Positions 1 to 64,000 of a stretch of 64,000 nucleotides of DNA are shown piece by piece. The stretch is from positions 162,997-226,996 of the forward strand of contig NVXV01000004.1 of the NCBI GenBank assembly GCA_002734085.1, read 5' to 3'. Position numbers and translations under genes: made by a program. The stretch's first letter is position 1. Each line of letters begins with the position of its first letter. This DNA comes from Fluviicola sp. (GTDB taxonomy: Bacteria; Bacteroidota; Bacteroidia; Flavobacteriales_D; Crocinitomicaceae). The notes under the pieces were generated by a model that saw nothing but the letters and a program-made list of their open reading frames with translations, ran no database searches and was not told the origin of the DNA.

Positions 1-1
1 T

Positions 2-739
2 GGTGAGCCACTAGCTATTTATTCCAGCGAAAACTTCCCGAATAGTGAATATATATACGATCTAGAATGGTCTATCAATGGAGAAGTTCAACCTGGAAAT
101 GTATTAAAAATATATGAACCTGGAAAATTTGAAGTTTGTGCTTCAATTATTTACACTGACGGTACTGAAGGTGTTGCATGCAATGAAGTTATTGTTGGTT
201 ATCAGAAAAACGTACATAGCGTTCTTCGTCATATAATTACACAAGACTTAAATACTATCGCCTATCTAGATAGTCCTAATGAACCAATAGCATCAATCGA
301 TTGGTTGATTAATGATAGTGTTATTGCTACTTCAAGTTCTGAAAATTACAAAACTGGTTATTTAAATTTAAACGCATACAGGCTCGGAGCAAATATCACT
401 TTTGAAAACGGAGTAAATAGGAAAAAAGAAATTTTTGTAAATACGCTGAGTCCAAATAATTTTGTAGGTGATTTTAGTGTACTAGAAAATCAGTCCACTG
501 AACATTGGGATCATTCAGCGACTGTCATTGTTCGACATAATCAAAGAGAGTACAGAGCAATTCAAAATGGTTCTAATTCTGCTGTTATAACAATAAATGA
601 TGTAGATTCATTTAACAATAACTCATCTGGTGAGCAAGTGTCGATATTCAAAGGGACTTTAAACTGCTCATTTATTGATCTTGAGACACAAGAAATTGTT
701 GATGGTGAATTTGAATTTTCTTTTGGAATAGCGCATTAG
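2..739 (+). CDS. C-terminal part of a large surface/secreted protein, 5' end outside window
   Basis: The ORF track starts at an internal ATG (305), but the same frame is open back to base 2, so this is the 3' end of a longer gene. The visible roughly 245 residues are rich in Asn, Ser and Thr with beta-strand-like alternation. They include a segment like a PKD or Ig-type fold ('LEWSINGEVQPG') and a second similar segment ('IDWLINDSV'). No T9SS C-terminal domain is visible at the end. The architecture suggests an exported beta-sandwich repeat protein. That is an inference; no enzyme motif is visible. Gene 777-1868 follows with its own promoter. Confidence 0.75.
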   Translation, partial: GEPLAIYSSENFPNSEYIYDLEWSINGEVQPGNVLKIYEPGKFEVCASIIYTDGTEGVACNEVIVGYQKNVHSVLRHIITQDLNTIAYLDSPNEPIASIDWLINDSVIATSSSENYKTGYLNLNAYRLGANITFENGVNRKKEIFVNTLSPNNFVGDFSVLENQSTEHWDHSATVIVRHNQREYRAIQNGSNSAVITINDVDSFNNNSSGEQVSIFKGTLNCSFIDLETQEIVDGEFEFSFGIAH

Positions 740-746
740 ATTTTAT

Positions 747-754
747 TATATTTG
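747..754 (+). promoter_or_regulatory. Bacteroidota -7 box TATATTTG
   Basis: TATATTTG matches the Bacteroidota TAnnTTTG -7 consensus. A TTTG lies at 722-725, 21 bases upstream. The ATG at 777 follows about 20 bases after the expected transcription start. Confidence 0.6.
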
Positions 755-776
755 CCTTTAAATTAGAACATTTACT

Positions 777-1868
777 ATGACAAAATTAACTCTACTCTGC
801 ACGTTTTTAATAGTTCAGCTTTTTTCATTTGCCCAACCAATTATTGACTCAGCAGATTTCATGAATACGAATGACACCGCTCGAGTTTCAATTGCAATGG
901 ATCAAAATATCGACTTTACTTCAACTGGACCTAACAGTGTCTGGGATTATTCATATTTAGAAGCAAACAGTCAAAGGCTAGAAAAAGCTTTTGATTTATC
1001 TGGCGCAGGTTTTTTAGTTAATGTTCAATTTGGACCTAATGCTCCTCTTGATTATCAATCTAGTTATTACAGACCATTTGACGGCCTTCCTTTTGATCAG
1101 TTAGGGCAATTCTTGCCAGTCAATATTGAAAATGTCAGTCGTGTCACAAAAATCAATAGCGATTCGCTTACATTAACGGGCTATATCATTACGGTTGATG
1201 GCAATGATGTTGCATTTAGAAGCGATACGATTGAAACTGGTTATAAGTTCCCAATGAACTATCAAGATAGCTGGAGTTCGAGAGGTTACTCTAACATTGA
1301 TTTCAACCCGTTTTTTAATGGTATTTTTATTCAATACAGACAAAGACAGAGTCTTATAGATGGTCATGGCACGTTAGAAACACCTTTTGGATTATTTAAT
1401 ACATTAAGAATTCATCATGAAATTCAAGAACAAGATTCTTTATATGTCGATATTTCAGGTTTCTCACAATGGATCCCTATAAACCGAACAACTCATATTT
1501 ACGAGTGGTGGAGTTCTGATGAACTTAGACCTGTAATGCAAATTCAAACAGAAGAGATTAATGGGAATGAAACAGTTACTGAGATATCGTACAGAGATGA
1601 ATACTTAGGACTTGATGCTGGGATCACAAATGAAAGTATCGAACTTTCTATGTATCCAAATCCTGCTAAAACTGAACTCACTATCGAAACTGAAAGTAAC
1701 ATTCAAGGTATAAAAATTTACAACACAAGCGGTGAAGTTGTATCTTCTACAAAAGACGTAAATAGTACTTCTGCTACAATATCAGTCAACGATTTGACTT
1801 CAGGAGTATATTTAGTATACACTTCGACGACCCAAGGGTTAAACATTTCTAAACTTGTTGTAGAATAA
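777..1868 (+). CDS. T9SS type A sorting domain-containing secreted protein
   Basis: 363 residues. The N-terminus is a classical signal peptide ('LLCTFLIVQLFSFAQP'). The last about 75 residues form a type IX secretion C-terminal domain, recognisable by 'LSMYPNPAKTELTI', 'IKIYNTSGEVV' and the terminal 'LTSGVYLV...KLVVE'. Cargo with this domain crosses the outer membrane through the T9SS and is then released or anchored. The central region has no recognised catalytic motif, so the function is unknown. It has its own promoter box at 747-754. The rnpB promoter overlaps just past its stop codon. Confidence 0.85.
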   Translation: MTKLTLLCTFLIVQLFSFAQPIIDSADFMNTNDTARVSIAMDQNIDFTSTGPNSVWDYSYLEANSQRLEKAFDLSGAGFLVNVQFGPNAPLDYQSSYYRPFDGLPFDQLGQFLPVNIENVSRVTKINSDSLTLTGYIITVDGNDVAFRSDTIETGYKFPMNYQDSWSSRGYSNIDFNPFFNGIFIQYRQRQSLIDGHGTLETPFGLFNTLRIHHEIQEQDSLYVDISGFSQWIPINRTTHIYEWWSSDELRPVMQIQTEEINGNETVTEISYRDEYLGLDAGITNESIELSMYPNPAKTELTIETESNIQGIKIYNTSGEVVSSTKDVNSTSATISVNDLTSGVYLVYTSTTQGLNISKLVVE

Positions 1869-1873
1869 ATCAG

Positions 1874-1881
1874 TATCTTTG
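1874..1881 (+). promoter_or_regulatory. rnpB promoter, -7 box TATCTTTG
   Basis: TATCTTTG lies just upstream of the 5' strand of the RNase P RNA P1 helix, with TTG at 1855-1857. It begins within 10 bases of the preceding stop codon. Confidence 0.65.
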
Positions 1882-1882
1882 C

Positions 1883-2256
1883 AAAAAGGCAAATCAGTTT
1901 GTCGCTGTTCATCTTTTGATGAAGAGAGGAAAGTCTGGGCAGTATAGAGCGCCGTACTTCCTAACGGGAAGGGCCTGAATTATCAGGAACAGCTAGTGCA
2001 ACAGAAAATAGGTAGCCCTGATTGTAACATCAGGGTCATAGTGAAAAGGTGAGGTAAGAGCTCACCGTCCCGCGTCGTGAGGCAGGGAGCTAGGTAAACC
2101 TTACGGACTGAAAGACCATGTAAACCGGGGTTAAAGGGCTGCTCGCTCAACTCGGAGGGTAGGTCGATTGATTCCGATTGTGAAGTCGGAACTAGATAAA
2201 TGACAGACGTCCCAATTAATTTGGGAAACAGGACCCGGCTTATGATTTGCCTTTTT
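1883..2256 (+). ncRNA. rnpB: RNase P RNA (class A)
   Basis: The catalytic RNA of RNase P removes 5' leaders from pre-tRNAs. Conserved blocks are present in order: 'gaggaaagtctgggc' near 1924, 'gtgaaaaggtgaggtaagag' near 2041, 'ggtaaacc' near 2093, 'agataaatgac' near 2193 and 'acaggacccggcttat' near 2228. The ends pair as the P1 helix: 'aaaaaggcaaatca' at 1883-1896 with 'tgatttgccttttt' at 2243-2256. The terminal T-run probably also serves as terminator. The exact 5' end is probably a few bases inside the stated start, given the promoter position. ORFs called across this region are shadows. Confidence 0.95.
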
Positions 2257-2301
2257 TTCTATTTTAGAACTCTTAAAAGATAAAAAATTAAGGCATTTTA
2301 G

Positions 2302-2309
2302 TAACTTTG
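2302..2309 (+). promoter_or_regulatory. -7 box TAACTTTG, 5 bases before a start codon
   Basis: A perfect TAnnTTTG lies only five bases upstream of the ATG at 2315, so the transcript would begin at or within a few bases of the start codon (leaderless or nearly so). No clear TTG lies 19 bases upstream. Confidence 0.5.
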
Positions 2310-2314
2310 AAAGC

Positions 2315-2956
2315 ATGAATTTTATTGATGAAAAACTTGAGGAATACGTTGTAAAACATACCTCTAAAGAATCTGATGTTTTGTACGACTTGAATCGTCA
2401 AACGCATATTAACGTGCTCCAACCAAGAATGCTTTCCGGACATCTTCAAGGCAGAGTATTAAGTATGCTCAGTCATATGATTAAGCCAAACCGAATTTTA
2501 GAAATAGGAACATATACTGGCTATGCAGCTATTTGCTTAGCAGAAGGACTTACAGAAAAAGGTGAACTATTTACAATTGATGTGAACTATGAGTTGGAAG
2601 ATATGGCGAAAAACTACTTTAAAAAAGCAGGATTTCAAGACCAAATAAAAATGATTATTGGAGATGCGTTAGAAGAGATTCCAAAATTAGATAAGAACTT
2701 TGATATGGTTTTTATCGATGCAGACAAAACTAATTATCTTAATTACTACAATCTCCTTATAGATGAACTACCTCAGAATAGCTATATAATAGCTGATAAT
2801 GTACTATGGTCTGGAAAAGTTTTAAATGAAAAAGAAATGAATGACCCCGATACAAAAGCGTTAAGCATTTTCAACAAAACGATTCAAGATGACACTAGAG
2901 TGGAGAATGTTTTATTTCCAATACGAGATGGTTTGATGGTGATTCGAAAAAAATAG
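2315..2956 (+). CDS. SAM-dependent O-methyltransferase (Methyltransf_3 family)
   Basis: 213 residues, the normal length for the caffeoyl-CoA O-methyltransferase-like/YrrM family. The SAM-binding motif I is 'ILEIGTYTGYAAICLAEGL' near residues 66-84. The acidic residue after strand 2 is in 'GELFTIDVN'. The metal-binding and catalytic region is 'DMVFIDADKTNYLNYY' near residue 130, followed by 'IIADNVLWSGKV'. Members methylate catechol-type hydroxyls or related small molecules; the substrate here cannot be told. It is the first gene of a tight operon, with threonine aldolase 4 bases downstream. Confidence 0.9.
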   Translation: MNFIDEKLEEYVVKHTSKESDVLYDLNRQTHINVLQPRMLSGHLQGRVLSMLSHMIKPNRILEIGTYTGYAAICLAEGLTEKGELFTIDVNYELEDMAKNYFKKAGFQDQIKMIIGDALEEIPKLDKNFDMVFIDADKTNYLNYYNLLIDELPQNSYIIADNVLWSGKVLNEKEMNDPDTKALSIFNKTIQDDTRVENVLFPIRDGLMVIRKK

Positions 2957-2960
2957 TAAT

Positions 2961-3983
2961 ATGGAGATAGTTGATTTACGTTCAGACACAGTGACTAAAC
3001 CTTCAAAAGAAATGAAGGAGTTTATGATAAATGCGCCAGTTGGCGACGATGTTTTTGAAGAAGATCCAACAATCAATGAATTAGAAGCCTACGCTGCAAA
3101 GATTTTTGGTAAAGAAGCTGGACTTTATTGCTCATCGGGAACACAAACCAATCAAATTGCTATAAATGTTTATTGCAGACCAGGAGATGAGGTTATTTGT
3201 GATAAAGATGCACACATTTATATGTATGAAGGTGGAGGAATCGCAAAAAACAGTGGTGCATCTGTTCGATTACTTGAGGGAGACAGAGGACGAATTACTG
3301 CTCAGCAAGTTAAAAGTGCCATAATGGATCCCTCAAATGTTCATTATCCTCTAACTTCTTTAGTCGCTCTTGAAGATACTATGAATAGAGGTGGTGGCGC
3401 TATTTACTCAATTGATGAAATCAAACGTATTCAAACACTTTGTAAAAATGAACGACTTCCACTCCACCTAGATGGAGCGAGAGTATTTAATTCCTTAGTA
3501 GAAACCAAGGTTGACTATGTTGAGTACGGAAACCTATTTAACTCCATCTCTATTTGTCTTTCAAAAGGTCTTGGAGCTCCCGTAGGATCTGTTTTGATTG
3601 GTAGTAAAGAATTTATCAAAAAAGCTAGAAGAGTACGTAAAGTTTTTGGTGGAGGTATGAGACAGGCTGGAATTATTGCGGCTGGTGGACTTTTCGCGTT
3701 AAAAAACAACATTGACCGATTAAAGATAGATCATGAAAGAGCAATTGCAATTGAATCAGCTTTCAAAAACTGTTCTTGGGTAGAAAATGTCCTAGAAACA
3801 CAAACAAACATTATAGTTGCAAATTTGAATAATGGTAAATCTGTTGAAGAAGTACTTAGTCAACTTGAGAAAAATCAAATCCTCGCGATGCCATTTGGCG
3901 GTAATATGATTCGAATGGTGACGCATTTAGATAATACTCCCGAACAAATTCAGCATGTAATTAACACGATTCAATCTATCTAA
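2961..3983 (+). CDS. ltaE: Low-specificity L-threonine aldolase
   Basis: 340 residues. This PLP-dependent enzyme cleaves L-threonine and allo-threonine to glycine and acetaldehyde. The N-terminus 'DLRSDTVTKPSKEM' is the family signature, followed by 'CSSGTQTNQIA'. The PLP lysine lies in 'SICLSKGLGAPVGSVL' and the preceding 'LHLDGARVFNS' supplies the PLP-contacting Asp. Fold-type I aminotransferase family of normal length. It is translationally coupled to the next gene: its TAA overlaps that gene's ATG by one base. Confidence 0.93.
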   Translation: MEIVDLRSDTVTKPSKEMKEFMINAPVGDDVFEEDPTINELEAYAAKIFGKEAGLYCSSGTQTNQIAINVYCRPGDEVICDKDAHIYMYEGGGIAKNSGASVRLLEGDRGRITAQQVKSAIMDPSNVHYPLTSLVALEDTMNRGGGAIYSIDEIKRIQTLCKNERLPLHLDGARVFNSLVETKVDYVEYGNLFNSISICLSKGLGAPVGSVLIGSKEFIKKARRVRKVFGGGMRQAGIIAAGGLFALKNNIDRLKIDHERAIAIESAFKNCSWVENVLETQTNIIVANLNNGKSVEEVLSQLEKNQILAMPFGGNMIRMVTHLDNTPEQIQHVINTIQSI

Positions 3984-4624
3984 TGAAAGAACTCTATTCA
4001 AAAATAATATTATTCATTAGTATATTATCATTTGTTTTCTCGTGTACAAACGATTCCAACAAAAGTGAAACTGTTGATCTTGAAGAGTTTTTGCCACAGG
4101 CGAAGAAAGAATATAATTATAAAGAAGACACTGTAGTGCAAACCGAAGAACATATTCCCGATTCGATAGAACTTTTTATACAGTCAAGAATAAGTAATTC
4201 CGTTTTTGTTCAAAAAGAACAGTTAAGCAACAATAAGCATTTTCCAGATCGCTTAGATTTTCAGCAAAAATACTATCACGAGCTTACCGTAGATAGTGTT
4301 CTTTATGAATTAGCAATTTGGGAATTTGAAGATAGTCTTCACACCGTAAATGCATTTTATAACTGGATGGATTGTTTTGGAGAAAAATGTAAATCTCTCC
4401 GGATTGGAGAGTCAAAATGGATGTATAAAGGTGCATTCCAACTATTTGTAGGTGATACAAAACTCATTTACATTGCCACAAAGAACAACCTGAATCAATT
4501 ATTGTGGAGTGATTTATTTGAGCCTGAAATAAAGCAAAAATGGAATTATTCTCTTTACCAACCTTTGAATCGTAAAGTAAAATGGCTTGAACTAAAAGAA
4601 AAAGATTTAGTTACTGCTCAGTAA
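3983..4624 (+). CDS. Predicted lipoprotein of unknown function
   Basis: 213 residues. The N-terminus 'IILFISILSFVFSC' has a hydrophobic core and a lipobox with the lipidated Cys at about residue 21. The mature part is acidic and then mixed alpha/beta, with no motif I recognise. Its start overlaps the threonine aldolase stop (TAATG), so it is the third gene of the operon. Its 3' end overlaps the convergent feoA gene by 14 bases. Confidence 0.75.
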   Translation: MKELYSKIILFISILSFVFSCTNDSNKSETVDLEEFLPQAKKEYNYKEDTVVQTEEHIPDSIELFIQSRISNSVFVQKEQLSNNKHFPDRLDFQQKYYHELTVDSVLYELAIWEFEDSLHTVNAFYNWMDCFGEKCKSLRIGESKWMYKGAFQLFVGDTKLIYIATKNNLNQLLWSDLFEPEIKQKWNYSLYQPLNRKVKWLELKEKDLVTAQ

Positions 4625-4847
4625 CAAAAATATTCTTAGCATCTGTTAATCGTAAACTAATAGCGAAATCGTTCAATCGGATGGCAATTGGATCACCAAA
4701 TGGTGAAATTGAGCGAATTTCAAAATGAGTCCCTGGAACTAGACCCATTTCTATTAATCTTTGGGAAATAGCGCTCTGCTCTACTCTAGCGACAATTCCT
4801 TTATCCCCTTTTTTAAGATTAACCAGATTTTTTTCAATCAATTTCAT
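4611..4847 (-). CDS. feoA: FeoA-domain protein (orphan)
   Basis: 78 residues, a single FeoA SH3-like domain. The family pattern is clear: 'LKKGDKGIVARV', 'RLIEMGLVPGTHFEIRSISPFGDPIAIRL', then 'LRLTDAKNIFV'. FeoA normally supports the FeoB ferrous iron permease at the inner membrane. No feoB is adjacent: downstream is a convergent lipoprotein gene, and the gene overlaps that gene's 3' end by 14 bases. A perfect -7 box (4852-4859) sits four bases upstream of the ATG, so it is probably a monocistronic leaderless transcript. Confidence 0.88.
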   Translation of the reverse strand: MKLIEKNLVNLKKGDKGIVARVEQSAISQRLIEMGLVPGTHFEIRSISPFGDPIAIRLNDFAISLRLTDAKNIFVTEQ

Positions 4848-4851
4848 AATA

Positions 4852-4859
4852 CAAAATTA
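4852..4859 (-). promoter_or_regulatory. feoA promoter, -7 box TAATTTTG
   Basis: Reading the minus strand, TAATTTTG ends four bases before the feoA ATG. A TTG lies 20 bases further upstream (4880-4882). Confidence 0.55.
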
Positions 4860-4974
4860 ACTCTAAAGCAACTTAAGTACAATACCATAAATGTGGTATT
4901 TATAGCATATATCAAAGTCTAAAACCAACCATTTACCATTTAAAAACGTTTTAATAATAGAAAAGTGAAAAGCT

Positions 4975-5331
4975 ATGAAGTCAAAAAACATAAAATCATT
5001 AAACTCTGCAGTATATGTGATGCGTCACTTTGTTGAGTTAAGTGCAGAATTGTTACCGCACTACGAGCGCATCACAAGAAACGAACCACACAGTATTGAA
5101 AAAATCGAAGAAAAAGAAAAAATAGATGCTGTTTATGAAGCGTATAGTGTCAATCCAAAAACAAGTGAATTTTTGTTAGGTTCAAACATTATTGCCTTAA
5201 TTTCAAAAGTGTATGATACACTTAAAAATCGATCATCAGAAAATGAATTGAAGGCACGTCGATACCTCAATGAATTTCAAATTGAGTATAAGCGCTTACA
5301 ACAAAATTGGTATACAACGCTGATGAATTAA
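4975..5331 (+). CDS. Hypothetical protein, predicted helical
   Basis: 118 residues, charged and mostly predicted alpha-helical ('LNEFQIEYKRLQQNWYTTLMN' at the end), with no signal peptide or membrane segment. I do not recognise the family. The codon use and ORF length support it being real, and no larger ORF overlaps. It stands alone between feoA and the queE operon with about 100 bases on each side, and no clear -7 box was found upstream. Confidence 0.6.
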   Translation: MKSKNIKSLNSAVYVMRHFVELSAELLPHYERITRNEPHSIEKIEEKEKIDAVYEAYSVNPKTSEFLLGSNIIALISKVYDTLKNRSSENELKARRYLNEFQIEYKRLQQNWYTTLMN

Positions 5332-5418
5332 TCACTCTGTTAGTTCAAACCCTACCATAACACAAATCATTTCAATTGAATTCTTTATTTTAGATGAAGG
5401 TTCTTAAAAGGTTTTCAC

Positions 5419-5426
5419 TACTTTTG
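5419..5426 (+). promoter_or_regulatory. queE operon -7 box TACTTTTG
   Basis: A perfect TAnnTTTG ends five bases before the queE ATG at 5432, another near-leaderless arrangement. Confidence 0.5.
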
Positions 5427-5431
5427 AGCTA

Positions 5432-6055
5432 ATGGAAAAAGCGAAAAAAGAAAAACCCAAAAGTTGGCCAGTGATGGAATCCTTTTACACGATTCAAGGT
5501 GAAGGGTATTATTCTGGTCGTGCAGCTTATTTCATACGTTTTGGTGGTTGTGATGTTGGCTGTGTCTGGTGCGATGTCAAAGATAGTTGGGATAAAGAAA
5601 AACATCCTGAAGTTCATTTAGACACGTTGATTTCAGCTGTTGAAGCTACCCCAACGAATTTCGTTGTCCTTACAGGTGGTGAACCCGCAATGTATGACTT
5701 GACAACGTTAGTAGACGAATTAAAGAAACAAGGTAAGGAAATAGCAATTGAAACTTCTGGATGTTATCCGTTGATAGGAAATGTGGATTGGTACTGCTTT
5801 TCACCAAAAAAATTTAAAGCTCCTGATGAGGAGGCTTACGACCTAGCCGATGAACTCAAAGTTGTCATCTTCAATAAAAGTGACTTTGAGTGGGCTGAGA
5901 CGCATGCCGAACGTGTGAATCAGGGATGTGAATTGTTTCTTCAACCAGAATGGTCAAAACAGGAACAGTTTTTGCCAGAAATAATTGAATACGTCAAGAA
6001 AAATCCAAAGTGGAGAATTTCTCAACAGACTCATAAATTCATGAATATCCCATAA
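5432..6055 (+). CDS. queE: 7-carboxy-7-deazaguanine synthase
   Basis: 207 residues. This radical SAM enzyme contracts 6-carboxytetrahydropterin to 7-carboxy-7-deazaguanine in queuosine/preQ0 synthesis. The N-terminus 'ESFYTIQGEGYYSGRAAYFIRFGGC' is diagnostic. The [4Fe-4S] cluster motif is 'CDVGCVWC' (CX3CX2C), the standard radical SAM spacing. 'VVLTGGEPAMYD' is the SAM-binding GGE motif. It heads a four-gene run (queE, OmpA-family lipoprotein, ubiA-like, maf) with spacings of 11, -4 and 7 bases. Confidence 0.95.
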   Translation: MEKAKKEKPKSWPVMESFYTIQGEGYYSGRAAYFIRFGGCDVGCVWCDVKDSWDKEKHPEVHLDTLISAVEATPTNFVVLTGGEPAMYDLTTLVDELKKQGKEIAIETSGCYPLIGNVDWYCFSPKKFKAPDEEAYDLADELKVVIFNKSDFEWAETHAERVNQGCELFLQPEWSKQEQFLPEIIEYVKKNPKWRISQQTHKFMNIP

Positions 6056-6066
6056 AAACATACAAA

Positions 6067-8088
6067 ATGTTGAAATTATTTTCAGTTTCTATACTCTTAT
6101 TCTCATTTTTTCTTTCAGGTTGTGCAACAGCCCAAAGTGGTTATGGCACAAAGAACAAAAAAGCCATAAAGCTTTTTAACGAAGCTCGAAATGCTCCTCA
6201 GGAAAACATAGACTTAGATACAGGGCGACCTGACTTTCAAGCTGGAATAGACTTACTACAAAAAGCCCTCGATAAAGATGAGAATTTCCTAGAGGCACAT
6301 CAATTGATAGGTGAGTTTTATCGTTTAAATGGGGATTACGAAGAAGCGGTTGAACATTATAAAAAATCACTTAGGATTAATCCCAATGCTAACCTCAACG
6401 GTCTGTTATATCTAGACATTGGTGAGTTACAAATGCGTAACGGAGATTATGAAGATGCTACGAAGTATTTTGATATGGTGCTCAATAGTAATAGCCGTTC
6501 AATTTCACCTGAACTCATGCGCGCTTCTCAAAGATTGAGAGATAATGCTCAGTTTGCAATTGAAGCGATGAAAAACCCTTTAGATATTAAACCAATTAAT
6601 ATAGGTCCTGGTATCAATACGGAACATCCAGAATATTTTCCAACAATTACTGTTGACGGTCGAACTTTACTTTTCACAAGAGAGATTCCTAATAGCGACA
6701 ATACACCAAGAGGACAAGAAGATTTTTTCGTTTCTCAACTGAGTGAAAAGAATATCTGGATGGAAGCTATACCAATGCCAAATAACATTAACACATCCAA
6801 CAATGAAGGGGCTCCAACACTTTCAGCTGATGGACGCGAATTGATTTTTGTTGCTTGTGCCGATAGAACAGGATATAATTATGGTGAAAATAGAGAAGGA
6901 AATGGGTCTTGTGACTTATTTATCACTAAAAAGTTAGGAAGTAGATGGACAAATCCAAAAAACTTACCCGGAGGCGTAAACTCTGCTCGATGGGAGTCAC
7001 AGCCTTCATTATCAGCTGATGGTAAAACACTTTATTTTATCCGACGAGTTGGAGGAAGAGGAACGCTTAGAAGTGATATCTATATGAGTATTAAAAACGA
7101 TGATGGATCGTGGAGGAAACCGACTCCTCTTCCACAAAATATCAATACAGAATCAATGGAGTCCTCTGTTTTGATTCACCCTGATGGTCAAACGCTTTAT
7201 TTTTCTTCTAATGGACATATAGGAATGGGAGGTTATGACATATACATGTCGAGAAAAGATCCACTTGGAAATTGGGGAGATCCTGTAAACTTAGGATACC
7301 CAATAAATACAGAAAATGATGAAAACTCTTTACTCGTTGGTCCTGATGGAGAAATAGCACTTTTTGCTTCTGATCGTCCTGGAGGTTATGGAAAGTTGGA
7401 TATTTACTACTTCGAAATGCCAGAAGAATTACGTCCTGTCAAAACAACCTACTTTGAAGGTTTAGTTTATGATGCGACAGATAAAAAACCTTTAGGAGGT
7501 AAATTTGAATTAGTCGATCTTTCAACAGGGAAACAAGTTATTGAAGCTGAAGCTGATAATATTTCTGGTGAATTTTTAGTGGCTTTACCTACAGGAAGAA
7601 AATATGCTTTGAATGTATCCTATCCAGGTTATGCATTTTTTAGTAAGAATTTTGATATGATAGAGCAACCTGAAGAAGCTATCCATATGGACGTTCCTTT
7701 AATTCCTACAGGAAAGGAAGGGTCAATTACTTTAGCGAATGTCTTCTTTGATTTAGACAAAGCAATCATTCGAAAGGAGTCTTTTAACGAGCTAAACAGG
7801 TTAGTAAGTTTTTTAAAAGAAAACGAATCTGTAAAAGTTGAAATTGGAGGGCACACAGATACCCGAGGAGACGACCAAAGGAATCAAGAGTTATCAGAGA
7901 ATAGAGCAAAAGCTGTTTATGAATACCTCATTGAGAAAGGCGTAGATAAAAGTCGTCTTTCGTACAAAGGATATGGTGAATCTCAACCCATCTATACTGA
8001 CGAAGAAATTGAAATGCTTGAATCTGAAGAAGCCAAAGAAAAAGCACATCAAGAAAACAGACGTACAGAATATCGAATTGTAAAATGA
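6067..8088 (+). CDS. PorE-like outer-membrane lipoprotein (TPR, PD40 propeller, CRD, OmpA)
   Basis: 673 residues. Lipobox 'LFSFFLSGC' places the lipidated Cys near residue 19. Domains in order: TPR repeats (about 45-165), PD40/WD40-like beta-propeller blades with repeated 'PTLSADGRELIF'-type motifs (about 185-460), a carboxypeptidase-regulatory-like domain (about 465-545), and an OmpA C-terminal domain (about 555-673). The OmpA domain keeps the peptidoglycan-binding Asp and Arg in 'GGHTDTRGDD' and 'SENRAKAVYEYL'. This is the architecture of PorE, a T9SS component that ties the outer membrane to peptidoglycan; assignment as PorE rather than a paralogue is an inference. Confidence 0.85.
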   Translation: MLKLFSVSILLFSFFLSGCATAQSGYGTKNKKAIKLFNEARNAPQENIDLDTGRPDFQAGIDLLQKALDKDENFLEAHQLIGEFYRLNGDYEEAVEHYKKSLRINPNANLNGLLYLDIGELQMRNGDYEDATKYFDMVLNSNSRSISPELMRASQRLRDNAQFAIEAMKNPLDIKPINIGPGINTEHPEYFPTITVDGRTLLFTREIPNSDNTPRGQEDFFVSQLSEKNIWMEAIPMPNNINTSNNEGAPTLSADGRELIFVACADRTGYNYGENREGNGSCDLFITKKLGSRWTNPKNLPGGVNSARWESQPSLSADGKTLYFIRRVGGRGTLRSDIYMSIKNDDGSWRKPTPLPQNINTESMESSVLIHPDGQTLYFSSNGHIGMGGYDIYMSRKDPLGNWGDPVNLGYPINTENDENSLLVGPDGEIALFASDRPGGYGKLDIYYFEMPEELRPVKTTYFEGLVYDATDKKPLGGKFELVDLSTGKQVIEAEADNISGEFLVALPTGRKYALNVSYPGYAFFSKNFDMIEQPEEAIHMDVPLIPTGKEGSITLANVFFDLDKAIIRKESFNELNRLVSFLKENESVKVEIGGHTDTRGDDQRNQELSENRAKAVYEYLIEKGVDKSRLSYKGYGESQPIYTDEEIEMLESEEAKEKAHQENRRTEYRIVK

Positions 8089-9038
8089 AATATTTCATTC
8101 GATTAATACGTCCAGCAAACTTGCTGATTATTGCTGCTACGATGTACAGCTTAGCCTGGTACTTCGATAGTATTTTTCTTTCATCTGGTAAACAATCCTA
8201 TTTAGGAACATTTGATTTCTTTTTACTTGTTTTCTCCACTGTACTAATCGCTGCTGCTGGAAATATCATTAACGATTATTTTGACATTAAAGCCGACCGA
8301 GTAAATCGACCTAATAGAATCATTATCTCTAAACACATAAAGAGAAGATGGGCGATACTCTTACATTGGGTAATTAACTTTGTTGCTTTTGCTCTCGCTA
8401 TCTACCTTAGCTATAGAAATAGTACTTTTTGGTATGTTTTTATTCATTTACTGTCTATTAATTTACTTTGGTATTATTCGATGCAATTGAAGAGAACTTT
8501 AGTCGTAGGTAATATAATAATTGCAGTACTCACTGCATTAGTTCCAATTTTAGTAGGTATATTTTACAATCAACAGGTAGATGGGAATGAATTAACTTAT
8601 ACATTCCCTTTTACACTTAATAGCGCTTATCAATATCCTATATACCTTGGTTTTAGTTTAGGGATTTTTGCCTTCATACTCAATTGGACACGTGAAATTA
8701 TCAAAGACATTGAAGACATCAAAGGTGACAAAATGATTAAGGCTAGAACAATTCCAATTATTTGGGGAGTGAGAAAAACGAAAGGAATGTCAATGACACT
8801 AATGCTTATAACTATTGGTCTGTCATTTTTTCTCTTTGCTGGAAGAAACTATATTATTGATTATATAGCCTTTTCACCATTAATTCTCAGTGCAGTATCG
8901 ATAATAATTACTTTTATCCTTCTTTTCAAAGCTAAAACTAAATCACAATTCAAAAGAAGTCATGGATGGGTCAAAATAACAATGATATTTGGACTTTTAC
9001 TTCCACTCTATTGGGCCATCATGATTCATTATTTTTAA
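8085..9038 (+). CDS. UbiA-family prenyltransferase
   Basis: 317 residues with about nine hydrophobic segments. The first Asp-rich motif is 'NIINDYFDIKADRVNRPNR' near residue 63 and the second is 'IIKDIEDIKGDK' near residue 205. Both are needed for Mg-bound prenyl diphosphate binding. The family transfers prenyl chains to aromatic or glycerol acceptors in the inner membrane; the acceptor here is unknown. Bacteroidota homologues are often labelled geranylgeranylglycerol-phosphate geranylgeranyltransferase. The ATG overlaps the upstream stop by four bases (ATGA), so it is translationally coupled. Confidence 0.88.
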   Translation: MKYFIRLIRPANLLIIAATMYSLAWYFDSIFLSSGKQSYLGTFDFFLLVFSTVLIAAAGNIINDYFDIKADRVNRPNRIIISKHIKRRWAILLHWVINFVAFALAIYLSYRNSTFWYVFIHLLSINLLWYYSMQLKRTLVVGNIIIAVLTALVPILVGIFYNQQVDGNELTYTFPFTLNSAYQYPIYLGFSLGIFAFILNWTREIIKDIEDIKGDKMIKARTIPIIWGVRKTKGMSMTLMLITIGLSFFLFAGRNYIIDYIAFSPLILSAVSIIITFILLFKAKTKSQFKRSHGWVKITMIFGLLLPLYWAIMIHYF

Positions 9039-9045
9039 CTTATAT

Positions 9046-9615
9046 ATGTTCAACAAAAAAATTGTTTTAGGTTCCTCTTCACCCAGAAGAATTGAATTAA
9101 TCAAAAATTTAGGATTTGTTTGTGAAGTCAGAAAAAAGGAGGTGGAAGAAATCTACCCCTCTGACATGGACGCAGAAAAAGTACCAGCATATTTATCGGA
9201 ATTAAAGGCACAACCCTTAAAAGACGCAATCCAAACAAATGAAGTATTACTCACTTCTGATACAGTTGTAGTTTTGAACAATCGTATTCTCGAAAAAGCT
9301 GAAAATGCCAAAGAAGCAAAAGACATGTTACTCGATCTGTCAGGAAAAAACCACGAAGTCATTACTGGTGTTCACCTCTATAATCCTGATAAAAAAATGA
9401 GTTTTACAGTAAAAACAAAGGTCTTTTTTAAAACATTGACACTTGCTGAAATTGATTATTATATCAAACATTTTCAACCTTTCGATAAAGCTGGAGCTTA
9501 TGGTATTCAGGAATGGATTGGTCAAATTGGGGTGCAAAAAATTGAAGGGTGTTTTTACAATGTCATGGGATTACCTGTGAATAAGGTTTGGGAAACGTTA
9601 CATAGGGAGTTTTAG
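9046..9615 (+). CDS. maf: Maf family nucleotide pyrophosphatase
   Basis: 189 residues, the typical Maf length. The N-terminal signature 'VLGSSSPRRIELIKNLG' and 'LLTSDTVVVLNNRILEKA' are the substrate and metal-binding motifs. 'DKAGAYGIQEWIG' is the family C-terminal block. Maf proteins hydrolyse dTTP/UTP or modified nucleotides to monophosphates and pyrophosphate. It is the last gene of the queE run, starting seven bases after the ubiA-like gene. A 30-bp palindrome lies downstream. Confidence 0.92.
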   Translation: MFNKKIVLGSSSPRRIELIKNLGFVCEVRKKEVEEIYPSDMDAEKVPAYLSELKAQPLKDAIQTNEVLLTSDTVVVLNNRILEKAENAKEAKDMLLDLSGKNHEVITGVHLYNPDKKMSFTVKTKVFFKTLTLAEIDYYIKHFQPFDKAGAYGIQEWIGQIGVQKIEGCFYNVMGLPVNKVWETLHREF

Positions 9616-9673
9616 GGAGTTGAGATGTTAGATGTTAGACTTTAGACTTGGAGAAGAGAATCTAGAGACGTTT

Positions 9674-9703
9674 GGAATATGTAGGAACGTTCCTACATAT
9701 TCC
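9674..9703. repeat. Perfect 30-bp palindrome, REP-like
   Basis: Starting at GGAATATGTAGGAACG, the 30 bases equal their own reverse complement. It lies between the convergent maf and nitroreductase genes and has no T-run, so it is not a standard terminator. Its core GTAGGAACG resembles the arm GTAGGGACG of the inverted repeat at 36741-36799, suggesting a dispersed REP-type family. Just upstream (9625-9655) is a low-complexity stretch of repeated 'atgttag' and 'ttagac' motifs. Confidence 0.75.
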
Positions 9704-9733
9704 CACGTACATTTATTATATTCCACGATACAA

Positions 9734-10417
9734 TCAATAAAAAACCGCAATCTCTTCCAAGTTCTTACGCTTTAGTTCAGGTACATACGTCGGATCTTTT
9801 GGATAGCCGACGGGCAAAAGTAAAAACGCTCGCTCATTTTTTGGTCTTTTGAGCAGGTCTGTAAGAAAATTCATTGGACTTGGCGTATGTGTCAATGTAA
9901 CTAATCCCGCATTATGAATGGCTGTGATCAACATTCCTGCAGCAATTCCAACTGATTCGTTTACGTAGTAATTATTGACTTTGTTTCCATCCGCATCAAA
10001 ATCGTAGGCTTTCTTACAAAGTACTATTAAATAAGGCGCTTCCTCCAAAAAAGGTTTGACTGCATCTGTTGCTAAAGGTTTTAAATCGTCTTTCCATCGT
10101 TCACTCATTCTACTTTCGTAAGATTCGCGTTCCTCTACTTCAGCTGCATCTCTAATTTTTTTCTTTAAATCAGGATTAGAAACCACACAAAATGTCCACG
10201 GCTGTTTGTGCGCTCCGGAAGGTGCCGTGGAAGCTGTTTTAATGATGTTTTCAATTACTTCCTGTGGAATACTCTCATCAGAAAAAGTACGCACAGAGCG
10301 CCTTTTATCCATTTGGTTATAAAAGTCAAGACTGCGTTGCGTCAATTCTTGTGTATCTACTTTTTCGTGATCATATAATATGTGCGTATGACCATCAATT
10401 GTTTTTGAGTGTTTCAT
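9734..10417 (-). CDS. Iodotyrosine deiodinase-like nitroreductase-family flavoprotein
   Basis: 227 residues. FMN-binding nitroreductase fold: 'RRSVRTFSDESIP' and 'TAPSGAHKQPWTF' bind FMN, and 'LVTLTHTPSPMNFL' and 'LLLPVGYPKDPTYVPELKRK' match the iodotyrosine deiodinase subfamily closely. The Glu/Tyr/Lys triad that contacts the amino-acid part of halotyrosines in IYD enzymes is in place: E96, Y100 and K121, with the Y-to-K spacing of 21 residues as in mammalian IYD. Reductive dehalogenation of halogenated tyrosine is therefore plausible; a general nitroreductase role is the alternative. It reads away from the CRISPR array. Confidence 0.85.
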   Translation of the reverse strand: MKHSKTIDGHTHILYDHEKVDTQELTQRSLDFYNQMDKRRSVRTFSDESIPQEVIENIIKTASTAPSGAHKQPWTFCVVSNPDLKKKIRDAAEVEERESYESRMSERWKDDLKPLATDAVKPFLEEAPYLIVLCKKAYDFDADGNKVNNYYVNESVGIAAGMLITAIHNAGLVTLTHTPSPMNFLTDLLKRPKNERAFLLLPVGYPKDPTYVPELKRKNLEEIAVFY

Positions 10418-10501
10418 CTTACCAATTTAATGCTCTAATATAGTTAGGATTGTGGGTTTGGCAAAGGGAGAAGATAAAAACGTGTTCTCCATTGAAAAAA
10501 A

Positions 10502-12547
10502 CAGATAGTATATTCATAAATTGGTATTTTTATGTGATGATTCACAGGAAGGTAAAGAGAGCCACCAACAGTAGGGTTGTTGTGAATTGCTTTCAAATTG
10601 GTATTTTTATGTGATGATTCACAGGAAAACTATGCAATGTCCTACCTTGACAACAGTTGTGAATTGCTTTCAAATTGGTATTTTTATGTGATGATTCACA
10701 GGCAGTTAGAGAAAAGATTCTTTACATGTTAGTTGTGAATTGCTTTCAAATTGGTATTTTTATGTGATGATTCACAGGAAACAAGGGAGGGTGCAACCTC
10801 TCCCATTAGTTGTGAATTGCTTTCAAATTGGTATTTTTATGTGATGATTCACAGGTTAAAGTCGGCAATTAATTCACTTAAATAAGTTGTGAATTGCTTT
10901 CAAATTGGTATTTTTATGTGATGATTCACAGGAATGAGTGATAAGTACCACTATACTAAAGTGTTGTGAATTGCTTTCAAATTGGTATTTTTATGTGATG
11001 ATTCACAGGAAAACATTTACAAGGCTGGAGGTTAATAGTGTTGTGAATTGCTTTCAAATTGGTATTTTTATGTGATGATTCACAGGTGAGCGATTTCCAT
11101 TTTTTGTTTTTGAGTGTTGTGAATTGCTTTCAAATTGGTATTTTTATGTGATGATTCACAGGTGTCTTTTTCGTTAGGTGAAGCACCAAGCGGTTGTGAA
11201 TTGCTTTCAAATTGGTATTTTTATGTGATGATTCACAGGTTCTATATTGAGATCCATAAACCAGCCACGGTTGTGAATTGCTTTCAAATTGGTATTTTTA
11301 TGTGATGATTCACAGGCATGAGTTCTTTCATTAGTGAATTCGCTACGTTGTGAATTGCTTTCAAATTGGTATTTTTATGTGATGATTCACAGGCCTATTT
11401 TCAATTTCAACTCTTTCTGATAAGTTGTGAATTGCTTTCAAATTGGTATTTTTATGTGATGATTCACAGGGTTTTTCTTTGGCGTATGAATCATTCTTTG
11501 GTTGTGAATTGCTTTCAAATTGGTATTTTTATGTGATGATTCACAGGTTTCTAGAATGGCGCAGTTGGCCAGACCTGGTTGTGAATTGCTTTCAAATTGG
11601 TATTTTTATGTGATGATTCACAGGCCATAGTTACAAATGTACAAGGGGTTCGTGGTTGTGAATTGCTTTCAAATTGGTATTTTTATGTGATGATTCACAG
11701 GAATTACTTTGTCCCGCCTGTGTCCCGGCTAGTTGTGAATTGCTTTCAAATTGGTATTTTTATGTGATGATTCACAGGATTTTCACAATCGCAACCCGCG
11801 TTACCGCCGTTGTGAATTGCTTTCAAATTGGTATTTTTATGTGATGATTCACAGGTCGAAGAATCTAGAATAGTTGAATTAACTTGTTGTGAATTGCTTT
11901 CAAATTGGTATTTTTATGTGATGATTCACAGGTGGACGACGTGCACGAGATTAAGGTCTATAGTTGTGAATTGCTTTCAAATTGGTATTTTTATGTGATG
12001 ATTCACAGGAGCCGTCAGCTCTAAGCTTGAAAGGACGCAGTTGTGAATTGCTTTCAAATTGGTATTTTTATGTGATGATTCACAGGCAAGCTGAGAAAGC
12101 GGCAGAAGGTGCAACTGTTGTGAATTGCTTTCAAATTGGTATTTTTATGTGATGATTCACAGGTCGACAAAAATCGAATACTGCAGGAAGAGAGTTGTGA
12201 ATTGCTTTCAAATTGGTATTTTTATGTGATGATTCACAGGTTCGTAGATATAGATGAGTCGGGAGAGGTAGTTGTGAATTGCTTTCAAATTGGTATTTTT
12301 ATGTGATGATTCACAGGATACAGGCCGTACAGGCTGCGTACTCTTCGGTTGTGAATTGCTTTCAAATTGGTATTTTTATGTGATGATTCACAGGCTTACC
12401 CTGGAAGGTCGTAAAACTGTCAGGTTGTGAATTGCTTTCAAATTGGTATTTTTATGTGATGATTCACAGGAGCCTACCTTTTGACATGTTGGTAGTAGAC
12501 GTTGTGAATTGCTTTCAAATTGGTATTTTTATGTGATGATTCACAGG
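10502..12547 (+). CRISPR. Type II-C CRISPR array, 26 full repeats plus one degenerate, 26 spacers
   Basis: The repeat is 47 nt, starting GTTGTGAATTGCTTTCAAAT and ending GATGATTCACAGG. Twenty-six copies appear identical (10579 to 12547). The first copy (10502-10548) keeps only the last 31 bases. Spacers are 30 nt, except three of 29 nt (10703, 11087, 12395). Repeat positions 24-31 are TATTTTTA with TTG at 2-4, a spacing of 19, which fits a promoter inside each repeat. The repeat's 5' half pairs with the tracrRNA anti-repeat at 18919. Rightward transcription is indicated by a terminator right after the last repeat. Confidence 0.98.
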
Positions 12548-12549
12548 AG

Positions 12550-12573
12550 ACCGCCCCGAAAAGGGCGGTTTTT
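12550..12573 (+). terminator. Intrinsic terminator immediately after the CRISPR array
   Basis: ACCGCCC-cgaaaa-GGGCGGT followed by TTTTT begins three bases after the last repeat. It would end rightward pre-crRNA transcription before cas1. Confidence 0.85.
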
Positions 12574-12702
12574 CTCGTTTATAGGGATTCACTAGAAATC
12601 AAAAATTAAAACATTCCGTATAAACACCTTGAACAATCTGACCATTATTTCTTTTCTAATGATGTACTTAGAAAATATTTTTTGAAACTTTTTGATAGTC
12701 AA

Positions 12703-12732
12703 TTGCGTACCCTTTTCACACTACTAATTTTA
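12703..12732 (+). promoter_or_regulatory. cas1-cas2 promoter TTG-N19-TAATTTTA
   Basis: TTG at 12703-12705 and TAATTTTA at 12725-12732 are 19 bases apart. The cas1 ATG follows at 12740. The last base of the -7 box is A instead of G, as in the CRISPR repeat box. Confidence 0.5.
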
Positions 12733-12739
12733 TGACACC

Positions 12740-13630
12740 ATGATCAAACGCACACTTTTCTTTGAAAACCCTGCTTACCTTAGCACAAAAGATGAACAAC
12801 TTATTGTAAAGTTTCCCGATAAAGACGAAGTTCGAACAGTTCCGATAGAGGACATTGGTATGCTTATATTAGAACACCATCAAATTACTTTTACCAATCG
12901 GTTAATTGAAAAGTTGACGTATCAAAATGCAGCCATTGTTTGTTGTAACCAGCAGCACTTGCCTTTAAGTTTAATTTCTCCGTTGAGTGGTCATTCAGAA
13001 TTTAATGAACGACTTCGTTTTCAATTAGAAGCTTCCATTCCATTAAAAAAGAACTTATGGCAACAAACAATACAGGCTAAAATTAATAATCAGGCGAATG
13101 GATTGGCGATTCTCAATAAACAGAATGACAAGTTGCGAAAGTGGTCGAGGGAAGTATTGTCTGGTGACGCAACAAACAAAGAGGCCAATGCTGCTGCTTT
13201 TTATTGGGAACGGTTTTTTGAGATTTCCGATTTTTACAGAGGTCAAAAAGCAATGGCACCAAATAATTTGTTGAATTACGGTTATGCTATTTTAAGGGCA
13301 ATTTGTGCACGTTCCTTAATAGGAAGTGGATTATTACCCGCCTTAGGTATTCATCATGCGAATAAATACAATGCATATTGTTTGGCGGATGATATTATGG
13401 AACCTTATCGCCCTTTTGTGGATCAAGTGGTTTACAGCATTGTTGAACAAACAGAGAACATAGAAAAACTAACAAAAGAAATAAAGCAACAATTATTAAT
13501 CATCCCTGCAATTGATGTAAAAATAGATGGCAAGAAAAGCCCTTTAATGGTAGCAATGAGTCGAACTACTCACTCTTTGTACGAATGTTATGCAGGTGTA
13601 TCCCGAAAAATTTTATACCCCGTATTATGA
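12740..13630 (+). CDS. cas1: CRISPR-associated endonuclease Cas1 (type II)
   Basis: 296 residues, standard for type II Cas1. The metal-dependent nuclease-integrase acts with Cas2 to insert spacers. The start '[15 protein letters not shown]' is typical of II-C Cas1. Likely active-site residues are E148 ('[12 protein letters not shown]'), His in '[16 protein letters not shown]' (about 205) and E221 in '[12 protein letters not shown]'. It lies between the array terminator and cas2 and overlaps cas2 by four bases (ATGA). Confidence 0.96.
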
Positions 13631-13977
13631 GTAACGATGGATTTTTAACCCGATTAAATCAATATAGAGCTATGTGGATTCTTGTATTTTTTGATTTACC
13701 AACTGAGACGAAAGTAGAACGTCGTGTGGCTTCGAAATTTCGAAAGGCATTGATTACCGATGGGTTTTCCATGTTTCAATTTTCCATTTATCTACGTTTT
13801 TGTGCCAGTAGAGAAAATGCAGAGGTTCATATAAAGCGCGTAAAAATGCTACTCCCTAAAAAAGGAAAAGTGGGCATTTTACACGTGACTGATCGTCAAT
13901 TTGGAATGATGGAGTTATTCCATGGCATTAAAGAGGTTAAAAAGGAGCAGCCTAGTCAACAGCTGGAGATGTTTTGA
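13627..13977 (+). CDS. cas2: CRISPR-associated endoribonuclease Cas2
   Basis: 116 residues from the ATG that overlaps the cas1 stop (ATGA). The ORF-track start at 13585 lies inside cas1 and is less likely. The core '[18 protein letters not shown]' carries the ferredoxin-like first strand and its Asp. '[13 protein letters not shown]' is the second characteristic block. Cas2 dimers bridge Cas1 dimers in the spacer integration complex. cas2 ends 60 bases from the convergent 3' end of cas9. Confidence 0.94.
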
Positions 13978-14037
13978 TAAATCCAAAACTTACTCTTCTC
14001 AATACGATACGACATTAATGTAGTTTATAAGGGAGCG

Positions 14038-17000
14038 TTAATACTCTCCTATTCTGACTATTTCACCCAAATGATTTAAACGAACCTTAATTATATTACC
14101 TATACTTTTTGGATTCCGTTTTCTTTTATAGGTCACATCTTCAATGTCGTTTAGCGTTGCTTCTAAATGATGCCTAAACCAATAATCTTTGCTTCCAATC
14201 TTTTGCACCCTAAACAAATTAGGGCTAATTTCATAATAATTCTTTTCGTCCTCTAAATCAATTCCATTAGGATCAAACATCTTCTCTTCATTAGGAAATA
14301 TAAACATTTCATTTTGTTTTAAAGTAAATAAAAATCTCCATCCATTTTTATGTTCTTTATTAATGATTGGTAAGTTTGCATTTACTCGAGCCACAGCTTC
14401 GTAAAAAGGAACTACTTCCTCATGAAGATCACCATTTTCATCTTCATAAATAGCAACATGGTGATTATTCCCAGTACTTACAAAATCTACTGCTTTAGTA
14501 CTCCCTTCTTCATCAATTATTTCTTTACCAAAATGATCTTTGGCAGAATGAAGGGCTTCTGCATTACTGACACCAGTAATAGTTACTCGTTTTATACATA
14601 TACCTTTGTCTTTGTTTATCCAAATTGGATTTTTTTCTATATCCGTAAAAGCATCTTTAGCGCTCCCCATTTCTTTTATTCTATTTTGCAGTATTGACTT
14701 AATTTTAGGATCAATAACTTTGTCGATTTTTAGATCGGGACCAATATCTTTGCGAATAGTAAAAATTTCCTCAAAACATTTAATATGTTTCAATTCACTA
14801 TTATTCCAAACAATCGGGTCCTTTTTTAAGGTTTTAGTATCGAACGCTTTTGTTGGATCATTTCTATACTTTAAAAGGTGATCTAAAACAAGTTGTCTGA
14901 TTTGCTTGTCAATGATTAATTCAGCTTGTTCTAAGTTGAGTTTTTTAGAGATTTTTACAGGCTTGGACAAAGGTCTTTTTATCTTTCCATAAACTGTTTC
15001 TTTGTGCATCTGCCCTCTAGGTGTTAATTGAATTTTTTCGTTAACTCCTTTTTTCTTTGATGTTTTATTTATGTTTTGCGTTACAACTTTATTTCGTGGT
15101 TTAAACGATATTAAAATCGATTCTATATGCCTTTTAGCTTCTTTTCTAAAATTAGGCATAGGAGATATAAAAACATTCTTGCCATTTTCGTTCTTATGCT
15201 TTATTTTCTTTTCAACATTCAAAATAGTTTTATGCATATCACTATTTTGATTTTTTCGAGCACTCAAGTTATTAATATATTGTATATGATTGTGCGTAGT
15301 AAACGCAACAGTTAATGCATCCATTGCATGATGTCTGTGGTCATTTCTTTTAGTCCAACTTGAAATCACTTCAACCTCTTTTTCCTTTTCCTGACCAACA
15401 TCCCATCTAGTTTGTTTTTCTGTCAAGCCAAGTGATCGGTATTTAGGTAAATTTAATTCTTTCATAACATTTACTAAATCCCAATCATTTCTAAGTTCAT
15501 CTGTTATTCTTCCTGTTGTTGAGACAATAGGATTTCTAATTAAGTCCTGAAGGATAGATTTTGCTTTTTTAGCAATATATTGACTGTTTCTTAAATCTCT
15601 TTCTATAAAATCTTCAGGTAGTTTTTCTTTTGTCATTTGCAATTTTTTATACTTACCTCTTGAGATTGCATTTGACTGATAAAGTGATTCCACTCTTCCC
15701 AGATACTGTTCTTTTTCACTTGCATAATCTTCAGTAATAAAGTCAATAGCAGTTCTATCACCTTTCTTAAGGTTTACATTTCTATATGCAAGTGTTTTAT
15801 TCGAAAAAGAATCGTCGAACAATAACGCTTTTGGAATGATATGCTCAATATCTATTTCTTTTGAGAATATTTTATCTTTTGAAATATATTTATTAGTAAA
15901 AAGTGATTTATAGTTATTATCTTTTAATTCCATCCAAAGCTTATAGCGAATAACATCATTTCTTGTAGGAACAAATCCAAATTCTTTTTTAATGATGTTT
16001 CGTACATCTTCATTCAATGAGGTGTTTGAATTTATAAATTTAACAGCATCTGCCTTTTCTTTTGCAGATTTCTTTAATTCTCTAGCTAACTCAATACGAA
16101 TCTCATCAGGCTTTCCATATTTATCCACTACCTGATTCACTAAGTTAATAACTTGATTAAGAATTTTCTCAACAACAGGGTTTCTTAGACTATTTTTAGG
16201 TAGTATATCTAACTTGTTTTTTAAAACTCGTTTATCATTATCCTCCTTACTTAAGGAGTTTGAGTGATTATATCCAGCTTCTTTACTAGCCTCATAAAAA
16301 TTCATACCCTCAGCTAAATAAGGCATAATCTTTCTTATAGCTTTAGTGGAAAGATTACCATAATCATCTTGTAACGAAACACTCGCTAAAAGATTTGCTT
16401 GTTCAGGAGTAAACCCAAATTTTTTACATAAATTCTTTTTTAGTGTAACACTATTATTACCATAAATCAATCGATCTTCTTTGCTCACTTTATCGTCTTC
16501 TTCAATAGAGTAAAGCAAATGCCACAATTGGTAACTTTCTTGCTTTTCAAACTCATTTCCCTCAATAAGAGCATCAAAATTTAAAATATTTACGTTTATC
16601 CCCAAACTTGGAAAAACTTCTTCTAATTCCTCTTTTATTTCTTTTGCATTTTTTTTATTCCAATCATGTCCATATCCTGCATTTAAAGCAATAGCTTGAT
16701 ATATATTGTAAAGAGCTTCATTCGTTCTATTTCCTTCTAATCCACTTTCAGTATAATTAGTTTTCCACTCTTTTGATTTCAATCCTAGCAATTTAAACAA
16801 TTCTTTTTCGGTAAGCTTCCCTCGAACATTCAACTCTTGAAAAAGTAGATTTCTATCTTCCTCGTCTAACACATAAAAATCTTTATCATTGGTTTGTTTA
16901 CCCTTTATTTTTCTAAACTCAAGGTTATTGATATTTTGCCAAATTTTGAACTCTTGAAATAAAGGGGAAGACTTAGGAATTACTTTCTGACCAATTGTTA

Positions 17001-18276
17001 TTTTTTTCGGCAGTCCACTTAACTTATTAAAAACTAATTCTCCATACTTATCTTTGTTGTCAATTTCCCAACTTTCAAATTGACAAAAACTAACAAGCCC
17101 TTTTTGAGATTTCAATTTGCGCTGATAGAAAATAATAACATCCCTTACTTGTTCCTTAAGTTCTTTTGTTAAAACTGAATAAAACTTTGCTTGAATTTCC
17201 CAAATCTTTTCGAACTCATCTAAATAGTCTTGTCTATAAAACACTTGACTTTTCAAAGAAGTATGTGGGTTTTCATGAATTTGATTATAAAGATACTCTC
17301 CAACTGTTAGTTTATTAAAGAGTAACTCTTTACTTCTATCACTAATCGCTCCTAAGTATCCACTTGACTTTTTTAACTCATTATTAATTTCAACAAGGAC
17401 AAAAGCAACTTGTTCAATGGTCAGGTTTTCTTTTATAGCATTTGCTCTCCATCCATAAGCTTCTATTTTTTTTTCATCTCGACTTCCTTTGTTTTCAGCA
17501 GTATAAATTTGTTTAATTGCTAAAAATCTTTTTTGAGTATTTTGCTTACCTTGATTCTTTAAAGAGTTATATAGGTTATCATCTAAAATATCAGGGTAAA
17601 ACTGTTTTTGAAATTCCCAAATAGCATCAAATTCATTTTGTAAATCAGACCTATAAAAATCCGGAATATATTTCTTCCCATTATTTAGTAGTTCTAAAAC
17701 ATATTGCCCTGGAGTGATTTCTCTTTCATAAAGTTCTTTAGCAATGGACATACCATCAATAACTTGTCCCTCATCTTCATTCGAAACTTTACGACTACTT
17801 TTATAGCCACGTTTTTTATTAATGGCCAAAAGAATACGTGCAAACTCCTCTAATTCAACTTTCTCTTTAGCACTTTTAGCTCTTAGCTTTAAAGTTTGAT
17901 GAGTTGTGTCTTTTCCTACCTCAGTTAGTGCTGTGTCGTTTTGTATAATGTTATTTTTCAATAAAATTTCTAGTAAGTTTTTCCTTCTTAACTTATATCT
18001 CTGTAGGTTTCTTCTGGCACCTCTCTTCAAAGTTCTTGCTGCATTAGGTGAAAGACCTTTTCCAGTGGCAAAATCTTCTATAGGATTTTTTGATTCAGAA
18101 ACTTTTCCACTTTTATCAATCTTAGAAAATGTATCATATTGAATCACTCTTACACCTAGTTTAACGATACTTGACTTTTCTTTATCATTTGATGCTTCTT
18201 TCACCAATGCCCACCCAATACTATTAGTTCCCAAATCAAGTCCTAAAACTGTTTTCATCTTGTTAAATTCTTTCAT
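14038..18276 (-). CDS. cas9: Cas9 RNA-guided DNA endonuclease (type II-C, large Bacteroidota form)
   Basis: 1412 residues, in the size range of the large II-C Cas9s of Bacteroidota. RuvC-I is 'VLGLDLGTNSIGWALV' (Asp at residue 14), RuvC-II 'IRIELARELKKSAKEKAD' (about 727), HNH 'DIEHIIPKALLFDDSFSNK' (His about 808) and RuvC-III 'HHAMDALTVAF' (about 984). All catalytic residues are intact, so both DNA strands should be cut. An alternative start is Met7. The gene is convergent to cas1-cas2 and lies 18 bases after the HIRAN gene, so the two are probably one transcript. No csn2 or cas4 is visible, consistent with II-C. Confidence 0.97.
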   Translation of the reverse strand: MKEFNKMKTVLGLDLGTNSIGWALVKEASNDKEKSSIVKLGVRVIQYDTFSKIDKSGKVSESKNPIEDFATGKGLSPNAARTLKRGARRNLQRYKLRRKNLLEILLKNNIIQNDTALTEVGKDTTHQTLKLRAKSAKEKVELEEFARILLAINKKRGYKSSRKVSNEDEGQVIDGMSIAKELYEREITPGQYVLELLNNGKKYIPDFYRSDLQNEFDAIWEFQKQFYPDILDDNLYNSLKNQGKQNTQKRFLAIKQIYTAENKGSRDEKKIEAYGWRANAIKENLTIEQVAFVLVEINNELKKSSGYLGAISDRSKELLFNKLTVGEYLYNQIHENPHTSLKSQVFYRQDYLDEFEKIWEIQAKFYSVLTKELKEQVRDVIIFYQRKLKSQKGLVSFCQFESWEIDNKDKYGELVFNKLSGLPKKITIGQKVIPKSSPLFQEFKIWQNINNLEFRKIKGKQTNDKDFYVLDEEDRNLLFQELNVRGKLTEKELFKLLGLKSKEWKTNYTESGLEGNRTNEALYNIYQAIALNAGYGHDWNKKNAKEIKEELEEVFPSLGINVNILNFDALIEGNEFEKQESYQLWHLLYSIEEDDKVSKEDRLIYGNNSVTLKKNLCKKFGFTPEQANLLASVSLQDDYGNLSTKAIRKIMPYLAEGMNFYEASKEAGYNHSNSLSKEDNDKRVLKNKLDILPKNSLRNPVVEKILNQVINLVNQVVDKYGKPDEIRIELARELKKSAKEKADAVKFINSNTSLNEDVRNIIKKEFGFVPTRNDVIRYKLWMELKDNNYKSLFTNKYISKDKIFSKEIDIEHIIPKALLFDDSFSNKTLAYRNVNLKKGDRTAIDFITEDYASEKEQYLGRVESLYQSNAISRGKYKKLQMTKEKLPEDFIERDLRNSQYIAKKAKSILQDLIRNPIVSTTGRITDELRNDWDLVNVMKELNLPKYRSLGLTEKQTRWDVGQEKEKEVEVISSWTKRNDHRHHAMDALTVAFTTHNHIQYINNLSARKNQNSDMHKTILNVEKKIKHKNENGKNVFISPMPNFRKEAKRHIESILISFKPRNKVVTQNINKTSKKKGVNEKIQLTPRGQMHKETVYGKIKRPLSKPVKISKKLNLEQAELIIDKQIRQLVLDHLLKYRNDPTKAFDTKTLKKDPIVWNNSELKHIKCFEEIFTIRKDIGPDLKIDKVIDPKIKSILQNRIKEMGSAKDAFTDIEKNPIWINKDKGICIKRVTITGVSNAEALHSAKDHFGKEIIDEEGSTKAVDFVSTGNNHHVAIYEDENGDLHEEVVPFYEAVARVNANLPIINKEHKNGWRFLFTLKQNEMFIFPNEEKMFDPNGIDLEDEKNYYEISPNLFRVQKIGSKDYWFRHHLEATLNDIEDVTYKRKRNPKSIGNIIKVRLNHLGEIVRIGEY

Positions 18277-18294
18277 CTATATAATATTTAATTT

Positions 18295-18843
18295 CTATAC
18301 ATCAATCCTAAAGCCCTGCCGATACCGATCAACAGCATCATCAGATCTACTATTATCTAGGTCCGCATTTAGAACATTTTCACGAGAAGTGAGTAATTCG
18401 GTGTAGAGTTGGACATAAATGGTGTCTCGAATATAATCATTATTTTTAATTTCTTTCAATTGATTAATATTTATAAAAACCTGTGTTTCAACTCCTGCAT
18501 CCAACATTTTAGCAGTTACTACATTTTCATAAGCTGGTAAATAACCAATCTTTCTACCTTGAACGTAAACTGCAATTGCAAAATGGTCATATTTATTATT
18601 AGGTTCTCGTTCTAATTTTGGAGATAAAGGTTCAGTAAAATCAATTTTCTGCAGTGCTTCTTGGTAGTAGATTGTTCCTTTTAAGTAATTATCATATATA
18701 CAAATCGGATTCATGTTTAAGTTATTCCTTTCCGAAGCACTTACTATTTTAGCTATAGAGAGTCCTGCACCTGTCAGTATTCCAGCTCGAATAAATTCTT
18801 TTCTTTGCATATCGTTTAATTTTCTGATAAAATTAAACCTCAT
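18295..18843 (-). CDS. HIRAN-domain protein with signal-like N-terminus, upstream of cas9
   Basis: 182 residues. The HIRAN domain spans about residues 50-125: 'KLEREPNNKYDHFAIAVYV' then 'GRKIGYLPAYENVVTAKMLDAG' match the family's REPxNxYDxxAI and GYxP motifs. HIRAN domains bind DNA ends or gaps in eukaryotic HLTF; bacterial single-domain roles are unknown. The N-terminus 'MQRKEFIRAGILTGAGLSIA' (alternative start Met12 at 18810) looks like a Tat- or Sec-type signal, which would place the protein outside the cytoplasm. It precedes cas9 by 18 bases. Similar stand-alone HIRAN proteins exist in Bacteroidota, so a CRISPR role is unproven. Confidence 0.8.
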   Translation of the reverse strand: MRFNFIRKLNDMQRKEFIRAGILTGAGLSIAKIVSASERNNLNMNPICIYDNYLKGTIYYQEALQKIDFTEPLSPKLEREPNNKYDHFAIAVYVQGRKIGYLPAYENVVTAKMLDAGVETQVFININQLKEIKNNDYIRDTIYVQLYTELLTSRENVLNADLDNSRSDDAVDRYRQGFRIDV

Positions 18844-18883
18844 GAACGTAATCTATTTACGTAGTAAAAAGTTTTAGTATTGT

Positions 18884-18914
18884 TTTGTTTAACTAGAAAT
18901 AATATTTACTTTAG
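18884..18914 (+). promoter_or_regulatory. tracrRNA promoter TTTG-N19-TACTTTAG
   Basis: TTTG at 18884-18887 and TACTTTAG at 18907-18914 are 19 bases apart, and the anti-repeat starts five bases later. The -7 box has one mismatch (TTAG for TTTG). Confidence 0.55.
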
Positions 18915-18918
18915 TAGT

Positions 18919-19004
18919 CCAATTTTGAAAGCAATTCACAATAAGGATTATTCCGTTGTGAAAACATTTGGGTCGCCCCTTGTCCATAATCAGGGGGCTT
19001 TTTT
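18919..19004 (+). ncRNA. tracrRNA
   Basis: 18919-18941 (CCAATTTTGAAAGCAATTCA and on) is the reverse complement of repeat bases 2-23 with one extra T. 'AAGGATTATTCCGTTGTG' follows as the post-duplex stem region. A terminator hairpin (GCCCCT ... AGGGGGC with TTTTTT) ends at about 19004. It is divergent from the HIRAN-cas9 operon. The roughly 86-nt size and order (anti-repeat, small stem, terminator stem) match II-C tracrRNAs. The overlapping ORF 18880-19125 is a shadow. Confidence 0.9.
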
Positions 19005-19126
19005 ATTCAGATTTTTCAAATCATTTACCACCATCACTTTATCTCTAAATTTAATACTGACAGCTTTCCATTCTGAATATTCAATTAGTAAATGCAACAA
19101 AAGGTTTAAAATGAATGGTAATTGAG

Positions 19127-19194
19127 AAAGTTATTCTAAAGATTTTTTGACCTCACTCAAAAGAGGTCAGAAAAAATCTTTGGAAATAACTTTT
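19127..19194. repeat. Long imperfect hairpin between tracrRNA and IS30 transposase
   Basis: AAAGATTTTTTGACCTC pairs with GAGGTCAGAAAAAATCTTT across an eight-base loop with a two-base bulge. Flanking AAAGTTATT and AATAACTTT extend the stem. The total stem is about 26 bp. It contains runs of A and T on both strands and could terminate transcription in both directions or be the end of an old mobile element. Confidence 0.65.
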
Positions 19195-19210
19195 TATCTC
19201 AAAACTAGAA

Positions 19211-19249
19211 AGTCCAGTGTGTAATATTTTAAAACTACACATCTGGACT
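19211..19249. repeat. Second hairpin upstream of IS30 transposase
   Basis: AGTCCAGTGTGTA pairs with TACACATCTGGACT (one bulged T) around an AT-rich 12-base loop. It lies 53 bases before the transposase start. It might be a regulatory or terminal structure of the IS; no matching copy was seen after the transposase. Confidence 0.55.
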
Positions 19250-19301
19250 CAGTAGATAAATTCGTTTCTTTATCCTTTAATTACCACATTAAAAGTTGCA
19301 T

Positions 19302-20267
19302 ATGAAACATTTATCTATTGAGCAAAGGTATCAAATAGAAGCCTATTTAAAGCTCAAACAGACCAAAGATTTTATCGCTAGGGAACTTGGGGTTGATCGC
19401 TCAACTATTTATCGAGAAATAAAGAGAAATAAGTTAAAGAGCGGAAATTATTCTGCTGCAAAAGCAGATGAATATTACAGAGATCGTAAGGATCGCTTTT
19501 CAACAAATAGAAAGTTTACTGAAGAGTGTCAAAAGGTAGCCTTAAAATACCTCAATGAACAATGGTCTCCTAAACAAATTGAAGGGTATTGTGCAAGAAA
19601 CAAGATAGAAATGGTTAGTCATGAGCGGATTTATCAGCTGATTAGAAAAGACAAACAGGAAGGAGGAAAGTTGTACACCAATCTTCGGCATCAACTCAAA
19701 TATAGAAAAAGAGCTGTCGGAAAACATTTTCCTATTGCTAATCGCACCACGATTGAAGAAAGACCAGAAATAGTAAACATGAAAACTCGATTTGGTGACT
19801 GGGAAATGGATACAATTATAGGCGCCAACCAAAAAGGTGTTATTCTAACCCTCACAGAAAGAATGACCAATTTTGTCTTCATAGAAAAGCTTGATTTAGG
19901 AAAAAATGCAGAAGGGTTAAAAAATCAAATCATAAATCTTTTGCTTCCATACAAAGATTTTGTGCATACAATAACAACAGACAATGGTCCTGAGTTCGCT
20001 CAGCATTTACAAATCAGTAAAAAGATAAAAGCAGCTATCTACTTTGCTCATCCCTACTGTTCTTGGGAGAAAGGATCTATTGAGCATGCAAATAAGTTAA
20101 TTAGACAATATGTGAAAAAAGAAGATGATTTAAGCATTTACACAAAAGAACAACTAGTTGAATTTCAACACAAAATAAATAACAGACCCAGGGAAAAGTT
20201 AGAATATGACTGCCCTAAGAATATATTTTATAATTTAGTAAACGGTAATGTCGCATTTGCCAGTTGA
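19302..20267 (+). CDS. IS30-family transposase
   Basis: 321 residues from the ATG at 19302 (the track's TTG at 19296 is two codons earlier). An N-terminal helix-turn-helix reads 'LSIEQRYQIEAYLKLKQT' and 'IARELGVDRSTIYREIKRN'. The DDE catalytic triad is visible: 'GDWEMDTIIG' (D), 'TTDNGPEF' (D) and 'WEKGSIEHANKLIRQY' (E). It is full length with no frameshift, so it is possibly active. I could not define terminal inverted repeats, so only the gene is annotated and not the element's limits. Confidence 0.93.
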   Translation: MKHLSIEQRYQIEAYLKLKQTKDFIARELGVDRSTIYREIKRNKLKSGNYSAAKADEYYRDRKDRFSTNRKFTEECQKVALKYLNEQWSPKQIEGYCARNKIEMVSHERIYQLIRKDKQEGGKLYTNLRHQLKYRKRAVGKHFPIANRTTIEERPEIVNMKTRFGDWEMDTIIGANQKGVILTLTERMTNFVFIEKLDLGKNAEGLKNQIINLLLPYKDFVHTITTDNGPEFAQHLQISKKIKAAIYFAHPYCSWEKGSIEHANKLIRQYVKKEDDLSIYTKEQLVEFQHKINNRPREKLEYDCPKNIFYNLVNGNVAFAS

Positions 20268-20297
20268 ATCTTCCTTCATATCCCCTCACCAAACCAT

Positions 20298-20328
20298 TTT
20301 GCACAACAAATATTTTTAACTACATTTG
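20298..20328 (+). promoter_or_regulatory. Orphan promoter TTTG-N19-TACATTTG
   Basis: TTTG at 20298-20301 and a perfect -7 box TACATTTG at 20321-20328 are spaced by 19 bases. This is one of the best promoters in the window, yet no ORF follows. A terminator lies 30 bases downstream. Confidence 0.65.
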
Positions 20329-20333
20329 TATTA

Positions 20334-20395
20334 GGTGGTTAGGTTAGGTTGATTAGTAAGAGGGAATCGAACGCTCGTTCATTCCCTCTTTTATT
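20334..20395 (+). ncRNA. Candidate small RNA, about 60 nt
   Basis: This is the transcript predicted between the promoter at 20298-20328 and the terminator at 20359-20395. It would consist of a 25-base G/T-rich single-stranded 5' part ('ggtggttaggttaggttg') and a strong hairpin. No reading frame of use fits. It has no similarity to the CRISPR repeat. It may be a stand-alone sRNA or the truncated leader of a gene lost by rearrangement next to the IS. Confidence 0.45.
20359..20395 (+). terminator. Strong intrinsic terminator
   Basis: AGAGGGAATCGAACG pairs with CGTTCATTCCCTCT (one bulge), followed by TTTTATTTT. It may serve the IS30 transposase as well as the candidate small RNA. Confidence 0.8.
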
Positions 20396-20580
20396 TTACT
20401 ATGTTTAAAAAGACTTAATTCGACAAATCCCGAACTTTTAAATATCGCATTGCTATTTAAGTACTAAGTTATCCCGATTTAGAGACCAACGTCGACTGCT
20501 TCGAAATGAAGAGTCAAAATTAAACACTCATTCGTCTCTCAGATCCTGCTGAACACTTCTCTTTACTACTTAAGCATCCA

Positions 20581-20832
20581 TTCAGACGCATCGTTTACCT
20601 CTTCAGATGAGGGCGTACATCGCTCAGACGCACCCAAAGCCTCTTCAGATGCTCTGGTGAACTGTTCAGACGGACTTGTACAACGTTCAGATGCACTCGG
20701 GAGTCGTTCAGATACACTTGAGAGGTGTTCATAACCACTTTGACATTGTTCATAACGATTTGGACAGTCTTCAGATGCACTTGGAAGGTGTTCATATCCA
20801 CTTGGACGGTCTTCAGATGCACTTGAAAGGTG
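20581..20832. repeat. Twelve 21-bp degenerate tandem repeats
   Basis: The units begin TTCAGA or TTCATA and follow a consensus close to TTCAGATGCACTTGGAAGG. Twelve exact 21-bp periods run from 20581 to 20832. The right-hand units are most alike and the left ones more diverged. Because 21 is a multiple of three, long ORFs stay open in several frames: minus 20566-20850 with a 'SASED' heptad, minus 20595-20822 with a 'VHLKTVQ' heptad, and plus 20676-20900. I cannot tell whether any is translated, so I list it as a repeat and not a gene. Confidence 0.85.
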
Positions 20833-21058
20833 TGTTAGCGGATTACTCAATGCTACATTTCAATCAATTAGTCGCACAGTTTACACTCACAGTACCTTGA
20901 TTTAACAGGTGTTAACACTTTTCGGCATGGGATTGGATGTTTAAGCTTTTAGCCATTTCAAATCATCCTTCATCAACATAATTTAAAACGAAGTCAGTTC
21001 AATTGATAATGCGTGCATCGAGTCTGCTGAGATAAAAACACCGTAAAGTAAGTTAAAT

Positions 21059-21400
21059 TCAATACCGTAAGATATCATCCAAACAGAGCTTAAGCTCTTT
21101 TAATTGGGATTCGTTGATCTCCCCCACTTTTTTAATCAAACGGTCTTTTGAAATGGAGCGAATATGAAAAGTCATGACCTCAGATTTAGCTGTCAGGTTA
21201 TTTCGTTTGTTGGGCGATAGAATTATATTTCCTTTATAATTTTTGATTTTACTCGTTAAAGGACAGCAAATTACCACATTTAAATGTGTATTCATCAGGT
21301 TTCCACTCACCACTAATACAGGTCTTGTTCCCGCTTGCTCACTTCCTTTCGCTGGATTCAGATTTACCAACCATATTTCACATTGCTTAACCTTCTTCAT
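21059..21400 (-). CDS. MazF/PemK-family type II toxin
   Basis: 113 residues. 'CEIWLVNLNPAKGSEQAGTRPVLVVSGN' is the classic MazF/PemK N-terminal block, with the catalytic-region Arg and the SH3-like fold. 'VVICCPLTSKIKNYKGNI' and 'SEVMTFHIRSISKDRL' complete the family. These toxins are ribosome-independent mRNA endoribonucleases. The start overlaps the antitoxin gene by 14 bases, which is usual for coupled toxin-antitoxin operons. It is surrounded by non-coding repeats and an IS, so it belongs to the accessory stretch. Confidence 0.92.
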   Translation of the reverse strand: MKKVKQCEIWLVNLNPAKGSEQAGTRPVLVVSGNLMNTHLNVVICCPLTSKIKNYKGNIILSPNKRNNLTAKSEVMTFHIRSISKDRLIKKVGEINESQLKELKLCLDDILRY

Positions 21401-21635
21401 CTTCCTGATCTAATTGAGAAAGATAATCTTCCATCCCTTCTTCTGCTATTTGAGTAATATCTTCATCATTCCCCATTCTCTTATACGACTTCACATAATC
21501 CGCACGATTCAATTGGTCCAAATAAATACTCAACGCTTTTTCAATCAACTTGTTTTTAGGCATACCCAGCTCCTTTGCCTTCTGTTCTAAAAGCTTCAAG
21601 AGGTGATTGGGAAGTGAACTGGTAAATGTTGCCAT
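21387..21635 (-). CDS. Ribbon-helix-helix type antitoxin
   Basis: 82 residues. The N-terminal 'MATFTSSLPNHLLKLLEQKAKELGMPKNKLIEKAL' fits a ribbon-helix-helix DNA-binding domain (beta strand, then two helices). The C-terminal half is very acidic ('EEGMEDYLSQLDQEDEEG'), as expected for the part that wraps around and neutralises MazF. It is the first gene of the pair. A 9-bp inverted repeat overlapping its promoter (21641-21667) is the likely autoregulatory operator. Confidence 0.87.
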   Translation of the reverse strand: MATFTSSLPNHLLKLLEQKAKELGMPKNKLIEKALSIYLDQLNRADYVKSYKRMGNDEDITQIAEEGMEDYLSQLDQEDEEG

Positions 21636-21640
21636 TGATA

Positions 21641-21667
21641 ATTATATTTATGTTTTGTAAATATAAT
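21641..21667 (-). promoter_or_regulatory. Toxin-antitoxin promoter/operator
   Basis: ATTATATTT and AAATATAAT form a perfect 9-bp inverted repeat with an 8-base spacer, starting six bases upstream of the antitoxin ATG. The minus-strand TATATTTA (21658-21665) inside it resembles a -7 box, so a bound RHH dimer would block transcription. Confidence 0.6.
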
Positions 21668-21708
21668 ACGTATTTATTGATTATGCAATTTTCTGCTACG
21701 TTTCGCCA

Positions 21709-21753
21709 TCGTCGAAACGACTACTTGAGTCTGGAACCAAATCATTTCGACGA
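21709..21753. repeat. Inverted repeat in the 309-base gap between antitoxin and icmF
   Basis: TCGTCGAAA and TTTCGACGA form a perfect 9-bp inverted repeat separated by 27 bases, without a T-run. The rest of the gap (21754-21895) shows no gene, promoter box or further structure I could support. Confidence 0.5.
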
Positions 21754-21895
21754 ATGATAACGAGGAGAAGTTACACTGGTTCAGACGTAATCCCATAGAA
21801 AAAAACAAATGACGAACCTCTACTATCCAACTTTGTGGGGGGAGTATTCTTGACTGAAAACTATATTAAAAGTTATAGCAGGTTATAGCAGGAAT

Positions 21896-21921
21896 AAAAA
21901 AGTGGGGGATTAATCCCCCAC
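21896..21921 (-). terminator. icmF terminator, perfect 20-bp palindrome with T-run
   Basis: GTGGGGGATTAATCCCCCAC (21902-21921) is a perfect palindrome followed on the minus strand by TTTTTT. A second hairpin, GTAAAGGATaaATCCTTTAC (21929-21948), overlaps the icmF stop codon. Confidence 0.88.
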
Positions 21922-21944
21922 CCATAGTGTAAAGGATAAATCCT

Positions 21945-24900
21945 TTACATATTCCTTCTATACTGTCCACCAACATCAAACAACGCAGTGGTAATCTGAC
22001 CCAAAGAACAATATTTACAAGCCTCCATCAATTTATCGAACATATTCTCGTTCTTGATGGCTGCTTCTTGCACTTCTTTCAACCATTTATCAGCTTCTTC
22101 CTTTCTTGCTACATGCAAGTCTTCAAGCATATTGATTTGATATTCCTTTTCTGCAGGAGTTGCACGAATTACTTCTTTTGGAAGCATGGTTGGCGAGCCT
22201 TTTGAACTTTTAAAAGTATTCACACCAATGATTGGGAAATCCCCGTTGTGCTTGAGCGTTTCATAATACAATGATTCTTCTTGAATCTTAGAACGCTGAT
22301 ACATGGTTTCCATAGCTCCAAGCACTCCTCCTCTTTCAGTGATTCTATCAAATTCTGCAAGTACTGCTTCTTCTACTAATTCTGTTAATTCTTCAATGAT
22401 GAAAGAACCTTGAATTGGGTTTTCATTTTTCGCTAAACCAAACTCTTTGTTGATGATCAACTGTATTGCCATTGCTCGACGAACCGACTCTTCTGTTGGC
22501 GTTGTAATCGCTTCATCGTATGCGTTTGTATGCAATGAGTTACAGTTATCATATATAGCATAGAGTGCCTGTAATGTAGTTCTAATGTCGTTAAAATCGA
22601 TTTCCTGCGCATGAAGTGAACGCCCAGACGTCTGAATATGGTATTTCAGCATTTGAGCACGTTTGTTCGCTCCGTATTTTTGCTTCAATGCTTTTGACCA
22701 AATTCTTCGAGCTACACGTCCAATCACAGCGTATTCCGGATCGATTCCATTGGAGAAGAAAAACGATAAGTTGGGACCAAAGTCATTAATATCCATTCCA
22801 CGACTCAGGTAGTATTCAACATACGTAAAGCCATTGGAAAGCGTAAGTGCCAATTGTGTAATTGGGTTTGCGCCTGCTTCAGAAATATGATAGCCTGAAA
22901 TTGATACAGAGTAAAAGTTTCGTACTTTCTTTTCAATAAAATATTCCTGTACATCTCCCATCAATCGCAGTGCGAATTCTGTAGAGAAAATACAAGTATT
23001 CTGTGCTTGGTCTTCTTTTAGAATATCCGCTTGAACGGTTCCACGGACAACAGCCATTGTTTCAGCCTTAATCTTTGAATAAACATCAGCAGGTAAAACT
23101 TGATCTCCAGTTACTCCTAGTAACATCAATCCTAAACCGTCATTTCCTTCGGGTAAATCTCCTTGATATTCTGGCTGCTTTGTTCCTTTATCCGCAAATA
23201 TCTTAGCCACTTTCGCTTTCACCTCTTTCTCTAAACCATTTGCTTTGATGTATTTCTCACAAGCCTGATCGACCGCTGCATTCATAAAAAATCCAAGCAA
23301 CATTGGAGCAGGACCGTTTATCGTCATAGATACAGACGTTTTCGGATCACTTAAGTCAAAACCTGAGTAAAGCTTCTTGGCATCATCTAAACAACAAATC
23401 GAAACACCTGAATTACCAATCTTACCGTAAATATCGGGACGTTTGTCAGGATCATTTCCGTATAAAGTCACAGAATCGAACGCTGTTGAAAGTCGCTTCG
23501 CTGGCATTCCCAAACTCACATAGTGAAAACGTTTGTTTGTACGCTCTGGACCACCTTCCCCTGCAAACATTCTTGTTGGATCCTCCCCTTCTCTTTTGAA
23601 TGGGAAAAGTCCCGCCGTGTAAGGGAATTCTCCAGGTACATTCTCTTGTAAAATCCATCTTAAAGTATCCCCCCAAGAAGTATATTTTGGTAAAGATATT
23701 TTTGGAATTTGTAGATGAGATAAAGACTCTGTATGTGTTTTAATACTTAATTCCTTGTCTCTAACTTTAAATTTAAACTCTGGATTTTTATATTTTTCAA
23801 CTGTTTCTCCCCATTTTTCAATTGATTCCCAATTGTGAGGGTTCAAATTCATCTTTTCATTTTCAAATGCTTCAGTCAAACCTTTTATCAAACGATCTTT
23901 ATCTTCTATTTCGCTTGCCGCTAGATTGTCAATTGATTTTTGATAACCATAAAGTTTATTTGCCACTTCCACTTGCTGATCTACCCATTTGTCATAGGCT
24001 CTATTATTTTCTGCTATTTCAGATAAATATCTGGTTCTTTCGGGTGGAATAACGAAGATTTTTTCAGACATTTCTTGGGTAATTTCAAATGTCGAATTCA
24101 GCTCTGCTTTTGTGTTTTTATTCAGCGTATCAATCAATACCGTGTACAACGTATTCATTCCAGGGTCATTGAACTGAGAAGCAATTGTACCGTAAACTGG
24201 CATTTCGTCTACATTTGTGTCCCACAAGTTGTGATTGCGTTGGTATTGTTTACGTACATCTCTCAATGCATCAAGTGCGCCTCGTTTATCGAATTTATTT
24301 AATGCAATAACATCGGCAAAATCCAACATATCGATTTTCTCTAATTGTGTCGCTGCCCCATATTCAGGTGTCATAACATAGAGACTTACATCTGAATGAT
24401 CCAAAATTTCAGTATCAGACTGACCAATACCTGAAGTTTCAAGGATAATCAAATCGTATTCAGCCGCTTTAAGCACCAAAACCGCTTCTGCAACGTGTTT
24501 TGACAAAGCCAAATTCGATTGACGCGTAGCCAAAGAACGCATATACACACGATTACTGGAAATAGAGTTCATTCTAATTCTATCCCCAAGCAATGCCCCA
24601 CCTGTTTTACGCTTAGATGGATCCACAGAGATTACTGCAATATTTTTATCATCGAAATCCACTAAAAACCTTCTAACTAACTCATCCACTAGTGAAGATT
24701 TACCTGAGCCACCAGTTCCTGTGATTCCAAGAACAGGAGTATTTACTTTATCCGCAAGTTGATGTATTTCTTCGAGTAATGCTTTAGACTCTTCAGGATA
24801 ATTCTCCGCAGCCGAAATAACATGAGCTAAATTCGCATCATTTTTTTCTTTGAGCGTAGAGACGTCTACTTTCACATTTTCGCCTACTGGAAAATCAGAT

Positions 24901-25325
24901 TGTTGTACAAGGTCATTAATCATCCCTTGAAGTCCCATTTCACGACCATCGTCAGGGTGATAAATACGCGTAACTCCATAATCGTGAAGTTCCTTAATCT
25001 CCTCTGGCAGAATTGTACCCCCACCACCGGCAAAAATCTTGATTTGCGGCGCTCCTTTTTCTTGGAGTAAGTCGTGCATGTATTTTAAATATTCTGTATG
25101 TCCCCCCTGGTAAGATGTCATCGCAATTGCTTGTACATCTTCTTGAATCGCACAATCCACAACCTCTTCGACACTTCTATCGTGACCAAGATGAATCACT
25201 TCACATCCAGTGGATTGAATGATACGGCGCATAATATTTATTGCAGCGTCGTGGCCATCAAAAAGCGATGCCGCTGTTACTATTCTTACTTTATTCTTTG
25301 GTTTATAAGGGGCAATTTTTTCCAT
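21945..25325 (-). CDS. icmF: Fused acyl-CoA mutase IcmF (B12 domain, G-protein chaperone, mutase)
   Basis: 1126 residues from Met24 of the track ORF. I chose this start because a perfect TATATTTG promoter box lies between the two Mets. Order: cobalamin-binding domain ('[17 protein letters not shown]', Co-ligating His near residue 25, 'VIHLGHDRS'), MeaB-like GTPase ('[17 protein letters not shown]' near 200, 'NKFD'), then TIM-barrel mutase ('[21 protein letters not shown]'). The Phe before PYTAG is typical of IcmF and not methylmalonyl-CoA mutase. The enzyme interconverts isobutyryl- and n-butyryl-CoA; the fused GTPase protects and loads the cofactor. Monocistronic with a strong terminator. 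Confidence 0.95.
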
Positions 25326-25347
25326 AATATTCTTCTGTGAACGTTCG

Positions 25348-25355
25348 CAAATATA
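25348..25355 (-). promoter_or_regulatory. icmF promoter, -7 box TATATTTG
   Basis: On the minus strand TATATTTG ends 22 bases before the ATG at 25325. It lies inside the longer track ORF, which shows that the ORF's first 23 codons are not used. Confidence 0.65.
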
Positions 25356-25492
25356 AGCAGAATTCAATGATTTTAAAGACAAATCCAGTTGCAATTCATG
25401 ACGTTTTAATTTAAAATGGGATGGATAATACCACTAAACTCAATGATTTTAAAAAGATTAAAGAAAAACAATTACTTTTTGGACATAAATAG

Positions 25493-25500
25493 TATTTTTG
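25493..25500 (+). promoter_or_regulatory. -7 box TATTTTTG
   Basis: It lies 21 bases upstream of the ATG at 25522. The ORF-track TTG start (25498) is the last three bases of this box and so cannot be translated. Confidence 0.55.
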
Positions 25501-25521
25501 ACAACAGATAAAAACACAATT

Positions 25522-25875
25522 ATGGAAGAACTAGACGATAATATAGAAATCAACAACCTCGAGACAAAAAAAGTCCCTAATAATGTTGGAATATTAGTTC
25601 TTGGGATATGCTCTATTTTTCCCGGATGTGTATGCTATGGTGTTCCAGGTATTGTCTGTGGTATTATTGCACTTGTATTGAGTACTAAGGCTAACAAGCT
25701 TATTCAAGCTAATCCTGGAATGTATGATGACAGTTCAAAACAATTAGTCAAAGCTGGAAGAATCTGTGCAATTATAGGATTATGCTTATCAATTCTTTTC
25801 TTCTTGTTTCTTATTGCTTACTTAATAATTGTAGGGACTGTAATAACAAGCGCTGGTCCTTTTTCTAGATTTTAG
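25522..25875 (+). CDS. CCC-motif/DUF4190-like small membrane protein
   Basis: 117 residues from the ATG at 25522. Two hydrophobic segments ('ILVLGICSIFPGCVCYGVPGIVCGIIAL' and 'GRICAIIGLCLSILFFLFLIAYLII') flank a short polar loop, 'STKANKLIQANPGMYDDSSKQLVKAG'. Bacteroidota have many such proteins, usually annotated as CCC-motif membrane proteins; the function is unknown. The cysteine-rich first membrane segment fits. It is co-transcribed with the DUF2752 gene three bases downstream, a common pairing. Confidence 0.8.
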   Translation: MEELDDNIEINNLETKKVPNNVGILVLGICSIFPGCVCYGVPGIVCGIIALVLSTKANKLIQANPGMYDDSSKQLVKAGRICAIIGLCLSILFFLFLIAYLIIVGTVITSAGPFSRF

Positions 25876-25878
25876 TTT

Positions 25879-26169
25879 ATGTTTTTATCTATCGATGATC
25901 ACCTACTGAAGTGTTCATTTAAAGAACATTTAGGTATTGAATGTTTAGGTTGTGGTACACAGCGGTCTTTTTTGGCTTTAATGAAGGGAGATGTTGTTCA
26001 ATCTTTTATTTATAATCCAGGGGTTCTATTGATACTTTTGACTCTCCTCATTAGCTTCTTGGTTTGCAAATATTTTCCGAAATACTCCTTTAAAACCATA
26101 ATCACTAGCTTTTCAGTTACAGTATTGGCAATGACTGTGTCTTATATTCTTAAGCTTGTTGGGGTTTAA
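25879..26169 (+). CDS. DUF2752 membrane protein
   Basis: 96 residues. 'GIECLGCGTQRSFLALMKGDVVQSFIYNPGVLLIL' is the DUF2752 signature (CPGCGxxR-type motif before the first membrane segment). Two or three transmembrane segments. The function is unknown. It starts three bases after the upstream CCC-motif gene stop. Confidence 0.85.
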   Translation: MFLSIDDHLLKCSFKEHLGIECLGCGTQRSFLALMKGDVVQSFIYNPGVLLILLTLLISFLVCKYFPKYSFKTIITSFSVTVLAMTVSYILKLVGV

Positions 26170-26275
26170 TCTAAATCGCAAAAAAGTAATCAAGCTGAAA
26201 TTTAAAGATTTCGCCGAATAGAATGAAGAAAAATCACATGGTTTAATTCTTATACTCCAGTCAGTCTTTAAAAAC

Positions 26276-27358
26276 TTACTCAATCAAATCAGGGTTCATG
26301 ACTTTCGTTTGATGACGAATAGACTCCTGGTGAATAGCATCCATTACTGAACGAACAAACTTTGGTGTTAACCTCAACTCCTCCGATTGACTTAAACGTT
26401 TTTCAATAATCTCTTTCCAGTGTTCTTGCTGAAGAATTGTTATGTCGTTCTCACGTTTATAAATCCCAACTTCTTCCGCTATTTTCATGCGTTCTGAAAG
26501 CATACTAAACATTTTATCATCCAGATCAGCAATTTTGCCTCGCATCAATCCGATAAAGCTCATTTCATCTTTGGAAAGATGTTCTTTTCTCAACTTTAGT
26601 TTTGACATTAAATCAACCAATCCGTCGGGTGTCACTTGTTGTTTTGGATCAGACCATGCTTGATCAGGGTTATTATGCGTCTCAAGCATTAAGCCTGCGA
26701 AATTTAAATCCATTGCCTTTTGGGCAACTTCTTGTAATCCATCTCGCCGACCAGAGATATGACTTGGATCACATATCAAAGGGATATCTGGCATTTTCTC
26801 AACCAATGCAATTGGAATTTCCCAGTTTGGAACATTTCTATACTTTGGGTGATTGTACACAGAAAACCCTCTATGGATGGCAATCAAATCATCTATTCCT
26901 GCCTGCTGAAAACGTTCTAAAGCACCAATCCAAAGCATTAAATCAGGGTTTACTGGATTTTTAACCATTACTGTAATCTTTGTTCCTTTGATTGCATCAG
27001 CAATTTCTTGCACAGCGAATGGGTTAACCGTAGTTCTAGCTCCTATCCACAAAACATCAACTCCCGCACCTAAAGCCAACTCAACATGTTTAGCATTAGC
27101 TACCTCTGTTGTAGTAGGTAAACCATTTTTCTTTCCAGCATTAACTAACCAGTTCAACCCTTCTTCGCCCACTCCTTCAAATGAATTTGGTCGTGTTCTT
27201 GGCTTCCAAATACCCGCTCTTAGAATTGCCGTAGTTGATTTTTCTGCCAAATCCTTAGCTACACTATGAACTTGTTCTTCAGTCTCAGCACTACAAGGAC
27301 CAGCAATTAGAAAAGGTCTTTTGTACTGTTTTGCAGTATTATTTAAATCTAGTATCAT
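26276..27358 (-). CDS. Bifunctional DAHP synthase/chorismate mutase
   Basis: 360 residues from Met18 of the track ORF, because the upstream codons overlap a terminator hairpin. The N-terminal DAHP synthase (type I beta/KDO8P-like) shows 'RPFLIAGPCSAETEEQV', 'RAGIWKPRTRPNSFEGVGEEGL' and 'PLICDPSHISGRRD', and makes the first shikimate intermediate from PEP and erythrose-4-phosphate. The C-terminal AroQ-type chorismate mutase (about 270-360) shows 'LRGKIADLDDKMFSMLSERMKIAEEVG'. The fusion lets prephenate or chorismate control the first step. Expression is probably controlled by the Trp attenuator upstream. Confidence 0.94.
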   Translation of the reverse strand: MILDLNNTAKQYKRPFLIAGPCSAETEEQVHSVAKDLAEKSTTAILRAGIWKPRTRPNSFEGVGEEGLNWLVNAGKKNGLPTTTEVANAKHVELALGAGVDVLWIGARTTVNPFAVQEIADAIKGTKITVMVKNPVNPDLMLWIGALERFQQAGIDDLIAIHRGFSVYNHPKYRNVPNWEIPIALVEKMPDIPLICDPSHISGRRDGLQEVAQKAMDLNFAGLMLETHNNPDQAWSDPKQQVTPDGLVDLMSKLKLRKEHLSKDEMSFIGLMRGKIADLDDKMFSMLSERMKIAEEVGIYKRENDITILQQEHWKEIIEKRLSQSEELRLTPKFVRSVMDAIHQESIRHQTKVMNPDLIE

Positions 27359-27395
27359 CTCTTTAAAATAACACTCTATTCCTAGAGTTTGTTCC

Positions 27396-27427
27396 AAAAA
27401 AAATCCCATTCACAAATGCGAATGGGA
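27396..27427 (-). terminator. Attenuator terminator upstream of DAHP synthase
   Basis: On the minus strand TCCCATTC and GAATGGGA form a stem followed by eight T. It lies between the leader peptide stop and the structural gene. TCCCATTCGC can pair instead with GCGAATAGGA at the leader peptide stop codon (9 of 10 bp), an antiterminator. Confidence 0.85.
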
Positions 27428-27449
27428 CTTATATAATTTCAATAGACTC

Positions 27450-27503
27450 CTATTCGCTCAAAGCGTTAAGACTCCACCATTTTGTATTATTCGTTTTAAA
27501 CAT
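27450..27503 (-). CDS. Tryptophan-type leader peptide
   Basis: The ORF is 17 codons: MFKTNNTKWWSLNALSE. Two adjacent TGG codons (residues 9-10) sit just before the competing RNA segments. A ribosome that stalls at these when charged tRNA-Trp is scarce would cover the CGCT arm. That leaves GAGCGAATAGGA free to pair with the terminator's first arm, so transcription continues. A -7 box ends four bases before the ATG, so translation probably starts at the very 5' end. It is too short for the ORF track. Confidence 0.85.
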   Translation of the reverse strand: MFKTNNTKWWSLNALSE

Positions 27504-27507
27504 GTTT

Positions 27508-27515
27508 CAAAGATA
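27508..27515 (-). promoter_or_regulatory. Attenuator promoter, -7 box TATCTTTG
   Basis: A perfect TAnnTTTG on the minus strand lies four bases before the leader peptide ATG, with a TTG at 27532-27534 (16-base spacing). Confidence 0.65.
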
Positions 27516-27561
27516 AGAAAAATTAAACCTACAATTGTTTTTCATAAAGGAATTCTTAACA

Positions 27562-28617
27562 TTAAGTTTTTTTAGCTTTATAAGCCGCTTTCTCAGCTTG
27601 TTTCTTTTCCCACTTTTCTAAGGCATATTTTTGCATGTCTTCAACTTTGTCTTTTTCATCTACAATTTCAAAACCTAACAAAGTTTCAATAATATCTTCC
27701 AGTGTTGCAATTCCATCCATACCGCCATACTCATTAGTTACTATAGAGATTTGTTGCCTTTCTTTTATCAACTCTTCCCAAGCAATAAAAAGTGTAGTCT
27801 CTTTTGAAAAGGTCAATACATCGTTACTAATATCTTTCAATTTTAGTTCAAATTTATCCCGAGCTAATTGTTCAAATACATCAGACCGGAAAACAAACCC
27901 AGTAATATTATCTCGTGTTTGACTGTATATAGGGATTCTTGAAAAATATATAAACTTTTCATCATCCATAAAATCTTTCAGCATCATCTCCTGATCTGCT
28001 ATCACAACTACTGTTCTGGGTGTCATGATTTCAGAGAGCTTAATGCTTTTCAATCGAATCAGGTTTTGAATAATTCTATTCTCTTTCTCTCCAAAAATTC
28101 CTTCTGCTGTTCCAATACTCGCAAGCGCAGAAATTTCTTCTCGACTTGTACTCAATTTCTTATCTTTTCTTGCTAAAATTTTTGTCAATATTGCTGATAG
28201 AAAAACAAGTGGATAGGTAATAAAAATCATCACTTTAATAATACGAGCTGTAACCCCCATCAATTCACGGCTATAATTTGCTCCTAACGTTTTTGGGATT
28301 ATTTCAGTAAAAATCAGTATTAAAAGTGTTAGGACAGCTGAAACCACTCCAAAATAAGCATCTCCAAATACAATAGTTGCCTGAGCACCAACACCAGCTG
28401 CACCGACAGTATGTGCTACTGTATTTAAGGATAGTATTGCAGAAAGTGGTTTATCAATATCTTTCTTTAGTCCTAAAAATATTTTAGCATTGTTATCTCC
28501 TTTATTTGCTTTAGCACGTAAAAAAGAAACAGGAGTAGATAAGAGTACCGCTTCCATAATAGAGCACAGCGCCGAGGTAAATAAAGCTATAAATAAGTAT
28601 ACTAGTAATAGAACCAT
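27562..28617 (-). CDS. CNNM-domain (DUF21) plus CBS-pair membrane protein
   Basis: 351 residues. The N-terminal CNNM transmembrane domain (about 1-180) begins 'LYLFIALFTSALCSIMEAVLLSTP' and includes 'AILSLNTVAHTVGAAGVGA' and 'TEIIPKTLG', the family's signature region. A CBS pair follows: 'MTPRTVVVIADQEMMLKDF' and 'SIVTNEYGGMDGIATLEDIIETLLG'. It lacks the CorC/HlyC C-terminal domain. Relatives are linked to Mg2+ or Na+ transport; the substrate here is unknown. It reads alone with about 60 bases to its upstream neighbour. Confidence 0.88.
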   Translation of the reverse strand: MVLLLVYLFIALFTSALCSIMEAVLLSTPVSFLRAKANKGDNNAKIFLGLKKDIDKPLSAILSLNTVAHTVGAAGVGAQATIVFGDAYFGVVSAVLTLLILIFTEIIPKTLGANYSRELMGVTARIIKVMIFITYPLVFLSAILTKILARKDKKLSTSREEISALASIGTAEGIFGEKENRIIQNLIRLKSIKLSEIMTPRTVVVIADQEMMLKDFMDDEKFIYFSRIPIYSQTRDNITGFVFRSDVFEQLARDKFELKLKDISNDVLTFSKETTLFIAWEELIKERQQISIVTNEYGGMDGIATLEDIIETLLGFEIVDEKDKVEDMQKYALEKWEKKQAEKAAYKAKKT

Positions 28618-28680
28618 TTTATCATTTTTTTAATTGAAGAAAATCAACTTTTTTAAAGGTAATTATTTTTTTCGGTTCGC

Positions 28681-29718
28681 TTATTGACTTTTCTGATCAA
28701 TAAAGGCATTGATTATCGCGCTTACTTCTTTTGCTTTGTCAACAATCATGAAATGTCCGCCATCTTCAATCAGGTGTAGATTTTTACTCTCGGTTGGAGG
28801 GAATATTCGATCGTCTGTACCACAGATATGGATTACCGTTTCAAGTTTCGTTTCATTCTCCCAATTTACAAGCTTATCTACTGCCCACTTGGTAAAACTA
28901 AGGTCTGTATCATCTAGTATTGCATCTAATTCTTGCTTATTATCTGTACCAAACATAAAATAAGATAATCGTTTTGGTGGATCATACATATTAGTTGATA
29001 AATAATCATTCATATCGTATTTTCCGATCAATTTAAAAAGTTTGGTTAACCCATCCTTGGTCTCGGCTGTTGAAACCAATACAGTAAGTTTCGGATTTAA
29101 TTTCTTACTTATTTCTGTTGCCACTAATCCTCCAAAACTCACTCCTAAAATACCGTATTCCTCAGACTGGTTAATAGATTCAGCCAATCGCATAGAGTAC
29201 GACTGAAGCGACTCATTTTCATAGGGTTCTATCCATTCTAACGGGATTAATTCACATTCTAGTTCTAACTCTTTAAAAACCCTACTATCGACACCTAAGC
29301 CACTTATTGCATAGAGTTTGAGTTTGTTCTTTGGTTTATATTCTTTAAGGTCAAAATTCCCCATTTCAAATATACTCGTGTTGAAGTTAGGTTTGTTCTT
29401 TGCAATTAATTCCCTACTAACATCAAAGTATTCGATATCTTTATCACTAGAGATATAATAGTCTTTATCCTCTATTGTAATACGAATTCTTATAGATGAA
29501 TCGCTAATAAATGCACTTGAATCATGTTGAAGTGAAGAAATATCTTTTTTGAATTTTTCAAGTTGCTCTTTAGACAATGTAAAAGACGTAGAGTCTTTAA
29601 TGATTTTCACTTTTTTGATCTTGTCTACATCAACAAAATCCGAAAACCTCATTCCTTTATCGCTTTTACAACCAATAAAAAAAGCAATGCTTAATAAAAT
29701 AATAAATATGACTCTCAT
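28681..29718 (-). CDS. Lipoprotein with alpha/beta-hydrolase domain
   Basis: 345 residues from the ATG at 29718 (the track start is a TTG six codons earlier). The N-terminus 'VIFIILLSIAFFIGC' is a lipoprotein signal with Cys near residue 17. Residues about 20-120 are an unrecognised lipoprotein domain. The second half is an alpha/beta hydrolase: 'YAISGLGVDSRVF', nucleophile elbow 'GVSFGG', Asp in 'ICGTDDRIFP' and His in 'DGGHFMIV'. The substrate is unknown. Both domains are in one frame, so this is a true fusion and not two genes. Confidence 0.8.
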   Translation of the reverse strand: MRVIFIILLSIAFFIGCKSDKGMRFSDFVDVDKIKKVKIIKDSTSFTLSKEQLEKFKKDISSLQHDSSAFISDSSIRIRITIEDKDYYISSDKDIEYFDVSRELIAKNKPNFNTSIFEMGNFDLKEYKPKNKLKLYAISGLGVDSRVFKELELECELIPLEWIEPYENESLQSYSMRLAESINQSEEYGILGVSFGGLVATEISKKLNPKLTVLVSTAETKDGLTKLFKLIGKYDMNDYLSTNMYDPPKRLSYFMFGTDNKQELDAILDDTDLSFTKWAVDKLVNWENETKLETVIHICGTDDRIFPPTESKNLHLIEDGGHFMIVDKAKEVSAIINAFIDQKSQ

Positions 29719-29807
29719 TGTCCCAAATATCGACAAAATATTGATACAAACTCTATATAGCTATTTCTAACTATGAATGATTATTAACGTGAAATCAATC
29801 AACTTTT

Positions 29808-30902
29808 TTAAGGGATTTCAAAGTTTATATCTACAGCCACAGATTGATTTTCTTCACTAGAAAGAGAGAACGGCACATCAAAACTACCGTTCATAAAGTC
29901 ACCACTTGAGAAATTATAATCTCCATTATCATCGTATATTGCATTTACATAATAATTTCCTGGATGCATATAATTAAAATCAAAAGATGTTGATTGATCA
30001 GCATTAACAAAAACATAACGAGATCTAAAATCCAAATTTGCCGGATTAAAATTAAATCCATCAAACAGTGGCTCTGTTGTAATTATTAGTACAATCTTTT
30101 TATTCACATCAACTGTTGGTGGATTGGAAACAGTAATATTAACTTCGGAAACGCCTAGGTGAGGTTGTTGAGATTCTGGGTAAGGATCTGCCGCTGGAGA
30201 ATAGAAAATCGCCTCAGTGAGTCCGTCGAATGTTGTGCTAAAATCTTTAACAAGCTCCTTTTTTGGATAATCAAATAAGGTAATAGCTTCTTCGGTAGCT
30301 GTTTGATCTTTTAAAACAGACCTCCAAATCATGTGTGTTTCTGGTTCTTGTAATGTATTATACTGATTGGTATAAGTGTGCATGATTAAACTGTCTTGTT
30401 TAAAAGTAACATCCGTAAATACTCTATTTCCACCGGAAACTGGATCTACAAAACGATAGAATGACTCATTTTGTGTTTCGCTTAAACTATCAATAATCAT
30501 ATATGAGTTACGCTGCTGGCCTGCAAAACCTCCACCATTTCTGAAAGCAATTTTATAGCTGCAATCGTACTTTACTACAAAGAAACTCATGAAGATATCA
30601 TTTATAGAATCTAACTCATTTTTCGCAGAGACTTGAGCACTTGATATTGGTCTAAAGTCTACAATCCATTCATTAAAACTTCCTAAAGGTGTTGGAGACA
30701 TCACTGGTCCATTCCAGATTCCTGGTAATTTATCCATGATTCCAAATCCTTCTACATTAGAACTGGCTGATATGGCTTGCAGCTGGCAACCAGTTGGGTT
30801 TGGATCTGAATCTTCACAAACCGTTTCTTCTTTTTTACTTTTATCACAGTTAAATAATAGAATAGACGTAATGACGAGTAGTAGAATATGTGTGTATTTC
30901 AT
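29808..30902 (-). CDS. Predicted lipoprotein, unknown function
   Basis: 364 residues. 'LLLVITSILLFNC' gives a lipobox with Cys near residue 19, followed by the acidic linker 'KKEETVCEDSDP'. The mature part has two beta-rich sections. The last 110 residues look like an Ig-type fold containing 'YMHPGNYYVNAIYDDNGDYNFSSGDF', a calcium-loop-like motif resembling a SusE or carboxypeptidase-regulatory-like strand pattern. No enzyme motif was seen. It is transcribed alone. Confidence 0.7.
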   Translation of the reverse strand: MKYTHILLLVITSILLFNCDKSKKEETVCEDSDPNPTGCQLQAISASSNVEGFGIMDKLPGIWNGPVMSPTPLGSFNEWIVDFRPISSAQVSAKNELDSINDIFMSFFVVKYDCSYKIAFRNGGGFAGQQRNSYMIIDSLSETQNESFYRFVDPVSGGNRVFTDVTFKQDSLIMHTYTNQYNTLQEPETHMIWRSVLKDQTATEEAITLFDYPKKELVKDFSTTFDGLTEAIFYSPAADPYPESQQPHLGVSEVNITVSNPPTVDVNKKIVLIITTEPLFDGFNFNPANLDFRSRYVFVNADQSTSFDFNYMHPGNYYVNAIYDDNGDYNFSSGDFMNGSFDVPFSLSSEENQSVAVDINFEIP

Positions 30903-30961
30903 TGAATCATTTTAAATTAACGACAACGAAATTAGGGAATAGTTTTTTAATTTGGAAATGA

Positions 30962-31001
30962 TTCAATTTGAAAATTAAGCAATTAACCAATTTCCAAATT
31001 A
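30962..31001. repeat. Direct repeat, left copy, flanking four-helix-bundle gene
   Basis: The 40-base segment starting TTCAATTTGAAAATTAAGC is 34/40 identical to 31440-31479. Each copy is also an imperfect palindrome (AATTTG ... CAAATT). This copy overlaps the stop codon of the four-helix-bundle gene. Confidence 0.75.
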
Positions 31002-31352
31002 CCCCCTCCTTTTCGTTGAACTAATAATTTTTGAAAGAATCAAAATTAATTCTCTACATTTAGCTTGGAGATATTCAGAATTCGGATAATTTTTAGATTC
31101 TTGACAAAGCAACAACCAATACTCCGTTTCGTCAGCCTCCTTAGCGGAAATCTTTAATTTATGGATAAAGTCCGCTTTACTCTCAGCATTTTGAGCCTCT
31201 CGTATATTTGCACCGACAGATGTTCCTGATTTTAATAATTGACGGGCAATGACATACTTTCTTTTCTCTTCTAGAATTTCACAATAAGAGATGATTTCTA
31301 AAGCAAAATCAAACGATTTCTCGACTACTACATTTTTTTTATTCCCTTGCAT
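30999..31352 (-). CDS. Four-helix bundle protein (23S rRNA IVP-like family)
   Basis: 117 residues. 'SFDFALEIISYCEIL', 'QLLKSGTSVGANIREAQNAESKADFIHKLKISAKEADETEYWLLL' is the family signature. The family was first seen in intervening sequences of 23S rRNA genes, but stand-alone copies are common in Bacteroidota. Its function is unknown. The gene lies between two 40-base direct repeats, the right one at the stop codon of the neighbouring ABC-F gene, so it may be a small mobile cassette. Confidence 0.9.
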   Translation of the reverse strand: MQGNKKNVVVEKSFDFALEIISYCEILEEKRKYVIARQLLKSGTSVGANIREAQNAESKADFIHKLKISAKEADETEYWLLLCQESKNYPNSEYLQAKCRELILILSKIISSTKRRG

Positions 31353-31439
31353 AGATTTAAGTGTTTAGGTTATATCCATACAATTTAAATTATACTATTC
31401 AAAAAAGAAAGTCATTCCAAATATTTTTTTTGACAATTG

Positions 31440-31476
31440 TTCAATTTGGAAATTAGCTAATTAATCAATTCCCAAA

Positions 31477-31479
<3 letters not shown>
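31440..31479. repeat. Direct repeat, right copy, flanking four-helix-bundle gene
   Basis: TTCAATTTGGAAATTAGC and on, the partner of 30962-31001. It overlaps the stop codon of the ABC-F gene (31477-31479). Confidence 0.75.
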
Positions 31480-33108
<1,629 letters not shown>

Positions 33109-33120
33109 CTAAATTTTGTG

Positions 33121-33128
33121 CAAAGATA
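33121..33128 (-). promoter_or_regulatory. ABC-F gene promoter, -7 box TATCTTTG
   Basis: A perfect box on the minus strand, 21 bases before the ATG at 33099, with TTG at 33150-33152 (21-base spacing). Confidence 0.6.
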
Positions 33129-33137
33129 GTTTATTTT

Positions 33138-34649
33138 CTACTCATCATCCAACACCGCTCTCAACTTTTGACGCAACTGTCTATTATACGTCTCCATCAA
33201 GTACTTAAAGTAATTTTTAGTTGACTTTGCAATACATTTTGTATACTGCTTTAAACGATGTTCGATATGTTCTTGTAGCGCTTCCATGAGGTCTAATCCA
33301 TCATAAAAATCTGCTGCTTTATTTCTAATTGCTTCAAAGTGATTTTCTAAGGATTTTTCAACGGCGATTTTACCTTTTTCACCCTTATCGATGCAATCTT
33401 CGTATACTTTCTTCATTGCAAACTGATCCAGTACCTCAGTATCAATTCTTTCACGAATATGTTTCGGCAACTTATATTCGGCCTCAAAGGTTATATCTTC
33501 CTGTTCAGAAAGTCTAGATTCCAGGAATCGATCTGGGAAATGAAATGCATCCTTCCAGTTGATGTAATCTTGCCACAATCCAAATCTACGAACATTGTTC
33601 CCTAAGTCAATTAAACGGAACATGTCCTTTTTTGGTAAACGTCTTGAACCACGTCCAATCATTTGGTGATAAAGTGTAAGTGAACGAGTTGCTCGGTTTA
33701 AAATAATCGTTTCAACTGTTGGCTCATCAAATCCTGTAGTTAATATTCCAACAGAAGTCAATATCGCATCTGGCGTTTCTTTGAACCATTTTAAAATTTC
33801 TTTACGATCTTTATCAGAGAAAGTACTATCTAAGTGTCTTATCTTGTACCCTCTTTTATCAAAAGTTTCCTGAACACGTACACTTGTTTCAATTCCTGAA
33901 TTAAAAATCAATGTTTTTGTACCAACTGCGACTTCTTCATAAGCAAACAAGAGTTTTTCTTGCATGAAGTAGTTCCCATAAACTTGCTCAGAACTACTTA
34001 CAGTAAAGTCCCCATTCGAACCTATTTTCAACCCATGAAGGTTTACGTCATAAGTAAATGTTTCGGCATTAGCTAAGTACCCACTTTCTATTAACGATGA
34101 AATACTTTCTCCTACTTTCAATTCATCATAATGATCATTAAGTGGTAGTGCTTTATTTGAACTCAAAGGAGTGGCTGTTACACCCAGTATATTTGCTTGA
34201 ACGTAATATTGAAAAATCTTTCTAAAGCTATTGTAGTGGGCCTCGTCAACAATTACAAGTCCAATTTTCTTAATAAAGTTTTCATCTTCCTGAAGTCGAT
34301 TGTTGAGCGTTTCCACCATTGCTATAAAGCAACTATATTCGTCTTGATCATCAAGAGTCTTTACTTCGCTATTTATAATCTTGTTGGAAACACCAATTGC
34401 TGAAAGTTGTTTTGAAGTCTGGACAGATAGTTCTATTCTATGTGTTAGAATAAGCACTTTCTTTCCCCAGTCATCTATATATTGCTTCCCAATTTCAGAG
34501 AAAATTACAGTTTTACCACCACCAGTCGGAAGTTGAAATAACAAATTGAAGTCATTTCCGTTTTCTTTTAGTTCTTTTATTATTTGTTCAACAGTCTTTT
34601 TCTGAAAAGGATAAAGGGTTTTCGGTTCAAAAAGGGCTTCGTCTATCAT
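33138..34649 (-). CDS. DEAD/DEAH-box (SF2, ResIII-like) helicase
   Basis: 503 residues from the ATG giving 'MIDEALFEPKTLYPFQ' (the track start is an upstream TTG). Motif I is 'LPTGGGKTVIF', motif II 'VIVDEAH', motif III 'GVTATP', and motif VI 'QMIGRGSRRLPKKD'. A Q-like N-terminus reads 'LYPFQKKTVEQI'. The C-terminal 130 residues are helical and unrecognised. SF2 helicases of this kind act on DNA or RNA; the substrate is unknown. It is stand-alone, not in an obvious restriction operon. Confidence 0.88.
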   Translation of the reverse strand: MIDEALFEPKTLYPFQKKTVEQIIKELKENGNDFNLLFQLPTGGGKTVIFSEIGKQYIDDWGKKVLILTHRIELSVQTSKQLSAIGVSNKIINSEVKTLDDQDEYSCFIAMVETLNNRLQEDENFIKKIGLVIVDEAHYNSFRKIFQYYVQANILGVTATPLSSNKALPLNDHYDELKVGESISSLIESGYLANAETFTYDVNLHGLKIGSNGDFTVSSSEQVYGNYFMQEKLLFAYEEVAVGTKTLIFNSGIETSVRVQETFDKRGYKIRHLDSTFSDKDRKEILKWFKETPDAILTSVGILTTGFDEPTVETIILNRATRSLTLYHQMIGRGSRRLPKKDMFRLIDLGNNVRRFGLWQDYINWKDAFHFPDRFLESRLSEQEDITFEAEYKLPKHIRERIDTEVLDQFAMKKVYEDCIDKGEKGKIAVEKSLENHFEAIRNKAADFYDGLDLMEALQEHIEHRLKQYTKCIAKSTKNYFKYLMETYNRQLRQKLRAVLDDE

Positions 34650-34675
34650 ACTAACTATTCTCAAAAATTGGGCTA

Positions 34676-34683
34676 CAAAAGTA
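34676..34683 (-). promoter_or_regulatory. Helicase promoter, -7 box TACTTTTG
   Basis: A perfect box on the minus strand, 26 bases before the ATG at 34649. Confidence 0.55.
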
Positions 34684-34773
34684 CACTCTTTTTCCTGAAG
34701 AAAAAAATTATTGTCAAATAATATAGGATTTATAAGGTTTTTAATTGGAAATAGTGACCAGTAACATCATCTC

Positions 34774-34792
34774 GCAGGGCGTGAATTTGTCC
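34774..34792. repeat. Inverted repeat arm, left of GxxExxY pseudogene
   Basis: GCAGGGCGTGAATTTGTCC is 16/19 complementary to GGACACCTTCACGCCCTAC at 35470-35488. Similar arms recur near 35515-35532 (diverged) and at 35594-35612. Between these arms and the gene are repeated 'ccacagatt' segments. Confidence 0.65.
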
Positions 34793-34942
34793 TCAGATAT
34801 TTTTTAGTTCGCTTTGCTCACGGGGTTGTCCACAGATTACTCAGATTTCCACAGATTGATTAGGGTTCGCTATCGCTCAATGGGATGTTCACAGATTAGT
34901 TGGATTTTGGAAATAGAGTATTTAACCTGTGCTATTATTATG

Positions 34943-35317
34943 TCACAGAACTATTCTTTTATAGCCTAAGCTCTTTGATCCAAAATTTATTAATAGACCT
35001 ACTTTTTTATCTGTAGCTTTAAGGTAGTTAAGCACTTGACTTATATGAGCAGAAGATAGTTGATTTACTGCTTTTAGCTCTAGCACTATATTATCAATAT
35101 AGACAAAATCAGCGATGTAATGTTTATCCAGAATTTTCCCTTTGTATTCAATCTGGAGAGGTACTTCAATTGAATAAGGTATTTTTTTGGATTAAAACTC
35201 TCTGGATAAAGCTTCTTGGTAGACTTTTTCAGCAAAGCCATGTCCTAAAGTTTTATGAACCTCCATACACGCTCCAATTATTTTGAACGTTTCCGATTTA
35301 TATAGAAAATTCTTCAT
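34943..35317 (-). pseudogene. GxxExxY protein gene with in-frame stop
   Basis: On the minus strand from ATG at 35317 the frame reads '[30 protein letters not shown]', then TAA at 35194-35192 (codon 42), then continues in the same frame with 'YIADFVYIDNIVLELKAVNQL' to TGA at 34943. The motif GFAEKVY is the family's GxxExxY, and the PD-(D/E)XK-like 'ADFV...LELKA' core lies after the stop. One point nonsense change breaks the gene, and no frameshift is needed. It is absent from the ORF track because both halves are short. Confidence 0.9.
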
Positions 35318-35469
35318 AGTTAGGTTTGATATAACAATTATATAATTCAACTGGCTAAATAAAGATAAGAAAGTTTTTTAATCGCTCCCACTATTTGTAC
35401 TAAAATTTTCAAGTATCATTTTGTTTTCAAAAAGTGAGTAAAGCGAACCAAAAAATCCTAAAAATCTGT

Positions 35470-35612
35470 GGACACCTTCACGCCCTACAATCCCACTAAT
35501 CCAAGTAATCTGTGGACAAAACCACACCCTACAATCACCATAAAATTCAACTAATTCTAAAAATCTACTTCGGCTCTCGCTCAGCACAAGTGTGGACAGC
35601 TTCACGCCCTAC
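35470..35612. repeat. Right-hand arm copies, 'ctgtggacA...cacgccctac' repeats
   Basis: Three related copies (at about 35467, 35513 and 35591) of a segment reading 'tgtggaca', six to eight bases, then 'cacgccctac' or 'cacaccctac'. They are inverted relative to the left arm at 34774. ORFs drawn here (35378-35605 minus, 35512-35715 plus) are shadows. Confidence 0.6.
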
Positions 35613-35749
35613 GATTACCACTCCTAATTCGTCACTAAGAAAGGCTTGCCCATTCGCCGTCACTATTCCGATCGTCACTAAAAAGATAGACTTCCAATAT
35701 AAGGTCGAAAAGTGAAACTTTTGTTACACCATTTAGAAAAGAATATTAT

Positions 35750-35757
35750 TATTTTTG
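35750..35757 (+). promoter_or_regulatory. trxB promoter, -7 box TATTTTTG
   Basis: A perfect TAnnTTTG, 22 bases before the trxB ATG. Confidence 0.6.
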
Positions 35758-35779
35758 GCTTTCGAAATAAAATTAAGAC

Positions 35780-36730
35780 ATGAGCGATATACAAAAAGTA
35801 GAATGTTTAATTATTGGTTCTGGTCCTGCTGGATATACTGCTGCGATTTATGCTGCACGAGCTGATATGAACCCTGTAATGTATCAAGGACTTCAGCCTG
35901 GAGGTCAGCTAACAACAACCAACGAGGTAGAAAACTTCCCAGGATATCCTGATGGAGTGACTGGGCCTGAGATGATGATGCAGTTACAAAAACAAGCTGA
36001 GCGTTTTGAAACAGATGTTCGTCCAGGGTTTATTGAAAAAGTTGATTTTTCTGGATCAGTTCACAAATGTTGGGCAGATGACGGAACAGAAATTCATGCG
36101 AAGACGGTCATCATCTCAACGGGAGCTTCTGCAAAATATCTAGGCCTACCGTCAGAACAAAAATACCTTAAAATGGGTGGTGGTGTCTCTGCATGTGCTG
36201 TCTGTGATGGCTTTTTCTATAAAGGACAAGAAACAGTGATAGTCGGTGCTGGTGATTCTGCTTGTGAAGAAGCGCATTACCTATCAAAACTTTGTACAAA
36301 AGTGACAATGTTAGTTCGTAGAGAGGAGTTCCGTGCATCTAAAATCATGGAAGACAGAGTTAAAAACACAAAAAACATTGAGATCCTTTACAATACAGAA
36401 ACGGAAGAAGTACTAGGAGATGAAAATGGTGTTACAGGAGTTCGAGCAGTAAACAACCAAACCAATGAAACTATTGAAATTCCTTGTACAGGTTTTTTCT
36501 TAGCCATTGGTCACAAACCAAATACAGATATTTTCAAAGAATATTTGAATCTAGATGAGGTTGGTTATATCAAATACGAACAACCAGGTACTTCTAGAAC
36601 AAATGTTGACGGAGTATTCGTAGCAGGTGACGCAGCCGACAGAGTATATCGTCAGGCAGTAACAGCTGCTGGGACAGGCTGTATGGCTGCGCTAGACGCT
36701 GAGAGATACATTTCTGCTTTGGAGGGATAA
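35780..36730 (+). CDS. trxB: Thioredoxin-disulfide reductase
   Basis: 316 residues, the standard length. This FAD/NADPH flavoenzyme reduces thioredoxin. The FAD motif is 'LIIGSGPAGYTAAIYAARA', the redox-active disulfide is in 'SACAVCDGFF' (CAVC), the NADPH motif is 'VIVGAGDSACEEAHYL', and the C-terminal FAD contact is 'GVFVAGDAADRVYRQAVTAAGTGCMAA'. It is transcribed alone and followed by an 18-bp perfect inverted repeat. Confidence 0.97.
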   Translation: MSDIQKVECLIIGSGPAGYTAAIYAARADMNPVMYQGLQPGGQLTTTNEVENFPGYPDGVTGPEMMMQLQKQAERFETDVRPGFIEKVDFSGSVHKCWADDGTEIHAKTVIISTGASAKYLGLPSEQKYLKMGGGVSACAVCDGFFYKGQETVIVGAGDSACEEAHYLSKLCTKVTMLVRREEFRASKIMEDRVKNTKNIEILYNTETEEVLGDENGVTGVRAVNNQTNETIEIPCTGFFLAIGHKPNTDIFKEYLNLDEVGYIKYEQPGTSRTNVDGVFVAGDAADRVYRQAVTAAGTGCMAALDAERYISALEG

Positions 36731-36740
36731 CATACTATTC

Positions 36741-36799
36741 TTTTTACACTGTAGGGACGACATAAGTAAGCATTTTATTTAGTCCCTACAGTGTAAAAA
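36741..36799. repeat. Perfect 18-bp inverted repeat after trxB, REP-like
   Basis: TTTTTACACTGTAGGGAC (36741-36758) and its exact complement (36782-36799) flank a 23-base loop. The arm's GTAGGGACG resembles the core of the palindrome at 9674. The arm ends in T-runs on each strand, so it may also terminate transcription both ways. Confidence 0.75.
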
Positions 36800-36885
36800 A
36801 GCTTCAACCTAAAAGATCTTCACTTACAACATGAACCTATATCTATAAAAGTTGTACAACACCATGAATTTTAAAAACACATGGT

Positions 36886-37548
36886 ATGAAAACAACGCAT
36901 CTAGTTATATTATTAGTCCTTGGAGCAATATTGAATACTTCATTCTATTTCGCTCAAACAAAACTTATTTTTCACAAAAGCCATAGTGGAAGTGTCAAGT
37001 CATTCAAGATGGCATATGAAAAGAGTCTATTTGATATTGGGGCATCTAATTTTGGAATGGCACCCACAACTATTGTTAAAAATGCTGAGCTAGATAGTTT
37101 AATATTCTTAGATGATTCTACCACAATCATGATTACCTCAGAATATTGTGTAGATAGATCTCGATTTAATAGAGCTCCAAAAAGACCTAATAATTCTCCA
37201 GACTATAGCAACCGAGATACTGACAACTCTACACTTTGGCGTCCGGGTAAGGTCGTCATTCAAAATCACCCTGACTTTAATCGCAAAAATCCAATAGACA
37301 GTATTAAAAAAACGCTAAAAGTGAAGTACAATTTTGTAAATAGACCTGAAAGTGTAGTTTTTATTGATTCGTCAATAGGTCAGAAAGAAGATTTAAGCGC
37401 AAACAACCAGCTAGAAAAAAGAAATCCAAATAAAAACAAAGAAAGAGAGAAACCAAAGGCTAAAAGTGAAATTTTTAAAGGAATCTGGGTAACTATAGCA
37501 ATAATTGTTATTTCTACTTTATCAACTGGTGTTTTTAATAGGTGGTAA
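36886..37548 (+). CDS. Hypothetical exported protein with C-terminal membrane segment
   Basis: 220 residues. The N-terminus 'THLVILLVLGAILNTSFYFAQ' is a signal peptide, and the last 20 residues ('IWVTIAIIVISTLSTGVF') form a membrane segment. Residues 160-195 are a highly charged Asn/Lys/Glu linker. No known domain was recognised. The DoxX-like gene begins 10 bases after its stop, so the two are probably co-transcribed. Confidence 0.65.
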   Translation: MKTTHLVILLVLGAILNTSFYFAQTKLIFHKSHSGSVKSFKMAYEKSLFDIGASNFGMAPTTIVKNAELDSLIFLDDSTTIMITSEYCVDRSRFNRAPKRPNNSPDYSNRDTDNSTLWRPGKVVIQNHPDFNRKNPIDSIKKTLKVKYNFVNRPESVVFIDSSIGQKEDLSANNQLEKRNPNKNKEREKPKAKSEIFKGIWVTIAIIVISTLSTGVFNRW

Positions 37549-37558
37549 AACAACTACA

Positions 37559-38755
37559 ATGCGTCAAATTAACTGCAGCTTATTTTTATATGCATTCATT
37601 ATTACAGCAATAATACTTGTTCCTTTTACTTTTTTCTTATCTCCATTTGATTCCAGTATTGGACAAGTATTGTTTAGTGATATTATAAATTGGATTTGGA
37701 ATAGTTACTCCAATCAAGAGATTGTTACTGCAATTACATCAGATTCAATCGGTATGTATGTACTATTTATTATCATCATTTTTATGTCACTGATTCTATC
37801 CTTCATCATATTGAAGCTTACAAGAGTACAATTTCAGACAAATTTCATAAAATTCGTAAAAGCTATTTCAACTATATACCTCTCACTTATTCTGTTCAAA
37901 TATGGTTGTGACAAAATTTTTCATGCTCAATTTTATACTCCAGAACCAAATATTCTCTATACAAATTTTGGGAAACTCGATCAAGATATTTTATACTGGT
38001 CTGTTATGGGCTTGTCTTGGAAGTATTCTTTGTTTCTTGGGGTTACTGAAGTGTTCATCGCTATTGGTCTACTCTTTCAAAAAACGAGAGTTTTATCGCT
38101 TTTCATTTCCCTGTTTACTTTTGTTCATATCGTTGTAATTAATTTCAGTTTTGATATTTCAGTAAAATTATTTTCTTCCTTTTTACTCATTATAAATGTT
38201 GCTTTGGTTTATCCATTTCTAAAAAGAACAATTTTATTTATGGCTGGAAAAGGAGTTAATCAACTTTCCGTTTATAAAATCATGCCTCAATTCTTCCACC
38301 CAAGAACGAAAGTCACTTTATCTATTTCTATACTATTTCTAATCGTTTCAGAAGGACTTGCCTCACATATCTCTACTTATAACTACACGCTCACCAATAA
38401 TGATCAATATAAGGTTCAAGGCGCATTCTCTATTAATGAGAAACATGAAATCTTAGAAAGAAATGAGCTAAAAAGAATCTATTTTCACAAAGATAATTAC
38501 ATTATTTTCCACTTTAAAGATGACTCTCAACTTGACTTTTATTATGAATGGGATAATGAAACAAATAGTCTTATCCTATTTGATTATGAAAAAAAAGCAT
38601 TTCGAATTGAATTAATAAAACATAACTCCAAAGAATTGGAGTTAAACTTAAAAGGACTTTTCGGTTTGAGAAAGTTATGGCTTACTCGAATAGACCATAA
38701 AATGCTCCCTGCACTTCAAGAGCAGTTTCATTGGAGCATTGAAGACATTCAATAG
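37559..38755 (+). CDS. DoxX-like multi-pass membrane protein
   Basis: 398 residues from the ATG at 37559 (the track start is a TTG inside the upstream gene). Around nine hydrophobic segments. The stretch 'KYGCDKIFHAQFYTPEPNILYTNFG', 'DILYWSVMGLSWKYSLFLGVTEVFIAIGLL' resembles the DoxX-like family common in Bacteroidota. The last 100 residues are a soluble beta-rich tail. The function is unknown. Confidence 0.7.
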   Translation: MRQINCSLFLYAFIITAIILVPFTFFLSPFDSSIGQVLFSDIINWIWNSYSNQEIVTAITSDSIGMYVLFIIIIFMSLILSFIILKLTRVQFQTNFIKFVKAISTIYLSLILFKYGCDKIFHAQFYTPEPNILYTNFGKLDQDILYWSVMGLSWKYSLFLGVTEVFIAIGLLFQKTRVLSLFISLFTFVHIVVINFSFDISVKLFSSFLLIINVALVYPFLKRTILFMAGKGVNQLSVYKIMPQFFHPRTKVTLSISILFLIVSEGLASHISTYNYTLTNNDQYKVQGAFSINEKHEILERNELKRIYFHKDNYIIFHFKDDSQLDFYYEWDNETNSLILFDYEKKAFRIELIKHNSKELELNLKGLFGLRKLWLTRIDHKMLPALQEQFHWSIEDIQ

Positions 38756-38765
38756 CCATAAGCCT

Positions 38766-39224
38766 TTATCCAATCAACGTATCAAAGCTTGGTACGTCTT
38801 CAAAATAATCCAACGATTGTTCCTGATGATTAATTTTTGCCACTATTGTATTCAGTCCGTTGGTTAATATCAACCAATCTACTTGCAACTTAAAATTGTA
38901 TTGAGCAATTTGATAGAATGTATTTTCGGAGAGTTTTACTTCTGGTGCTTTACACTCAATAATAGCAATTGGTTTTGATTCTTTATTAAAAATGACACCA
39001 TCACAACGTCGTTTGAGTTTATTTACTTCAATATTATATTCAGAAGCAATCAACCCCAGAGGAGTCTGTTTTTCATTAACTAAAAAGTGTAAAAAATGTT
39101 GTCTCACCCACTCTTCTGGAGTTAACTGAAGCTTTTTTTTACGAAAAATATCCCAAACAAAGACTTTCTCATCAGACTTTGTGAGTTGTAATGAAACTTT
39201 AGGAAGATTTAAAGGAGTAAACAT
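38766..39224 (-). CDS. HsdR N-terminal-domain (PD-(D/E)XK-like) protein
   Basis: 152 residues, a stand-alone type I restriction HsdR N-terminal nuclease-like domain. 'EEWVRQHFLHFLV' is the helix of the family. The nuclease core is 'KRRCDGVIFNKESKPIAIIECKAPEVKLS' with Asp then Glu-Cys-Lys, a PD-(D/E)XK arrangement. There is no HsdM, HsdS or helicase domain nearby, so it is not a restriction system. Stand-alone copies are widespread in Bacteroidota and their role is unknown. It ends 10 bases from the convergent DoxX-like gene. Confidence 0.88.
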   Translation of the reverse strand: MFTPLNLPKVSLQLTKSDEKVFVWDIFRKKKLQLTPEEWVRQHFLHFLVNEKQTPLGLIASEYNIEVNKLKRRCDGVIFNKESKPIAIIECKAPEVKLSENTFYQIAQYNFKLQVDWLILTNGLNTIVAKINHQEQSLDYFEDVPSFDTLIG

Positions 39225-39228
39225 CGAA

Positions 39229-40299
39229 TTAATCTTTTAAATCGTATTCTGCCAGTATCACATTCCATTTGTAGCTCTCCGTTGCAGTTAATAACGCGGT
39301 ATTAATATTCTTTCTCAATGAATCTGAAACATTCCTACTCATTCCAATCGCATAGTATTGTGGGTTGAATTTTATATCTAACACCCTAAAATCATCAAGT
39401 TCTTTATTTTTACTAAATTCTCTTAAAAGAGGTAAGTCATAAACAGCAGCTTCAATTTCGCCATTTTTCAACGCTTCAATGAGCGACTCTTTGTTATCAT
39501 ACAGTTTTTTGTTTTCATAAAAATTATCTCTCAACCAATTATGTGTTCCTGAAAATTCAACTGTTCCAATAGACCTTTCTTTAAAATCTTCAATCTTATT
39601 ACTACTAGAACCTAATGTATCAACAGTTAAAGAAGAACTTATACTTGCTGTGAAACCTGAAATGATGATTATCGCGGTAAACATCCAAATAAGAGCAACG
39701 ATTCGACCACCAGTAGTTCTCGGGGATTTATCTCCATAGCCAACAGTTGTCATTGTTACAGCAGACCACCAGAATCCACTCCACAATCCTTTAATACCAT
39801 CTCCAAATTCTTCTTGATTCAGTTTTCTTTCAAAACGCCACTCTAAAAAACCAAAAATCAAAATCACCAAAGTCAATGCTCCTAAGGCACGAAAAAAATT
39901 CAAAGAAAAAAATGACTTTAAAAATAAGATTGAACTTTCAAAGCTAGATACATTCTTAGCCATCACACCCGAATGAGCTAAATAAAAAGGGACAGTGAAA
40001 TTCATCTTTTCGGAACGTTCACTAGTAATCGAAAGTGGATAAATCGCTAAATCAACTTTGTTTTCTCTCAATTCATCAAGTAATTGCTCCGATTTTAAAC
40101 TTTTCATTTCATGGTGAAATTCATTTTGATTAGTTATTTCACTCCATAGCCAAGCCATTGGTCCTTTAAGGTCTTCATCAACCTCATAAATAAATGGAGC
40201 TGCAGGACTGTAACCAATAATCAGTGAATCATTTGTTTTAGAATGAAGATTACAAAACAAGAAAAAAGAAATAAACAAAAGACATATTGAGAGTTTCAT
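39229..40299 (-). CDS. GluR0-like prokaryotic ionotropic glutamate receptor (K+-type pore)
   Basis: 356 residues. Signal peptide, then the first half of a periplasmic amino-acid-binding domain (about 25-120, with the ligand-binding Arg region 'SITSERSEKMNFTVPFY'), TM1 (about 136-152), a re-entrant pore loop with the K+ filter 'MTTVGYGDKSP' (183-193), TM2 (about 200-220, 'GFTASISSSLTV' parallel to SYTANLAAFLT of animal receptors), then the second half of the binding domain to the end. This split-SBP-around-pore layout is that of GluR0. The ligand and ion selectivity are inferred. Confidence 0.93.
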   Translation of the reverse strand: MKLSICLLFISFFLFCNLHSKTNDSLIIGYSPAAPFIYEVDEDLKGPMAWLWSEITNQNEFHHEMKSLKSEQLLDELRENKVDLAIYPLSITSERSEKMNFTVPFYLAHSGVMAKNVSSFESSILFLKSFFSLNFFRALGALTLVILIFGFLEWRFERKLNQEEFGDGIKGLWSGFWWSAVTMTTVGYGDKSPRTTGGRIVALIWMFTAIIIISGFTASISSSLTVDTLGSSSNKIEDFKERSIGTVEFSGTHNWLRDNFYENKKLYDNKESLIEALKNGEIEAAVYDLPLLREFSKNKELDDFRVLDIKFNPQYYAIGMSRNVSDSLRKNINTALLTATESYKWNVILAEYDLKD

Positions 40300-40507
40300 A
40301 TTTATTGATTTTCTACGAATTTAATAAATTTTAAAAAAGCTTCTGTATAAGGGTTTCAATAAATACTTCAAACAAATAAGAGGTTTTTTAGGTATTACTA
40401 AAAACGGAAAATTGCCGTTGCTACTATCACACTGCCTTTAGTCCTAGTAGAAGTGAAAAATTCAAAAAAGTTTCTTTTCTTTACAGTTCAAAACAAATAA
40501 AATAAAT

Positions 40508-41980
40508 ATGAGAAAATATTTTTCAATACTTGTCGCATCTGCGTTTTTCCTTTCGGCGAGCGCCCAAGAGCGAAAAATCGACTTCGTAGAATACGATTTA
40601 GATAATGGAATGCATGTTATTTTACACGAAGACAACAGTACACCAATTGTTGCTGTTTCTGTGATGTATCATGTTGGGTCTAAAAATGAGGATCCAGACA
40701 GAACTGGTTTTGCTCACTTTTTTGAGCATTTACTTTTTGAAGGGTCACAAAACATAGGTCGAAGTGAGTACAGTGAATATGTTGAAAGAAATGGAGGTAC
40801 TTTAAACGCTAACACTTCCCAAGATAGAACATATTACTATGAAATATTTTCATCTAATAATTTAGAACTAGGTCTGTGGTTAGAATCAGAACGATTGCTA
40901 CACGCTAAAGTAGAACAAATAGGAATTGAAACACAACGTGAAGTAGTTAAAGAAGAAAAGCGTCAGCGTGTCGATAATCAACCATACGGTTCTTTTATGG
41001 CAGAAGCGTTTGATCGACTATTTGAAGAACATCCATACAAATGGACTCCTATTGGCTACATGAAAGATTTAGATGCTGCACAGGAAGTAGATTACGTAAA
41101 CTTCTATCAAACTTTTTATGTACCAGCAAATGCTACCTTGTCAATTGCAGGAGATATCGACATTGAAGAAGCAAAGAAAATGATCGATAAATATTTTGGA
41201 TCGATTCCAAAAGGTCAGGCAATAAACCTATATCGTGATTACTTAATGTTAGACGACGAGGCATTCAAAGCTAAACATGATCTTGATAAATCAATTTTCA
41301 GCAAAGAAGGATTCTTCAATAAAAGTTCAAAAGAAGGATTAAAGGCCATTAAGAAGTATGAGGCAATGCCAACAAAAATACCTAGACCAGAAGTAAAGGA
41401 ACCTGCTCTAGAACAAGCTAAAGTAGATACGATCTACGACAACATTCAACTTCCAGCAGTATTTATGGCTTACCATTCTCCAGCGCAGAATACAAAAGAT
41501 TCTTATGCGCTAGAAATGTTAAACTCCGTATTAGCGGGTGGAACAAGTTCTAGACTGAATAAGAAAATCGTAGAAGAAAAAGAGCTGGCTGTTACTGCAT
41601 TTTCATTCAACTTTCCTTTAGAGGATCCTGGAATGGCATTAGTTGCTGCAATTGCTGCAAAAGACGTTGATCTTAAGAAACTACAAGATGCATTAGATAA
41701 GGAAATCGAATTGGCTAAAACAGAATTAGTCACGGAAGAGGAATTTCAAAAAGTTAAAAACCAATATGAAAATCAATTCTATTCTTCAAATAGTTCAGTA
41801 GCTGGTAAAGCCGAAAGCTTAGCCAACAATTACGTATACTACGGTAATACAAACCTTGTAAATGAACAATTGAGTGTTTATGAAGACATCACAAGAGAAG
41901 ATTTACAGAGAGTTGCAAAAAAGTATTTCAAAGAAGATGCTCGAGTTATACTTTACTATTTACCAAAAGACGAACAATAA
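40508..41980 (+). CDS. M16-family zinc peptidase, catalytic subunit
   Basis: 490 residues with a signal peptide ('ILVASAFFLSASAQ'). The inverted zinc motif HXXEH is present as 'HFFEHLLFEGS' near residue 74-78, with the downstream Glu in 'EVVKEEKRQRVDN'. M16B peptidases work as a periplasmic pair; this is the catalytic member. The partner lies 65 bases downstream and lacks the motif. Probably one transcript. Confidence 0.93.
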   Translation: MRKYFSILVASAFFLSASAQERKIDFVEYDLDNGMHVILHEDNSTPIVAVSVMYHVGSKNEDPDRTGFAHFFEHLLFEGSQNIGRSEYSEYVERNGGTLNANTSQDRTYYYEIFSSNNLELGLWLESERLLHAKVEQIGIETQREVVKEEKRQRVDNQPYGSFMAEAFDRLFEEHPYKWTPIGYMKDLDAAQEVDYVNFYQTFYVPANATLSIAGDIDIEEAKKMIDKYFGSIPKGQAINLYRDYLMLDDEAFKAKHDLDKSIFSKEGFFNKSSKEGLKAIKKYEAMPTKIPRPEVKEPALEQAKVDTIYDNIQLPAVFMAYHSPAQNTKDSYALEMLNSVLAGGTSSRLNKKIVEEKELAVTAFSFNFPLEDPGMALVAAIAAKDVDLKKLQDALDKEIELAKTELVTEEEFQKVKNQYENQFYSSNSSVAGKAESLANNYVYYGNTNLVNEQLSVYEDITREDLQRVAKKYFKEDARVILYYLPKDEQ

Positions 41981-42045
41981 AAATTAGATATTCTATGTCT
42001 AGTAAGAAAGGCATTCAAAAATATCTTTAAAATAAATTTATACAG

Positions 42046-44154
42046 ATGAAAAAAATAATTTTAAGTTCAATTTTAGCACTATCAACTATCGTCTCTTTCG
42101 GACAAGTTGATCGTTCTAAAGCGCCTGTTCCAGGACCCGCTCCTGAAATCAATATAGCCGATCCAGATGTATTTACACTGGACAATGGAATGAAAGTGAT
42201 TGTTTCTACAAACGATAAACTACCAAAAGTTTCATTTAACCTTGTTATGGGTTCTGACCCGCGACTAGAAGGAGGTAAAGCTGGATTATCAGAATTAGCT
42301 GGTGATTTAATGCTTTCAGGAACTAAAAACAGAACAAAAGACGAATTAGATAAAGAAAAAGATTTTATCGGTGCTTCTCTTTTTGCAAGCAGTTCTAGCA
42401 TCTATTTAAGCTGTTTAACTAAGCATATGGATAAAGGATTAGACATCATGACGGATGTTATGAAGAACGTCTCTTTCCCAGAGGATGAGTTCACTCGTAT
42501 TAAAAAGCAGTACGAGTCTAATTTACTTTCTGTAAAAACAAATCCAAACTCGATGGCATCGAATGCTATGTCAAAAGCGAACTTCCCAAATAACCATCCT
42601 TATGGTGAAGTAATGACTGACGAATCTTTGGAACGTATTTCTCGTCAAGATGTCATAGATTTTTACAAAAAACAGTTTACTCCAGCAGGAAGCTATTTAG
42701 TGATTGTTGGTGATATTACACTTGAAAAAGCAAAGGCAGTTGCAGAGAAAAGATTCAGTGACTGGGAAGGTGGTGTACCGTTTGAGAAAGCATACAATCA
42801 AGGGTTTGTCCCAAAAGGAAACAGAGTGATTTTTGTTGAAAAACCAGGTGCGGTTCAATCTGTAATCAACGTATCATTCCCCGTAAAAATGAAGCCAGGA
42901 GATGAGGATCAAATTAAATTAAGCGTATTGAATAAATTATTCGGTGGTGGCGGTTTTGGTACGCGTTTAATGCAAAATCTTCGTGAAGATAAAGCTTACA
43001 CTTACGGTGCTTATTCGAGGGCAAATATAAATCGTCATGGTAGTTGGATATCTGCTGAAGGTAGTTTTAGAAATGAAGTTACGGACTCAGCGATTGTTCA
43101 GTTTCTATATGAATTCGAACGAATTACTGAAGAATTAGTTTCCGACGAAGAATTAGAATTAAATAAAGCATCAATGGCTGGAAGTTTTGCGAGAAGTCTT
43201 GAATCTCCAAGAACTATTGCCAACTTTGCACTCAATATTTTTAGAAATAATTTACCTGCGGACTACTACCAAACTTATCTTAAGAAATTAAGCACTGTTT
43301 CAAAAGAAGATGTTTTAGAAGTAGCAAAAGAATATTTCAAACCAAATAATTTAAACATTGTAGTTGTAGGTAATGGAGATATTTTAGAGAAACTCAAAAA
43401 GTTTGATGCTGATGGTAAAATAGAAATCTTTGATGCATTTGGAAATCCTAGTAAGAAGAAAGAATATCTTCCTGCTGATATTGCCAAAGAAGAAGTTATC
43501 AAAAACTATCTAATGGCTGTTACTCAAACTTCAAAAATGAAGAAAGCTCGTAAAGTGATGGATAAAGTTAAAACTATGGAACAGATTATTGGTGTTGAAC
43601 CACAGCAAGCTCCTGTTGAATTTACACTTAAGCGCTATTACAAAGCACCAAACATGTCTGCTCAAAGTATGGAGTACAACGGAATGAAAGTACAGCAAGA
43701 AGTGTTTAATGGAGAAGGTGGTGTTACAAAACAAATGAACCAACAGGGCGGAACAGATAAAACAGAGTTAACTCCAGAAGAAGTGGAAGAGAAAAAAAAG
43801 TTAGCTGGTCTTTTCCCTGAAATTGGATTATTAGACAATGGAGTTGACTTCGAATTACTTGGGATTGAAACCAAAAATGATGAAAAATATTACGTGGTTG
43901 AATACCGATCTGGTGAAACAACAACAAAATCTTATTATCATGTCGATAGCTATACAAAGAAGTATACAGAAACACTTACTGTTACTGAAGAAGGTCCACA
44001 GGCAACCTCAGCGACATTTAGTGAATTCGAAGCACATAATAAAATACTTTTTCCTCACAAAACAGTTCAAATGATTGAATCAGCAGGTATGACTGCCACT
44101 GTGAAGGAAATTAATATTAATGTTAAGATTGATGACGAGAAATTTAAGCTTTAG
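42046..44154 (+). CDS. M16-family peptidase-like, inactive partner subunit, with C-terminal extension
   Basis: 702 residues with a signal peptide. The M16 N- and C-lobes are present ('FTLDNGMKVIVSTNDKLPKVSFNLVMG', 'LFGGGGFGTRLMQNLREDKAYTYGAYS'). The zinc motif is replaced by 'GLSELAGDLMLSG', so no metal ligands remain. The glycine-rich loop near 'GGGGFGTRL' fits the substrate-holding subunit. About 240 extra C-terminal residues (from about 460) are beta-rich and unrecognised. It acts with the preceding catalytic subunit. A strong terminator follows. Confidence 0.92.
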   Translation: MKKIILSSILALSTIVSFGQVDRSKAPVPGPAPEINIADPDVFTLDNGMKVIVSTNDKLPKVSFNLVMGSDPRLEGGKAGLSELAGDLMLSGTKNRTKDELDKEKDFIGASLFASSSSIYLSCLTKHMDKGLDIMTDVMKNVSFPEDEFTRIKKQYESNLLSVKTNPNSMASNAMSKANFPNNHPYGEVMTDESLERISRQDVIDFYKKQFTPAGSYLVIVGDITLEKAKAVAEKRFSDWEGGVPFEKAYNQGFVPKGNRVIFVEKPGAVQSVINVSFPVKMKPGDEDQIKLSVLNKLFGGGGFGTRLMQNLREDKAYTYGAYSRANINRHGSWISAEGSFRNEVTDSAIVQFLYEFERITEELVSDEELELNKASMAGSFARSLESPRTIANFALNIFRNNLPADYYQTYLKKLSTVSKEDVLEVAKEYFKPNNLNIVVVGNGDILEKLKKFDADGKIEIFDAFGNPSKKKEYLPADIAKEEVIKNYLMAVTQTSKMKKARKVMDKVKTMEQIIGVEPQQAPVEFTLKRYYKAPNMSAQSMEYNGMKVQQEVFNGEGGVTKQMNQQGGTDKTELTPEEVEEKKKLAGLFPEIGLLDNGVDFELLGIETKNDEKYYVVEYRSGETTTKSYYHVDSYTKKYTETLTVTEEGPQATSATFSEFEAHNKILFPHKTVQMIESAGMTATVKEININVKIDDEKFKL

Positions 44155-44183
44155 AATTATCAAATTTTAACGATTAGCATTAG

Positions 44184-44217
44184 AAAGCGGCACTTCTTTG
44201 AGTGTCGCTTTTTTTTT
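44184..44217 (+). terminator. Intrinsic terminator after M16 pair
   Basis: AAAGCGGCACT pairs with AGTGTCGCTTT (one G-T wobble), followed by a T-run. Confidence 0.88.
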
Positions 44218-44254
44218 AGTAAAATGGGTATATATCCAACCGTAATAAAGGCCT

Positions 44255-44815
44255 CTAATATTCGATAAAATTCTTTATTATTTGTCGACCATGAGGTGTA
44301 AGTATAGACTCAGGATGGAATTGAACTCCAAATAAAGGGAGTGATACATGAGACATAGCCATCAGAACATTTTCATTATTAAAAAGTAAGGGTTCGAATT
44401 CTTTTGGCAAGGGTGTTTCAACAGCCCAGCTATGATATAATCCAACATCAAAAAGATTTGGGAGTCCTTTAAATAAAAAATGCTGTTTTACTCTTTTGCA
44501 CTGTAATGAAACGCCATGCTTCACTTCTTTCATATTATAAAGCTTACCACCATAGACTTCTGCTAGCGCCTGCATACCTAAGCAAACACCAAGAGTAGGA
44601 CACTTTCCATCAACCACTCGAATTAACTTTAGCAAATCACCTGCATTTTTAGGTAGACCAGGACCTGGAGAAAGAATAATTTTATCATAAGAAGATAACA
44701 ATGAAAAGCTAAATTCATCATTTCTAAAAACATCTACCTGTACATTTAGACTTTCGACATAATGAACTAGGTTAAACGTAAAAGAATCATAATTATCGAT
44801 TATTAGTATCTTCAA
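44255..44815 (-). CDS. Anthranilate/aminodeoxychorismate synthase glutamine amidotransferase subunit
   Basis: 186 residues from a TTG start at 44815 ('LKILIIDNYDSFTFNLVHYV'). The track's upstream ATG lies before a TAnnTTTG box and is unlikely. Class I glutamine amidotransferase: nucleophile Cys in 'TLGVCLGMQALAEVYGG', and His and Glu in 'GVQFHPESILTPHG'. It supplies ammonia to TrpE or PabB. No trpE or pabB is adjacent, so trpG and pabA cannot be told apart. Confidence 0.9.
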   Translation of the reverse strand: MKILIIDNYDSFTFNLVHYVESLNVQVDVFRNDEFSFSLLSSYDKIILSPGPGLPKNAGDLLKLIRVVDGKCPTLGVCLGMQALAEVYGGKLYNMKEVKHGVSLQCKRVKQHFLFKGLPNLFDVGLYHSWAVETPLPKEFEPLLFNNENVLMAMSHVSLPLFGVQFHPESILTPHGRQIIKNFIEY

Positions 44816-44848
44816 GCTGCTTTTTAAATCAAAATTATTAAACTTGTG

Positions 44849-44856
44849 CAAAGCTA
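44849..44856 (-). promoter_or_regulatory. -7 box TAGCTTTG for the amidotransferase gene
   Basis: A perfect box on the minus strand, inside the longer track ORF, 33 bases before the TTG start at 44815. A weaker plus-strand box (TAAACTTG, 44839-44846) points to ridA, so the two promoters overlap face to face. Confidence 0.55.
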
Positions 44857-44864
44857 ATTGAAAA

Positions 44865-45242
44865 ATGAAGAAAATCATTAAAATACCAAATGCTCCTGCT
44901 CCGATTGGACCTTATAGTCAAGCCGTACTTAAACATGATACACTTTATGTAAGTGGTCAAATCCCACTTGACCCATTTGACGGTGAACTGAAATGCAACT
45001 CTATAGAGGTAGCTACAGAGCAAGTAATGAAAAATATTACCGCATTAATTGAAACAGCTGGATTTAAAATGGAAGATGTGGTAAAATGCTCAATTTTCTT
45101 AAAATCACTGGATGATTTCACTTTGGTAAATCGCGTGTACGAAAGTTATTTTCAAACTGACCCACCTGCCAGAGAAACTGTTGAGGTAAGTAAGTTACCT
45201 TTAGACGTACCTGTTGAAATATCTTGTATTGCTCAACGTTAG
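44865..45242 (+). CDS. ridA: RidA-family reactive intermediate deaminase
   Basis: 125 residues, the family's normal length. 'NAPAPIGPYSQAVLKHDTLYVSGQIPLDP' and 'DVVKCSIFLKSLDDF' are signatures. The catalytic Arg is in 'DPPARETVEVSKLPLDVPVEISCIA'. It hydrolyses enamine/imine products of PLP enzymes such as threonine dehydratase. It is divergent from the amidotransferase gene, with start codons 50 bases apart, and is followed closely by a lipoprotein and a glycosyltransferase gene. Confidence 0.95.
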   Translation: MKKIIKIPNAPAPIGPYSQAVLKHDTLYVSGQIPLDPFDGELKCNSIEVATEQVMKNITALIETAGFKMEDVVKCSIFLKSLDDFTLVNRVYESYFQTDPPARETVEVSKLPLDVPVEISCIAQR

Positions 45243-45251
45243 TTCATTATT

Positions 45252-45779
45252 ATGACAAAGATTCACATATTACTTATTTTAATTATCCCATTCATATTGT
45301 TTGGATGTAAAAAGAAATTAACAAACTTCAATTTAGACGATAATTTTCAAACAACAATTCCTTCTTCTAGTCCGGTTGATATTCCATTTACAATTCATAC
45401 ACAAGAGCAAGAAACAAATTCTGAGGCGGAATTTGAATCTCACGATACACGTAAAGACAAAATACAGCAAATTGTACTCAAAGATCTTGTAATTACTATT
45501 CTTGCTCCAGAAGGTGAAGACTTTTCTTTTCTTAGTAGTCTGGAGATCTACTTATCTTCAACAAATCACGCCGAAGAGAAAGTTGCCTTTGCTAACGACA
45601 TCTCAAATGATATTGGTAGCGAAATTGTATGTAACTCTGTTGGGCAAGATTTACAAAAGTTTGTAAAAGATGATAAATTTAAAATTCGAATCCGTACAGT
45701 AACTGATGAAGTTATTACTCAAGACATAGACATTAATATCTATACTAATTTTTTTGTTGATGCTAAACTTATCAATTAG
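45252..45779 (+). CDS. Predicted lipoprotein, unknown function
   Basis: 175 residues. 'LLILIIPFILFGC' gives a lipobox with Cys near residue 18. The mature part is 'KIQQIVLKDLVITILAPEGEDFSFLSSLEIYLSS', then a beta-strand pattern. I know of no function. It lies nine bases after ridA and six bases before the glycosyltransferase gene, so it is part of that transcript. Confidence 0.72.
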   Translation: MTKIHILLILIIPFILFGCKKKLTNFNLDDNFQTTIPSSSPVDIPFTIHTQEQETNSEAEFESHDTRKDKIQQIVLKDLVITILAPEGEDFSFLSSLEIYLSSTNHAEEKVAFANDISNDIGSEIVCNSVGQDLQKFVKDDKFKIRIRTVTDEVITQDIDINIYTNFFVDAKLIN

Positions 45780-45785
45780 AATATA

Positions 45786-47741
45786 TTGAAAAAGACAAGC
45801 AAAAAATTATCGATTATCATTGTCAACTACAATGTTGAGTATTTTTTAGAGCAATGTCTAAACTCCGTTTTAAAAGCTACTAAGAATATAGATGCTGAAG
45901 TTTTTGTAGTAGATAACAACTCTATTGATGGCTCTGTCGATTTGGTTAAGGAAAAGTTTCCAGAAGTTATTTTGTATGATAATCAAGAGAATTTAGGATT
46001 TTCAAAAGCCAACAACCAGGCAATGCGGGAGTCTAAAGGTGAATATATTCTACTTTTAAATCCAGACACTGTTGTAGAAGAGGATACTTTTCAAAAATGT
46101 ATTGACTTCATGGATGATCATCCAGATGCTGGAGGGTTAGGAGTTAGAATGATTGATGGTAAAGGAAAGTTTTTACCAGAAAGTAAACGAGGGTTACCCA
46201 CACCATCAGTAGCTTTCTATAAGATTTTTGGCTTATCTCGACTTTTCCCTAAAAGCAAGCAATTTGGCAAATATCACTTAGGATATTTAGATGAATTCGA
46301 TACAAATGAAATTGAAATCTTGAGTGGTGCATATATGTTTATGCGCAAAGATGCACTTGAAAAGGTTGGGTTGTTAGATGAAGCTTTCTTTATGTATGGA
46401 GAAGATATAGATCTCTCCTACAGAATAACACAAGGAGGTTTTAAGAATTACTATTTTCCAGAGGCTCAAATCATACATTATAAAGGAGAAAGTACAAAAA
46501 AAAGCAGTATTAATTATGTTTTTGTGTTCTATCGTGCAATGGTCATTTTTGCACAAAAACATTTTAGTCAAAAAAATGCTAAACTTTTTTCTTTTTTCAT
46601 CAATTTAGCCATCTATTTCAGAGCTGGATTGGCCCTATTTAGTCGTTTTATTAAAAAGACATTTCTTCCCGCCGTCGATATAACAGTTATTATTTTTGGG
46701 CTAATATTATTGACTAAGATTTGGGAAAGAGAACATATTGAATTTCCCATTGAAATTCTGAAATTTGCAATTCCTGGATACGCTGTAGTTTGGTTTTTAT
46801 CTGTATTATTCTCTGGAGGATACGACCTACCGATAAAGCTAAAGACATATATCCAAGGTGGATTAATTGGTACGGGACTGATTTTAATAGTCTATGCCTT
46901 ATTGCCAAAAGAAGTTCAGTTTTCTCGCTTATACATACTACTTGGTGCAGGTTGGGTTATTTCCTATTACTTAATTTCCAGAGTTTTTCTGCACTTTGTT
47001 TTGAATGAAAAATTTGACTTAAAAGGTATAAAAAGTAAAAGTTTTGCAATTGTTGGAGATGAACAGGAAGTTGAGCGTGTAAAACAAATCTTGATCAACA
47101 CCACTCAAAAAGTCAATAAAATTCACAGCGTTTCGCCTACAAAGCAGAAGAACGAAAATGACAGCGGATCAATTGAACAACTTGATCAAATCATTCATAT
47201 TCATAAAATTGAAGAAGTGATTTTCTGTGCTAAAAACAATACAGCTGAAGTCATAATTAAGTGGATGTCTCATATATCATCATCCGATATTGAGTTTAAA
47301 ATTGCCCAACCCAATAGTCTCTATTTAATTGGAAGTAATTCAATTGACACTTCTGGAGACCTTTATGTATTAGAAATTGACAAGATTACGAAAAGCTCAA
47401 ATAAACGAAACAAACGTGCTTTCGATTTTATTGTGAGTTTGCTTTCATTTTTACTTACTCCAATACTTATTTGGTTTTTTAACAATAAGTCAAAGTACTT
47501 TAAAAATATATGGCAAGTTTTAATCGGACAAAAATCTTTGGTTGGCTATTCTTTAGATCCTAAAAATCACATGCTTAAATTACCTAAAATTAAAGACGGT
47601 ATTTTAACTCCAACTGAAAATGAAAAAGATGAAAGTGATTATTCATTAAGTGCTAAGCTAAATTTAATTTACGCGAGAGATTATTCTATCTTTACAGACT
47701 TACAAATTGTCATTACAAATTGGAGTAAGTTAGACCGATAA
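45786..47741 (+). CDS. Glycosyltransferase family 2 fused to membrane and degenerate sugar-transferase region
   Basis: 651 residues, TTG start. GT-A domain 1-290: 'IIIVNYNVEYFLEQCLNSVL', 'NLGFSKANNQAM', the DXD-like 'LNPDT' and 'GEDIDLSYR'. Membrane segments follow (about 300-410). A Rossmann-like part 'SFAIVGDEQEVERVKQIL' (about 425-520) comes next. The tail 'KRNKRAFDFIVSLLSFLLTPILIWFF' resembles the start of a bacterial sugar transferase (PglC/WcaJ type) but lacks a full catalytic domain. It probably builds cell-surface polysaccharide. The fusion may combine glycosyl transfer with membrane anchoring. Confidence 0.82.
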   Translation: MKKTSKKLSIIIVNYNVEYFLEQCLNSVLKATKNIDAEVFVVDNNSIDGSVDLVKEKFPEVILYDNQENLGFSKANNQAMRESKGEYILLLNPDTVVEEDTFQKCIDFMDDHPDAGGLGVRMIDGKGKFLPESKRGLPTPSVAFYKIFGLSRLFPKSKQFGKYHLGYLDEFDTNEIEILSGAYMFMRKDALEKVGLLDEAFFMYGEDIDLSYRITQGGFKNYYFPEAQIIHYKGESTKKSSINYVFVFYRAMVIFAQKHFSQKNAKLFSFFINLAIYFRAGLALFSRFIKKTFLPAVDITVIIFGLILLTKIWEREHIEFPIEILKFAIPGYAVVWFLSVLFSGGYDLPIKLKTYIQGGLIGTGLILIVYALLPKEVQFSRLYILLGAGWVISYYLISRVFLHFVLNEKFDLKGIKSKSFAIVGDEQEVERVKQILINTTQKVNKIHSVSPTKQKNENDSGSIEQLDQIIHIHKIEEVIFCAKNNTAEVIIKWMSHISSSDIEFKIAQPNSLYLIGSNSIDTSGDLYVLEIDKITKSSNKRNKRAFDFIVSLLSFLLTPILIWFFNNKSKYFKNIWQVLIGQKSLVGYSLDPKNHMLKLPKIKDGILTPTENEKDESDYSLSAKLNLIYARDYSIFTDLQIVITNWSKLDR

Positions 47742-47755
47742 TAGAGATAATTCAC

Positions 47756-47785
47756 TTGCTTTTACCGATTTTTCCCTTATTTTTG
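47756..47785 (+). promoter_or_regulatory. E2 gene promoter TTG-N19-TATTTTTG
   Basis: TTG at 47756-47758 and a perfect -7 box at 47778-47785 are spaced by 19 bases. The ATG is at 47825. Confidence 0.65.
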
Positions 47786-47824
47786 TGCATCTCAAATTTA
47801 GACTAAAATTCTATAATATATAAT

Positions 47825-49165
47825 ATGTCACAAGTAGAAATTCGCCTTCCAAAAATGGGAGAAAGTGTTACCGAAGCAACGATAACCAATTGGTTAAAAG
47901 GTGTCGGTGACAGCATTGAAATGGATGAACCACTAGTTGAAGTTGCAACTGATAAAGTCGATAACGAACTTCCTTCAGAAGTTTCTGGGACGGTTACAAA
48001 AATTCTTTTTGATCAAGATGAAGTTGCTCAGGTTGGAGATGTGATTGCTATTATTTCGACGGATGGAGATGTTGCAGTTGAAAACAAGTCTGCTGCACAA
48101 AACACTCCTGAGGAAGTAAAAGAAGTTTCTGCTTCAGTGGAGTCTGCTGTTGAATCTGTTTCTACTGGCACTGCTAGCGAAATGGACAAGAATGGCCCTA
48201 GCGGAAAATTTTACTCACCTTTGGTTCGAAGTATTGCTTCCAAAGAGAATATTTCAATGGAAGAGCTGGAATCAATTGATGGTTCTGGTCAAAATGGAAG
48301 AGTTACGAAAAAGGACGTACTCGGGTATCTTGAGAATAGAGCAAATGGAACTGCTCCAGCAGCGTCAAAAACAGAAACCTCTACAGCTATTAGTGAGTCT
48401 AATTCTCATAGCAAACCAGCTTCAGCTCCTAAAGCTAAAAGCGTTCCTTCAATGCCTGGAGATGAAATCGTGGAAATGGACAGAATGAGAAAGATGATCT
48501 CTGAACACATGGTTTCTTCTAAACAAACTTCACCACACGTAACCTCATTTGTTGAAGCGGACGTTACAAATATTTGGAACTGGAGAAATAAAATAAAAGC
48601 AGAATTTAAAGCTAGAGAAGGTGAAAACTTCACCTTCACACCAATTTTTGTTCAAGCTGTTGCGCAAGCAATTAAAGACTTTCCAAAAATAAATATTAGT
48701 GTTGATGGGGACAAGATTATTCAGCGACGTGATATAAACATTGGGATGGCTGCTGCTTTACCTTCTGGAAATTTAATAGTTCCAGTTATAAAACAAGCAG
48801 ACCGTTTAAACCTTTATGGATTGGCTAAAAAAGTAAATGAACTAGCTAATAACGCCAGAGATGGCAAATTAACATCCGATGATATTCAAGGTGGAACTTA
48901 TACGTTGACAAATGTTGGTACATTCGGTAATGTGATGGGGACACCCATTATAAACCAACCTCAGGTCGCTATTATGGCAACAGGAGCAATTAGAAAGGTG
49001 CCTGCAGTTATTGAAACACCAGAGGGAGATTTTATAGGAATTCGATACAAGATGTTCCTTTCTCATTCCTACGACCACAGAGTAGTAGATGGTGCACTTG
49101 GCGGTATGTTTGTTAAACGAGTAGCCGAGTATTTAGAAGGGTTTGATCCTGAAACTAAACTATAA
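47825..49165 (+). CDS. 2-oxoacid dehydrogenase complex E2 (dihydrolipoamide acyltransferase)
   Basis: 446 residues. Lipoyl domain 1-80 with the lipoylated Lys in 'VATDKVDNELPSE'; a Ser/Ala-rich linker; a peripheral-subunit-binding domain 'FYSPLVRSIASKENISMEELESIDGSGQNGRVTKKDV' (about 130-170); then the catalytic domain with 'SYDHRVVDGALGGMF'. It transfers acyl groups to CoA in the pyruvate, 2-oxoglutarate or branched-chain complexes. No E1 or E3 gene is adjacent, so the exact complex is open. Terminator downstream. Confidence 0.92.
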   Translation: MSQVEIRLPKMGESVTEATITNWLKGVGDSIEMDEPLVEVATDKVDNELPSEVSGTVTKILFDQDEVAQVGDVIAIISTDGDVAVENKSAAQNTPEEVKEVSASVESAVESVSTGTASEMDKNGPSGKFYSPLVRSIASKENISMEELESIDGSGQNGRVTKKDVLGYLENRANGTAPAASKTETSTAISESNSHSKPASAPKAKSVPSMPGDEIVEMDRMRKMISEHMVSSKQTSPHVTSFVEADVTNIWNWRNKIKAEFKAREGENFTFTPIFVQAVAQAIKDFPKINISVDGDKIIQRRDINIGMAAALPSGNLIVPVIKQADRLNLYGLAKKVNELANNARDGKLTSDDIQGGTYTLTNVGTFGNVMGTPIINQPQVAIMATGAIRKVPAVIETPEGDFIGIRYKMFLSHSYDHRVVDGALGGMFVKRVAEYLEGFDPETKL

Positions 49166-49189
49166 AATGAAAACTATTTAAAACATAAT

Positions 49190-49225
49190 AATCTCGTTTA
49201 ATGAATTTTAAACGAGATTTTTTTA
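49190..49225 (+). terminator. Intrinsic terminator after E2 gene
   Basis: AATCTCGTTTAA pairs perfectly with TTAAACGAGATT, followed by TTTTTTATTTTT. The track's ATG at 49201 lies in its loop and so is not a start. Confidence 0.9.
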
Positions 49226-49236
49226 TTTTTACGGAC

Positions 49237-51375
49237 ATGAAAAAACTAGCATTACTTTCAGCAGCAATTTTATTTGCAATTTCGAATTTGTACTCACAAA
49301 TGACGGATCAACAATTAGAGGCTTTTGTTGAATCGGCATCACAAAAAGAGTTAGTACAGAAGAACACTCTTCTTTTACTAGATGGATTCTTTAAAAAGTC
49401 ACTTATCGTAGCTGATAAACTCCTAGAAATCGAACCAAATAATGCTAATTTTAATTATAGAAAAGGATATGCTCTCCTCAAAGCGGTAGGAGGATTTAAA
49501 GAAGCTATTCCTCATTTAGAAATAGCTATTACCAATTCTAGTAAAATTTATGATGTTTTTTCTCCAAAAGAAAAAAACTCCTCTATTGATAGTTATTATT
49601 ATCTTGGAAGATGTTATCACTTAGATGGTAATATACCTAAAGCCAGAGAAAATTATGAATTGTTTCAAAACAAAGCACCAAGTGTTTCAGAACTACTACC
49701 AGATGTTGAGTTAATGCTAGCTCAATGCGGTGTAGCAGAACATTTCCTTGAAAACCCTAGAAATTACGAAATGGTAAACCTCGGTAAAATGATTAATTCT
49801 AGTGCTCCTGAACATTCACCAATCATCTCCCTTGATGGTCAAGCCCTTTACTATACATCAAGAAGACTTAGAGAAGATAAATCTAACGAAGATATTATCA
49901 ACCCTAAAGATAATATGCATATGGAAGATATTTATGTTTCATATAAGAAAAACGGTAAAGAGTGGCAAGAACCAGAACTTATGGATTTTTGTTTACCAGA
50001 ACGAAATGAAGCTACCGTAGCTGTAAGTACAGATGAAAGATTCATTTATGCTTTTAAAGATGACGCTGGAAACGGTGATATTTTTTATTCAGAATTTAAG
50101 GATAGTAGATTCAAGGAATTACAACCCTTAGAAACAGAAGGTATAAATACAGAGGCCTGGGAACCGCACTTAACCGTTAGCCCAGATGGTCGAGTAAAAT
50201 TCTTTTCTTCGGATAGAGAGGGAGGTTTTGGAGGTAGAGATATCTACAGAGTTGTGAAGCTACCAAACGGTGATTGGAGTCAACCTCAAAACTTAGGACC
50301 CGGAATAAATACAAAGTATGACGAAGATTCTCCGTTTATCTCTGTTGATAATAAAACCTTATATTTCTCTCATAATGGTGAGAAAAGTATGGGCGGATTC
50401 GACGTTTTTGTTACTGTTTTAGGAGACGAAAATGAATGGAGTGATCCGATTAATTTAGGATATCCTCTAAACTCAATGGGGGATGATATTTATTATACTA
50501 CAACAGCAGATGGTCTTACTGGATACTTGAGTTCATACAGAGAAGATGGCGTTGGAGAAAAAGATATCTACGAAATTAAGAATGATTATTTAGGTCTAAA
50601 CAATGTTGCCGTTCTAACAGGTAAAATAACAACTACTACTGACGAATCTATTCCAGAAGATATAGCTTTTACTCTAAAATGTCTTAATTGTGGGAATGAT
50701 TATGAAAGGGTAATCTATCCAAGAGTTAGTGATGGTGGTTTTTTTGCTAGTCTACAACCGTGCAGAACGTACGAAATGGTATTTCATTATAATAATGGTG
50801 AAACAGAGTTTCATAGAGAAACTTTTGACACAGAATGTGATTTAGGTTATGAAGAAGTGGTTAAAGATATACTGTTAGACCTTCCTACAATGTCAGTTAT
50901 CGATGAAGATAAACAGGAAGAGGAAGAATTCCTTTATGCACCCGTTGTACTTAAACATAACTTTGACTACAACAACAATAAGCTTAGTTTAGAAAAAGGA
51001 TCTTTAAAAGCATTACTCGATGAACTAATTAGTCAAGCTGAAGCTGGAAGAGAAAACTTTGAAATAACAGTTAATGCTTCTGCATCTAAAGTTCCAACAA
51101 GAACATTTAAGAACAATATGGAATTGGCTAACACTCGTGCCAATAACATGACAGCCTTATTGAAGGAGTTTATTGACAGTAATGAAACCTTAAAAGGTAA
51201 AGTTGTAGTTAAGACGAACAAAGTTGGTGTGAATGGTCCGGCCTATAAATATGGAACACATGAAGACATTGAAAAATATGTTCCTTTCCAATTTGTTGAA
51301 ATAAAAGTGAATGGTGACTTAGGTGAAAATGTTGAAACAAAAACACTTAAATCAAAGGACGCTGAATTGAAATAG
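49237..51375 (+). CDS. TPR / PD40-propeller / degenerate OmpA-like exported protein (paralogue 1)
   Basis: 712 residues from the ATG at 49237. Signal peptide 'LALLSAAILFAISNLYSQ' without a lipobox. TPR region about 25-170. PD40-type propeller about 180-420 with repeated 'SPDGRVKFFSSDREGGFGGRDIY' and 'ISVDNKTLYFSHNG' blades. A carboxypeptidase-regulatory-like part follows. The last 130 residues resemble an OmpA C-terminal domain, but the GHTD Asp is replaced ('VNASASKVPTR') while the Arg ('ANTRANNM') remains. Likely a periplasmic or outer-membrane scaffold related to PorE-like proteins. Confidence 0.82.
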   Translation: MKKLALLSAAILFAISNLYSQMTDQQLEAFVESASQKELVQKNTLLLLDGFFKKSLIVADKLLEIEPNNANFNYRKGYALLKAVGGFKEAIPHLEIAITNSSKIYDVFSPKEKNSSIDSYYYLGRCYHLDGNIPKARENYELFQNKAPSVSELLPDVELMLAQCGVAEHFLENPRNYEMVNLGKMINSSAPEHSPIISLDGQALYYTSRRLREDKSNEDIINPKDNMHMEDIYVSYKKNGKEWQEPELMDFCLPERNEATVAVSTDERFIYAFKDDAGNGDIFYSEFKDSRFKELQPLETEGINTEAWEPHLTVSPDGRVKFFSSDREGGFGGRDIYRVVKLPNGDWSQPQNLGPGINTKYDEDSPFISVDNKTLYFSHNGEKSMGGFDVFVTVLGDENEWSDPINLGYPLNSMGDDIYYTTTADGLTGYLSSYREDGVGEKDIYEIKNDYLGLNNVAVLTGKITTTTDESIPEDIAFTLKCLNCGNDYERVIYPRVSDGGFFASLQPCRTYEMVFHYNNGETEFHRETFDTECDLGYEEVVKDILLDLPTMSVIDEDKQEEEEFLYAPVVLKHNFDYNNNKLSLEKGSLKALLDELISQAEAGRENFEITVNASASKVPTRTFKNNMELANTRANNMTALLKEFIDSNETLKGKVVVKTNKVGVNGPAYKYGTHEDIEKYVPFQFVEIKVNGDLGENVETKTLKSKDAELK

Positions 51376-51452
51376 TAAAAAAAAGGTACGTTTTATGTAA
51401 CCTAATTACCAGTTAATTGGTATTAGTTAGTGTTAACTCAATACTTATTGAC

Positions 51453-53891
51453 ATGAAAGTATTCTATATACTGTTAGTTTTATTCAGCTTTTGTTACAAC
51501 AATTTATTATCACAACAATTTACAGATGAGCAAATTGACGAGTTAGTTAAAAATGCGTCAGAAGATGAATTAGTCGAAATAAATACAATACTCAATTTAG
51601 AGGGGAGCTTCAATCAAGCAAGGAAAGTTGCAGCTAAACTACTAGAGTTTCAACCAGAGAGTGCAAACTACAATTATCGTCTTGGATATGCTATGCTCAA
51701 CTCTAGCGTAGATTTCAACAAATCGAAAGAATATTTGGAGAAAGCTGTAAAAAATATTTCTAAGAACTATGATATGATTTCCAAAAAAGAACCAGGAGCG
51801 CCAATCGATGCTCTTTTTCATATGGGAAAATCCTATCATTTTAATAATGAAATTGAAAAAGCTAAAGACTACTACAATAAATACATTGAAACTGCCTCTA
51901 AAAAATCAGATCACATTGAAGATGCTAAATTGAGACTTCAACAATGTGATATTGCAATTAAATTCTTAAATGAAAAGAAGGATTATACAGTTGAAAATTT
52001 AGGACCAATTATCAATAGCTCTTATCCAGAATATAGTCCTGTTATATCTCTAGATGGTTATGCCATTTATTATACTTCAAGAAGAATCAGAAAAGACTCC
52101 TCAAATCTTGAAATTATTGAGCCTGGTACAAACTTACACTTAGAGGATGTATATGTTTCTTATAAAGATAATGATGGTGAATGGCAAGAACCAAAACTGA
52201 TGGAGTTTTGCAAGGCAGAAGATAACGAAGCTACTGTAGCAGTTAGTACAGATGAAAGGAGGATTTACGTATATAAAGATGAAACAGGAAATGGAGATAT
52301 ATATTTTTCTGATTTTGAAGGAAGTAAATTTAAAGAACTTGAAAAATTAGATGTTGATGGCGTAAATACAGATGCTTGGGAGCCACATATTACTGTTACT
52401 CCAGATGGTCAACAAAAATATTTTTCTTCTGACCGTGAAGGTGGTTTTGGAGGGAGAGATATTTACAGAATTGTAAAGTTACCAAATGGTGAATGGAGCG
52501 AACCTCAAAATTTAGGTCCAAACATTAATACCGAATATGATGAGGATGCGCCATTTTTAGCGGTAGATAACAAAACGATGTATTACGCTACGAACGGTCC
52601 TAAAAGCATGGGGGGATATGATATATTTATGACTGTTAGAGATGAAAATAATCTGTGGAGTAAGCCAGTCAACTTAGGTTATCCTCTTAATACTACAAGT
52701 GACGACATATACTATACTACAACCGTTGATGGTTTTACTGGATATATTACCTCATTCAGACCTGATGGACAAGGAGAAAAGGATATTTATGAGATTAAAA
52801 ATACGCATTTAGGAATCAACAATGTTGCTGTACTTCGAGGGGAAATTGAAACAACGACAGGGGAACCAGTACCAGAAGATGTAGCGTTTACTTTGCGATG
52901 TGTGGACTGCGAAAAACAATTTGATATAGAGTTTTTTCCTAGAATTTCAGATGGTTCATTCATATCTTCTTTAATACCATGTCATGAGTACAAACTTTTT
53001 GTTCATCACAATAAGGGAGAAACTCAAATACATGAGGAAACATTTAGTACTGAGTGCAGTGAAGATTTTGAGGAGGTCTACAGACATATTATGCTGGATG
53101 TCCCAACAATGACAGTTATAGAGCCTCAAGAGCTATTATCCTCTTACTCTCCAATATCAATGAAACACTATTTTGGTTATAACAAAAACAAGTTAGATCC
53201 GAATGAAGGTTCCCTCAAGATATTTCTTGATTCATTAGAGAATCAAATTAAAAATGGTAGAACAGATGTTACACTAACCATTAATTCTTCTGCTTCGAAA
53301 GTAACTACAAGGAGATATAAGGATAATCAGGAGTTAGCAAGAACCAGAGCTGAAAAGTTAAACACTTTACTTGATATCTATTTTAATCAAAAGGGATTAT
53401 CAGACTCAATTGACATTTCCATTAAAAATGTAGAGGTATCAGGACCTGATTACCATCGAGATTATAGAGATGTTGAGAAATACATTCCTTACCAATATGT
53501 TAGTATTTCATTAGAGGGCGTTAATAGTGTCTCTGAAGATATGGTTACTCTGGAGTCAAAAGATGAGAACATTACACATGTTGCAGCACTCAGTAAAACA
53601 ATCAGTAAAGGAAAAACGTCTACAGATAACAACGGTGATACGTTTACGAGTGGTCAAATGGTTGAAAGCGATTATAGATTTAACGTAATTACTGGAGTCT
53701 TTAGAAGAATTGATAACGCTGAAGGAATGGTACGCAGCGCAAAAAACAAAGGATTTGACGCCAAAATAATAGGCAAGAGAAATGGGCTTCACGTAGTTTC
53801 AGTCGGATCGTCGAACTCTTTCGGTGAAATTAAGTCTATTTTAAGTCGAGCACGTGAAGAAGTTGCTGAATCTGCTTGGATTTTAAATTGA
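51453..53891 (+). CDS. TPR / PD40-propeller / degenerate OmpA-like protein with SPOR domain (paralogue 2)
   Basis: 812 residues from the ATG at 51453. A tandem paralogue of the gene just upstream, with the same order of TPR, propeller ('DAWEPHITVTPDGQQKYFSSDREGGFGGRDIYRIVKLPNGEW'-type blades) and degenerate OmpA-like region ('INSSASKVTTRRYKDNQELARTRAEKL'). It adds a C-terminal SPOR-like domain of about 75 residues ('YRFNVITGVFRRIDNAEGMVRSAKNKGFDAKIIG' to 'ESAWILN'), which in other proteins binds denuded peptidoglycan. A terminator follows its stop. Confidence 0.84.
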   Translation: MKVFYILLVLFSFCYNNLLSQQFTDEQIDELVKNASEDELVEINTILNLEGSFNQARKVAAKLLEFQPESANYNYRLGYAMLNSSVDFNKSKEYLEKAVKNISKNYDMISKKEPGAPIDALFHMGKSYHFNNEIEKAKDYYNKYIETASKKSDHIEDAKLRLQQCDIAIKFLNEKKDYTVENLGPIINSSYPEYSPVISLDGYAIYYTSRRIRKDSSNLEIIEPGTNLHLEDVYVSYKDNDGEWQEPKLMEFCKAEDNEATVAVSTDERRIYVYKDETGNGDIYFSDFEGSKFKELEKLDVDGVNTDAWEPHITVTPDGQQKYFSSDREGGFGGRDIYRIVKLPNGEWSEPQNLGPNINTEYDEDAPFLAVDNKTMYYATNGPKSMGGYDIFMTVRDENNLWSKPVNLGYPLNTTSDDIYYTTTVDGFTGYITSFRPDGQGEKDIYEIKNTHLGINNVAVLRGEIETTTGEPVPEDVAFTLRCVDCEKQFDIEFFPRISDGSFISSLIPCHEYKLFVHHNKGETQIHEETFSTECSEDFEEVYRHIMLDVPTMTVIEPQELLSSYSPISMKHYFGYNKNKLDPNEGSLKIFLDSLENQIKNGRTDVTLTINSSASKVTTRRYKDNQELARTRAEKLNTLLDIYFNQKGLSDSIDISIKNVEVSGPDYHRDYRDVEKYIPYQYVSISLEGVNSVSEDMVTLESKDENITHVAALSKTISKGKTSTDNNGDTFTSGQMVESDYRFNVITGVFRRIDNAEGMVRSAKNKGFDAKIIGKRNGLHVVSVGSSNSFGEIKSILSRAREEVAESAWILN

Positions 53892-53920
53892 AAGAATTGA
53901 TATTTGTATAACGTTAATAT

Positions 53921-53947
53921 AAGCGGGTTGATTGACCCGCTTTTTTT
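53921..53947 (+). terminator. Intrinsic terminator after paralogue 2
   Basis: AAGCGGGT-tgattg-ACCCGCTT followed by seven T. Confidence 0.92.
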
Positions 53948-53959
53948 ATATTATTCTTT

Positions 53960-54820
53960 ATGAAATTGAATATTCAAAAACCGCTTGCCATTTTTGATCT
54001 TGAAACAACTGGTTTAGATATATCGGCAGATCGCATTGTAGAAATTGCAATACTGAAAGTTTCTCCAGACGGCAAAGAAGAGAAGTACGAAAAGCGTATT
54101 AATCCAGAAATGAATATCTCTGGAGAAAGTACATCTATACATGGTATATCTAATGCAGATGTGAAAGATTGCCCTACTTTCTCTGAGTTAGCAGATGAAA
54201 TCGCTACATTTATTGGGGAAGCTGACCTCGCCGGCTTTAATTCTAATAAATTTGATATACCTCTATTAGCAGAAGAATTTTTACGAGTAAAACACCCTTT
54301 TAAAACTGGTGAGCGGAAATTTATCGATGTTCAAAACATTTTTCATAAAATGGAACAGAGAACACTAGTGGCTGCTTATAAGTTTTATTGTGATAAAGAC
54401 CTAACAAATGCGCACAGTGCAGATGCAGATGTTATAGCTACTTATGAGGTGCTTAAAGCACAAATAGAACGTTATGAAGAAGTTGAAAATGACGTCAGTT
54501 TTTTAGCTGAATTTTCAACTCAAAATAAAAATAAAATTCTGGATTTTGCTGGTAGAATTGCACAAAATGAAAACGGTGAAGCTATTTATAACTTTGGAAA
54601 GCATAAAGGAAAAACAATTGCAGAAATAGCTGAATCTGAACCTGGTTATTATGGCTGGATGCTTAATGGTAATTTTCCTCGCTACACAAAAGCTGTTTTA
54701 AAGCAAGAAATGGAAAGCATTAAAGCCAAACGTCAGGAACAAAAGAAAATACAAGCTGAAAAAGAAGCTGAAAAAATGGAAAATAAAATTGAAGCCTTAA
54801 AAAGTAAATTTGGAAAGTAA
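53960..54820 (+). CDS. DnaQ-like 3'-5' exonuclease with exonuclease X C-terminal-type domain
   Basis: 286 residues. DEDDh exonuclease domain (1-170): Exo I 'IFDLETTGLDISADRIVEIAI', Exo II 'LAGFNSNKFDIPLLAEEF', Exo III 'NAHSADADVIATYEVL'. After a linker comes 'IYNFGKHKGKTIAEIAESEPGYYGWMLNGNFPRYTK' (about 212-250), a domain that accompanies ExoX-type nucleases. A charged helical tail ends the protein. It probably trims DNA or RNA in repair or maintenance; the exact substrate is unknown. Confidence 0.9.
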   Translation: MKLNIQKPLAIFDLETTGLDISADRIVEIAILKVSPDGKEEKYEKRINPEMNISGESTSIHGISNADVKDCPTFSELADEIATFIGEADLAGFNSNKFDIPLLAEEFLRVKHPFKTGERKFIDVQNIFHKMEQRTLVAAYKFYCDKDLTNAHSADADVIATYEVLKAQIERYEEVENDVSFLAEFSTQNKNKILDFAGRIAQNENGEAIYNFGKHKGKTIAEIAESEPGYYGWMLNGNFPRYTKAVLKQEMESIKAKRQEQKKIQAEKEAEKMENKIEALKSKFGK

Positions 54821-54853
54821 ATTCTAAATTTAGAACTCTAAACTTTTCTAAAA

Positions 54854-55465
54854 ATGAAAATCATTTGTATTGGAAGAAATTATGTGAATCATGCCAAAGA
54901 AATGAACTCTCCAATACCGGAAGTTCCCATGTTTTTTATGAAGCCAGATACAGCCATTCTTCCTAAAAAAAATCCATTCTTTTACCCTAACTTTACAAAA
55001 GAGCTGCATTACGAATGTGAGTTAGTCGTCCGAATCAATAAAGTAGGTAAAAATATTTCGGCGAAATTCGCAGACCAATACTATGATGAAATCGGCTTAG
55101 GCATTGATTTTACTGCACGAGATCTTCAACGCAAGTGTAAAGAGAAAGGACATCCCTGGGAAATTGCCAAAGGTTTCGACCACAGCGCTCCGATGGGAAA
55201 TAGGTTTCTCCCAGTTAAAAACCTTGACCTAAATCAACTTGAATTTAAATTAAAAAAGAATGGCGAAATTGTTCAACACGGGAACTCAAAAGACATGATT
55301 TTCTCAATTAATAAGCTCATTGAATATGTTTCTCAATTCATGACTCTCAAAATTGGAGATCTACTTTTTACAGGTACTCCTGAAGGCGTTGGAGAAGTTC
55401 AAATTGGAGATCATTTAGAAGGTTTTATTGGAGATGAGCAATTGCTTTCTTTAAACGTTAAATAA
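54854..55465 (+). CDS. Fumarylacetoacetate hydrolase-family enzyme
   Basis: 203 residues. 'KIICIGRNYVNHAKEMNSPIPEVPMFFMKPDTAIL' is the family start. Metal ligands lie in 'LHYECELVVRINK' and 'IGLGIDFTARDLQ'. 'DLLFTGTPEGVGEVQIGD' is the C-terminal signature. The family includes acylpyruvases and oxaloacetate decarboxylase/tautomerases; for a protein of this short length an acylpyruvase or oxaloacetate role is possible. It lies 33 bases after the exonuclease gene. Confidence 0.9.
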   Translation: MKIICIGRNYVNHAKEMNSPIPEVPMFFMKPDTAILPKKNPFFYPNFTKELHYECELVVRINKVGKNISAKFADQYYDEIGLGIDFTARDLQRKCKEKGHPWEIAKGFDHSAPMGNRFLPVKNLDLNQLEFKLKKNGEIVQHGNSKDMIFSINKLIEYVSQFMTLKIGDLLFTGTPEGVGEVQIGDHLEGFIGDEQLLSLNVK

Positions 55466-55542
55466 ACATTCATTCGGATTTTTTTGAATTGACTAAACTT
55501 ATTGCTTTAAAAGACATTAATTTATATCGTGTTAAATTATTT

Positions 55543-55572
55543 TTGTTTTGATCAAAATTTCACATACTTTTG
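55543..55572 (+). promoter_or_regulatory. M28 peptidase promoter TTG-N19-TACTTTTG
   Basis: TTG at 55543-55545, a perfect -7 box at 55565-55572, and 19-base spacing. The track's TTG start (55570) lies inside the box. Confidence 0.65.
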
Positions 55573-55596
55573 ATTTATAATAATTTGCAACACACT

Positions 55597-57339
55597 ATGA
55601 AAGTTCTAAAAGCTACTATCACAACATTTTTCTTCTCTTTAATTACGTCTTTTGGTATTCATTCTCAGACTAATATTGTTAGCACGAATACAACTGCCGA
55701 AGAAATTTTACAAGGGAATTATAATCCGAATGATTACAATCCAACTATAAATATAGATGCGCCATCAGACATTGTAAATACAATTTACAGTTCAATAAAT
55801 GCTGATTCAATTAAAAGCTACTTAGAAGTACTCAGTACGTTTACCAATCGAAATTCAGGTTCCGATACTGTATCTAATTCTTATGGAATTGGAGCTGCAA
55901 GAAGATGGATTTATCAAAAATTCCAGGATTTTTCCTCTCAAAACGAGAATAGACTTGTCACTTCCTACCTACAATTTGACAGAGATATTTGCGGTATGGA
56001 TCAGCATAGAAATGTATTCACTGTATTACCTGGAACAAATAACTCTGACCACAAAGTAATTATTATTGAAGGTCATTTTGATAGTCGCTGTGAAAATGTA
56101 TGTGATGTTCTTTGTGATGCGCATGGAATGGAAGATAACGGCAGTGGGACAGCCTTAGTAATGGAATTAGCACGAGTTATGGGCAAACTGAGTCTTGATA
56201 ATACAATTGTTTTTATGGCTACTACAGCAGAGGAACAAGGTCTGTATGGTGCGGATGCTTTTGCTGATTATGCATTGGATAAAAATATACCCATTAAGGC
56301 TGTTTTCAATAATGATGTCATTGGTGGAATAATATGTGGTGAAACTTCTTCTGCGCCAAGTTGCCCAGGTGAAAACCATATTGATAGTACACAAGTGCGA
56401 ATATTCTCTGGAGGTTCATTTAACTCTCCTTCAAAACAACTAGCACGTTTTACAAAAATGGAATATCAAGACGAACTCGAACCAATCGTGAGCGTGCCCA
56501 TGATGATCTCTATCATGTCGGCGGAAGATCGAACAGGGAGAGGGGGAGATCATATTCCTTTCAGACAAGCTGGTTTCCCAGCGATTCGATTTACGTCAGC
56601 AAATGAACATGGCAATGCTTCCAATGGCCCCGATTATCATGACAGACAACATACAACTGATGATATACTCGGAGTTGACACAGAAGGAGATATGATATTA
56701 GATAGCTTTTTTGTAGACTTCAATTACTTAGCTAGAAATACCACAATAAATGGAAATGCTGTTGCGATGGCTGCGATTGGTCCTAAGACACCTGATTTCG
56801 CAATAAGTAGCTTTAACGAAGATATTACAGTAGAAATAACTGATCAAACACAATATGATACATATATGTTATTAATAAGGTCTAACATGAACGATTTCGA
56901 TACTGTATTTACATTTTCCGGTTCATTGACACATACGGTTAGCTTGCCTGAAGATGTTTACAGAGCAAGTGTATGCTCCGTTGATGAAGATGGAATAGAA
57001 AGCTTGTTTTCAAGAGAAGAATTCATAACTACTACCGTTGGAGTCGGAGAAATACTAGAAGAAAAAAAGGGAGTTGAATTATTTCAAAACCGACCTAACC
57101 CTTTTGATGAAGCAACTACTATAAGTGCTTTTATCGAAAATCCACAGAAATATCAATCCACTTATATAATAATTACAGATTTAACTGGTAAACAAGTAGA
57201 ACGAATTGATTTTACTGCAAAAAAAGGAATCAATGAAGTTCTCTACAATCACGGTTATAAAAAAGTAGGTACGTTTTCGTACACGCTATATTTAAATAAC
57301 AAACCTTTTCAAACGAAAAAAATGGTGTTTGCTTATTAG
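55597..57339 (+). CDS. M28-family zinc aminopeptidase with T9SS C-terminal domain
   Basis: 580 residues from the ATG at 55597. Signal peptide 'TTFFFSLITSFGIHSQ'. M28 zinc ligands: 'IIEGHFDSR' (His, Asp), 'GMEDNGSGTALVMELA' (bridging Asp), 'TTAEEQGLYGADAFAD' (catalytic Glu, ligand Glu), 'FNNDVIGG' (Asp) and 'DYHDRQHTTDD' (His). The last 85 residues ('GVELFQNRPNPFDEATTISAFI' to 'TKKMVFAY') are a T9SS sorting domain, so this is a secreted or surface aminopeptidase. The 3' end is 10 bases from the convergent GlmU-like gene. Confidence 0.93.
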   Translation: MKVLKATITTFFFSLITSFGIHSQTNIVSTNTTAEEILQGNYNPNDYNPTINIDAPSDIVNTIYSSINADSIKSYLEVLSTFTNRNSGSDTVSNSYGIGAARRWIYQKFQDFSSQNENRLVTSYLQFDRDICGMDQHRNVFTVLPGTNNSDHKVIIIEGHFDSRCENVCDVLCDAHGMEDNGSGTALVMELARVMGKLSLDNTIVFMATTAEEQGLYGADAFADYALDKNIPIKAVFNNDVIGGIICGETSSAPSCPGENHIDSTQVRIFSGGSFNSPSKQLARFTKMEYQDELEPIVSVPMMISIMSAEDRTGRGGDHIPFRQAGFPAIRFTSANEHGNASNGPDYHDRQHTTDDILGVDTEGDMILDSFFVDFNYLARNTTINGNAVAMAAIGPKTPDFAISSFNEDITVEITDQTQYDTYMLLIRSNMNDFDTVFTFSGSLTHTVSLPEDVYRASVCSVDEDGIESLFSREEFITTTVGVGEILEEKKGVELFQNRPNPFDEATTISAFIENPQKYQSTYIIITDLTGKQVERIDFTAKKGINEVLYNHGYKKVGTFSYTLYLNNKPFQTKKMVFAY

Positions 57340-57349
57340 GGATCAGTAA

Positions 57350-58492
57350 CTAAGCATATAGTTTCTGAAATATCTTAATATCGTCTGAACTCATTTCTGT
57401 TTTTCGACGTATCATCATATTGTTGGCTACTTCTATTGACTTGTCAAAATCAAACTTTTCAGCATTTTTATGGCCTCCCCAACTAAAATTCGGAATATAT
57501 TTTGGAGGAAAGTCAGCGCCAAAAACATTTGCTGAAACACCAATTACTGTAGCTGTATTGAACATTGTATTAATTCCTGTTTTCGCATGATCTCCCATTG
57601 TTATCCCCATAAATTGAACATCGGTTTGCTCTAGCTGATTCAGGTTGTAATCATGTGTTTTAACAGTACCGTAATTATTCTTTAGGTTCGAGCAATTTGT
57701 ATCTGCTCCAATATTACACCACTCACCAATCAAGGAGTTTCCAATAAATCCTTCGTGGCCTTTATTTGAGTAACCATGAAAAATAACATTATTCACCTCC
57801 CCTCCTACTTTACAATGAGGTCCAATTGTAGTACACCCATAGGACTTTGCTCCCATTTTTAGTACTGCATTATCGCAAAGTACCAGACCGCCTCGAATTA
57901 ATGCTCCTTCCATTACTTCTGCATTCTTGCCGATGTAAACCGGAGCATCTTTCACATTGATAATAGCCCCCTCAATCGTTGCTCCTTCATCTATGAAGAG
58001 ATTTTCTTCTGGTCCAATAAGTATATTTGATTTACTGAGAATAAAGCTTTGTTTTTCTTTCGTGTAAAAAGCAAAATCTGCCTTAAGTACAATATCATTA
58101 CACTGATACAAGTTCCATCTTTCTTTCATATAAATTAAAGAGTTAAGTGCCTCGTATCTTTTGTTTTCAGTTGAACATTCAGCTCCACGGTGGCAAACAA
58201 ATACACCATTCACAACCAATGTTTCATCTATCTTAATCGTTTGAATGAGATTAACCAACTCTTCATTGGGTATAACAGCTCCATTGATCCAATAATTATC
58301 CTCTTCTTTTTTTAATGGAAATTTATCACTTAAATAATCTTCTGTTTCGTATGAAACTTTTGCTTTTGGAAAATACAATTTATACCGTTCATCATTTGTA
58401 AACATCCCAACCCTTAAATTTCCCACAGGTCTCGTAAAAGTGAGTGGAGCAAATGTTAAATGATTCTCTAAATCCTGTAATATAATGTTCAT
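57350..58492 (-). CDS. GlmU-like sugar nucleotidyltransferase with left-handed beta-helix
   Basis: 380 residues from the ATG giving 'MNIILQDLENHLTFAPLTFTRPVGNLRVG' (the track start overlaps argS). The N-terminal half has the 'FTRPVGNLRVG' motif seen in Bacteroidota GlmU-family proteins. The C-terminal half has hexapeptide repeats ('VYIGKNAEVMEGALIRGGLVL', 'CTTIGPHCKVGGEV', 'GVSANVFGADFPPKYIPNF'). It probably makes or modifies a sugar-nucleotide; the substrate is unknown. It starts 16 bases after argS, so it is the third gene of an operon read leftward. Confidence 0.86.
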   Translation of the reverse strand: MNIILQDLENHLTFAPLTFTRPVGNLRVGMFTNDERYKLYFPKAKVSYETEDYLSDKFPLKKEEDNYWINGAVIPNEELVNLIQTIKIDETLVVNGVFVCHRGAECSTENKRYEALNSLIYMKERWNLYQCNDIVLKADFAFYTKEKQSFILSKSNILIGPEENLFIDEGATIEGAIINVKDAPVYIGKNAEVMEGALIRGGLVLCDNAVLKMGAKSYGCTTIGPHCKVGGEVNNVIFHGYSNKGHEGFIGNSLIGEWCNIGADTNCSNLKNNYGTVKTHDYNLNQLEQTDVQFMGITMGDHAKTGINTMFNTATVIGVSANVFGADFPPKYIPNFSWGGHKNAEKFDFDKSIEVANNMMIRRKTEMSSDDIKIFQKLYA

Positions 58493-58508
58493 TTCCAAGT
58501 GTTTTAGT

Positions 58509-60407
58509 TTACATTCTATTCGGCACTTCAATACCAAGCATCTTCATTGATGAATGAATTACTTTACCAATATTATATGATAAAACGATTCGTGCTTTCT
58601 TCAATGATTCATTTTCTTCATTCATGATACTATGAGATTGGTAAAAAGTATTAAATGATTTCACCAATTCATAAGCATAATTTGCAATCAGTGCCGGACT
58701 ATGATTTTTTCCCGCTTCACTAACTACTTCTGGATATTCCGAAAGTAATTTTATCAACTCCTTTTCAGGTGCATTTATTTTAAGAGAATTCAATGATTCC
58801 ACAGTGTCAAATTTAGAAATAAGTGACTGAATTCGAGCATGTGCATACTGAATAAAAGGTCCTGTGTTTCCATTTAATTCAATAGACTCATCTGGATTAA
58901 ACTTCATTCTTTTATGCGGATCAACTTTCAATAGATAGTATTTTAATCCACCCATTCCAATCATTTCATATAACTGACGACGTTCTTTATCAGACATTCC
59001 TTCTAAGTGACCACGTTCTTGCGTACTTTCCGTTGCCATATTCACAACTTCGGCCATCAAATCATCAGCATCCACTACTCTACCCTCTCTTGATTTCATT
59101 TTACCGTCAGGTAAGTCAACCATCCCATAAGATAAATGATAACAGTTCTCTGCCCATTCGTAACCCAATTTCTTTAAAATCAAGAACAACACTTGAAAAT
59201 GATAGTCTTGCTCATTTCCTACAGTGTAAACAATTCCTTTTAAATCTGGAAAATCTTTGAAACGATCTATGGCTGTACCAATATCTTGTGTCATATACAC
59301 AGCCGTTCCATCACCACGAAGTACTAGTTTCTCATCGAGGCCTTCGTCTGTCAAATCAGCCCAAACAGAACCATCTTCTTTTTTAAAGAAAACGCCTTTT
59401 TCCAATCCTTCATTGACAATATCTTTTCCAATGAGGAAAGTATCCGATTCGTAATATAATTTATCGAAGTCAACTCCCATTCTTTTATAGGTACTTTCAA
59501 ATCCTTCGTATACCCAACCGTTCATTGTTGTCCATAACAAGTATACCTCAGGATCTCTAGCCTCCCATTTTATAAGCATATCTTGAGCTTCTTCAAGCAA
59601 TGAAGCTTCATCCTTTCCAAATTCCGCTAATTTTCGATAAAGTTTATCTTTTTTCTTCTCATCAGTCTCTTCCTCATAAACTTTAAACAATCCTTTAAGC
59701 TTTGCAGCTGTTTCTTCGTCACATTCGCGAAAACCCTCATCTCTCCATTCCTTCACAATCTGAAACGATTCATTTGTTAACTGATGATCAAACTCAATAT
59801 AATATTTACCAACGAAGTGATCTCCTTTCATGTTAAGAGATGCTGGAGTCTCGCGGTTTCCTTTTTCGTCTACTGGTGCAAACTTTTGCCAGGCCAACAT
59901 ACTTTTACAAATATGAATTCCACGATCGTTAATAATTTGAGTTTTAATGACTTTATGGCCATTTGCTTTCAAAATTTCGGCTACACTGTATCCTAAGAAG
60001 TTATTTCTCAAGTGACCTAAATGCAAAGGTTTATTGGTGTTCGGCGAAGAATATTCAACCATATAAGTTTCTCCAGAAGGACTTGAAGCCAAACCATAGT
60101 TCTCATCCTTGTGAAATATTTTCAATCTTTCTAGCCAATATTCGGACTTTAAAATAATATTCAAGAACCCTTTAATTACATTAAAAGATTCCAATTCAGA
60201 CAAATGTTTCTGAAGAAATGTTCCTATTTTTTCACCGGCCTTTTCCGGAGAAGTTTTCATCATTTTCACAAAAGGAAAAGTCACCAACGTTAAATCTCCT
60301 TCAACATCTTTCCTTGTCTTTTGAAATTGAATTTGACTTTCGCTAATTTCTTGTCCAAACAGCTCCGTGCTGTGATCCAGAATCAGTTTTATGATCTGAT
60401 TTTCCAT
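58509..60407 (-). CDS. argS: Arginyl-tRNA synthetase
   Basis: 632 residues, class I. The HIGH motif is 'LHLGHLRNNFLGYSVAEIL' near residue 130 and the KMSKS region is 'KMKSREGRVVDADDLMAEV'. The C-terminal anticodon-binding helical domain ends 'IVLSYNIGKVIHSSMKMLGIEVPNRM'. It charges tRNA-Arg. It sits 14 bases after the arginase gene on the same strand, so charging and breakdown of arginine are probably co-transcribed. Confidence 0.97.
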   Translation of the reverse strand: MENQIIKLILDHSTELFGQEISESQIQFQKTRKDVEGDLTLVTFPFVKMMKTSPEKAGEKIGTFLQKHLSELESFNVIKGFLNIILKSEYWLERLKIFHKDENYGLASSPSGETYMVEYSSPNTNKPLHLGHLRNNFLGYSVAEILKANGHKVIKTQIINDRGIHICKSMLAWQKFAPVDEKGNRETPASLNMKGDHFVGKYYIEFDHQLTNESFQIVKEWRDEGFRECDEETAAKLKGLFKVYEEETDEKKKDKLYRKLAEFGKDEASLLEEAQDMLIKWEARDPEVYLLWTTMNGWVYEGFESTYKRMGVDFDKLYYESDTFLIGKDIVNEGLEKGVFFKKEDGSVWADLTDEGLDEKLVLRGDGTAVYMTQDIGTAIDRFKDFPDLKGIVYTVGNEQDYHFQVLFLILKKLGYEWAENCYHLSYGMVDLPDGKMKSREGRVVDADDLMAEVVNMATESTQERGHLEGMSDKERRQLYEMIGMGGLKYYLLKVDPHKRMKFNPDESIELNGNTGPFIQYAHARIQSLISKFDTVESLNSLKINAPEKELIKLLSEYPEVVSEAGKNHSPALIANYAYELVKSFNTFYQSHSIMNEENESLKKARIVLSYNIGKVIHSSMKMLGIEVPNRM

Positions 60408-60421
60408 TTTTTATATATTGA

Positions 60422-61381
60422 CTACGCTTTATTTTCAACTGTTTCTACAACCTCTTTCATTAAGTCATAGGCAACTTCCGCCATTTTATTTATTTTTTCA
60501 TCCAAACATGGATTTACTTCAACAAATTCAATACAGCGTACTTTTGGGTGATTGGCAAAATGCCTCAAAATCTGACTTGATTCTTCTGGAGAGAGTCCCT
60601 TATCTACGGGAGTCCCCGTTCCATGAGACACAAGCTTTGGATCCATAGAGTCTACGTCAAAAGACAGATAAATCTCATCACAATTCTCATATTTCTTTTC
60701 TAGTTGATCAATGATGCTTTTAACTCCTGCTTCACGCAATTCATCCACTGAAATGTTCTTCAACCCGGTACGCTCCATCAATTCGATTTCTTGCTTTTCT
60801 AAATCTCTTAGACCGATAAACGCCAAGTTTTCAGCTTGGATTTTTGGAGCGATTCCCCCAATATTTTTCATCTCATTCCAGTATTTAATAGTCTCCTCCT
60901 TGGGGTCATTTTGCTTGGATTCAATATTATCTTCATTTAAAGCTGTAGCAAGTGGCATCCCGTGCATATTCCCTGAAGGTGTAGTATAAGGAGTGTGTAA
61001 ATCACCATGAGCATCAACCCATAAAACACCGATTCTATTATTTGGATTTGCCATTTTCAATCCCGCAATAGTACCTCCAGCAGAACCATGATCAGCTGCG
61101 ATTACTAGAACGAAATCATTTTGATTTCTTGCATTTTTCACAATATCAGCTGTTCTTTTATAAACTGTAGCCAATCCATTTGCCCGTTTACCCCAAACTA
61201 AATCAGTTGGCTGGTCTAACAAATGATTTTCTGTTTCAACAAAAATATTCGGATATTTTCCAAAAATAAAGTGTTCTCTTTGATGGTCAACAACTCGCAT
61301 CGCTCCAGGTCCGAGACTTGCTCCTCTGGTGCCTGCAGAAATTTCAGATTCGTTTATAATAAATGTAATTGACTTTCCCAT
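60422..61381 (-). CDS. Arginase-family ureohydrolase
   Basis: 319 residues. Mn-binding motifs are 'AADHGSAGG', 'GVLWVDAHGDLHTPYTTPSGNMHGMPLA' and 'YLSFDVDSMDPKLVSHGTGTPV'. The 'GNMHG' block with 'TPSGNMHGM' is typical of arginase. It probably hydrolyses arginine to ornithine and urea; a related ureohydrolase specificity cannot be excluded. It is the first gene of the leftward operon with argS and the GlmU-like gene. Confidence 0.9.
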   Translation of the reverse strand: MGKSITFIINESEISAGTRGASLGPGAMRVVDHQREHFIFGKYPNIFVETENHLLDQPTDLVWGKRANGLATVYKRTADIVKNARNQNDFVLVIAADHGSAGGTIAGLKMANPNNRIGVLWVDAHGDLHTPYTTPSGNMHGMPLATALNEDNIESKQNDPKEETIKYWNEMKNIGGIAPKIQAENLAFIGLRDLEKQEIELMERTGLKNISVDELREAGVKSIIDQLEKKYENCDEIYLSFDVDSMDPKLVSHGTGTPVDKGLSPEESSQILRHFANHPKVRCIEFVEVNPCLDEKINKMAEVAYDLMKEVVETVENKA

Positions 61382-61415
61382 AACTATAATTTGTAAAGCT
61401 TTATATAAAGTGAAA

Positions 61416-61423
61416 CAAAGATA
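61416..61423 (-). promoter_or_regulatory. Arginase-argS promoter, -7 box TATCTTTG
   Basis: A perfect minus-strand TAnnTTTG, 34 bases before the arginase ATG. Confidence 0.6.
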
Positions 61424-61581
61424 AAAAATTCATGTTCTCAAGCATTCTAATTCAAAGAATAGTTTGTGTACAACAAAACCAGAAGTACTTGTATTGATAA
61501 ACATCCGTGAAATTTTATATTATCTTCGTAACGTTATTGAGCAAAAATCGTTTTCCAAAGTAGAATCATCAAAAAACTGAA

Positions 61582-62223
61582 ATGACACAAATAAAATATG
61601 TAGCAATAGCAATGATTAGCTTACTTCTAATTGTAAGTTGTGGAGTACAAAAAGAAAGTAACACCCCTTTTGAAGGTAAACTAGTCTATTCAGTTAGTTC
61701 TGTAGAAAACAACCCGAATGATGCAGATAGCATTAATTATCAAGTAGTTTATGCAAAGGACTCGCTATTGAGAATCGAAAGCTTTACTCCAATTGGCAAA
61801 CAAATTTACATCAAACACATCCCAAAAGAAAGAGCTTATATCTTGATGGATCTCTACGAGAAAAAGGTGGCTATCCAAACCATAACGGACACTATTGATC
61901 GATCAGATAAATACTCATTCAAATCGAAAATGGGAAGTAAAACATTTGCAGGAAAAAAAGCGAAGAACATAGCTGTTACGTTTAACGAACTAGATACAAC
62001 TATAGTCATGAACTACATCGAAGACATCTCACCTCAATATACCGAAGCGATTGAAGGAATCCCTGGTTTACCTGTAAAATATAGCGTATACTCAAAGGGA
62101 TTATGGATTACTTATGAATTAATTTCTTTTGAAGAACGAGAAATTTCTAAAGATAAATTTGGAATTCCTAGCGACCATGAAATCATGACACTTGACGAGT
62201 TTATGAAAATAATGCAAAACTAA
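61582..62223 (+). CDS. Predicted lipoprotein (GLPGLI/DUF4412-like)
   Basis: 213 residues. 'AIAMISLLLIVSC' gives a lipobox with Cys near residue 21. The mature 'FEGKLVYSVSSVENN', 'YIKHIPKERAYILMDLYEKKVAIQTI' and 'EGIPGLPVKYSVY' fit the DUF4412 or GLPGLI type of extracytoplasmic beta-sandwich domain. The function is unknown. It reads toward ftsK with about 85 bases between. Confidence 0.72.
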   Translation: MTQIKYVAIAMISLLLIVSCGVQKESNTPFEGKLVYSVSSVENNPNDADSINYQVVYAKDSLLRIESFTPIGKQIYIKHIPKERAYILMDLYEKKVAIQTITDTIDRSDKYSFKSKMGSKTFAGKKAKNIAVTFNELDTTIVMNYIEDISPQYTEAIEGIPGLPVKYSVYSKGLWITYELISFEEREISKDKFGIPSDHEIMTLDEFMKIMQN

Positions 62224-62308
62224 CAGTTGACTGTGGAAACCCTTTTCTATTCTGTCGAATAACCATCTATTCATTCATTATATTCGTAGAATAATTTGGG
62301 CTAAGAAA

Positions 62309-64000
62309 ATGGCAAAAGGAAACGTTTTAAAAGAAAAAAACAAGAAAAGTTCTAAGAAATCCACTAAAAGTAAAGAGGGTTTTAAACTATCTGGACTTTA
62401 CTCGAAAATAGACAAGCGTAAAGCAAAGTCTATTTCTGGCTCTATTTTGTTATTGTTTTCAATCTATTTATTTATTGCTTTTACCTCCTACCTTTTCACT
62501 TGGAAGTCTGATCAAAACTTGATTTTACAAACAAGCTTTTTTGATTTTATGTTCGGAGATACAGATGTACCAGTGTCAAATTGGCTCGGTAAATTTGGGG
62601 CTTGGGTGTCACATATTTTCATTTACAAATGGTTTGGTGTGGCTTCTTTTGCATTTAGCTTTTTATTTTTTATTACTGGAACACGTTTATTGCTCAATAT
62701 TCGATTGTTACCATTAAGAAGAACACTTGGAATTGGTTTGGTTGGAATTATTTGGTCGTCTATCTTCCTGGGACTCTTTTCTGCAAACGTTAATTATTTA
62801 GGTGGAACTTTTGGTTTTATTACAAACGAATGGCTGACTGCAAGTTTTGGTGGATTCGGTGCATTTTTACTCGTGCTCGTAATATTATTTGTTGCTGTGG
62901 TTATTCTTTTCAATCCTGATTTCAAGGCTTTGTTTGACAAATTTTTATCCAGAAAAGAAAGTTCAGATGAGAATGATGAAGCCGAAAACAGTTTGTCGGT
63001 CGAAGACATCAATATTGTCAATACCATAGATGAAGATGAAATCAAGGAGGAAGACGATCCTGTAGAAATTGATTTTGATAATGACGATGATGATGAAAAC
63101 GAAGATGACTCAACTTTAGAAATTGACGATGATGATGATGACTCTTCTGAAAAAGAGGACAATGATGAAGAGGATAGTAGTGATGAAGAATTTTCTGTCG
63201 AGGTTGCTCCTGAAGAGAAAGAGTTGTCTGAATCAGATTTAAACAAAAAATTAGAAGAATTCGGAGCATATGATCCAAAACTAGACTTAGCAAGTTACAC
63301 CTTACCTCCTATCGATTTGTTACAGAAATTTGAATCTACAAAAGGTGGTGTAGACAAGGAAGAGTTAGAAGGGAATAAAAATAAAATTGTTGAGACTTTA
63401 GCGCATTATAAAATTGAAATCTCGAAAATAAAAGCGACAATTGGACCAACAGTTACATTGTATGAAATCATTCCAGCTCCAGGTGTGCGTATTTCAAAAA
63501 TAAAAAACCTAGAGGATGATATTGCTTTGAGTTTAGCCGCACTTGGAATCCGAATCATTGCTCCTATCCCAGGAAAAGGAACTATTGGAATTGAAGTTCC
63601 AAATAGTAAGCCTGAAATTGTTAGTATGCGTTCTTTGATCGCTTCTGAAAAATTCCAGAATTCAGACGCTGAGCTACCTATTGTTTTAGGAAAGACAATT
63701 ACCAATGAAACGTTCTTGTTTGATCTGACAAAAATGCCTCACTTGCTTGTAGCTGGAGCGACAGGACAAGGTAAATCAGTTGGTTTAAATGCAATTCTAA
63801 TTTCACTACTTTACAAAAAACATCCTGCTCAGGTAAAATTTGTCTTAATTGATCCTAAAAAAGTTGAATTAACGCTTTATAATAAAATTGAACGCCACTT
63901 TTTAGCAAAACTTCCAGGTGAAGAAGAGCCGATTATTACTGATACGTCAAAAGTTGTAAACACACTTAATTCACTCTGTGTTGAGATGGATGAAAGATAT
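62309..64000 (+). CDS. ftsK: DNA translocase FtsK, N-terminal 564 residues (runs off window)
   Basis: Open from ATG 62309 to the window end; not in the ORF track because no stop is reached. About four membrane segments (about 45-200), beginning 'SISGSILLLFSIYLFIAFTSYLF'. Then comes a very acidic Asp/Glu/Ser linker (about 215-310). The DNA-pumping motor follows with 'PGVRISKIKNLEDDIALSLAA', Walker A 'AGATGQGKSVGLNAI' and Walker B start 'KFVLIDPKKVELTLY'. FtsK resolves chromosome dimers at the septum. The reverse-strand Ser-rich ORFs here are shadows of the acidic linker. Confidence 0.95.
   Translation, partial: MAKGNVLKEKNKKSSKKSTKSKEGFKLSGLYSKIDKRKAKSISGSILLLFSIYLFIAFTSYLFTWKSDQNLILQTSFFDFMFGDTDVPVSNWLGKFGAWVSHIFIYKWFGVASFAFSFLFFITGTRLLLNIRLLPLRRTLGIGLVGIIWSSIFLGLFSANVNYLGGTFGFITNEWLTASFGGFGAFLLVLVILFVAVVILFNPDFKALFDKFLSRKESSDENDEAENSLSVEDINIVNTIDEDEIKEEDDPVEIDFDNDDDDENEDDSTLEIDDDDDDSSEKEDNDEEDSSDEEFSVEVAPEEKELSESDLNKKLEEFGAYDPKLDLASYTLPPIDLLQKFESTKGGVDKEELEGNKNKIVETLAHYKIEISKIKATIGPTVTLYEIIPAPGVRISKIKNLEDDIALSLAALGIRIIAPIPGKGTIGIEVPNSKPEIVSMRSLIASEKFQNSDAELPIVLGKTITNETFLFDLTKMPHLLVAGATGQGKSVGLNAILISLLYKKHPAQVKFVLIDPKKVELTLYNKIERHFLAKLPGEEEPIITDTSKVVNTLNSLCVEMDERY

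Follow-up and report, generated by a model that had tools for sequence, protein, structure and literature searches.

We analyzed a 64,000-nucleotide stretch of Fluviicola sp. DNA (the window), in which positions 39229-40299 hold an uninterrupted reading frame for a 356-residue protein. A preliminary description of this DNA had given these coordinates exactly; we add the strand, which is minus. Pfam detects an SBP_bac_3 domain at residues 26-352 (E 1.3e-15), interrupted by a channel module that is recognized by both Ion_trans_2 (residues 144-224, E 9e-15) and Lig_chan (residues 141-243, E 8e-14); all three matches lie above the curated cut-offs. The gene and its upstream region contain the following features:

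39229..40299 (-), whole ORF, putative GluR0-type channel subunit of 356 aa (uninterrupted frame, Pfam, phmmer)
40243..40299 (-), hydrophobic helix at the N-terminus, residues 1-19, a probable signal peptide (sequence; helix 2-19 of the AlphaFold model)
39955..40224 (-), S1, part 1 of the ligand-binding domain, residues 26-115 (SBP_bac_3; model strands and helices)
40015..40017 (-), R95, predicted ligand alpha-carboxylate arginine, in a PLSITSER motif aligned with PISVTPER of GluR0
39829..39903 (-), TM1, residues 133-157 (model helix; Ion_trans_2/Lig_chan)
39751..39795 (-), pore helix, residues 169-183 (model helix)
39730..39747 (-), TVGYGD potassium selectivity filter, residues 185-190 (sequence, Pfam)
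39622..39714 (-), TM2, equivalent to M3 of iGluRs, residues 196-226, ending in SGFTASISSSLTV (model helix; alignment with GluA2 SYTANLAAFLTV)
39244..39594 (-), S2, part 2 of the ligand-binding domain, residues 236-352 (SBP_bac_3, model)
39436..39438 (-), D288, predicted acid for the ligand alpha-amino group, aligned with EAVMFDRP of GluR0
40300..40507 (no strand), divergent intergenic region shared with an M16-peptidase pair, likely promoter region (conserved head-to-head order)

Structure modelling, which the preliminary description had called for, supports an AMPA-receptor-type fold. AlphaFold2, given the window protein together with 26 relatives, produced a model (mean pLDDT 88, pTM 0.69) in which a helix at residues 2-19 is followed by a lobe at 26-115, TM1 at 133-157, a pore helix at 169-183, TM2 at 196-226, and a lobe extending to residue 351. 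The best PDB fold for this model is the LBD-TMD portion of AMPA receptors, and AMPA-receptor chains take all of the 50 top places in the list of fold matches, with E-values from 5e-21. TM-scores against AMPA subunits are only about 0.5, probably because the lobes are posed differently relative to the pore and M4 is missing. Pfam and the model together bear out the proposal of an amino-acid-binding domain split by two membrane helices around TVGYGD, with TTVGYGD at residues 184-190 and a filter sequence of TMTTVGYGDKSP. The end of TM2, SGFTASISSSLTV, gives a gapless alignment with GluA2 SSYTANLAAFLTV in a phmmer search of the PDB; the motif that had been described there as SYTANLAAFLT-like is related to that sequence, not identical to it. 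Basic residues (RFERK; K191, R194, and R199) are found on both sides of the pore at its presumed cytoplasmic face, in agreement with an N-out, inverted topology.

Sequence comparisons point to the same family. The best PDB matches of the single sequence in phmmer are AMPA (GluA2, E 2e-16), NMDA, and plant GLR receptors, while the family profile best matches the glutamine-binding ABC protein 6h30, then the Nostoc GluR0 homologue 2pyy, and then AMPA receptors. Aligned to the family profile with hhalign, GluR0 S1 and S2 give E-values of 2e-10 and 2e-6, respectively. Chance resemblance is excluded by the GluA2 match and by the full-length orthologues, 55-61% identical to the window protein, that five further genomes of the genus carry.

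We next compared the ligand and filter residues of 74 relatives, the window protein included. R95 is kept in 73/74, and position 288 is acidic in 73/74 (Asp in 72, Glu in one). GluR0 also has Asp at the amino-group position, whereas animal iGluRs have Glu. The preliminary description had expected an Arg/Glu ligand pair and had named its loss on alignment as evidence against a GluR0-like reading; the arginine stands and the acid is the aspartate of GluR0 rather than glutamate, and as R95 and an acid at 288 are both retained, that objection falls away. Ger et al (2010; PMC2950845) describe the ligand-contacting Arg and Asp as totally conserved in Groups 1 and 2 of the prokaryotic receptors, and in the GluR0 segments given in that paper these two residues line up with R95 and D288. 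The GYGD filter is kept in 71 of the 74 relatives, and conservation across the family is highest in the channel module. At the binding site, Ser250 is found in 69/74 and Phe36, which we take to be the likely counterpart of the GluA2 lid tyrosine, in all 74. The residue after Ser250 is, by our reading of the family alignment, at the position of GluA2 T655, a side-chain carboxylate contact; this assignment is uncertain by one residue, the phmmer alignment being shifted by one relative to the family alignment. The aligned position is Gly in the window protein and varies among S, A, T, G, D, P, and E across the 74 relatives, with Ser, Ala, Thr, Asp, and Pro accounting for most of the other proteins. 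Since the generic alpha-amino-acid contacts are conserved and the side-chain position is variable, the predicted ligand is an alpha-amino acid, not glutamate specifically.

Several relatives depart from this pattern. One fast-evolving protein (L010:1498-2571, minus strand) has a K+ filter with Phe in place of the ligand Arg, Glu in place of Asp, and Tyr in place of Ser250, and judging by these substitutions its ligand has probably been lost or changed. Two proteins from the window's taxonomic family (L013:1450-2508, minus strand, and L014:1489-2556, plus strand) form one clade and retain the domain layout of the receptor along with the Arg/Asp pair, with VGGADNK or VGGTDNK replacing TVGYGDK; their pores are probably not K+-selective. 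Distant paralogues with a K+-type filter (L105, L011, L012, L102, and L015) make up a second clade, found in the window's genus and beyond, and one genome of the genus (G005) carries both an orthologue and the distant paralogue.

Among ten genomes of the genus, six carry an orthologue, two have a distant paralogue alone, and two have no relative. The genus forms a single clade nested among Bacteroidota sequences in our tree, so inheritance within the genus looks vertical, with losses. In a sample of 396 genomes from the phylum, 38 have a match at 1e-20, of which 32 (~8%) are full-length relatives; we left the other six out of the relative count as they are pore-only K+ channels without a solute-binding domain; their sequences read as a two-TM K+ pore and, after it, a cytoplasmic domain of NAD-binding (TrkA-N-like) type. 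The named relatives belong to Cytophagales, Flavobacteriaceae, Saprospiraceae, Bacteroidales, Balneolaceae, and Ignavibacteriales, and to individual metagenome bins that carry the labels Nitrospiraceae, Gemmatimonadetes, and Delongbacteria. The earlier characterization of such prokaryotic receptors as rare is overstated, given 32 of 396 genomes here and a catalogue of prokaryotic relatives dating from 2010 (PMC2950845); in this phylum GluR0-type channels are moderately uncommon rather than rare. We found no paper on Bacteroidota GluR0-type members within the literature searched.

In each of the six genus genomes that carry it, the channel gene faces the same pair of M16 peptidases head-to-head, across a gap of 208 bases in the window (40300..40507), where a scan found no excess of promoter-like sites. 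Besides the M16 pair, no nearby window gene shares its arrangement among the six carriers, and we found no partner around channel relatives that is conserved across families. The neighbours in the window are an HSDR_N gene, the M16 peptidases, and a pyridine-nucleotide-disulphide oxidoreductase, and no transporter genes, neither permease nor ATPase, adjoin the channel. The HSDR_N gene (38766-39224, minus strand) encodes a standalone HSDR_N_2 protein of 152 aa and is present in all ten genus genomes, in varied places. We rejected an operon linking it to the channel, as the other genus genomes have it on a different contig or have no orthologous channel; its position just downstream is a local accident. 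Two window ORFs, 37505-38755 and 36886-37548 (both plus strand), have no Pfam match. Outside the genus, a ~960-aa Reg_prop propeller protein is encoded directly upstream of the channel in L045, L051, L052, L055, L056, and L057 (~2100-4990), an arrangement limited to one branch made up mostly of Flavobacteriaceae with a Saprospirales bin. This two-component-regulator propeller repeat protein is a possible functional partner of the channel. We found no plasmid DNA matching the channel region. Elsewhere in the genome, which holds two other K+-channel modules, the only other family-3 binding domains above cut-off belong to an SLT-domain lytic transglycosylase and to a histidine kinase, so that we found no family-3 amino-acid ABC binding protein. 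In the latter (L092:1380-2967, on G000:C28 of the same genome), the domain is fused to a HisKA_2/HWE histidine kinase, a possible second periplasmic small-molecule sensor.

Support for the preliminary identification of a GluR0-like amino-acid-gated K+ channel comes from the architecture, the filter, the Arg/acid pair, the fold predicted by the model, and conservation across the family. We assign the window protein as a GluR0-type (Group 1 of Ger et al) ligand-gated K+ channel subunit, with a probability of roughly 0.9 on sequence and model evidence. By analogy with GluR0, the subunit would sit in the inner membrane with its N-terminus outside, probably as a tetramer; the periplasmic two-lobed domain would close on an alpha-amino acid and pull TM2, opening an inverted, KcsA-like pore to K+. 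From this analogy we infer the oligomeric state, topology, gating direction, and K+ flux of the window protein. GluR0 itself has an inverted topology with both ends outside, restores growth and K+ uptake in K+-uptake-deficient E. coli LB2003, and slows shrinkage after KCl upshock (PMC13099474). The role of the window protein is likely a fast, ligand-dependent shift of K+ conductance and membrane potential, which could serve a volume or osmotic response or the sensing of amino acids released by neighbours.

Within this assignment, the channel type may be the same and the ligand something other than L-glutamate, such as Ser, Gln, Gly, a branched or D-amino acid, a peptidoglycan-derived compound, or a broad mix. 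We give this reading, which refines the GluR0-type explanation rather than opposing it, slightly better than even odds. It fits the conservation of F36, R95, S250, and D288 around a side-chain-reading position that is Gly here and mixed in the 74 relatives, and the scatter of NCBIfam matches, none of them near its cut-off, among binders of Lys/Arg/Orn, Gln, Arg, and cystine. Going by the title of a 2001 report by Mayer et al, crystal structures of GluR0 are also said to include serine as well as glutamate complexes. However, no positive evidence favours any single ligand.

Loss of ligand binding altogether, leaving a K+ channel whose periplasmic domain serves assembly or tension sensing alone, is improbable: the core contacts are all kept in the window protein and in nearly all relatives, even though L010, which lacks the Arg, Asp, and Ser together, demonstrates that such contacts can be lost, and a response of GluR0 to membrane tension has been proposed (JBC 2026). 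Still less probable is a decayed or non-expressed gene. Two of the ten genus genomes lack any relative and two have a distant paralogue alone, but the frame is intact, the functional residues are invariant, and the head-to-head position with the M16 peptidases is kept in 6/6 carriers. We give almost no weight to an ABC importer substrate-binding component misread as a channel: an SBP_bac_3 domain is present, and prokaryotic iGluRs are often annotated as ABC binding proteins (PMC2950845, Table 1), but here the domain contains a TM/pore insertion at residues 133-226 with a K+ filter, this module is what the family conserves best, and the permease and ATPase genes expected of an importer are absent next to it.

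A GluR0-type assignment extends the K+-selective prokaryotic glutamate-receptor type, so far characterized in a cyanobacterium, to conserved members in Bacteroidota and in phyla close to it. Small, intact subunits of ~356 aa that combine an LBD and a pore are candidates for structural work, and siblings with and without the K+ filter offer tests of how a K+ pore could have become the non-selective pore of neuronal receptors. More tentatively, Bacteroidota and allied phyla might hold a separate, fairly widespread K+-selective clade in which glutamate gave way to other amino acids or to wall fragments as the ligand, and in which some sub-branches swapped the filter (GGADN/GGTDN) or lost the ligand pair. 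If true, this clade would present the evolution of the iGluR pore and ligand as a natural series.

The window protein has the features of Group 1 prokaryotic iGluRs: S1 and S2 flank two TMs and a pore loop, the filter is of the K+ type, and the conserved Arg and Asp lie in S1 and S2, respectively; only 12 sequences were listed in this group (Ger et al, 2010; PMC2950845). It shares with GluR0 (Slr1257 of Synechocystis sp. PCC 6803) a hydrophobic N-terminal helix followed by S1-TM1-P-TM2-S2, the K+ filter, the Arg and Asp ligand pair, and the absence of an N-terminal domain and M4, but comes from another phylum and is only ~25-27% identical in the S1 and S2 segments compared. The sequences listed for Group 1 in 2010 reportedly come from cyanobacteria, one gammaproteobacterium, and green sulfur bacteria; those of the green sulfur bacteria are presumably nearest to the window protein's clade. 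The GluR0 homologue 2pyy, which ranks second among the PDB matches of the family profile (E 4e-38), has the same Arg and Asp, and its solved structure covers the binding core only. Animal AMPA and NMDA receptors and plant GLRs share the LBD-TMD fold and the SYTANLAAFLT-like end of M3; in contrast to them, the window protein has no N-terminal domain and no M4, carries a K+ filter, and has Asp for Glu. We rejected membership in the eukaryotic iGluRs, as the protein ends after S2 at residue 356 and has Asp288 where GluA2 has Glu (E705). The window protein adds to a protein type already known from cyanobacteria and is not a new kind.
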